Source: a virus. Taken from it: DNA of 23,092 bases. The translations under genes and the position numbers were made by a program. Below the pieces are notes generated by a model that made no database searches, was not told where the DNA came from, and worked only from the letters and a program-made list of their open reading frames with translations. The stretch covers positions 62,409 through 85,500 of IMG/VR virus record IMGVR_UViG_3300030085_003915, one strand, 5' to 3'. This document shows positions 1-23,092 of the stretch, in pieces. How positions within the stretch are numbered: the first letter of the stretch is position 1; every line of letters starts with the position of its first letter.

Positions 1-1
1 C

Positions 2-2308
2 ATCAAGTGTGTATGTGTAAGGTGTTTGTTTTGGTGTGTCTCCATCATATTCCGTATAAAGACCATCTGCGTCACCATCAAACTTCCACTTACCAAATGA
101 TACTGCACCGTCTAATCTAATCATATCATTTAGTTTCATTGAACCCTCTACTTCAAGACCTTGATGTTTTTGACCGATACCTTTTAGGAATATCACATCA
201 GTATCACCACTTGAACCTTGTCCAGTAGTTACAGCTTTAGTAAGGTTTCTATCTTTCCAATCAGTATTGTAAGCACTTACTTTGACTGCGAAGTTATCTG
301 AACTAAAGTTAACACCAGCTTCTGAACTAATGAATGATTCATTAGATGGGTCTGATGCAACTGTACCATCGTAATAGATTACGTTGTCCATAATTGGTGG
401 TTTTTCAACATATCCTGTGTTAGCAAATACACTAACATTATCGTCTACGTCATACATAGCTCCACCCTTAACTTGGAAAGTTGAGATAGCGTCTGCTTTA
501 ACTACTTCGTTAGCTACTGTAAAGTGGTCTTGGTAAGAATACTTAATACTTGATAATCCACCCATACCATAAACATTAAGTTTATCTTTAGTATATTTAC
601 CTTGTACGAATCCACCTAACCAATCAACTGTGGTACTATTATGATATGCGATGATATCACCTAGTCCCTTCATTTTACTTTCGTTAGTTGTGTTATTCTT
701 ATTAGATGAGTTAACAAAATAATCTCCACCTAATAAATCACGAACTTCACGAGCGTGTTCAATACCAGCAGTTCTCCAATCCAATCCAACTTGAACTTCA
801 AGTTCATCTGATACGTCATAGTTCAATTTAGAAATCACACCATAAGTGTTTTGTCTATTGATTGAATTACGAAGAATACCTGTAGAACGATTCTTTGTAG
901 CGTGATAATCAGTATCTACGTTATCAGAGTTTTGAGCAATTTCAGCATTCCAATCCCAAATCCAAGGCGAACTTCTATACCACTTTTCACCAGCGACTGC
1001 AGGACTTCTACTTACACTACCATAAGTTCCTGTTCCACCACCTGAACCACCACTCCAATAAAATACAGAACTCAAACGAGTTTTTTCATTTATTGTCATA
1101 AAGTGATTTAGATTTACTAATGGTTTATGAAAAAAGTTTTCTCTTTCATTAAGGAAATTAGAATTGTGTCTATTAGTTGTTCTTGCACCATACATATACC
1201 AGTATTGTTGACCTGTATAGTCTGAACTAACAGGTGCCCAATTTTGACTAAATGTACGACCAGCTTCTGTTTCGAATTTGTTACCTTCAGCAAACGCATC
1301 AGTATCATATCCGTCAATATCACCAGCTAACTCTTGTGAGTAAGTAGCAATATTTTGTTTATATAAGTTCTGACCGTGTCTTTGTGGAGCTCCAATTGCG
1401 TATAGTTCGAATCTGTTTTTATCATTTAACTGATATGAACTACCTAAATACCAAGCCCAAGCGTCTGTCCAGTTTCCATCAATAATACCATCACCAGTCT
1501 TACGGACTATCGTTCCACTAAGTGCTAGTTTATCACCAATCAAGCCTGTATTGTAATTAACAGTAGTTTTAAGAAAACCACCATCACCACCTTCTTGTTT
1601 GAACTTTCCACCTTTTGTCATTGATGCAGGGTCTGTTATGATGTTCATAGTTCCACCAATTGATGGTGTAGCTAAGTTAACAGCACTTAAACCACGTTGC
1701 ATCTGAATGGATTGAGCAGCATCTGCAACACCGTCCCAGTTAGACCAATAAACCCAACCATTTTCCATATCGTTTTGTGGAACTCCGTTAATCATTACTG
1801 CTACATTTCTCTGGTTGAATCCACGAACATTGATACGAGCATCCCCAGCACCACCACCTTGTTGAGTAGCGTATACACTTGGTGTAGTATTCAGAGCCAT
1901 TGGAATATCTTGTGAACCAAGACGAATTTCCATATCTTCTTTACTAACCGTTGTGTATGCAACAGGTGTTTTTTCATCAGCTCGAGAAGCCAAAACTTCT
2001 AATGCTGACATAGTAAGTGCATCAATCACAAGTGTGAAATCGACACTTACATCTTCTTTACCCACCGTAACTTCTTTAGTTACAGATGAGTAACCAATGA
2101 ATGAAGCAGTAATAGAATAAGTACCTTCGTCAAGTAATATCACATAGGCTCCAACCTCATCTGATACTGAACCTAACTCAGTTCCCTCAACTACTACATT
2201 TGCTCCAACCAAAGGATTATTGTTAGCATCATTTACAGTTCCAACAATAGATTGTGCGAACAATCCTGTCATCATCATAAGTGACACTAATAGATTACTT
2301 TTATTCAT
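2..2308 (-). CDS. TonB-dependent outer-membrane receptor (3' end cut by window edge)
   Basis: The frame is open from the ATG at 2308 to the window edge (769 codons, no stop). A signal peptide is visible at residues 1-20 (MNKSNLLVSLMMMTGLFAQS). Residues about 21-95 form a carboxypeptidase-regulatory-like beta domain (IVGTVNDANNNPLVGANVVV, then EGTYSITASFIGY). A linker follows with the TonB-box-like stretch ALEVLASRADEK. The plug domain spans about 115-230 (INVRGFNQRNVAVMINGVPQ, then SIGGTMNIITDP). The rest is an aromatic-rich beta-barrel. The ribosome site AAGGAGAACTTTTATG is strong. Such receptors import large nutrients (siderophores, cobalamin, glycans) through the outer membrane and are also common phage receptors. 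The N-terminal extension is typical of FCB-group bacteria; no SusD partner is visible. It lies 84 nt downstream of nrdJ on the same strand, and its G+C looks slightly higher by eye than its neighbours. The substrate cannot be told from sequence. The family call is firm; why a phage carries it is open. Confidence 0.93.
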   Translation of the reverse strand, partial: MNKSNLLVSLMMMTGLFAQSIVGTVNDANNNPLVGANVVVEGTELGSVSDEVGAYVILLDEGTYSITASFIGYSSVTKEVTVGKEDVSVDFTLVIDALTMSALEVLASRADEKTPVAYTTVSKEDMEIRLGSQDIPMALNTTPSVYATQQGGGAGDARINVRGFNQRNVAVMINGVPQNDMENGWVYWSNWDGVADAAQSIQMQRGLSAVNLATPSIGGTMNIITDPASMTKGGKFKQEGGDGGFLKTTVNYNTGLIGDKLALSGTIVRKTGDGIIDGNWTDAWAWYLGSSYQLNDKNRFELYAIGAPQRHGQNLYKQNIATYSQELAGDIDGYDTDAFAEGNKFETEAGRTFSQNWAPVSSDYTGQQYWYMYGARTTNRHNSNFLNERENFFHKPLVNLNHFMTINEKTRLSSVFYWSGGSGGGTGTYGSVSRSPAVAGEKWYRSSPWIWDWNAEIAQNSDNVDTDYHATKNRSTGILRNSINRQNTYGVISKLNYDVSDELEVQVGLDWRTAGIEHAREVRDLLGGDYFVNSSNKNNTTNESKMKGLGDIIAYHNSTTVDWLGGFVQGKYTKDKLNVYGMGGLSSIKYSYQDHFTVANEVVKADAISTFQVKGGAMYDVDDNVSVFANTGYVEKPPIMDNVIYYDGTVASDPSNESFISSEAGVNFSSDNFAVKVSAYNTDWKDRNLTKAVTTGQGSSGDTDVIFLKGIGQKHQGLEVEGSMKLNDMIRLDGAVSFGKWKFDGDADGLYTEYDGDTPKQTPYTYTLD

Positions 2309-2327
2309 AAAAGTTCTCCTTGTTTTG

Positions 2328-2359
2328 GTTAAGACACATTTTTTCACAGGTGTGTCAAC
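2328..2359. promoter_or_regulatory. Inverted repeat with TTGACA in the receptor leader
   Basis: In the 84-nt gap between nrdJ and the receptor gene, GTTaaGACACA (2328-2338) is complementary to TGTGTCAAC (2351-2359). The right arm contains a consensus -35 hexamer, TTGACA, read on the minus strand. No good -10 lies 16-18 nt downstream. The dyad could be an operator, an RNA hairpin controlling the receptor mRNA, or part of a transcription end for nrdJ. Confidence 0.4.
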
Positions 2360-2392
2360 TGCCTGTCCGCTGGTTTTATTGTATGTGAAATT

Positions 2393-4408
2393 TTAATTAG
2401 CATACTCTTGGTCATCATTATCACCAGTTGTGGGTGTTATCTCCACATCACAAAAATCACCATCACAGAATTTCTCTATGTTGGCTTCTTCTTTGTGTAT
2501 CACCCCAAAAGACAATTTTCCAAGTTTCTTAACTTGTTTATTATATTCTTTCTCATCTATTGACTCGTAGGGCATTTGTGGATAAGCTCCCAAGTCATGT
2601 CTTGGTAAAAGACTTATACCCTTTAAGTGATACTGAAAATAATTTAAAACTTGTGGTATTTCCTTACCTTCCTTCTCAGGATCGAATGTAACCGTACAAC
2701 TAACTTGATTGTCTGCCCAATGTCTTTGTAGGAACGCGGCTAAACTGAATTGTTCCCAAATGGATAATTCACTTACGGTCCTGATTCCTTCCCCAACATC
2801 AACGGGTACTTCAACAACCATCGTTGTATCCTCTGAACCAAATGCTGGTTCAATTTTATATCCTGCCTTTTTCATAGGTTCTAATAACTCTGAATGTTTT
2901 GAAACCCTTATTCTCCTAATGTAAAAACGACTCTCAGGATAATGTAATCCTGGAGTCGCTCCTGCTAATAGTGAAACTGTGCCACTTGGTTTTACTGATG
3001 TAGTCTTGATTGACTTAGGTATGGCGAACCAATCACTATACATCTTATCCCATTCTTGTATTGTATCATATCCACTCTCTAACCAATTTTTTAATTCGTG
3101 TAATCCTCGTTGAGTAATGAATTGTGCTACACCACTAACACTACAACCAATTCTTCTATTTCTTAACATCACTCTGTTAGTGTCACTCCAATGAGTTTTA
3201 CCAAGTGTTACCGATTTGGCATACAGATAAGCATATTTAAGTGTTCTTTGATAGTCCTCTAATGAATCGTGATTATTTGGAAATGTCTCTACTAAACAAC
3301 ATAGTTCGTAACTTTCTAATGATTGTTCCAAACAAGGATTTCCACCCATAACTCTGTGGTCTTTATTATCACCACCATTTTTCATTCTTGAATAATGTCT
3401 CATATTATCCAACCATGCGAAACCAGGTTCTCCATTGTCTACAATTCTTTTTGAAGCTTCTGTATAATCCATACCAAGTTCAGCAAATATACTATTATTA
3501 CTCGTCCAACCATATTGGTCTCTATGTGGATTTACTTTGTAATTCTTTAAGTCTAAGTATTCTTCATCATAAGGATCACCAAATACAATCTCAGCAGTTC
3601 TTCTTACATTACCTGCTACAACACATTTACCAATCAGATTCATTATGTCTACGATTGTTGTTACGGTTATGGGCTGTCCACTATTTTTTTCTAAAACATT
3701 TCTTATATCATCGTGTACTTCCATCAAAGGTTCAGGTCCTGAACTTACACCACCAAATCCTTTTATTGGAACACCTGCTGGTCTAACTTTTGAGTAATCA
3801 AACTCTACTATTGATTGTCCGTGAAAATAACTTTCTAATAAGAGTTTTAGTGATTCAACCCAACCCTCGCGAGTATCTGGTATTTCATAAGTTTGGGAAT
3901 CCCTATCCTTGTCCACTCCCTTTACAACTATCTCTCCAGCACCTTTAGTATCAAATCCAACTCCTACTCCTAACATACTTGCATCCATGAGGAAACAAAA
4001 TGGTTTTGAGTAATCTTCCTTGAGTGTTTTTGTTGATACAAATGCACAATTGTTTAGGGCGGCATACAAACCTTTTTCTTCGGTAACAGGTGTTCCCATT
4101 GCCCAAAGACCACGGCCGGGTGGCAGAAACTTCATAGTAAATATACGCTCATACATATCTTGAGCCGAAGATTGTGCTTGCCACGGATTCCACCCTAATT
4201 GATGTGAGTCAATCCAATTTTTTTGCATGGTATAAGTTCCCTCTACAACCCTTTGAACCGTTTCCCACCATCTTTCGTTTTTACCATCTTCTTTAATTCT
4301 TGAGTAGGTTCTCATGTAAACCAATTCACCTAAACCATTAAAACCAAATGGAGCCTTTTTTCTTTTGTACTTGTTTATAAAATTTTCTGATAACTTAAAT
4401 TTTTCCAT
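2393..4408 (-). CDS. nrdJ: Adenosylcobalamin-dependent (class II) ribonucleotide reductase
   Basis: This enzyme reduces ribonucleotides to deoxyribonucleotides in the cytoplasm with a coenzyme-B12 radical and needs neither oxygen nor a small subunit. At 671 aa it resembles the monomeric Lactobacillus-type RTPR. Visible motifs are FLPPGRGLW (94-102), NNCAF with the first redox cysteine C121, and NPCLEQ with the radical cysteine C359 and glutamate E361. The second redox cysteine is in ELCCL (C370/C371). The C-terminal shuttle pair is CDGDFC (648-653). All catalytic cysteines are present, so it should be active. The start has a good ribosome site (AGGAGAAATCGTACAG before ATG). It follows the helicase gene and precedes the TonB receptor, and with thyX supplies DNA precursors for phage replication. 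The predicted need for B12 is notable beside an outer-membrane receptor. A product acting on diphosphates instead of triphosphates cannot be excluded. Confidence 0.95.
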   Translation of the reverse strand: MEKFKLSENFINKYKRKKAPFGFNGLGELVYMRTYSRIKEDGKNERWWETVQRVVEGTYTMQKNWIDSHQLGWNPWQAQSSAQDMYERIFTMKFLPPGRGLWAMGTPVTEEKGLYAALNNCAFVSTKTLKEDYSKPFCFLMDASMLGVGVGFDTKGAGEIVVKGVDKDRDSQTYEIPDTREGWVESLKLLLESYFHGQSIVEFDYSKVRPAGVPIKGFGGVSSGPEPLMEVHDDIRNVLEKNSGQPITVTTIVDIMNLIGKCVVAGNVRRTAEIVFGDPYDEEYLDLKNYKVNPHRDQYGWTSNNSIFAELGMDYTEASKRIVDNGEPGFAWLDNMRHYSRMKNGGDNKDHRVMGGNPCLEQSLESYELCCLVETFPNNHDSLEDYQRTLKYAYLYAKSVTLGKTHWSDTNRVMLRNRRIGCSVSGVAQFITQRGLHELKNWLESGYDTIQEWDKMYSDWFAIPKSIKTTSVKPSGTVSLLAGATPGLHYPESRFYIRRIRVSKHSELLEPMKKAGYKIEPAFGSEDTTMVVEVPVDVGEGIRTVSELSIWEQFSLAAFLQRHWADNQVSCTVTFDPEKEGKEIPQVLNYFQYHLKGISLLPRHDLGAYPQMPYESIDEKEYNKQVKKLGKLSFGVIHKEEANIEKFCDGDFCDVEITPTTGDNDDQEYAN

Positions 4409-4461
4409 CTGTACGATTTCTCCTAATTTTTATTTTGCTTTCCATAACTTTACCTCATATA

Positions 4462-4489
4462 AGTATAATATATATCGATTTCTATTCAA
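4462..4489 (-). promoter_or_regulatory. Candidate sigma70-type promoter for nrdJ
   Basis: On the minus strand TTGAAT (4484-4489) is followed after 16 nt by TATACT (4462-4467), about 54 nt before the nrdJ ATG. The -35 overlaps the last codons of the helicase gene. The match is moderate and the region is very AT-rich, so this could be chance. Confidence 0.35.
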
Positions 4490-5849
4490 AGCCATCAGTA
4501 TCTTTTTGAGAATTATTGTATTTATTTGCCAATGTCTTTCTCAAATACTCTTGACTATTATCCATTTTTCCTTGTGTAGCTTGACCATCATGGGTATTGG
4601 ATTCGTACACATCAATCTTACCAATATTAGTGTTGATACTTGAAGGAAAAGTAATTCCATCTGGCCCGAATCTATTTTTTATCACATGAAATCTACCTGT
4701 GTTAGCTATTTTATCTTCAACCTTTCTACTTACCGATACCACAAAATCTGCTATCATCACTTTACTATAAGCCTCAGCAACTTTTGTAGCGTCAATCACT
4801 TCTTCTTCCAACGAACTACGATTAGCCTGAGAAGCTGTCCATATTGGACAATCCATCTCACCTGCCAATCCTCTCAAATCTTCATAGATGTTTTCCAATA
4901 CATGCCGTTTTTCTGAACCAACACCTTTTAAGATATCTGCATAATCCACTAATATCAAATCAGGTTTTTGATTCTGAATTTCAATCTGACTAAGGTGTGA
5001 AGTTAGAGTTTGAACCGAAGCACTTTTTGTAGGGAAATACTTAATTAGTAATGTTCCCTTTAATTGGTCAATTTTTTTCTTGACATCCTCTTGATAAAAT
5101 TGTATATCTGATGTGGTAACTCCACTAAAAACTGTGTCATAACGAAGTCCAACATAATTCTCATTTAACTCTAATGTGTAATGAACTACATTCAATCCTT
5201 CTTTAACTGCACTTGCTCCGAGTGTCTGTAAACACCAAGATTTACCAATACCAGCTGGAGCCACTACAACTCCTAATTCACCACTTGCCAATCCACCATC
5301 CATCACATCGTCTATTGGGTCCCAACCTGTTTTTATGGTATTTCTTGATGATTGAGTTAATCTTTCTTCTATTCCAATTATATACTCATGTCCTAAATCC
5401 CTATCCGAACCAGCCTTCATTGCATTATCCACGAGTTTTTTGATTTGGTCATATTGTCCTACCTCAATCAAATCCACACTATCCATAATAGCATTTTTCA
5501 TAACTTGATTACGACAAAACTCTAAGGTTTGTTCTTGTACGAATTTTAAATCTGTTGCTTCTATGTTTCTCCAACTCTCTTTTAAATTCTCTACTACTGA
5601 AACTTGCAAAACCTCATTCTCCATATCATCAATCTTTACCTTCATAACTTCGAGTGTTGGAGTGGTTTTATACTCAAAGAAATAATCTCTTGTCTCTTTA
5701 CATAACCATTTATTGGCATCACTATCGAAGTATTCGGGTTCAAGTATGTCTGATATAGTTTGTATGAACTTCTTATCTGATAATAAAGATGATATTATCT
5801 TTGATTGAAAGACATGACCAAATTGAGATAAAGTTGATTTATCACTCAT
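4482..5849 (-). CDS. 41: Replicative DNA helicase, DnaB/T4 gp41 family
   Basis: Likely the hexameric 5'-3' helicase that unwinds the replication fork and binds primase. The 455-aa protein has an alpha-helical N-terminal region (about 1-150) and a RecA-fold ATPase. The Walker A loop APAGIGKS is at 197-204, the stretch VVHYTLELNE at 221-230 fits DnaB motif H1a with its catalytic acidic residue, and Walker B LILVDYADIL is at 298-307. The motif WTASQANRSS is typical of DnaB motif H3. Length fits gp41 (475 aa). The start at 5849 has AAGGG about 8 nt upstream. It sits in a replication block with rnh, uvsX and gene 32, which favours gp41 over other RecA-fold ATPases. I found no primase in the window. 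Confidence 0.92.
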   Translation of the reverse strand: MSDKSTLSQFGHVFQSKIISSLLSDKKFIQTISDILEPEYFDSDANKWLCKETRDYFFEYKTTPTLEVMKVKIDDMENEVLQVSVVENLKESWRNIEATDLKFVQEQTLEFCRNQVMKNAIMDSVDLIEVGQYDQIKKLVDNAMKAGSDRDLGHEYIIGIEERLTQSSRNTIKTGWDPIDDVMDGGLASGELGVVVAPAGIGKSWCLQTLGASAVKEGLNVVHYTLELNENYVGLRYDTVFSGVTTSDIQFYQEDVKKKIDQLKGTLLIKYFPTKSASVQTLTSHLSQIEIQNQKPDLILVDYADILKGVGSEKRHVLENIYEDLRGLAGEMDCPIWTASQANRSSLEEEVIDATKVAEAYSKVMIADFVVSVSRKVEDKIANTGRFHVIKNRFGPDGITFPSSINTNIGKIDVYESNTHDGQATQGKMDNSQEYLRKTLANKYNNSQKDTDGFE

Positions 5850-5890
5850 TTAAAAACCCTTGATTTTCTTTATTATAAGTAGATAATTTT

Positions 5891-6073
5891 TTATTGTTCC
5901 CCATACATTTTTCGCCTTTTTTCTTGTCTCCGTTCTTCGAGTTTTTTCAATCTATATCGTTCTTTGGCTTTTTTGAGAATCTTGGCCCTATTACGCTCAT
6001 AATGGTCCATTTGCCACTTTCGTTGAGCTTCAAGTTTTTCCTCTTTAGTATGATATTTTCTTTTTCTACCCAT
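5891..6073 (-). CDS. Small highly basic protein, unknown function
   Basis: A 60-aa protein of which more than a third is Lys or Arg (MGRKRKYHTKEEKLEAQRKW, then NRAKILKKAKERYRLKKLEE). It should form one or two long basic helices and probably binds nucleic acid. The pattern of a basic start followed by YxxNRAKILKKxKERYR resembles short segments seen next to HNH-type domains in phages, but no nuclease motif is present. Its ATG overlaps the last 8 nt of the exonuclease gene (ATGGGTAG), suggesting translational coupling. The compact overlap and same-strand context support a real gene. Confidence 0.65.
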   Translation of the reverse strand: MGRKRKYHTKEEKLEAQRKWQMDHYERNRAKILKKAKERYRLKKLEERRQEKRRKMYGEQ

Positions 6074-7121
6074 TGTTTATTTTAGCAAACCTATTGAGTT
6101 GAGTCCAAGTTTGCATTATCCAACTATCCATGTTTGGTAAGGCTCCGAACATCCTATCCTCAACAAACATTCTTTGGAATATTACTTTATTAAGTTCAGG
6201 TATCTTACCATTCACTATTCGATTAATCTTTAATTTGGCACCACCACTAATATCAACATCTGATAATTGCATTAATTTATGATTAATATCTATGGTGTCT
6301 TTATTATCAAGTATTAGATTGTAAAATCTCTCTCCTTGATGTTTTTGTGCTTCTTTAATTACATCATCATATGATATAACCTTCCCCTCAGTGCCCAAAT
6401 CAGGAAAGTGTTTCAACAAGGTTTTAGCACCAATACCTTTTACCCCTTTAATATTATCGGAAGTATCACCTTCAAAAACTCTACTCAATAAGAGATTTTG
6501 TGATGTTACATTGTATTCCTCTAACACCTTTTCGGGATTGTAAAGTTTCTTCTTGGTGGGTGACCAAACTGAAATTCGGTCATTAACCAATTGTAAGAAA
6601 TCTTTATCAGTAGACATAATCGTAACTTTACTATCAGGTAGTAATTGTTTTGCTGTGTATCCTATGGCATCATCTGCCTCAATACTATCAATAGACATTA
6701 TACTTACAGGTAACTTCTCTAAGTACTCCACACAACGAGATAATTGCATCATCATTGAGTGTCGTTCATCTTCTATATTTTCAAAATCGTTTACACGATT
6801 AAGTCTAATTTTGGTTGTCCGTTTAGCCTTATATTCAGGATAAAGTTTACGGCGGCGGTTACTCCCACCCTTACCATCGAAAACGATGATAGTGCGAGTG
6901 GGAGCTAACATCTTTACTGCGTAACCAACTGATTTAAGAAAACCAACTATTCCACCAATGTGAATTCCATCATCATTAGTAGTTGGTATAACTGAGAATA
7001 CTCTGATAAAAGTATTTAAGCCATCTATTATCAGTACTTTTTCATTGGGATTTGATGTGTTAGTTTTACCGCCATGTTTTTTTATCTCATCGAGAATAGA
7101 AAGGTATTTACCATTACTCAT
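6066..7121 (-). CDS. rnh: RNase H / 5'-3' flap exonuclease (T4 RNase H type)
   Basis: This FEN-type nuclease removes RNA primers and 5' flaps during lagging-strand synthesis. The PIN-like nuclease domain shows VLIIDGLNTFIRVF near residues 29-42, IIVFDGKGGSNRRR near 78-91 and IEADDAIGY near 147-155, followed by MSTDKDFLQL. These supply the acidic metal ligands. The helix-hairpin-helix DNA grip follows as GDTSDNIKGVKGIGAKT (about 208-224). Length (351 aa) is slightly above T4 RNase H (305 aa). I chose the ATG at 7121, which overlaps the uvsX stop by 8 nt; in-frame TTG and GTG codons lie just upstream (7127, 7124) and cannot be ruled out. Gene order uvsX-rnh-helicase fits a T4-like replication cluster. 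Confidence 0.93.
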   Translation of the reverse strand: MSNGKYLSILDEIKKHGGKTNTSNPNEKVLIIDGLNTFIRVFSVIPTTNDDGIHIGGIVGFLKSVGYAVKMLAPTRTIIVFDGKGGSNRRRKLYPEYKAKRTTKIRLNRVNDFENIEDERHSMMMQLSRCVEYLEKLPVSIMSIDSIEADDAIGYTAKQLLPDSKVTIMSTDKDFLQLVNDRISVWSPTKKKLYNPEKVLEEYNVTSQNLLLSRVFEGDTSDNIKGVKGIGAKTLLKHFPDLGTEGKVISYDDVIKEAQKHQGERFYNLILDNKDTIDINHKLMQLSDVDISGGAKLKINRIVNGKIPELNKVIFQRMFVEDRMFGALPNMDSWIMQTWTQLNRFAKINNG

Positions 7122-8220
7122 CACCAATCACTTCGTCTGTATATTCCACATCATCAATACCTAAATCTGCTGATTGGTATTGTAATATGGAAGCTTCACA
7201 AATCAAGTCATATAGGTGTTCTTGTAATCCATCAACTTCATCTAATTTCTTTTCAAAGTCCTTAGATTGAAATTTGATATCTTCACCTTCATAATTCAAG
7301 GTATACCAAGCACCAGCTGATTTTACCAACTTGTGGTCTTTCAAGACTTGTAACCAACTTCCCTTATCATCGATACCACTATCGAAATATAAGTTGAAAT
7401 CGGCGTGTCGTAAAGGTGGGCCTAATCGATTCTTGATAATCTGACATCGAGTTTTCATACCCAATACATTTTTTGATGTATCTTTGATTTGTCCCATATT
7501 CTTTAATCGAATACGAGTTGATGAGTGAAATGGTAATGCTTTTCCACCACTTGTAGTCCAAGGATCACCGAACATTACTCCGAGTTTCTGTCTGAGTTGA
7601 TTGGTAAATACGAGAGCTATTCTCTCACGACCAATCATTTGTGTAACCTTTCTCATCGCTTTAGAAACGATAATAGCTTTACTCGTTGCCCATCCGTCTT
7701 TCTCAAAGTCGGCTTCCATCTCTACTTTGGTCGATGCCCCTGCTAAACTATCCACAAGGATTGTAACTAACCTATCTCTATCTGATTCTCTAATCTTAGT
7801 AACTATGTTCTCAATACATTGAAATATATCTTCTACGGTTTCGACATGAAGATATAACAAGTCTTGGACATTTACTCCAATAGTTTCCAACCATTCTCTA
7901 CTAACAGAAGTTTCGGTATCGATATAAACAGCTATACCACCTTTTTTCTGAGTTTCGGAAAGGATGTGAGTTCCTATTAGAGATTTACCACTACTTTCTA
8001 ATCCATTGATTTCCGTAATACGACCAACGGCGATTCCACCATTAGGACGATTAGAAATAGCTAAGTCTAAGATAGACGAACCTGTTGATATAAATTCCTT
8101 TACATCTGTTGGTGTGGCGTTAGAACCATCTAAGAAATAGGCTACCTTTGTATCCTTGAACTGCTTATTAAGGTTATCGGCAAGAACTTGTGCAAGTTCA
8201 TCTTTTGCTGATATAGACAT
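7114..8220 (-). CDS. uvsX: RecA/UvsX-type recombinase
   Basis: An ATP-dependent strand-exchange protein for recombination-dependent replication and repair, acting on gp32-coated single strands. The 368-aa protein has Walker A GLESSGKS at 73-80, the DTETSVSREWL stretch at 101-111 and Walker B LVTILVDSLAG at 141-151. A gap follows where the DNA-binding loops lie. VFTNQLRQKLG (204-214) and TSGGKALPFHSSTRIRL match the conserved RecA core. The C-terminus ends in an acidic tail (DLGIDDVEYTDEVIGDE), as in RecA and UvsX. Size matches UvsX (391 aa) and RecA (about 350 aa). The AAGGAG site is 6 nt before the ATG. It sits 15 nt after gene 32, the classical functional partner. Confidence 0.95.
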   Translation of the reverse strand: MSISAKDELAQVLADNLNKQFKDTKVAYFLDGSNATPTDVKEFISTGSSILDLAISNRPNGGIAVGRITEINGLESSGKSLIGTHILSETQKKGGIAVYIDTETSVSREWLETIGVNVQDLLYLHVETVEDIFQCIENIVTKIRESDRDRLVTILVDSLAGASTKVEMEADFEKDGWATSKAIIVSKAMRKVTQMIGRERIALVFTNQLRQKLGVMFGDPWTTSGGKALPFHSSTRIRLKNMGQIKDTSKNVLGMKTRCQIIKNRLGPPLRHADFNLYFDSGIDDKGSWLQVLKDHKLVKSAGAWYTLNYEGEDIKFQSKDFEKKLDEVDGLQEHLYDLICEASILQYQSADLGIDDVEYTDEVIGDE

Positions 8221-8234
8221 ATATGTCTCCTTTT

Positions 8235-9005
8235 CTATTTATTAAACAGGTCGTCAAAAGCATCACTTACATTAGTAGTGTTTGTTACCGCACTTTCTAA
8301 TTTTTTACTTGTTGATGCTGGTGCAGGATCTGGTGTTCCTTTTTCTTCTCCATCTTCACTTGGATTTAACCAATTTTGTAAAGCTTCTGCAAGTTCATCA
8401 TAACTTAGTTCGTTATAAACTTCACGGATGTCTTTTTGGTCATCAAGTAAAGTACTTAGAACTGCTTTATCTTCTGTAACTGGTGTTTGATTCGGTTTAA
8501 CTCGAATAGAAGTTTTTGGAAACGATGCTCCAGTTTCTTCAGCTGTTAAGAACTCAACCACTACATCACGACCATTTACGGGATCACTAATATCACCATA
8601 GTCAGGATCTGCTATAATTGAAAGAAGTTCTTGATAAACTGTTTTACCAAAACCCCAAAACTTAGCACCTTGATTTTCTTCACCACGAACTACAACAGGA
8701 GCAAAAGTTCTTAGTTTTGCTTCAAGTTTCTTACCCATTCTCCAATCTTCACGATTACCTGAAGATTTGAGTTTTTCGGCAAATTCTTCAATCGGGTCAG
8801 GACGACCAAATGAGATTGGTGAAAGATAAGACTTTCCACCTAAATCATAATGAAAGAAAAGTTCAATGAAAGGAACTTCTGAGTTTAGTTTGTAAGGTAA
8901 AAGACGGATTTGTGTCTTTCCTGGTTGAGGTTTCCACAAGTTTGTTGTTCTTGTGGTAGAGGTCTGTAACTGGTTTAGTCGCTTTCTTACTGCTTCAATA
9001 TCCAT
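8235..9005 (-). CDS. 32: Single-stranded DNA-binding protein, T4 gp32 type
   Basis: It coats single-stranded DNA at the fork and recruits replication and recombination proteins. The N-terminal basic segment (residues 1-20, MDIEAVRKRLNQLQTSTTRT) corresponds to the cooperative-binding B region. The OB-fold core includes IRLLPYKLNSEVPFIELFFH and SYLSPISFGRPDPIEEFAEK. The C-terminus is acidic and ends SDAFDDLFNK, the usual protein-interaction tail. At 256 aa it is a little shorter than T4 gp32 (301). The protein contains no cysteine at all, so the His-Cys3 zinc site of T4 gp32 is missing. A strong AAGGAGATAACAA ribosome site precedes the ATG. uvsX follows after 14 nt. Confidence 0.88.
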   Translation of the reverse strand: MDIEAVRKRLNQLQTSTTRTTNLWKPQPGKTQIRLLPYKLNSEVPFIELFFHYDLGGKSYLSPISFGRPDPIEEFAEKLKSSGNREDWRMGKKLEAKLRTFAPVVVRGEENQGAKFWGFGKTVYQELLSIIADPDYGDISDPVNGRDVVVEFLTAEETGASFPKTSIRVKPNQTPVTEDKAVLSTLLDDQKDIREVYNELSYDELAEALQNWLNPSEDGEEKGTPDPAPASTSKKLESAVTNTTNVSDAFDDLFNK

Positions 9006-9047
9006 TTGTTATCTCCTTATTATTTATGTTTATTTGTTAATTGTCAA

Positions 9048-9068
9048 TTGTACATACTTTCTGTACAA
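9048..9068 (-). promoter_or_regulatory. Hairpin in the gene 32 leader, possible translational operator
   Basis: A perfect 7-bp stem, TTGTACA/TGTACAA with a 7-nt loop, lies about 43 nt before the gene 32 start. Between it and the ribosome site is an almost G-free A/U-rich stretch. T4 gene 32 mRNA has a similar layout (a folded element followed by unstructured A/U-rich RNA) to which gp32 binds to shut off its own synthesis. That this leader works the same way is inference. Confidence 0.45.
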
Positions 9069-9110
9069 CTATAAGTATTGGTTTGTTCCAAAAACAACAC
9101 AATTTTTTTG

Positions 9111-9332
9111 CTAAAATATTCTAAAATTATAAAATTTTCTCTTTGGTGGGCCTTCAAGTTCATTCCATTGAGTTTGTAAATTTTCTGTTACTGATAAGTG
9201 GAAGCGTAATTTACTCCATACGATAATTAAAGTGAAATTTCGATTGAAAAATATTCCTGATATTACTCTGTAATTATCATCGTCAGGATATTTCTCATCA
9301 TAACCATAATATTTGTTCCAATAAATGCTCAT
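9111..9332 (-). CDS. Hypothetical protein, 73 aa
   Basis: I do not recognise this protein. It is rich in aromatic residues (MSIYWNKYYGYDEKYPDDDN at the start, then FFNRNFTLIIVWSKLRFHLS), with a hydrophobic centre too short and charged to be a clear membrane span. The ribosome site is weak (GTGAG about 9 nt before ATG). It lies immediately downstream of an intrinsic terminator (9355-9428), so it would need its own promoter, and I see none. It may be a real small phage gene or a chance ORF. Confidence 0.4.
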   Translation of the reverse strand: MSIYWNKYYGYDEKYPDDDNYRVISGIFFNRNFTLIIVWSKLRFHLSVTENLQTQWNELEGPPKRKFYNFRIF

Positions 9333-9354
9333 TTTTTAATTCTCACTTTTTAAT

Positions 9355-9428
9355 AAAAAAAGGTGGTAAGTTTTATGATAATAGGATAAATCATTATCAG
9401 GGTATATGTAAAAAGACCTTACCACCTT
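9355..9428 (-). terminator. Strong intrinsic terminator ending the structured RNA
   Basis: Read on the minus strand, AAGGTGGTAAG (9418-9428) pairs perfectly over 11 bp with CTTACCACCTT (9360-9370), and a T-run (seven T, 9361-9355) follows at once. The 47-nt loop holds a second perfect hairpin, TGATAAT/ATTATCA (9376-9382 with 9393-9399). This is the most convincing terminator in the window and marks the 3' end of the upstream transcript. Confidence 0.8.
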
Positions 9429-9937
9429 AATAAATTGGAAAGTTAGGGAATACAAACACACCCATCTCATCTTTTAATTCTGTAAAGATACTCTCCAAAT
9501 TTCGGAAATATAGGGGATGTAGGATTAACGATTACCTACAACTTCAAGCTCAGATTTTTTCTCCCTTGTACCTAACACCTATCAGTTACGATAGTTCTCC
9601 TCAATGATGGTTAGTCATCGTCAAAGTGAGTACAACCTCTGTGCCATTACCTTAACTCTCTGAGTTTAGTTTCTTCGGTCATAAAGTGGGATTTCGGTTT
9701 TACCCTTACCCACAACAAGGTCTAAAGAATCGTGTTCTTTATATGTTCTTGAAGTACATTCTCTTAGTATTGTCATACGATATTTTCAACATTTAGCCGA
9801 ATACCAACCCACCACAGGTCTAAGAGCGGATTACCTTATGAGCTTCTAAAGGTTACTCATTATTCGGTCAATCCCATACAGAGTTAATTACTCTCCGTAC
9901 TTCTCATTTCCAAAATTGTCAAAAAACTTTTGTCTCG
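9355..9937 (-). ncRNA. Candidate freestanding structured RNA, about 580 nt
   Basis: No ORF of useful length exists here on either strand, yet the stretch is bounded by a promoter (9944-9972) and an intrinsic terminator (9355-9428). Local G+C is higher than in the flanking spacers. Many perfect hairpins are present. Examples are TAAAGAA/TTCTTTA around 9723-9741 (5-nt loop), TGTAGG/CCTACA at 9518-9540, CTATC/GATAG at 9579-9594, GTGGG/CCCAC at 9686-9713 and AGAGT/ACTCT at 9880-9894. Two 7-bp helices cross: CTCTTAG (9761-9767) with CTAAGAG (9820-9826), and CCGAATA (9797-9803) with TATTCGG (9861-9867), which would make a pseudoknot. Size and phage setting recall the large ornate RNAs ROOL and GOLLD, but I cannot match conserved blocks of either. 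I see no tmRNA tag frame, RNase P core or clear group I intron core. Confidence 0.6.
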
Positions 9938-9944
9938 AAAGACA
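9931..9944 (-). repeat. UUCG-loop hairpin at the start of the structured RNA
   Basis: On the minus strand TGTCT-TTCG-AGACA forms a 5-bp stem with a UUCG loop, a tetraloop context common in T4-type transcripts. It overlaps the expected transcription start of the large RNA, so it may belong either to that RNA or to read-through transcripts from upstream. Confidence 0.4.
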
Positions 9945-9972
9945 TAATATATATATACACAAAAAATCCCAA
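9944..9972 (-). promoter_or_regulatory. Candidate sigma70 promoter for the structured RNA
   Basis: On the minus strand TTGGGA (9967-9972) and TATTAT (9944-9949) are separated by exactly 17 nt. They match the bacterial consensus at four and five of six positions. The start would be near 9937. The -35 overlaps the small terminator-like palindrome at 9961-9988, so the end of one transcription unit and the start of the next seem to be fused. Confidence 0.5.
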
Positions 9973-9988
9973 ACGATTGGTTTTTTTT
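9961..9988. terminator. Small bidirectional terminator-like palindrome
   Basis: A run of six A, then CCAA-ACGA-TTGG within a near-palindrome, then eight T. Read in either direction it gives a short hairpin followed by a T-run. The GC stem is only 4 bp, extended by A-T pairs, so it should be a weak terminator. On the minus strand it would end transcripts from the 40-aa gene and the T-loop region. Confidence 0.45.
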
Positions 9989-9989
9989 G

Positions 9990-10200
9990 CTTTTTTTAAA
10001 AAGTGGGGATGCCAGTAGTCTCGAAGAACTTGCAGTGATGACTTAACATCCTAATCCCCAAATTTTTAAAAATCATTAATGGTAAGGATTCGAACCTCAC
10101 AGGACAATTCCCATTTCCACTCATTAAATTTTTGAGAGTTCCAAATAGGTAGTCACTCTCAAACCCACCAAGATTTCAAATTATCGTAGAAATCTCATAA
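9990..10200 (-). other. Structured spacer with tRNA-like T-loop and long hairpins
   Basis: No gene found. The minus strand carries GGTTCGAATCC (10086-10096), the exact T-loop consensus of tRNAs, with flanks TGAGG/CCTTA that can form the T-stem. A possible acceptor pairing TTAATG/CATTAA encloses it, but D and anticodon arms are missing, so it is not an ordinary tRNA. Next to it are a 9-bp hairpin TTTGAGAGT/ACTCTCAAA (10131-10163) and a 7-bp hairpin AGATTTC/GAAATCT (10171-10195). A long two-part stem joins 9995-10002 to 10063-10070 and TGGGGAT (10004-10010) to ATCCCCA (10054-10060). It could be a separate small RNA, a decayed tRNA, or the 5' part of the large RNA downstream. Confidence 0.4.
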
Positions 10201-10215
10201 CCACGAATGTCTTTT

Positions 10216-10338
10216 TCACTTTTTTTTAACTTTCTTAAACACAGGTAACGGGTCTGTAATAGGTGCGTCAGATTTCTTCTTGTAAAAGACTCCACCTACA
10301 CTCCAACCTATTTGAATACCTCTATGGTCTTTAATCAT
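10216..10338 (-). CDS. Small hypothetical protein, 40 aa
   Basis: An ATG at 10338 opens 40 codons (start MIKDHRGIQIGWSVGGVFYK, end PVFKKVKKK) closed by TGA. AAGGGG lies 9 nt upstream, the same type of ribosome site as the neighbouring small genes, which is the main argument that it is real. The product is basic with a lysine-rich tail. It begins 14 nt after the 82-aa gene ends and would be co-transcribed with it. I do not recognise the family. Confidence 0.5.
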   Translation of the reverse strand: MIKDHRGIQIGWSVGGVFYKKKSDAPITDPLPVFKKVKKK

Positions 10339-10352
10339 TATTTATAATCCCC

Positions 10353-10601
10353 TTATGCTAATTCCAACATTGAAAATGGAACATTGTATAACATACCATT
10401 CATATCAACTATGGCTTTCTTAATATTCATCTTGGTGATGACTCCTGGAGTCCTTTTGGTTTTCTGAACCACAAAGACATTATCTCCAACATTTAAAGAT
10501 GATTTACCCAACATAGTCTTACAATCACTAATGAATGCTGATAACTCATTCAAATCTGAAAGACTATCTAATTTCCTAATTTCGTTTTTTATTGATAACA
10601 T
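10353..10601 (-). CDS. Hypothetical protein, 82 aa, possible KOW/SH3-like barrel
   Basis: Not recognised as a named family. Residues 1-35 look helical. The second half, VGDNVFVVQKTKRTPGVITK followed by IKKAIVDMNGMLYNVPFSML, has the glycine placement and strand pattern of a small KOW- or SH3-like barrel, which often binds nucleic acid. The ATG at 10601 follows AAAGGG by 7 nt and is led by the promoter at 10629-10657, so it is probably the first gene of a short unit with the 40-aa gene. The fold assignment is inference. Confidence 0.65.
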   Translation of the reverse strand: MLSIKNEIRKLDSLSDLNELSAFISDCKTMLGKSSLNVGDNVFVVQKTKRTPGVITKMNIKKAIVDMNGMLYNVPFSMLELA

Positions 10602-10628
10602 TTATTTATTCCCTTTATTTGTTACTTG

Positions 10629-10657
10629 ATCTTACGAAGAATATTTGTAAAAGTCAA
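10629..10657 (-). promoter_or_regulatory. Sigma70-type promoter upstream of the 82-aa gene
   Basis: On the minus strand TTGACT (10652-10657), a 17-nt spacer and TAAGAT (10629-10634). An A-rich tract with the sequence AAAAAAAGCC lies directly upstream and may act as an UP element. The same design recurs at 11506-11535 and 12042-12070. Confidence 0.7.
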
Positions 10658-10666
10658 GGCTTTTTT

Positions 10667-10882
10667 TCACTTTTTTTCGATATTATACAATATATCGTGG
10701 TCTTTTTGTTCGTCTAATATTTTTCTTTCTATATCATCTTTTAGACCATATAAATCAGACCTTGCTCCATCTAAATAACTCCTACCATCAGAGTTTCCAT
10801 CCCATTCGGGTAAGCTATAGAAAGAATCATCTAACTGACCTTCTATTTCTTCTAATCTATTTAATATTTCTTTGTATGTCAC
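10667..10882 (-). CDS. Hypothetical protein, 71 aa
   Basis: Unrecognised, strongly acidic and probably helical: MTYKEILNRLEEIEGQLDDS, then SYLDGARSDLYGLKDDIERK. The start is a GTG at 10882 preceded by AGAGG, and it lies directly after the stop of the upstream gene (TAATGTG), so it is likely coupled to it. It resembles the 86-aa protein at 11554-11814 in layout (an N-terminal KEIL..LE helix, then an acidic helix containing a YxxxAxxxL stretch), and the two may be distant paralogues. Confidence 0.65.
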   Translation of the reverse strand: MTYKEILNRLEEIEGQLDDSFYSLPEWDGNSDGRSYLDGARSDLYGLKDDIERKILDEQKDHDILYNIEKK

Positions 10883-10883
10883 A

Positions 10884-11108
10884 TTAACCTCTGTAAACTA
10901 AATCTACAATCATACCAAAGTGTTTATCGAATACTTTGATAAGGTGTTCATAATCACTTGATTCCATATCTTTAATAATACTATCAACATCCAAATCAAG
11001 TTGTTTTCCCCACTTTTGGGCTGTTCCTAAAAGAAAGTATGCGTTTCCTTGAGGACCTGAAAGGTTTATTTCCCTTTTTCTTGGTTCAGGATTTCTTATA
11101 ATACTCAT
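10884..11108 (-). CDS. Hypothetical small phage protein, 74 aa
   Basis: The body reads MSIIRNPEPRKREINLSGPQ, then GNAYFLLGTAQKWGKQLDLD. The REINL.GPQGNAxxLxGTAQ block looks like a small protein I associate with T4-like marine phages, but its function is not known to me. A longer frame starts upstream at 11141. I prefer the ATG at 11108 because it overlaps the preceding stop as TAATG, has GAGG 8 nt upstream, and begins at the conserved-looking part. Confidence 0.7.
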   Translation of the reverse strand: MSIIRNPEPRKREINLSGPQGNAYFLLGTAQKWGKQLDLDVDSIIKDMESSDYEHLIKVFDKHFGMIVDLVYRG

Positions 11109-11482
11109 TATAAATACCTCGGTCCTGTCCAATGAAACCAATCTGTCCTATCCAAGTATATTGAACCTCTAACATGCTTTGCTGGTGCTCTCCACCCAGC
11201 GGCTTTGAATACATCTCCAAATTTATAAGGTATTCCTTTGAGAACTCCATCAGTAACTGCTATGAAACCCCAAACAGAACCATTTTGGATAACTTTGATG
11301 TATTTCCTACCATGAGAAAGTCTAAGACCATTGTTGAATTCATCAATCATTTTAAGTCTAATTGATTTTTGTGGTTCATCTAAAGTATCAATATCATTAC
11401 CCCAATTAGCGTAATCTTTTTTAATACCATCAAGAAGTAAATCAACTCTTTCTTTAAATTTATTTTTATCTCTGTTTATCAT
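11108..11482 (-). CDS. Hypothetical phage protein, 124 aa
   Basis: Not assigned to a function. The N-terminal third is helical and charged (MINRDKNKFKERVDLLLDGI). The rest is a compact, aromatic and glycine-rich domain (GRKYIKVIQNGSVWGFIAVT, then FKAAGWRAPAKHVRGSIYLD and WFHWTGPRYL). The WRAPAKHxRGxIxxxxxxWxGPxYL ending looks conserved, as in a single-domain phage protein. The ATG at 11482 follows AAAGGG and the promoter at 11506-11535, so it is the first gene of a three-gene unit with the 74- and 71-aa genes, all overlapping or touching. Confidence 0.75.
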   Translation of the reverse strand: MINRDKNKFKERVDLLLDGIKKDYANWGNDIDTLDEPQKSIRLKMIDEFNNGLRLSHGRKYIKVIQNGSVWGFIAVTDGVLKGIPYKFGDVFKAAGWRAPAKHVRGSIYLDRTDWFHWTGPRYL

Positions 11483-11505
11483 ATAATCCCTTTATCTTAT
11501 ACTGG

Positions 11506-11535
11506 AATATACTAATAAAATAGTATACAAGTCAA
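11506..11535 (-). promoter_or_regulatory. Sigma70-type promoter upstream of the 124-aa gene
   Basis: On the minus strand TTGACT (11530-11535), an 18-nt spacer and TATATT (11506-11511), preceded by an A-rich tract. From the -10 through to the ribosome site (11488-11512) it is identical over 25 nt to the promoter at 12024-12048. Confidence 0.75.
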
Positions 11536-11553
11536 GGCTTTTTTTATTTTTTT

Positions 11554-11814
11554 TTACTCGTGATACGGAAAATTTAGTGGTAATCCATCAGGTCCCATCA
11601 AATCACCATTTATGGCTTCATTGAAGTCATGTTTTTCCTTGTCGGAAATAGTAACATTGTTTTCGATTCTATGAGTCAATTCATCCACTAACTCTTGGGC
11701 GGTTGATACATAACAATTAGCATCTACGGTAGAATCAGTATCAGTAAGATGATAAGCGTCTGTTAGTTCAGAACTAATCATTTCTAAGTATTTTAGTATT
11801 TCTTTTTTATCCAT
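11554..11814 (-). CDS. Hypothetical acidic protein, 86 aa
   Basis: Unrecognised. The sequence is acidic and mostly helical (MDKKEILKYLEMISSELTDA, then YVSTAQELVDELTHRIENNV) with a short ending GPDGLPLNFPYHE. The ATG at 11814 follows AAAGGGG. It is the second gene after the promoter at 12042-12070, 12 nt behind the 62-aa gene. Its architecture is like that of the 71-aa protein at 10667-10882. Confidence 0.65.
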   Translation of the reverse strand: MDKKEILKYLEMISSELTDAYHLTDTDSTVDANCYVSTAQELVDELTHRIENNVTISDKEKHDFNEAINGDLMGPDGLPLNFPYHE

Positions 11815-11826
11815 TATAAAACCCCT

Positions 11827-12015
11827 TTAAATAAACCCTTTAAGAATTGATTGACCACCACAACATGGACATACTTTCCACACACCTTCCTTCTCAGAAA
11901 ATGTAATAGCGGCGAAGAATGGTTTACCGAGTCCAAGAGATTCACCGAGTTTGGCGAGTCCCTTCTCGATAACTTGTTTAGATTTAATTGCTTTTGGTGT
12001 TGACCATTTTTTCAT
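11827..12015 (-). CDS. Hypothetical protein, 62 aa, with CPCC motif
   Basis: A short protein (MKKWSTPKAIKSKQVIEKGL at the start) ending with WKVCPCCGGQSILKGFI. The CPCCGG motif suggests metal binding, but only one cysteine cluster is present, so a complete zinc ribbon would need dimerisation. It is the first gene after the promoter at 12042-12070 and has AAAGGG before the ATG. The function is unknown. Confidence 0.65.
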   Translation of the reverse strand: MKKWSTPKAIKSKQVIEKGLAKLGESLGLGKPFFAAITFSEKEGVWKVCPCCGGQSILKGFI

Positions 12016-12041
12016 AATATATTCCCTTTATCTTATACTGG

Positions 12042-12070
12042 AATATACGAAGAAAATCAATACGAGTCAA
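12042..12070 (-). promoter_or_regulatory. Sigma70-type promoter upstream of the 62-aa gene
   Basis: On the minus strand TTGACT (12065-12070), a 17-nt spacer and TATATT (12042-12047), with an A-rich tract (AAAAAAAGTGAAAAAAA) just upstream. It lies between the end of the GH6 gene and the small-gene cluster. Confidence 0.75.
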
Positions 12071-12089
12071 GTGTTTTTTTCACTTTTTT

Positions 12090-12926
12090 TCACTTTTTAT
12101 TATGAATTAAATCAAGTGCCAGATGATGTGAGAATCTACCCGCCTTCGGACCTCCATTCACTTTACCATCACTCTCACCTGGTACTTTTATCCAAAGATA
12201 GGCATCTACTATTTCATCACAAGTTTTTGTGGTGGGATATTCACCGATTGAACGACCAAATGGATTGAAGTGTTCTGAATTAGCTCCATTACCATTTCTT
12301 GAAGTATCGATTACAAAATGTTTATTGTTGAGTCTCTTTGAGATTTTTTTTCCGTATTCATAACAAGTTGATGTGGCATAATAATTACTCGTGTTTAGTG
12401 CAAAACCTTTAACTTTATGTACATCACACAATTCAAGATAACTTACTGCCTTATTGGTGGACAACCATTTTGGATTCCCTATATCGATGTAAATTAATGC
12501 ATTTGTTCTACTTAATAATTCAATACTTGCCTTAATCAACCTCATCCTATCCATTCCGTCAACAACTCCCATATGTTCCATGTGTGGAATACAATCAGGT
12601 TCATATATTACGATAGGTGATTTATCTCCAAGTGAATTACAAAACTCTTGTATGAATTCTAAATATTCATCATCTGAATCTGCACCACCTTTTGAATGAT
12701 GTCCTAAATCTCGTTGTGGAATTGAATATATTACCAATACGGGTAGGTAAGGATGTGCCCGTTTTAATAATCGTTGGATTGATTTTTTGGTCTTTCGGAT
12801 GGTTCTCTTAGGCCCAACTCCATACCAAAAAGCTATCGGTTCTTTTGTGATTTCTCTTATTTGTGGGTGTTTTTTACAAACCTCTTTACGACTATTCCAA
12901 TCTGGATAATAAAACCTATAATTCAT
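12090..12926 (-). CDS. Glycoside hydrolase family 6 enzyme (cellulase fold)
   Basis: GH6 enzymes hydrolyse beta-1,4-glucan with inversion. The 278-aa protein is nearly a bare catalytic domain. Matching blocks in order are LVIYSIPQRDLG with D73, IVIYEPD with the presumed acid D111, ALIYIDIGNPKWL, GFALNTSNYYAT, HFVIDTSRNGNG with D207, and DAYLWIKVPGESDG with E251/D253, then NGGPKAG. All conserved acidic positions I know for the family are present, so it looks catalytically intact. There is no signal peptide, no carbohydrate-binding module and no linker, unlike secreted bacterial cellulases. It overlaps the end of the 143-aa gene and has a poor ribosome site, implying coupled translation. In a phage it could act on a host exopolysaccharide, on release through lysis, or as a virion part; the real substrate is unknown. 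Confidence 0.92.
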   Translation of the reverse strand: MNYRFYYPDWNSRKEVCKKHPQIREITKEPIAFWYGVGPKRTIRKTKKSIQRLLKRAHPYLPVLVIYSIPQRDLGHHSKGGADSDDEYLEFIQEFCNSLGDKSPIVIYEPDCIPHMEHMGVVDGMDRMRLIKASIELLSRTNALIYIDIGNPKWLSTNKAVSYLELCDVHKVKGFALNTSNYYATSTCYEYGKKISKRLNNKHFVIDTSRNGNGANSEHFNPFGRSIGEYPTTKTCDEIVDAYLWIKVPGESDGKVNGGPKAGRFSHHLALDLIHNKK

Positions 12927-13347
12927 TTTTTAATTTTTGGTCATTCTCCCAAGTATCGATGTTTACAATTGTGTAAATTCGTGTACGAATTTTATTTAAT
13001 CCATCATCATTTACTAATAATAACTGATTTTGATATTCTTCCCAAGGTACAGGAAATGTTTTATCCAACACTCCATTATTTTTTTCTCTGATAATCTCAT
13101 TTAATGAATTAATGGTATAAAGTGTATTAGTTTGTTTCTTTCTATGTAGTGCTATTGTATCCATCCCCTCTATAAAATTATCTTGATTCTGTGGTATATT
13201 ATAGGTACACATTAAGGAATGATGGTCATCTTCATTTTGAAACACATAAACTTTATTAAATACGATATCGTGGCACTCAATAATCAAACCTACGGTTTCG
13301 TAGAGTCGGTTTCGTTTAGTAAATGTACATAGTAGTTGAGTTCTCAT
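12916..13347 (-). CDS. Hypothetical protein, 143 aa
   Basis: I do not recognise it. It looks like a soluble alpha/beta protein: MRTQLLCTFTKRNRLYETVG, a stretch KVYVFQNEDDHHSLMCTYNI, then TNTLYTINSLNEIIREKNNG and KIRTRIYTIVNIDTW. There is no signal peptide or membrane segment. It starts with TAATG overlap on the 677-aa gene and overlaps the GH6 start, so the three are probably translated together. Confidence 0.7.
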   Translation of the reverse strand: MRTQLLCTFTKRNRLYETVGLIIECHDIVFNKVYVFQNEDDHHSLMCTYNIPQNQDNFIEGMDTIALHRKKQTNTLYTINSLNEIIREKNNGVLDKTFPVPWEEYQNQLLLVNDDGLNKIRTRIYTIVNIDTWENDQKLKNEL

Positions 13348-15380
13348 TATTTAGATTCTCGTTGTAAGCATTTTTGAAAAGACTTACTAAAGGAAATGGT
13401 GTCTTGAACTTTTGTTCCTTTACCACCCTTCGGTCTAATAGTTTGTTCACCTATTACATTACCATCTAAATCATATATGGTTACATATCCTGATGCACCT
13501 TTACTTGATTTTACCTCTGAAACTCTAATATTTTCTGCTATATCTTTAGTTGGAGGCTTTACTCCTAAACATTTTGCTATGTTTTCTTTATTTACAACTA
13601 CTGCATTATCACCTTTAGATAATTCCCCTTGACCAAACTTTTGAGATTTACCTTCGGGTTCACCAGTTTCAGGATTTACCTTTTTGTAATATCCACCTGC
13701 AGTATGAACCCATTCATTTCCATCCTTATCATACTTAATTCCACTATCGTTATTACCCATGTTCACTTCGAAATTTTCTGAAGGTATACCACCAGGATTA
13801 TGACCTTCCACCACATCTAAATGTAGTCTACTTAAAAAGTTTTTTGATGCTACATAATCTCCATAAGGCTGTGGTGCGTTTTCTGATTTGACAGACTCAT
13901 TTAGTTCGTTTCTTGTATTAGTAATTAATTCATGTTGGTCTTTGTATAATTGATTCAATTCTTCTTCGGGTGGTGGTTGAACCCTTGCCAATATTTTTGT
14001 CATTCCTGATGTTGGTTCAGTTGCACCATCCACACCATTTGCTGCGTCCTGCATTTCCTTTACATAAGAAGCTGCCACTCTTTCTTCTTCCTCAGGAGTT
14101 AATGGTGGATCGAAATCTCCTGTTTGTGTATCAAATTGTCTTTTAGATATTGGTGGATCGAGTGGTGGTTTTACTTTTTTCTGATGATTAGTGACTACAT
14201 CTTTCCAATATTTAGCACTTGTTCCACCAGCAGATGGTTTACTTAAAACTTTTAACTCATCTATTATTCCTCGTGGTAACTTTGCATTTAATTCATCATT
14301 CTGTTGTTGAATTAAATCATTAATTTCTTTCTGTTTTCCAGCTAAATCCTTTTCAAGTTTTTCAGTTTTTTCTGTAATAGCTTTGTGTTCATTTTTAGTA
14401 ATTTTACCATCTTTTAAATCTTTATCTGCCTGTTTTCTCATCGCCTGTGCATTTTTTTCAGGAGATGAATTTCCTTGTATATCATTAGACGAGGTTTTAT
14501 TTGATGTGTGGTTTATTACAGCCTTAGGTGGTTTAACTGAATCATCTACCATTACAACCATAGTATCTGTTGGATTCTCTCCTGCTCCACCTTCTAATAT
14601 TATCTGTTTATAATCTGGATAAGGTGGGCCGTTGAGTGGAATACCATTAACTTCTGTAACTCCTAACTTTTCTAAATGGTCTACTGTATTTTTTAAAGAC
14701 TTCTTTGAACCCCAAACATGAGAAACTTTAGTGGTTTCTGGATTCATTCCATTCTTTTTAATAGTTTCTTGTGACCTTTCAAATTCTCTTTTTGCTGATT
14801 TAGCGGCCGCTCTACACGCACTTCTTGTCTTATCTGCCCCATTGGAATCACCAATTGTATTTGGTGGATTCGTCATCATTTCTTCAAATAATAATTCTTC
14901 TAACTCATCAACTGACATATTAGGATTATCAGAAAGATGGCTCATACCTATACCAGTACCAACTTCGTTTATCACAGATGATAGATTACCAGGTGCCTTT
15001 ACGGTTTCATTTAATCCACCTTGTTTTTCCTCACCATCAATAACATCTATATCTTCTCTTGTAATTTTACTCGTTGGAGAATCTTTTTTTGTTTCTTTCT
15101 CTTTCGCATCCAAGGCCTTTTGTGATTTAGGATGGTCTTTAATATATTGTGCCTGTTGTGCAGGTGTCATATCACTCCACCAATCCTCAGTAACAATTTC
15201 TTTTCCATTTCTTAAATTACCAATAAACTCATTTAAGGCATAAGTGTTGTTTCTAAAATCTTTCTCAAATTTTACTATGGATTCTCGTAACCAAACAAGA
15301 TGATTTGGATTGGTCATATCTGGACCACCATCTCCACACTTGTGTGCAAAATCCTTTAATATTTTATCCCAATTTTTCAT
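13347..15380 (-). CDS. Large protein of unknown function, 677 aa, possibly virion-associated
   Basis: A hydrophilic, low-complexity-rich protein. Near residue 66 is WWSDMTPAQQAQYIKDHPKS, a short WW..M.PAQQ.QYI..HP motif that I associate with phage structural or scaffold-type proteins. A more ordered region around 185-300 includes SACRAAAKSAKREFERSQET, a conserved-looking QIILEGGAGENPTDTMVVMV, and KAVINHTSNKTSSNDIQGNS. The E, D and K placement there would be compatible with a nuclease-type fold, but that is only a guess. A coiled-coil stretch (about 310-365, KLEKDLAGKQKEINDLIQQQ) follows, then proline-rich linkers and a small C-terminal domain rich in glycine. No membrane segments. It overlaps the polymerase-like gene by ATGA. 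Confidence 0.65.
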   Translation of the reverse strand: MKNWDKILKDFAHKCGDGGPDMTNPNHLVWLRESIVKFEKDFRNNTYALNEFIGNLRNGKEIVTEDWWSDMTPAQQAQYIKDHPKSQKALDAKEKETKKDSPTSKITREDIDVIDGEEKQGGLNETVKAPGNLSSVINEVGTGIGMSHLSDNPNMSVDELEELLFEEMMTNPPNTIGDSNGADKTRSACRAAAKSAKREFERSQETIKKNGMNPETTKVSHVWGSKKSLKNTVDHLEKLGVTEVNGIPLNGPPYPDYKQIILEGGAGENPTDTMVVMVDDSVKPPKAVINHTSNKTSSNDIQGNSSPEKNAQAMRKQADKDLKDGKITKNEHKAITEKTEKLEKDLAGKQKEINDLIQQQNDELNAKLPRGIIDELKVLSKPSAGGTSAKYWKDVVTNHQKKVKPPLDPPISKRQFDTQTGDFDPPLTPEEEERVAASYVKEMQDAANGVDGATEPTSGMTKILARVQPPPEEELNQLYKDQHELITNTRNELNESVKSENAPQPYGDYVASKNFLSRLHLDVVEGHNPGGIPSENFEVNMGNNDSGIKYDKDGNEWVHTAGGYYKKVNPETGEPEGKSQKFGQGELSKGDNAVVVNKENIAKCLGVKPPTKDIAENIRVSEVKSSKGASGYVTIYDLDGNVIGEQTIRPKGGKGTKVQDTISFSKSFQKCLQRESK

Positions 15381-16648
15381 AATCTCTCCGTTATATCAAC
15401 CATTTCATGATAGTTTGTCCCCTTACTTGTTTTAGTAGGAAATAACCCGTTACTCTCAATAATCTTTTTTGTTTCTTTCAAAAAATCAACTCCATCTTCT
15501 AAGTTAAAGTCGAATAAAAAAGAATCATAACTATACAATATCAACTTACTCTTGTATGATTCCATAAATGGAATAAGGTTAGTTAGTATCTTCATATTGT
15601 TTTCAGTTTCCATCAACTGAATAATATAATTAAATATCTTATTCCGATTCATATCGGCCTGGTTCTTTCTATATATCTTCTTACTATAAATATCAGATTG
15701 TATAAATTTTTGGTCTTTATATAATTTCCAAGTTTTATTAATGTATTTATGAACTTTTTCAAAAAATGGATTGATTTTTATGACTTCTGGTGGAATGTGA
15801 CCATATAAGTACTGAAAAGACCGATTTTTCGACTCTTGGTAATCACATCCGTAAAATTTTGACATATGTTCATGAACTGAACCTTCAGGAAAACTATAAT
15901 TTAATAAATTTCCAATTAATCTAAGGTGATATGCATCATAGTCAAATTCAATCAACATACCTTTATCAAACCTACTCCTAAATGGCTTTCTTGACTCATC
16001 CGTTTTATTTAGGGCTGCAAAATTAATACCACCGAATCTATTACTTGGTCTACCAGTACTTGTATATGGATTATACTCTGAATAAACTATCTTATCATTA
16101 TGTCTCAATCCAGCACTTTCTATATAAGTTAAGTTATCAATAATTTCATTATTATACTCTTGATGAACTTCTAAATCAATATATTTTTGATATTCATCCG
16201 ATAGGTTTTGACATAACTCAAAATGTTTTAATATAGGAATAACACGATTTATATTTTTTGTTCTATAATACTTTCTACTAAAATAATCATGTGAATTGGT
16301 AGTGATTTCTTCAATCGATAGTGGTTGATTGTACTCCATATAATACTGAAGATTAATATCTATGACATTTTTCCATTTAACTATGTGATTGAGTTGTTTT
16401 TTATCATAAACATATTTTTTTCGATTGGATTTTAACTTATCAAGTAATGATATATCAAGATTTATCGATTCTCCATGATTAAATGGCAAAATATATTCAC
16501 CACCATTTATTAATTTAATATAAACGGCACACAATGTGTTTTCTAAAGGGTGTTTATTTATATCAGATAATATTGGAATTACAATACAATCTGACTCTTG
16601 ATATTTCTCTAAAAAACTCTCAAACTCTGTTGGGTTTTCTATTATCAT
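15377..16648 (-). CDS. Short divergent family-A DNA polymerase-like protein
   Basis: The C-terminal half carries the family-A polymerase signature in order. TSTGRPSNRFGGINFAAL (196-213) stands for the TGR..S..PNLQNIP motif. Motif A is IEFDYDAYHLRL with D236. The O-helix KNRSFQYLYG (274-283) keeps K, F, Y and G. Motif C is ILYSYDSFLF, with D375 in the place of the HDE aspartate. Both catalytic aspartates remain, but E710 (E. coli Pol I numbering) is replaced by histidine, the arginine before the O-helix lysine is lost, and motif C has YDS for HDE. Residues 1-110 look like a degenerate 3'-5' exonuclease fold (KKYVYDKKQLNHIV, VIDINLQYY) without the usual DxE. At 423 aa it is far below normal Pol I size. 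It may be a reduced repair polymerase, or a non-catalytic relative. Confidence 0.85.
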   Translation of the reverse strand: MIIENPTEFESFLEKYQESDCIVIPILSDINKHPLENTLCAVYIKLINGGEYILPFNHGESINLDISLLDKLKSNRKKYVYDKKQLNHIVKWKNVIDINLQYYMEYNQPLSIEEITTNSHDYFSRKYYRTKNINRVIPILKHFELCQNLSDEYQKYIDLEVHQEYNNEIIDNLTYIESAGLRHNDKIVYSEYNPYTSTGRPSNRFGGINFAALNKTDESRKPFRSRFDKGMLIEFDYDAYHLRLIGNLLNYSFPEGSVHEHMSKFYGCDYQESKNRSFQYLYGHIPPEVIKINPFFEKVHKYINKTWKLYKDQKFIQSDIYSKKIYRKNQADMNRNKIFNYIIQLMETENNMKILTNLIPFMESYKSKLILYSYDSFLFDFNLEDGVDFLKETKKIIESNGLFPTKTSKGTNYHEMVDITERL

Positions 16649-16665
16649 TATAACCTATTTTATTT

Positions 16666-17169
16666 TTATCGAAACTTACTTATTGTCTCGTGTTCCCAAT
16701 TGAACCAATCTAATACACCAACTTGACTCTTGTAAACTTTTAATAACTCACCTTTTTTCTTTATCATTTCAGCACCTAACTTTTTACCTCTATCAAAACA
16801 CCATAGCTTTTCAGGTCTTAGATGTGCTAAAACATCATGACATGCTCGATGTCTTGGATGTCCATATTCACCATTCTCTCCATGAGTTACAATCTTTTCA
16901 TAATCTCTTTCTCTCAACACTCTTAATAATTCGTAGATTAACTTTTCTCTATAATAATCTTCTTTTCCCTTGTAACCTGTCCAATGTTCATACTCGTGAA
17001 TACCAATGAATCTCATTGAATCTAAGAATTCTCTCCTTCTAATGTCATTATGATACTCATCTAAAACCACCACTTTATATTCATTTGGATGTGATAATAA
17101 TTCAGCACCACCAAATAAGGCCTCATCGTCAGGATGAGATACTATCATTATTTTGTCAATTTTACTCAC
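16666..17169 (-). CDS. PIG-L/LmbE-family deacetylase
   Basis: Zinc-dependent enzymes of this family remove the acetyl group from N-acetylglucosamine-type sugars. The N-terminal metal motif SHPDDE is at 11-16 and the second ligand region GHPRH at 103-107. In between is VVVLDEYHNDIRRREFLDSM, as is usual for the family. Length (167 aa) is at the short end. The frame is open upstream to 17238, but that would overlap nagB by 77 nt. I chose the GTG at 17169, which overlaps the nagB stop by 8 nt and has GAGG upstream; the ATG at 17148 is a second option. Being coupled to nagB, it may produce glucosamine-type substrates. The exact substrate (free sugar, lipid-linked or peptidoglycan fragment) is not visible. 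Confidence 0.85.
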   Translation of the reverse strand: MSKIDKIMIVSHPDDEALFGGAELLSHPNEYKVVVLDEYHNDIRRREFLDSMRFIGIHEYEHWTGYKGKEDYYREKLIYELLRVLRERDYEKIVTHGENGEYGHPRHRACHDVLAHLRPEKLWCFDRGKKLGAEMIKKKGELLKVYKSQVGVLDWFNWEHETISKFR

Positions 17170-17833
17170 TATAATAAACCTCACAATTTGGATGTTCTTG
17201 TAAAAGTGAAGCTGGTATATCATCGGTAATATCACCATGAACAGCTTCTTCTAAAATTTCTTTTTTATGTTTACCTACTGCAACTAAATATATCTTTTCG
17301 GCACCCAAAATACTTGACATTCCCATTGTGTATGCCTGTGTGGGAACATCTTCAATATTTTCAAAAAACCGACTATTATCCTTTATTGTGTTTTCTGTCA
17401 AATCAACTATTCGTGTAGATGAGTATTTATGTGAACCTGGTTCGTTGAATGCTATGTGTCCGTTTGTTCCAATACCTAATATTTGAATGTCAATACCACC
17501 ACTATTTTTAATCATCAAGTCATATTCATTATAATTTTCTTCGGTTGGGAAGTAGTGTTTTCTGAAATTTAAATTATTGAACAAATGTTTGTTCATAAAA
17601 TATTGATATGATTGGTCATGGTCTTTTTCAAGTCCTACATACTCATCAAGATTAAAGGTTATCGTATCACCGAAATTTGTGTTTCTCATTTTACTGAGTT
17701 TTTCATAGATACCAATAGGTGTTGAACCTGTTGCTAATCCCAAAACAACATGAGAATTATGTTTTACTTTATCACGAATATTACTAGCGATTAAATGACA
17801 AACTTTTTCGTATGTATTACTTCTAATCCTCAT
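17162..17833 (-). CDS. nagB: Glucosamine-6-phosphate deaminase
   Basis: NagB converts glucosamine-6-phosphate into fructose-6-phosphate and ammonia. The 223-aa protein shows the phosphate loop GLATGSTP (32-39), the catalytic FNLDEY with D63 and E64, and GIGTNGHIAFNEPGS with H126 and E131, the general acid/base pair. It keeps N124 where E. coli has Asp; bacilli also have Asn there. It is shorter than E. coli NagB (266 aa) and stops soon after NCEVYYSE, so the C-terminal part of the allosteric enzyme is absent. A 6-phosphogluconolactonase is less likely given the NagB-specific motifs. The ATG overlaps the thyX stop, and the deacetylase follows with an 8-nt overlap. Confidence 0.93.
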   Translation of the reverse strand: MRIRSNTYEKVCHLIASNIRDKVKHNSHVVLGLATGSTPIGIYEKLSKMRNTNFGDTITFNLDEYVGLEKDHDQSYQYFMNKHLFNNLNFRKHYFPTEENYNEYDLMIKNSGGIDIQILGIGTNGHIAFNEPGSHKYSSTRIVDLTENTIKDNSRFFENIEDVPTQAYTMGMSSILGAEKIYLVAVGKHKKEILEEAVHGDITDDIPASLLQEHPNCEVYYSE

Positions 17834-18527
17834 TCAAATAAATCTCACTCCATAGTTTAGTGGTTTCAGGAAATGATTCAAACATAATCTTTTTCATGGC
17901 CTTAGCATATTCTTGGATTTCCCATTGTGCAGTAGGTTCATCCCTTAACTCGATGAAATTCATAACTGATTGGAATGACGCTGTCCACCAAACCAATGTG
18001 TATTGTGAAAGTGGTAAAACAATTCTAGCCTGTTCCTTAGCCATTCCAGCTTCAATCATCCTATCGTAAGTCATCTCGACTTGTCTCATATACTCATTGT
18101 AAATACTAGCCATTCTTTTTTGTTGTAAATCATCCAACACACCTTCACTTGCCTGTTTGTTATCTTCAGATTGTTTTCTCCATACTTCAGGATGGTAATA
18201 CTCTTGAACAGGAATGTAACGACCACTAATTTCATTCCAAGCGTGGTCTTTTGTAACACTTGATGATGTGGTTTCTATACCAACAACATGCTTATACCAT
18301 TGTCTAAGTACAAATTCAGGTGCCTTAACAATCACCATTATGTGTTGATGTCTAAATGGACTAAAGTGTTTGTGTTTGATTAAAAACTTGGATAGTCTCT
18401 TATCCTTAGTTGTGAATTCATCTGAACGACCACCAAATGAAACTCTGGCAGCATTAACAGGTGTTAAATCATCACCGAGTGTATCTACCAACTCAATGTG
18501 ACCTTTATCTAAAACATCTATTTTCAT
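17823..18527 (-). CDS. thyX: Flavin-dependent thymidylate synthase
   Basis: ThyX makes dTMP from dUMP with FAD, NADPH and methylenetetrahydrofolate. The 234-aa protein contains HFSPFRHQH (54-62), where the N-terminal flavin/dUMP contact lies. RQWYKH is the start of the ThyX motif, NEISGRYIPV its end. Between them sits an insertion of about 16 residues (VVGIETTSSSVTKDHAW) instead of the short RHRxxSx link. Later come QARIVLPLSQYTLVWWTASF and ELRDEPTAQWEIQEYA, matching the conserved helix and the C-terminal LR..xxAQxEI motif. Size is normal. The start at 18527 has AAAGGT upstream. The gene supplies thymidine along with nrdJ. Confidence 0.94.
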   Translation of the reverse strand: MKIDVLDKGHIELVDTLGDDLTPVNAARVSFGGRSDEFTTKDKRLSKFLIKHKHFSPFRHQHIMVIVKAPEFVLRQWYKHVVGIETTSSSVTKDHAWNEISGRYIPVQEYYHPEVWRKQSEDNKQASEGVLDDLQQKRMASIYNEYMRQVEMTYDRMIEAGMAKEQARIVLPLSQYTLVWWTASFQSVMNFIELRDEPTAQWEIQEYAKAMKKIMFESFPETTKLWSEIYLNED

Positions 18528-18576
18528 TTTCTATAACCTTTATTATATATAGTGAGTTAAATTCCCAAAATACGAA

Positions 18577-19359
18577 TTAATATCCAGAACTTCTTCTGAG
18601 ATTTTGTGTAGAAATTGTCGTACCACTACTTGTGGTGACTTCTTCATTTTGTCTGAGTGCATCAAGGTATTCTTGGTGTGTTGCTCCTGGCATAATAGTA
18701 CCATCTGGCATCGTATGTGTACCAGATAGTCCAAGTGCGTTTGCAATATTCATAGCATCAGATTGATGTCCGTATGTATGTGGGTTGTGTAATAATTTTT
18801 CAAGTCTTTGGGTTAAAATTTGTTCTTCGGTCATACTTTCCTTGTAGTATTCGAGTGGATTTAACAAATCCAACAAACCATTCATTTCTAAGTTTGCCTT
18901 TGCAGTGGCTCTAATATTGGTTGCCCTAACCACATCTTTCTGACCAGATATCATCCATTCCAATGTTACGGTTTCATAAAGTGTAGTGGGAATAGTTACA
19001 AACTCAGGATGAATTTCAAATATACTTTTATGTTCATCAAGTAGATAAATTGCAAACCCCCTTCGTAAACTTCCAGTCCTTCTTATTTTATCATTTACCA
19101 CAGGTTTGTATGGTTTCAAATATATTTCTCTTTGGAAATCGGGTCTGGCCATTTTGTAATCACGAAAATTTGTTCTATTTTTTGGGTTTATCGGTATGAG
19201 AGGAGTGTCTTGATAATCAATAAACATTTGAATTTTATCCTGTTTGGTGTTTACTAACCAAAACATTCTTCCTGCTCTTAATGGATATCCATCTTTATAA
19301 ATGAATTCATTTTTTCTTGCCCTATAAGGTCCCTCTATTCTTTCATATATATCTAACAT
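18577..19359 (-). CDS. Putative virion or baseplate-associated protein, 260 aa
   Basis: Not matched to a T4 protein by name. The start MLDIYERIEGPYRARKNEFI is followed by a region resembling an internal phage structural protein (RAGRMFWLVNTKQDKIQMFI, RRGFAIYLLDEHKSIFEIHP, TLYETVTLEWMISGQKDVVR). A helix-rich C-terminal tail ends with NLRRSSGY. AAGGGG upstream makes the ATG at 19359 likely. It follows the hub-like gene after 10 nt, which suggests a role in the baseplate or tail. Confidence 0.6.
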   Translation of the reverse strand: MLDIYERIEGPYRARKNEFIYKDGYPLRAGRMFWLVNTKQDKIQMFIDYQDTPLIPINPKNRTNFRDYKMARPDFQREIYLKPYKPVVNDKIRRTGSLRRGFAIYLLDEHKSIFEIHPEFVTIPTTLYETVTLEWMISGQKDVVRATNIRATAKANLEMNGLLDLLNPLEYYKESMTEEQILTQRLEKLLHNPHTYGHQSDAMNIANALGLSGTHTMPDGTIMPGATHQEYLDALRQNEEVTTSSGTTISTQNLRRSSGY

Positions 19360-19369
19360 TACTCACCCC

Positions 19370-22300
19370 TTACCATTTCTGTCTCCACCATGAATCATCT
19401 TCGCCTGGATCGGAAACTCTCCATATAAATGGTTTGTCTTTTGTTGCATCATAGAGACCAGGTCCCGTATTTTTTACATCTTCAATTTTTATTTGACCTG
19501 TTGGTGTTCTTACCGTACGAGAACCAGCGTCATAGTCCTCACCAAGTCTACCGACAAACACCGATGTGCCTTGATTAATATCAGATTGGTTATATACATT
19601 ACCACTATTAATCTTATAAAGACCTGAACCTTCATCTGTTTCTTTTGCCTGATAAACTTTCTTTTCAAAGGTATCAAGAGCTGGATCATCAATATTCGTG
19701 GTTGCTTGTATTCCTGTGTTATCTACGGCAGTAGTTGTAATTGGTGTATATCCACCAATAGGTTTTGGTTTCATTGGGTCCATATTCAATGTGGTTGCTG
19801 GTGGTGAATCATCGTCCTCTGGTTGTGGATCTCCAAATGGTATTTGATACTCTCCTTGTGGTTGAAAAGTGTTATAAGTCGGTACTTCAGTATCGTATTT
19901 GTAATCCATATTATTTGTTTTTCTTTTTGGATATCCAGCAACTCTCATTTGTCCTTTTATGGTTGTAGTCCAACCAGTCGAATCTATTTTATGTGATGCA
20001 CCTATTGCCTGAAAACACATTTTATCCATGTATGATTTTGGTAGGTATGAACTATGAAATGAATTACCAGGAAATATTCCACCCGTTCCATCTATTTCTA
20101 TTTCAAAATCTATTGGTATTAGTGGATCGGTTACCTTTAAAACACCACCATTATCATTTAATAATATTTGTTGCATTATACCTCTGTATTCCGCCTTTAC
20201 TTTTGGATAGTACTCATCTTGATATCTCGCATTTTCTTCTTGTCGTTGAACCTCGTCTACCATAAAAACTTCCAAGTAACCCTCTCCAGCTTTTCTAAAA
20301 TTCTTCTTTTTTTCTTTTGCTTCTTCTTCTGCCTTTGCGAGGTCATCTGCAATTTTATCATCAAATTCTTTCTTTGCTTCTTCTGCTTCTTCTTCAGTCA
20401 TTCCTGTGGTATCAATTTTACCATAGGCTCTTTTTAGTCTCTCCGTGTATTCTTGTGTTAGTTGGTCGTTTAGAATTTCATTTATTCCCCTTCCCCATCC
20501 GTATTCATCGTTTTCGGTATTTAAACCCGAAGTTAAGGCTTCGTAATCGGAATTTGCTATAATTGCGGCAGCTGCTACTGCACCTACACCACCAGTTAAT
20601 GCACCTGCACCTCCTATAATTGCCAATTGTCCTGCAATATCTGTCCAAGAAAGTGAATTTGCACCTAAATCTTCATAAATCGTGGTGGTATCGGGTGTAG
20701 GTCCTATTTTCCATTGTAATGGTTTATTATCATCTGCCGAGGCGTTTCCAAATGTAAAAGGTTTGTGTTGAGTTGCTTCTGAATTATTATGTGGATGTGA
20801 ATGTCGTTTGAATGGATGGTCAACCTCACCCATCAGTATGTCTTGTAACATTCTATCTTGTTGGTCTTTTCTATCCGTGGCCATTTCTGCCTTTCCAAGA
20901 GCCATTGCTCCCCAATCCTTATGACCATTGATTTCCCCATCACCAAATTCAAGTTGATTATTTCCGTATAATGCTGCTATCTGCATCCTACTTGGTAATT
21001 TTGCATTTAGGTTTTGAGATATAACAAGTGAATTTTTTTCCCATACAGGAAATACAAATAATCCTGGTTGAGTTTCTTCACCTTCCAAATCATAACCTCT
21101 ATTGGTAGATTTATTTTCCAAAACCTTCTCAACTCTCTTTTGTGTGAATCCTTGATCTTTAATCATAAGTCTACCTTCCTTATCATCAAAGTGAATTCCA
21201 AAATCATATATTCCACCATAAGCGTTAGAAAATTTATTCCAAACTGCCTCCACTCCATCTGCAATGGTAGATGCACCTACAAAACATTCTGTTAAAAATT
21301 CATGACCAAAGTAAACATTTCTTATAGTTCCTTTATCTCCATCTTCGTTTAACCATTTTCTAAAATATGAACCTTCGTAGTTCCATTTTGCATCTTTACT
21401 TCCTAAAAATGTTTCTTTCCAATATACTTCCCAAGGAGTTCCATCTTTCCACCCCTTTCCTATCCACTTACCAGTTCCTCTGTTACTTTCTTGTACATAT
21501 GGAGGTCCAAACATCAATTTAAAATCACCCATTTCTGCATCAATAGTTGCTAAACTTGCAAACCATTGTTTCAATGAATAATCAAAACCTTGTTCGTATT
21601 TTGTGTAAACTTTCATACCAGGAATTAATACAGAATTTTCTTCATTTTTAAAACTAGCTTCTGGATCATCACCACCTTGAGCAAAAAACCAACCCTTTGG
21701 TGAGTAATCAATAGCAATTATATCCTTTGATGCATTGACTTGTACAGGTTTTGGTTCATCCAATGGATTACCATCATTATCGTACTGAGTTTCTAAGCTT
21801 CTAAACTCCGTAACTATTTTTGATTTTTTACTTTCAATCTGTCCAACAAAACGACTCAAAACATTATCCTCAAACCAACCCCAAGTACAATATGGTTCAT
21901 CATTTCCCAACAAATAAGCAATAGTACCCTTAGAATTTATAGCGTTCAAATGTAAATGACCTTCAAATGATTTCATATATGCTACAAAATTATAATATGG
22001 ATTTTTATCATTTATTTGTGCACCAAGTATTGCCTTATCCTTAGACCACCACCAAAATCCTTCCTCTGGTGCTGCAATTGGAAGTTCTGATAATCTTCCT
22101 TTCATACTTTCAGGTTCTCTCATTTTATTAAGAGTATTAACTCCCAACGAAACTAATTCAGTAGTACAATCAAATCCACCAGTTTCATTAACACTAAATT
22201 CAAAATTACTTATCGTACCCAAAACAGCATCATAATGACCTTTCTGTTCTATGATAAAATCAGGTAAATACTCTTGTAATGTTTTTGAGTTAGTACCTGT

Positions 22301-22858
22301 TCCATTTATTAAATCTTCATTCAATGTACCATCCGAGTTTGTAATTGGTAACATCTGTGGTTTATCTGGTCCATCAAAACCCCAACCAAATTCAATTAAA
22401 ACTGACCTACCATGTTTTAAAAAGAATGGTTTAAATTTTTGTAATTCTTCCCAACTCCAACAAGTCCAACTGATAGATGTTTTTCTCGTAGCACCGATTT
22501 TCATACCACCACCAGCATACTCAACATTTACATCCTTTATTCCTGCCAATGGTCTTTTATTAATATTCTTATCATCTTCAGGTCCGTTTCTTGGCCCATA
22601 TATGTCCATTCCATGTTGTAATGTGTTGTCCACTTCCTCTCCACCACTCAGTATAATTGGTTTACCATCAGCAGTTAACATTGATACCATTCTCAAGAAA
22701 ACACTTCTTGTGAACATATAATTAGATTGTTTTGGATCTCCTCCGTCATCCGATAGAGTTTCTCCGATGTTAAATGTATTCGTGCCTTTGTCGAGAAAAC
22801 GCATTTTCTTGAGTAGAGTTTTTTGTATGGGTTTTAATATTGGACTAAAGGTAATCAT
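19370..22858 (-). CDS. Large baseplate hub-like structural protein, 1162 aa
   Basis: The longest gene in the window. Near residues 105-150 it has GMKIGATRKTSISWTCWSWE and ELQKFKPFFLKHGRSVLIEF followed by GWG, a domain that I associate with baseplate or hub proteins of marine T4-like phages. A long middle part continues without recognised enzyme motifs. A coiled-coil segment (about 835-885, DKIADDLAKAEEEAKEKKKN) follows. Near 950-1010 a block reads PIDFEIEIDGTGGIFPGNSF, then HSSYLPKSYMDKMCFQAIGA and TTIKGQMRVAGYP, which resembles the barrel/hub domain of late-control-D/gp27-like proteins. A repetitive PE/T-rich tail ends the protein. It follows a gp53-like gene with a TAG-ATG junction. The hub role is inferred from the domain pattern and neighbours. 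Confidence 0.75.
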   Translation of the reverse strand: MITFSPILKPIQKTLLKKMRFLDKGTNTFNIGETLSDDGGDPKQSNYMFTRSVFLRMVSMLTADGKPIILSGGEEVDNTLQHGMDIYGPRNGPEDDKNINKRPLAGIKDVNVEYAGGGMKIGATRKTSISWTCWSWEELQKFKPFFLKHGRSVLIEFGWGFDGPDKPQMLPITNSDGTLNEDLINGTGTNSKTLQEYLPDFIIEQKGHYDAVLGTISNFEFSVNETGGFDCTTELVSLGVNTLNKMREPESMKGRLSELPIAAPEEGFWWWSKDKAILGAQINDKNPYYNFVAYMKSFEGHLHLNAINSKGTIAYLLGNDEPYCTWGWFEDNVLSRFVGQIESKKSKIVTEFRSLETQYDNDGNPLDEPKPVQVNASKDIIAIDYSPKGWFFAQGGDDPEASFKNEENSVLIPGMKVYTKYEQGFDYSLKQWFASLATIDAEMGDFKLMFGPPYVQESNRGTGKWIGKGWKDGTPWEVYWKETFLGSKDAKWNYEGSYFRKWLNEDGDKGTIRNVYFGHEFLTECFVGASTIADGVEAVWNKFSNAYGGIYDFGIHFDDKEGRLMIKDQGFTQKRVEKVLENKSTNRGYDLEGEETQPGLFVFPVWEKNSLVISQNLNAKLPSRMQIAALYGNNQLEFGDGEINGHKDWGAMALGKAEMATDRKDQQDRMLQDILMGEVDHPFKRHSHPHNNSEATQHKPFTFGNASADDNKPLQWKIGPTPDTTTIYEDLGANSLSWTDIAGQLAIIGGAGALTGGVGAVAAAAIIANSDYEALTSGLNTENDEYGWGRGINEILNDQLTQEYTERLKRAYGKIDTTGMTEEEAEEAKKEFDDKIADDLAKAEEEAKEKKKNFRKAGEGYLEVFMVDEVQRQEENARYQDEYYPKVKAEYRGIMQQILLNDNGGVLKVTDPLIPIDFEIEIDGTGGIFPGNSFHSSYLPKSYMDKMCFQAIGASHKIDSTGWTTTIKGQMRVAGYPKRKTNNMDYKYDTEVPTYNTFQPQGEYQIPFGDPQPEDDDSPPATTLNMDPMKPKPIGGYTPITTTAVDNTGIQATTNIDDPALDTFEKKVYQAKETDEGSGLYKINSGNVYNQSDINQGTSVFVGRLGEDYDAGSRTVRTPTGQIKIEDVKNTGPGLYDATKDKPFIWRVSDPGEDDSWWRQKW

Positions 22859-23092
22859 CTAATATGCCAAGTCTCTTAAATCATTTAAAATTGATTCTGT
22901 TTCCGTTGGTATTCTAATTTGTTTATTAACATCCAATCCGATGTGTGCCGAATCTAAGTTATTTGCTTTTGCAATAATCCACCATAACGAAACATCATTA
23001 TAGTACTTGTAAGCCAGATTGTCTAATCTATCACCAAAACGAGGATAAATAAAAATATCACTATCACGGATTGGGATTTTTGGGTATAGGGT
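22859..23092 (-). CDS. 53: Baseplate wedge protein, gp53-like, LysM type (5' end cut by window edge)
   Basis: Only the last 77 residues are in the window. They read YPKIPIRDSDIFIYPRFGDR, then LDNLAYKYYNDVSLWWIIAK and ANNL, ending with VNKQIRIPTE and DLRDLAY. The GDRLDNLAYKYYxDxxLWWxIAxANN pattern and IRIP finish are typical of a phage LysM-like domain and of gp53-type baseplate wedge proteins. The frame is open to the edge. The stop TAG directly touches the ATG of the hub-like gene. Confidence 0.8.
   Translation of the reverse strand, partial: TLYPKIPIRDSDIFIYPRFGDRLDNLAYKYYNDVSLWWIIAKANNLDSAHIGLDVNKQIRIPTETESILNDLRDLAY

Follow-up and report, generated by a model that had tools for sequence, protein, structure and literature searches.

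Phages that encode proteins of the bacterial outer membrane are known, and among them is the lambdoid phage PA-2, whose Lc protein is an outer-membrane porin. Some phage-encoded porins are known to exclude other phages, and TonB-dependent receptors are common phage receptors. Pseudoknots in the leaders of genes are also known, such as preQ1-I and other small H-type pseudoknot riboswitches and the pseudoknot in the leader of T4 gene 32. The marine megaphage Mar_Mega_1, in turn, encodes the TonB-dependent receptor SusC, which has been proposed to raise nutrient uptake in infection (PMC9723777); this protein is probably the BFVD entry A0A8D9FQQ5. Finally, Class II, B12-dependent ribonucleotide reductases (RTPR) have been described in virioplankton, in a paper that makes no mention of TonB or BtuB (PMC10547690).

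Here we describe a TonB-dependent receptor gene that stands among the replication genes of T4-like phages. The explanation that we regard as fairly probable is that the gene derives from SAR406 bacteria (Ca. Marinimicrobia/Fidelibacterota), encodes a functional TonB-dependent transporter kept by the phages as a nutrient importer, and is controlled by an RNA pseudoknot in its leader.

The receptor gene and its phage neighborhood

The window analyzed, a stretch of 23,092 nucleotides, covers bases 62409-85500, the right end, of an IMG/VR virus record of 85,500 bases (85.5 kb). The receptor ORF starts with an ATG at 2308 on the minus strand and is open at the left edge of the window (Table 1); in the record the gene is complete, with 908 codons and a stop, its 3' end at record base 61990, 419 bases left of the window, and a 10-N scaffold gap within the gene just left of window base 1. 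A first, sequence-only reading had described a full receptor directly behind nrdJ, on the same strand and with a strong ribosome site. The signal peptide, the regulatory-like domain, the plug, the ribosome site, and the position 84 nt downstream of nrdJ all agree with that description, except that the window itself holds 769 of the 908 residues. The segment EVLASRA, located before the plug, is invariant across 22 aligned phages and identical in hosts. With the SusC/RagA model TIGR04056, the receptor gave a partial match of 62.6 bits, limited to its N-terminal part, against a cut-off of 368.25, which is far below what membership of this subfamily requires. Among the genes listed on either side of the phage and host loci, no SusD-type lipoprotein gene was recognized.

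Table 1. Features of the receptor locus, with positions in the window
Feature	Position	Strand	Basis or remark
TonB-dependent receptor CDS, residues 1-769 of 908	2..2308	-	remainder at record bases 61990-62408, across the 10-N gap
Signal peptide MNKSNLLVSLMMMTGLFAQ, residues 1-19	2252..2308	-	read from sequence; phage alignment conserves the hydrophobic N-terminus; helix 4-13 in AF2 model of homologue L006
CarbopepD_reg_2 (carboxypeptidase-regulatory-like N-terminal domain)	2009..2248	-	Pfam, residues 21-100, E 9.5e-17
Putative TonB-box region around ALEVLASRA	1979..2017	-	assigned by position between N-terminal domain and plug
TonB-dependent receptor Plug	1649..1975	-	Pfam, residues 112-220, E 4.4e-15
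Beta-barrel, C-terminal part outside the window	2..1612	-	~22 strands in model of complete homologue L006
Ribosome-binding site AAGGAGA	2315..2321	-	6 nt before ATG; read from sequence
34-nt H-type RNA pseudoknot	2333..2366	-	leader comparison, covariation
P1, 5 bp, ACAGG/CCUGU	2362-2366 with 2346-2350	-	pseudoknot helix
P2, 6 bp, GACACA/UGUGUC	2351-2356 with 2333-2338	-	pseudoknot helix
A-rich linker, invariant	2339-2345	-	joins the pseudoknot helices
TTCACATAC box	2381..2389	-	precedes pseudoknot in about half of distinct phage leaders, in both genomic contexts
nrdJ, monomeric adenosylcobalamin-dependent ribonucleoside-triphosphate reductase (RTPR)	2393..4408	-	RTPR equivalog TIGR02505

To the left of the receptor lie a 178-aa ORF, a T4-type DNA polymerase (phrog_262, E 4e-183), a processivity factor (clamp), and a clamp loader, while to the right nrdJ is accompanied by a DnaB-type helicase, an exonuclease, a UvsX-like recombinase, and a gp32-like protein. 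With phage replication genes on both flanks, the receptor is therefore within a phage replication block, and the left flank consists of these T4-like genes, not of the bacterial housekeeping genes that would have spoken against a phage locus. A scan of IMG/VR returned 326 viral relatives, of which the best 80, being 71-94% identical and coming from 69 metagenome ids, were used to study synteny. In nearly all of the adequately flanked loci among these best 80 of 326, the order nrdJ, receptor, optional small ORFs, polymerase, clamp, and clamp loader is found on one strand, and it is retained even where polymerase identity falls to ~60%. The junction between nrdJ and the receptor, sought in related phage contigs as the first reading had advised, recurs in dozens of independently assembled ones, and the receptor is confirmed as a genuine phage gene. 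Among named phages, the only matches were to megaphages and to fragments of gut phages, at no more than ~30% identity, and no report of such a receptor in T4-like phages was found in the literature, searched in open-licence papers.

The receptor is an accessory gene at the junction between nrdJ and the polymerase. When loci were fetched by nrdJ, it adjoined nrdJ in 59 of 66 usable cases, and when they were fetched by the polymerase, it was present in 19 of 63 usable ones; the two samples are overlapping best-hit lists, so these fractions are not population frequencies. In the seven nrdJ-fetched loci without the receptor, nrdJ is followed straight by the polymerase (four) or by a 328-aa glutamine synthetase (three). 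Glutamine synthetase genes of ~330 aa stand at this junction alone or beside the receptor (L168:8028-9014, L021:7957-8946, L057:8861-9865, L302:5982-6974), the two genes occur together in loci L021, L023, and L057, and all three of the junction glutamine synthetases tested have the Pfam domains Gln-synt_N and Gln-synt_C. On the polymerase tree, presence and absence of the receptor need about five changes, at least four of them forced by well-supported branches, and many sister phages are without the receptor, so that it is not essential. Among 23 records with no receptor at the junction, which may be fragments, none was found to have it elsewhere.

A second context is represented by four fragments (L007, L008, L016, L020), in which the receptor follows a membrane ORF of ~281 aa and nrdJ was not found; a peptide deformylase gene is nearby in L007 and L016, together with genes that by sequence appearance are of the queuosine type. 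Two further peculiarities of the junction were recorded. In L186 and L263, a tRNA-like sequence, read by eye, occurs just after nrdJ in the gap that leads to the polymerase without a receptor. In L023:2165-7018, nrdJ is 99.6% identical to that of the window, and the receptor matches over residues 1 to ~56 and is ~76% identical beyond them, a pattern that reflects either recombination with a breakpoint in the receptor gene or a contig that is chimeric.

Other features of the record deserve mention. A manA RNA (RF01745; 66.6 bits, above gathering) is located at 9514-9714 of the window, on the minus strand, and the same strand encodes at 12090-12926 a glycosyl hydrolase of family 6, a cellulase-type family (Pfam E 7.6e-46), here in a T4-like phage, and at 19370-22858 a 1162-aa ORF with no Pfam or PHROG match. 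Bases 17000-55000 of the record hold a very large block of sugar- and glycan-type genes (L003-L005), which by sequence appearance include epimerases, aminotransferases, and glycosyltransferases.

Ancestry, selection, and predicted transport

The first reading had noted that such receptors are host genes as a rule, and had suggested placing this one in a receptor tree to find the donor. Both points bear on what was found, namely a receptor of host type in the replication block of many related phages, with SAR406 as the donor indicated by the tree. The closest cellular homologues are those of SAR406, 60-67% identical, followed by those of other FCB bacteria at 45-53%, and a strong homologue is present in 111 of 199 sampled SAR406 genomes, usually as a single copy. 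In the receptor tree, the phage copies cluster within SAR406 as a single, well-supported group, except for one nested SAR406 sequence, L086. The latter comes from a contig of a SAR406 MAG (JAFMFP010000048.1) with two tandem receptor genes, of which one is nested among the phage copies. Because L086 falls inside the phage clade, a strict single origin of that clade is rejected (AU p 8e-9 when the phage rows are forced together without L086). It is possible that a host regained the gene from a phage, or that phages acquired it more than once, L086 being a long branch. Capture of the receptor from SAR406 is thus supported by the tree, and, as judged from the receptor gene only, SAR406 is the presumed host of these phages.

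Across 66 pairs of close phage copies, dN/dS was 0.05-0.19, and by this measure the phage receptors are under purifying selection and maintained in phages. The plug is the most conserved domain, with pairwise identities of 89% in phages and 90% in hosts. For L006, a complete homologue, the AF2 model has a mean pLDDT of 85 and shows ~22 strands, and with it Foldseek retrieved the TonB-dependent transporters PqqU, Fiu, FhuA, FecA, and BtuB, along with one viral TonB receptor, 12% identical, from an uncultured marine phage. The protein thus has the parts expected of a TonB-dependent transporter, that is, a plug in a 22-strand barrel (in the model of L006), a signal-like N-terminus, and a TonB box assigned by position. 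Purifying selection, together with the kept plug, TonB box, and extracellular face, therefore makes transport likelier than a surface decoy, and we consider the receptor more likely to be a working transporter. Being a host-type gene among phage genes that is kept by selection, it qualifies as a putative auxiliary metabolic gene; glutamine synthetase, another metabolic gene, shares its site.

As for the cargo, a gene for a phosphodiesterase/nucleotide pyrophosphatase (PF01663) accompanies a distant homologue of the receptor in 20 of 80 FCB loci, usually as the next gene, and in the SAR406 locus L097 a PF01663 enzyme and an S1/P1 nuclease lie ~4 kb upstream of the receptor homologue. The link comes from the distant homologues (45-53% identity), and the PF01663 gene is adjacent to the receptor in none of the SAR406 loci examined. 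Judged by this distant association, the substrate is most likely a compound rich in phosphorus and nitrogen, for instance nucleotides or other phosphoesters.

A pseudoknot in the receptor leader

Between nrdJ and the receptor, the phage leaders carry a short pseudoknot (Table 1), which occurs in 148 of 151 phage receptor leaders (L084 has a variant and L173 a degraded form) and whose 3' end is 24-39 nt before the receptor ATG. Among 48 distinct sequences, standard pairs make up 96.8% of the pair cells against 88.5% after shuffling, and compensatory double changes number 40 against 7.9, with none of 500 shuffles as high, the control being one that ignores the relatedness of the sequences. Three pairs covary in each helix, every slid register fails, and AU/UA, CG/UA, and GC/AU exchanges occur in both helices; such exchanges appear to indicate selection on the RNA structure and are otherwise hard to explain.

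The element is tied to the receptor. When viral contigs were scanned with its pattern, 114 sites were obtained, and all 107 that are followed by at least 150 nt lead into the receptor (106 assigned by tblastn, L451 by reading). The pattern was absent from 199 SAR406 genomes with up to two mismatches allowed, the SAR406 receptor leaders inspected are without the pseudoknot, and no copy was found after the receptor gene or elsewhere. Its presence in both genomic contexts assigns the pseudoknot to the receptor unit. A search of Rfam with the leader gave no significant match, even at permissive thresholds, and on this ground preQ1 or another known riboswitch was rejected. The 3' half of P2 might instead pair with the TTCACATAC box, but this helix was dropped because the letters do not covary, and 15 distinct leaders would have an A-C pairing. 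No clear helix masking the ribosome site was seen in the leader by single-strand folding, a method that gives no information here because pseudoknots are beyond the program.

The pseudoknot is most likely a riboswitch or a translational operator for the receptor, and likely a new, previously uncatalogued cis-regulatory RNA. More tentatively, and with rather more doubt than belief, we suggest that the leader may be a new, phage-only, metabolite-sensing pseudoknot riboswitch, whose ligand would be the receptor's cargo or a derivative of it; the phage would then sense a limiting nutrient within the infected cell, and the importer would be installed only when needed.

Competing explanations and comparison with known systems

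An alternative that we think unlikely is receptor replacement or superinfection exclusion, in which the phage variant competes with or replaces the host receptor and keeps other phages that use it from adsorbing, while import continues. It would fit the common use of TonB-dependent receptors by phages, the precedent of the excluding porins, and the single receptor copy of most receptor-bearing SAR406 genomes. The extracellular loops bear on it in both directions. In SAR406 they diverge more than the strands (conservation of 0.60 vs 0.73), as expected under phage pressure, whereas in the phages they are as conserved as the strands (0.75 vs 0.76), not diversified; the two sets are of unequal depth, and the loop limits are approximate, since they were taken from the secondary structure of the L006 model. 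Conserved loops could also mean a binding or blocking role, but phage and host receptors differ by only one fixed residue, and the TonB box and plug that the phages have kept are unneeded by a simple blocker.

It is more improbable that the receptor imports cobalamin for the adjacent ribonucleotide reductase, a reading prompted by the B12-dependent RTPR type of nrdJ and by the proposal that enhanced B12 uptake by such phages is possible (PMC10547690). The record also has a weak CobT-like protein (phrog_5298, E 1.9e-7) next to a MoxR/AAA protein; the two genes, at L003:529-1710 and L003:1796-3814, are a possible cobalt-chelatase-like pair. The mapping of cobalamin riboswitches in SAR406 counters the idea. 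One is present in 15 of 17 genomes, in the loci examined it stands at a different receptor and never at this homologue, and the five adjoining genes tested with Pfam encode other plug-domain receptors; B12 is thus disfavored. Neither a cobalamin riboswitch nor btu neighbors, the marks of a BtuB, occur at the host homologues in the loci examined. Besides, many related phages have nrdJ without the receptor, their genomes being fragments, and in four loci the receptor is away from nrdJ.

Very improbable, in our estimate, is the notion that box, pseudoknot, and receptor form a selfish mobile unit whose leader would be a signal for recombination or processing rather than a regulator. Such a unit would explain the two genomic contexts, box included, the repeated gains or losses on the polymerase tree, and the L023 receptor that diverges behind a nearly identical nrdJ. 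Against it are the compensatory changes in both helices, which point to selection on RNA structure, the nearly fixed position of the pseudoknot relative to the ribosome site, and its absence after the gene or elsewhere. That a bacterial contig was joined to a phage contig during assembly is next to inconceivable: the stretches of the record that were read do contain short N gaps (three with 10 N and a fourth with 11 N), and the receptor contains one of these, but the same gene order in dozens of other contigs, the phage-specific leader, and the grouping of the phage copies in the phylogeny contradict it, and the recurrence of the nrdJ-receptor junction refutes it.

Of the three roles that the sequence-only reading had offered, boosting or maintaining uptake fits best with the low dN/dS, the conserved TonB box, plug, and loops, and the one fixed difference from the host. 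In a phage-kept importer of SAR406 descent, the receptor would be translated from phage mRNA during infection, its signal peptide would direct its export, and once inserted in the outer membrane it would draw energy from the TonB system of the host. Import of one scarce nutrient could then be kept up, or raised, while host synthesis is shut down, and the covarying pseudoknot would control translation of the receptor, as a metabolite-sensing switch or as an operator bound by a protein.

These findings suggest that a widespread group of uncultured marine phages remodels the outer membrane of SAR406, a major uncultured lineage of the ocean. The receptor would tie the phages to a probable host and suggests that nutrient import is among the targets of infection, while the pseudoknot could open a route to the cargo of an orphan receptor through the ligand of an RNA, with no culturing of host or phage. 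In the sources available, neither the pseudoknot nor the presence of such a receptor in these phages appears to have been described.

Each of the known systems shares a part of this locus. The SAR406 and FCB receptors have the same order of domains (CarbopepD_reg, Plug, barrel), those of SAR406 being 60-67% identical with TonB box and plug conserved, but they stand among bacterial genes and are without the pseudoknot leader. Lc is likewise a host-derived outer-membrane beta-barrel on a phage that may alter the cell surface, although porins are passive and TonB-independent and PA-2 is not T4-like. The RTPR virioplankton have the same type of nrdJ, while many RTPR phages of the present set are without the receptor. 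The preQ1-I and T4 gene 32 elements are also short pseudoknots with an A-rich linker before a ribosome site, from which the present one differs in its consensus and in a P2 of 6 bp that directly abuts P1. Finally, Mar_Mega_1 is alike in being a marine phage with a TonB-dependent receptor; it is a single megaphage with one relative and a host that is unknown (PMC9723777), whereas the receptor described here is recurrent and syntenic in T4-like phages, has a probable donor in SAR406, and comes with an RNA element of its own.

Follow-up and report, generated by a model that had tools for sequence, protein, structure and literature searches.

Genomic setting of the predicted RNA

The window, that is, the whole stretch of 23,092 nucleotides that we analyzed, covers the final 23 kb of an 85.5-kb virus record (IMGVR_UViG_3300030085_003915) from a marine virus of bacteria. 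Across the window, the minus strand encodes T4-like replication proteins: a ribonucleotide reductase, a DnaB-like helicase, an exonuclease, a UvsX-like recombinase, and a gp32-like single-strand DNA binding protein (SSB). Approximately 1 kb without an ORF of at least 50 aa lies between an 82-aa ORF (10601-10353) and a 73-aa ORF (9332-9111). A sequence-only reading had proposed a freestanding RNA gene in this gap. We found that positions 9355-9972 are overlapped by no ORF of at least 50 aa on either strand, as that reading had stated; a 44-aa ATG frame is present. The features of the locus are listed below in window coordinates.

9944..9973, minus strand: promoter-like element TTTGGGA ... TATATATATATTAT, directly upstream of the RNA
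9355..9943, minus strand: whole predicted RNA, from a 5' hairpin GTCTttcgAGAC (9943-9932) to the terminator, both ends being predicted from the sequence
9502..9929, minus strand: conserved tandem-manA unit, from an nhmmer alignment and from 97 unique full-length relatives
9760..9901, minus strand: manA core, copy 1, from the A3 structure, RF01745 matches in relatives, and model R1
9514..9714, minus strand: manA core, copy 2, the Rfam RF01745 match (66.6 bits, cut-off 55.2, E 3.4e-15)
9355..9428, minus strand: intrinsic terminator, stem 9428-9418/9370-9360 with a 47-nt loop, then T5
9068..9100 (approximate), minus strand: promoter-like element of the SSB gene, TTGTTTTT ... AATACTTATAG, placed by eye from 62 SSB loci
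8235..9005, minus strand: gp32-like SSB gene, the next large gene downstream (phrog_1192, E 3e-15; phrog_224, E 3.3e-12)

The manA family (RF01745), which the first reading had missed, was the sole Rfam family above its cut-off across the whole window. The likeness to ROOL and GOLLD suggested there found no support, as neither gave a match at E up to 10. ARAGORN and Rfam detected no tRNA or tmRNA in the region.

The conserved unit consists of two manA cores

We collected relatives starting from the SSB gene and from a manA pattern and compared them with the region. The relatives fell into two classes. The long form aligned over 9929-9502, whereas the short one measures about 170-180 nt and matched the Rfam part only. 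After searches with two further patterns, the long form comprised 141 full-length matches in IMG/VR, of which 97 were unique and 54 non-redundant (alignment A1). In these 97 relatives, the conserved unit of about 430 nt is composed of two manA cores back to back. When the window RNA and two divergent relatives were compared by blast with 50,697 phage records, no homologue emerged, so the tandem form is not known from any cultured phage of that collection. Among named phages, Microcystis phage Mel-JY01 has the closest SSB (46.4%); it had no RF01745 match. Three pattern matches were obtained in bacterial genomes; only one scored in model R1 (10.1 bits, E 0.42), and we attributed these to chance. 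A cyanobacterial host was unsupported, because none of the 19 tandem-type records searched, many of which are fragments, contained a psbA-type gene (PF00124).

We ran RF01745 on a set of 47 contigs and a separate set of 8, drawn from the 54 non-redundant tandem contigs or similar ones. In 17 of the 47, each half gave a match that covered model positions 1-192, while 28 matched in the 3' copy only and 2 in the 5' copy only; 29 of the 47 scored above the cut-off. In the separate set, both halves were matched in 3 of 8. The second matches in these 20 two-match contigs had E-values from 6e-12 to 8.7e-4, the latter in one contig, and lay under the cut-off. In the window, RF01745 scored copy 2 but not copy 1, and the assignment of copy 1 thus rests on homology to the two-match relatives. 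Its elements, all on the minus strand, are as follows.

9900-9876: hairpin
9868-9866/9835-9833: 3-bp helix
9860-9856/9842-9838: hairpin (copy 1 also has a GTGGTG hairpin loop)
9826-9821/9766-9761: multiloop helix
9777-9768: GACA-loop hairpin

In A1, copy 1 follows the manA plan in the order hairpin, GGGAU, UUGACCGAAUAA, hairpin, UAAGGUAAU, multiloop helix, and GTGGTG-loop hairpin. We then built a model (R1) from copy 1 alone, using 32 of the 54 non-redundant tandem copies, and ran it on 76 single-manA loci among the matches listed (541,870 bases). The 13 best matches, and 26 of 37 overall, fell on single manA; individual E-values were weak (best 0.0092), and 11 of the 37 lay elsewhere. The core features of manA were retained, as the 3-bp helix and the hairpin covaried in both copies and the GTGGTG loop was kept in copy 1. 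The same 3-bp helix changed from A-U to G-C in 18 of 54 sequences in copy 1 and in 25 of 54 in copy 2. By these comparisons, the region is predicted to encode an RNA with a core of two tandem manA motifs, an identification that we regard as close to certain.

Covariation supports a pseudoknotted structure joining the two copies

The terminal helix and pseudoknots of the predicted structure, together with an additional hairpin, lie on the minus strand at the following positions.

9905..9917: terminal helix P1, 5' strand, pairing with 9510-9498 (13 bp in the window, -11.9 kcal/mol)
9498..9510: terminal helix P1, 3' strand, pairing with 9917-9905
9871..9875: PK1, 5' strand GGGAU, in copy 1 (5 pairs, 54/54 paired)
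9514..9518: PK1, 3' strand AUCCC, at the end of copy 2, pairing with GGGAU
9659..9664: PK2, 5' strand, in the CUCAGA loop of copy 2 (6 pairs, 54/54 paired)
9549..9554: PK2, 3' strand UCUGAG (pair 9661-9552 significant, E 1.3e-4)
9433..9500: extra 3' hairpin TTTGGAGAGTATC ... TAACTTTCCAA, in close relatives, formed in the minimum free energy (MFE) structure

After setting a ceiling of 25% gaps, which left 437 of 517 columns, we tested for covarying pairs with our own R-scape-like script, not R-scape itself, against a null simulated along the tree. At E < 0.05 this identified 17 pairs, of which the 5' half contains eight and the 3' half nine; all were canonical in 48/52 to 54/54 sequences. In the full structure of 85 pairs, 96.0% of cells were paired vs 79.1% after shuffling. 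Both sides had changed in 60 of the 85 pairs (810 cells vs 230.6 shuffled), and sliding the partners lowered the score from 0.539 to 0.114 or less. Copy 1 alone, in the A3 structure, was 92.0% paired, with a covariation score of 0.633 vs 0.221 shuffled. The MFE of 9937-9355 was -146.8 kcal/mol (z -2.49). Compensatory changes were thus found throughout, the opposite of the conserved reading frames without such changes that would have spoken against the sequence-only proposal. Helix P7 (A1 columns 247-263) was weaker, with only 72.8% of cells paired, which we put down to misalignment. An inner 3-bp helix in P8 proved wrong and was left out of the 85 pairs.

The sequence-only reading had pointed to two crossing 7-bp helices. 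One of them, 9820-9826 with 9761-9767, is the multiloop helix of copy 1, in which three pairs covary (E 8.5e-3 to 2.4e-5). The other, 9861-9867 with 9797-9803, was paired in 56.1% of cells vs 56.4% after shuffling and was discarded.

The two copies are linked by P1 and PK1. For P1, the mean energy was -7.74 kcal/mol with own partners vs -5.88 kcal/mol with swapped ones, own partners being better in 41 of 54 sequences. Two pairs of PK1 had 9 and 7 both-side changes among the 54 sequences. In Rfam manA, a PK1-like pairing sits inside one copy, and RF01745 leaves those positions empty in copy 2. Since PK1 spans the copies and is not within one of them, we filed the RNA as a variant containing the manA domain and not as plain manA.

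The RNA is flanked by a promoter-like element and a terminator

A promoter TTGGGA-N17-TATTAT had been proposed at 9972-9944. As hexamers alone, these boxes amount to chance (9 sites in 1.7 kb vs 8.1 +/- 2.9 expected). The position is upheld by comparison: TTTGRG followed by TATATAT at 8-26 nt occurred upstream of the RNA in 63 of 94 relatives vs 38 of 2820 random stretches, and the motif so defined was missing in the other 31 copies. The perfect 11-bp terminator was confirmed (9428-9418 with 9370-9360), followed by T5, or T7 if the last two bases of the stem are counted. An equivalent hairpin followed the RNA in 92 of 97 relatives vs 3 of 97 shuffled sequences, and about 43 distinct pairs of arms occurred. 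Among the 92, the hairpins of L207 and L308 are doubtful, as they lie about 195-200 nt from the RNA. At gp32 loci the terminator came at a median of 5 nt past the tandem RNA.

A gp32-like SSB was encoded within 2.5 kb downstream in 87 of the 97 relatives, including 70 of the 80 found without using the SSB. With a distance limit, the terminator was present in 85 of the 87 SSB-linked copies and in 4 of the 10 others. A comparison by eye of 62 SSB loci, some with the RNA and some lacking it, showed that the 125 nt preceding the gene keep a pair of promoter-like blocks resembling TTGTATTT ... GATACTTATTA. Close relatives without the RNA retain its surroundings. L125 has the terminator immediately after the TATATATA element, and in L124 about 100 other nucleotides separate the two. 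The RNA was present in 18 and absent from 47 of the 65 SSB loci for which the upstream sequence exceeded 700 nt, which makes it a dispensable accessory.

At this locus the RNA looks like a freestanding gene, since a promoter-like element precedes it, a strong terminator follows it, and the SSB gene has a separate promoter-like element. The comparative evidence thus supports the original proposal here of a freestanding large structured RNA. In Weinberg et al. 2010 (PMC2864571), manA and wcaG are proposed as candidate riboswitches located in 5' UTRs. The tandem RNA of the window departs from that placement, as its terminator and the separate promoter-like element of gp32 intervene.

The ten tandem copies without an SSB found downstream were different. 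Two of them (L065 and L318) have too little sequence to tell. Six had no terminator (L056, L244, L284, L261, L207, and L308). Hsp20 genes followed three (L285, L207, and L308), and other ORFs, at +39 to +43, followed four. The Hsp20 genes and near ORFs place the RNA in a leader position there.

Comparison with single manA

Single-manA loci were collected with an exact pattern, so they are biased towards conserved members. Among the matches listed, 95 were near-full and 88 unique with enough flank; 39 were non-redundant, of which 37 were aligned (A2; L087 and L005 left out). Single manA started right after a sigma-70-like promoter (at least 10/12 matches) in 70 of the 88 among the matches listed vs 53 of 2441 random stretches; a less full version of the scan gave 68 of 88. 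It often continued straight into the following gene. An ORF could be scanned at 80 of these 88 loci, and the first one encoded gp32 in 18, transaldolase in 6, a phosphomannomutase-like protein in 5, Hsp20 in 3, PurS in 3, and mannose-6-phosphate isomerase in 2 (again among the matches listed). gp32 and Hsp20 are therefore common to single and tandem manA, which speaks for a link in cis or for common descent: either both forms descend from one arrangement or the domain serves those genes.

A tRNA closely followed single manA in 8 of 24 loci among the matches listed, which is not a rate, as the 24 were chosen by hand, partly for lacking a near gene or looking tRNA-like. In Synechococcus phage S-SSM7 (GU071098.1, L337), the manA match spans 151363-151563 and an annotated tRNA-Gly starts at 151564. 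The hypothetical protein SSSM7_180 (151441-151572) overlaps this match and may be a spurious gene.

The window RNA shares with manA (RF01745) the GACYGAAUAA ... UAAGGU core, the GTGGTG-loop hairpin, the 3-bp helix, the GGG/CCC pseudoknot, the marine T4-like phage setting, and neighbours of the gp32/Hsp20 type. It differs in having two cores and not one, an outer pseudoknot across both copies, its own terminator, and a following gp32 gene with its own promoter-like element, whereas single manA is reported as an element of 5' UTRs. In tandem riboswitches (PMC9481103), too, one domain is followed by a second, homologous one of the same class; their domains are separate, whereas the copies here share a pseudoknot, show no antiterminator signal, and are not known to bind a ligand. 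The main text of that review does not contain the term "manA". We found no tandem or freestanding manA in print in the main texts covered, which took in few subscription journals and included PMC2864571, PMC9964418, PMC9481103, PMC7657543, PMC12197685, PMC7779021, and PMC10665884. The same literature, as far as it was covered, names no ligand for manA, a riboswitch candidate since 2010, and the gene list of that year, as quoted from PMC2864571, does not mention gp32.

Possible function of the tandem RNA

We favor a reading, at a probability of about one half, in which the RNA has the identity given above and is in addition a discrete product acting in trans through two like binding sites. The ends of the unit are tied together by P1 and the one shared pseudoknot, with its 5' strand in copy 1 and its 3' strand in copy 2. 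The two putative sites, whose geometry the fold would fix, would capture a protein of phage or host origin, or a ligand, and the RNA would serve as a platform or a decoy. The one manA copy with which other phage transcripts begin would represent the same binding domain, attached to an mRNA or freed by tRNA processing. gp32 is one candidate partner, because the RNA adjoins gp32 in two phage groups. A discrete product is suggested by the tRNAs close behind 8 of the 24 chosen single-manA loci (among the matches listed) and abutting manA in S-SSM7, and a freestanding state by L125, which keeps the promoter-like element and terminator without the RNA between them. Action in trans is weakened by the tandem copies without an SSB, as most of these sit in a leader position and six of the ten have no terminator. 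Also against the favored reading count the gene classes shared with single manA, the dispensability of the RNA, the 31 of 94 copies without the promoter motif, and the 28 of 47 contigs in which RF01745 scored copy 2 only. A broader version, which we offer only tentatively, is that manA is mainly an independent phage RNA product and not a cis riboswitch, freed by terminators or by RNase P at abutting tRNAs. The duplicated, pseudoknot-fused form would then be a dedicated noncoding RNA gene with two sites, located next to gp32, and might act as a decoy or sensor for SSB or another replication-time factor.

The same leader-position copies, with Hsp20 and other genes behind them and no terminator, are what chiefly keeps in play a cis-acting leader, in which a tandem riboswitch-like element gates read-through of the terminator into the gp32 operon and the gp32-proximal promoter serves a different phase of infection. 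Attenuators typically show this same succession of promoter, conserved RNA, terminator, and gene, gp32 and Hsp20 lie behind both forms, and single manA begins at a sigma-70-like promoter (70/88 among the matches listed) and often runs into the gene. However, we detected no antiterminator pairing: the RNA paired with its own terminator arms at -7.54 kcal/mol and with swapped arms at -7.69 kcal/mol (89 loci). Attenuation by alternative pairing was rejected, as the left arms fit the RNA no better than arms from other phages. The terminator sequences also vary freely among relatives, and gp32 has its own promoter-like element in genomes with and without the RNA. We consider control of gp32 in cis unlikely. 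The promoter-like start shared by single and tandem forms, and the unrelated products that follow (gp32, transaldolase, Hsp20, PurS, and tRNAs), would also suit a 5'-terminal element acting on its own transcript whatever gene follows, either by protecting the end from host ribonucleases or by modifying RNA polymerase, as the put sites of phage HK022 do. With the terminator at a median of 5 nt past the tandem form at gp32 loci, there is no downstream message to protect or antiterminate, and we judge this distinctly improbable.

ROOL, GOLLD, and OLE RNAs are reported to form homo-oligomers (PMC12286853). Like ROOL and GOLLD, the window RNA is large, structured, freestanding, and found in phage DNA, and its size and setting would fit a cage- or multimer-forming RNA. 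Its cores are instead manA, and no covariance model of ROOL, GOLLD, or OLE matched, making such an RNA very improbable. That the region is non-functional intergenic DNA could be argued from the 47 of 65 related loci without the RNA; the compensatory changes throughout refute this, and we give it practically no weight.

The discrete two-core product that we favor would make the manA domain more than the on-mRNA switch of its database label, and the link to gp32, seen with single and tandem manA, offers a lead on function. T4 has a small pseudoknot in the leader of its gene 32, which also places a pseudoknotted RNA beside gp32; that of T4 lies inside the gp32 mRNA itself. A freestanding, terminated two-core RNA would be a natural test of whether the manA domain needs a gene in cis, and a discrete RNA for pull-down and structure solving. 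The shared pseudoknot exemplifies a route by which duplication and fusion of an RNA domain yield a larger RNA.

Other elements near the manA RNAs

In four relatives (L140, L139, L146, and L141), a structured-looking insert of about 140-150 nt (ACTCGGAGGATAACCGATGACATA ... GGGACGGCGGCGGG) lies between the end of manA and the terminator. The extra 3' domains of L140 and L141 had no convincing Rfam match. Just past single manA, a hairpin ACCTAAGATGCAACTC ... GAGTCGGGCAGATGGTC recurs in L100, L120, L099, L093, L060, L057, L066, and L110, sometimes without a T tract, and is perhaps not a plain terminator but a different element. Closer to the SSB gene, a hairpin (GTATCAAGGTTACACTTGAT or GGTTAC ... 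GTAACT) recurs 30-60 nt before the SSB start in L162, L163, L184, L188, and others; it could be an autoregulatory operator of the SSB.

Upstream of the RNA, at window positions 10125-10065 (minus strand), a hairpin resembling a tRNA T-arm, TGAGG-TTCGAAT-CCTTA, lies between complementary TTAATG and CATTAA. ARAGORN called no tRNA there, and the T-arm-like part recurs in L122, L124, L125, and L335. Next to it, at 10061-10004 (minus strand), a small module GATGTTAAGTCATCACTGC ... CTGG is enclosed by an outer stem. The module is also found in L138, L136, L233, L225, L291, L336, L124, L125, and L335, and its outer stem varies freely (GGGGAT/ATCCCC, CGAGTCGA/TCGACTCG, GGTTGA/TCAACC). It is perhaps a separate portable RNA motif, one without an Rfam match. 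In some phages it stands before the promoter, in others within the 5' hairpin of the RNA, and in L336 beside tRNA-like sequence.

Follow-up and report, generated by a model that had tools for sequence, protein, structure and literature searches.

The window analysed here, i.e. the whole stretch of 23,092 nucleotides, corresponds to positions 62409-85500 of an 85.5-kb fragment of a T4-like virus (record G000) and contains a gene for a glycoside hydrolase of family 6 (GH6). Around this gene we find gp32, UvsX, an RNase H/exonuclease, a gp41-type helicase, a ribonucleotide reductase, ThyX, the clamp loader and a T4-type DNA polymerase; the GH6 region belongs to the phage. GH6 is the last member of a densely packed string that starts with a gene resembling family-A DNA polymerases (PolA) and continues with u677 and u143, the successive overlaps being 4 bp, 1 bp and 11 bp (Table 1). 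The PolA-like product matches the "DNA polymerase family A" of Flavobacterium phage immuto at 32-34%, and u143 always adjoins GH6 in the window lineage but is also found in phages without GH6.

Table 1. Position of the GH6 gene and of the features next to it (window coordinates).
Feature	Coordinates	Strand	Remarks
CDS of the GH6 glycoside hydrolase (278 aa), consisting of the catalytic domain alone	12090..12926	(-)	PF01341, AF2 model, dN/dS
u143, small conserved protein, no assigned function, directly upstream of GH6	12916..13347	(-)	last 11 bases overlap GH6 start
u677, long fast-evolving protein, no assigned function, same gene string	13347..15380	(-)	no phage-record match
Gene resembling family-A DNA polymerases, first in the PolA-u677-u143-GH6 string	15377..16648	(-)	4-bp overlap with u677
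gp32-like ssDNA-binding protein, bounds the GH6 site on the other side	8235..9005	(-)	immuto homologue, same gene order, annotated ssDNA-binding
UvsX/RecA recombinase, used for phage placement (core tree)	7114..8220	(-)	55% to Microcystis phage Mel-JY01
Region of variable cargo from GH6 to gp32, with small ORFs and DUF7717	9006..12089	(-)	u143-gp32 gap varies

There are a few further points about this virus that need to be mentioned. The divergent PolA-like gene coexists with a T4-type family-B polymerase and is invisible to both Pfam and PHROGs. The u677 protein keeps a fixed place, yet it is only 22-74% identical among relatives whose flanking genes are 60-95% identical, i.e. it diverges unusually fast. 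The 1162-aa and 260-aa neighbours received no name from the PHROG search even at lenient E-values. Each strand of the window has two occurrences of a T4-like late promoter, TATAAATA, which is not informative for expression timing, and sigma-70-like sites are at chance level (47 found, 46.4 expected). A TonB-dependent receptor, an unusual cargo for a phage, occupies positions 1-2308 on the minus strand and continues into the part of G000 that precedes the window; it is absent from the window's ORF list, as its frame extends past the window start, and its beta-barrel domain lies in the G000 part. An intact homologue of this receptor (L357:7200-10019, 939 aa, with CarboxypepD_reg and plug) is 67% identical in G000. 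The same record contains a surface-glycan biosynthesis cluster of about 35 kb (G000:19001-58000, found in L028 and L029), made up of nucleotide-sugar, NeuB, carbamoyltransferase, PIG-L and glycosyltransferase genes, as well as a pair of a CobS-like ATPase and a CobT-like gene (L027:529-3814), while NagB and a second PIG-L are located within the window at 16666-17833.

The GH6 reading frame begins with ATG, and its stop codon (TAA or TGA) is counted within the coordinates. In the Pfam search it matched PF01341 with 157.7 bits (E 7.6e-46, cut-off 27) over profile positions 13-299 of 305. The domain fills the frame from end to end, without a signal peptide, linker or carbohydrate-binding module (CBM), and an in-frame extension upstream is blocked by a stop within one codon. 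The residues Y67, R72, D73, S78, D111, D148, K247, E251 and D253 make up the full GH6 catalytic and active-site set. A preliminary description, which gave no strand, had seen here an intact GH6 enzyme in a phage, with complete catalytic motifs but stripped of signal peptide, linker and binding module, and this description holds: the HMM score is strong, the region is viral, and the catalytic residues are retained in all 51 phage relatives, which form one clade in the GH6 tree. The activity predicted from the family is hydrolysis of beta-1,4-glucan by an inverting mechanism.

An AlphaFold2 model, computed from an alignment of 63 sequences, has a mean pLDDT of 90.4 and a pTM of 0.91, and it shows the distorted beta/alpha barrel of GH6. 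Foldseek matched the model to 1up0, the Cel6 of Mycobacterium tuberculosis (E 1.5e-30), and VIA-align superposed the two with Z 38.0 and an rmsd of 1.9 over 276 residues, whereas cellobiohydrolases of about 360 aa with tunnel loops reach a Z of only about 30. The nearest solved relatives are this endoglucanase and Thermobifida fusca Cel6A. As the protein is short and fits the endoglucanases more closely, the model points to an open-cleft (endo-type) architecture. Structure prediction had been proposed in order to inspect the tunnel loops; it produced a GH6 fold of high confidence, and the open cleft is read from the alignment. PHROGs contains no family for the GH6 protein of the window, and BFVD contains no viral GH6-like fold, the top matches being unrelated folds with TM of about 0.4.

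GH6 is found in more than 80 viral loci of uncultured phages. A pattern-limited scan of IMG/VR gave at least 78 GH6 loci, and a scan with gp32 added four more (L144, L149, L150, L155). Among 50,697 phage records, on the other hand, GH6 was present only in Streptomyces phage Gilgamesh (a match consisting of two copies of the same record) and in one unverified faecal scaffold, at 32-35% identity. The earlier view that GH6 is not a regular phage gene is thus true of the cultured phages in these records, but not of the uncultured Far-T4 phages, in which whole clades carry it. The viral loci show three kinds of context, i.e. GH6 lies between u143 and gp32 (window type), upstream of gp25/gp6-type baseplate genes (group B), or beside a peptide deformylase (group C). 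For the proteins tested from groups B and C, Mel-JY01 is among the nearest isolates, and in one of the groups immuto as well.

When 79 GH6 domains were placed in a tree, the 51 non-redundant phage rows formed a single clade (support 100/100), which a long branch separates from Streptomyces, Cellulomonas and candidate-phylum bacteria. The GH6 domains of Gilgamesh and of two other loci (L031 and L346, the latter with an export-like N-terminus) fall outside this clade, on the bacterial side of the tree. The other phage GH6 groups share 43-50% identity with the window protein; over the domain, the bacterial relatives among the matches listed do not exceed about 42% (one partial match has 45%). The bacterial sequences come from the listed matches of a pattern-based scan, so the branch is phage-only relative to the bacteria sampled; with this incomplete sampling, a closer bacterial relative may exist beyond the matches listed.

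Y67, R72, D73, D111, D148, K247, E251 and D253 are identical in all 51 phage rows. The cysteines, which we take to pair into two disulfides as in the Cel6A enzymes of T. fusca and Trichoderma reesei, are a different matter. The column of residue 74, in the first pair, has cysteine in 25 of 25 bacterial rows and in none of the phage rows, and its partner in 24 of 25 versus 0 of 51. In the second pair, residue 220 is cysteine in all 25 bacterial but only 19 of 51 phage rows, and its partner, residue 256, in 25 of 25 versus 2 of 51. The first disulfide is gone from all 51 phage rows and the second is lost in at least 49, the window lineage included; as the partner is missing in 49 of 51, at most two phage rows could still form it. 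The members of the phage clade are bare enzymes of 270-318 aa, and in none of them did we find a signal peptide or an additional domain. The loss of disulfides together with the lack of a signal peptide fits an enzyme that would be adapted to folding in the reducing cytoplasm.

Another difference concerns the tryptophan before the third cysteine (position 219). It is present in 25 of 25 bacterial sequences and kept in group C, but it is replaced by histidine in the window lineage (19 of 19 rows) and by threonine in group B (9 of 9); the aromatic residues W34 and W154 are kept in all rows. The column presumably corresponds to W367 of T. reesei Cel6A, the platform of the +1 subsite. Loss of Trp219 would alter aglycone binding in the window lineage, and with histidine in its place the substrate may differ from cellulose. 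The new substrate that had been considered in the preliminary description thus gains some support for this lineage; the digestion of a host capsule or biofilm, also put forward there, would be a candidate role.

A core-gene tree was built from the 72 non-redundant records in which u143, gp32 and UvsX are all visible. The presence of GH6 requires two changes on this tree, compared to a mean of about 20 in shuffled data, and none of 500 shuffles was as low. GH6 occurs in every member of two Far-T4 clades and all other records of the tree are without it; many of the GH6-positive records had been found via GH6 itself, while the u143 and gp32 scans do not have this bias but are smaller. In the u143 scan, GH6 was found in 18 of the best 80 loci. 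Where GH6 is lacking, u143 and gp32 are in most phages about 100 bp apart, and in the simplest phages with GH6 972-985 bp, so the site is either empty or filled; over all GH6-bearing records the distance is 972-4897 bp. One candidate for a member of the window lineage without GH6 is doubtful: in L125 (1-6372) a window-type gp32/UvsX pair is joined to an amino-acid permease, two oxygenase-like ORFs and a TonB-dependent receptor, and these bacterial-type genes beside gp32 may reflect a chimera or else host-derived cargo. The dN/dS values of the window gene against its relatives are 0.05-0.13, with many dS values near saturation, and judging from the sequence comparison the purifying selection on the phage GH6 is strong.

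A close relative of the window phage (G011, 131.8 kb) has a GH6 that is 81% identical to that of the window. Its major capsid protein gp23 is 52-59% identical to those of Mel-JY01, immuto and the uncultured phage LR756508, and 39% identical to that of Rhodothermus phage RM378, which serves as the reference for the Far-T4 group (PMC4360716, PMC7198788). G000 itself is without the capsid segment, so the capsid placement rests on this relative; the order PolA-u143-gp32-UvsX/RecA is common to the window phage, immuto and Mel-JY01, the latter two being without GH6. By the relative's capsid and the shared gene order, we place the window phage among the Far-T4 phages. An in-silico study linked Far-T4 phages to Bacteroidetes hosts (PMC7198788), and this link, the hosts of immuto and RM378, and the phage's own TonB-dependent receptor with its CarboxypepD_reg domain point to Bacteroidota-like hosts. 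A Flavobacterium-like host is not supported, since Shine-Dalgarno sequences are used in G000 (35% versus 14% in shuffled sequences) but not in immuto (0 of 14). The cyanophage marker psbA was not found in the 34 records searched.

Taken together, the data suggest that these phages, viruses of aquatic bacteria, use GH6 to cut a glucan that surrounds the host or is released by it. The reading that we favour, and hold tentatively, is that of an active, open-cleft beta-1,4-glucanase that would be synthesised in the host cytoplasm, fold there without disulfides, and be set free at lysis together with the progeny. Once outside, it would then cleave a beta-1,4-linked glucan in the surface coat of the host or in the surrounding matrix, and the benefit might be that virions are freed from debris, or that the coat of neighbouring cells is cleared. 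The location of GH6 in G011, downstream of tail and baseplate genes and in the same direction, was counted in favour of this reading. On the other side, His or Thr at position 219 may make cellulose itself a poor substrate, and Far-T4 phages without GH6 still lyse their hosts.

Several alternatives have to be weighed against release at lysis. That the gene is bacterial contamination or a decaying copy has practically no probability: it is ruled out by the phage genes on both sides, the more than 80 viral loci, a dN/dS of about 0.1 and the absence of stops, and nothing was counted in its favour. The enzyme might instead be carried on the virion, non-covalently attached to the tail or baseplate, and clear a glucan coat during adsorption. 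This possibility comes second to release at lysis; in its favour, a second phage lineage has gp25/gp6-type baseplate wedge genes at a distance of a few genes downstream of its GH6, Gilgamesh has its own, unrelated GH6 directly after minor tail genes, and a tail block precedes GH6 in the same direction in G011. However, fused fibre, trimerisation or structural domains are absent from all members of the phage clade, and the site beside gp32 is a cargo site.

We consider it unlikely that GH6 acts within the infected cell as an auxiliary metabolic enzyme, hydrolysing glucan or cello-oligosaccharides and directing their carbon to phage production. The absence of an export signal and of disulfides would agree with such a role, and so would the NagB, PIG-L and TonB-dependent receptor genes of these phages; but GH6 enzymes act on polymers, which are seldom present in the cytoplasm, and NagB and PIG-L come and go among the relatives while GH6 stays. 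A little less likely still is a role in remodelling the envelope, where GH6 would trim a non-cellulosic glycan, either at the surface or an intermediate, at the same time as the phage uses its own glycan cluster to rewrite the host surface. The surface-glycan cluster of about 35 kb in the same genome and the loss of Trp219 in the window lineage speak for it, and the known specificity of the family speaks against it, as to our knowledge all characterised GH6 enzymes cleave beta-1,4-glucan. We also speculate, giving this about as little weight, that in two Far-T4 clades a disulfide-free GH6 with altered aglycone binding acts on a glycan other than cellulose and, together with phage glycan synthesis and the TonB-dependent receptor, rebuilds the envelope of the infected cell.

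Returning to the glucanase as such, an old, phage-only GH6 that is fixed in clades and has shed its secretion features implies that beta-glucan matters in the infections caused by these phages. Far-T4 phages are widespread yet almost uncultured, and the presence of GH6 could perhaps predict the host or niche. A naturally disulfide-free GH6 should moreover be expressible in the cytoplasm of E. coli.

It is worth comparing the phage enzyme with the known GH6 systems. In textbooks, GH6 is a family of secreted cellulases with disulfide bonds. The endoglucanase Cel6 of M. tuberculosis (CelA1, PDB 1up0/1uoz) shares with the window protein the fold, 34% identity, the catalytic residues and the short endo-type loops; in contrast, the phage protein has neither signal peptide nor either of the two disulfides, and His219-Phe220 replaces the Trp-Cys of Cel6. 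T. fusca Cel6A (endoglucanase E2, PDB 1tml, 2bod) is similar in fold (Z 34-35), open cleft and catalytic residues, but the phage protein lacks its linker, CBM and disulfides and belongs to a phage-only clade. Gp72 of the cultured Streptomyces phage Gilgamesh (MN234216) contains a GH6 domain with 32% identity to the window protein, and differs in its 149-aa N-terminal extension, in its place after the minor tail genes and in its grouping with bacterial GH6. Far-T4 phages (RM378, immuto, Mel-JY01 and freshwater contigs; PMC4360716, PMC7198788) resemble the window phage in capsid, polymerases and gene order, but the isolates are without GH6, and the words "hydrolase" and "cellulase" are absent from one Far-T4 paper (PMC4360716). 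In the open-access literature searched, we came across no account of a GH6 lineage conserved among Far-T4 phages. GH6 has been reported among viral auxiliary metabolic genes on scaffolds from Mariana Trench sediment (PMC8725595), where the authors read it as a transfer from host bacteria, and from Aral Sea soil (PMC9948696). Membership of the family is therefore ordinary, and the new part is the phage-only branch with its lost disulfides, together with the histidine that replaces Trp219 in the window lineage: the Mariana and Aral genes are, going by their descriptions, sporadic, whereas the lineage described here is old and fixed in its phages.
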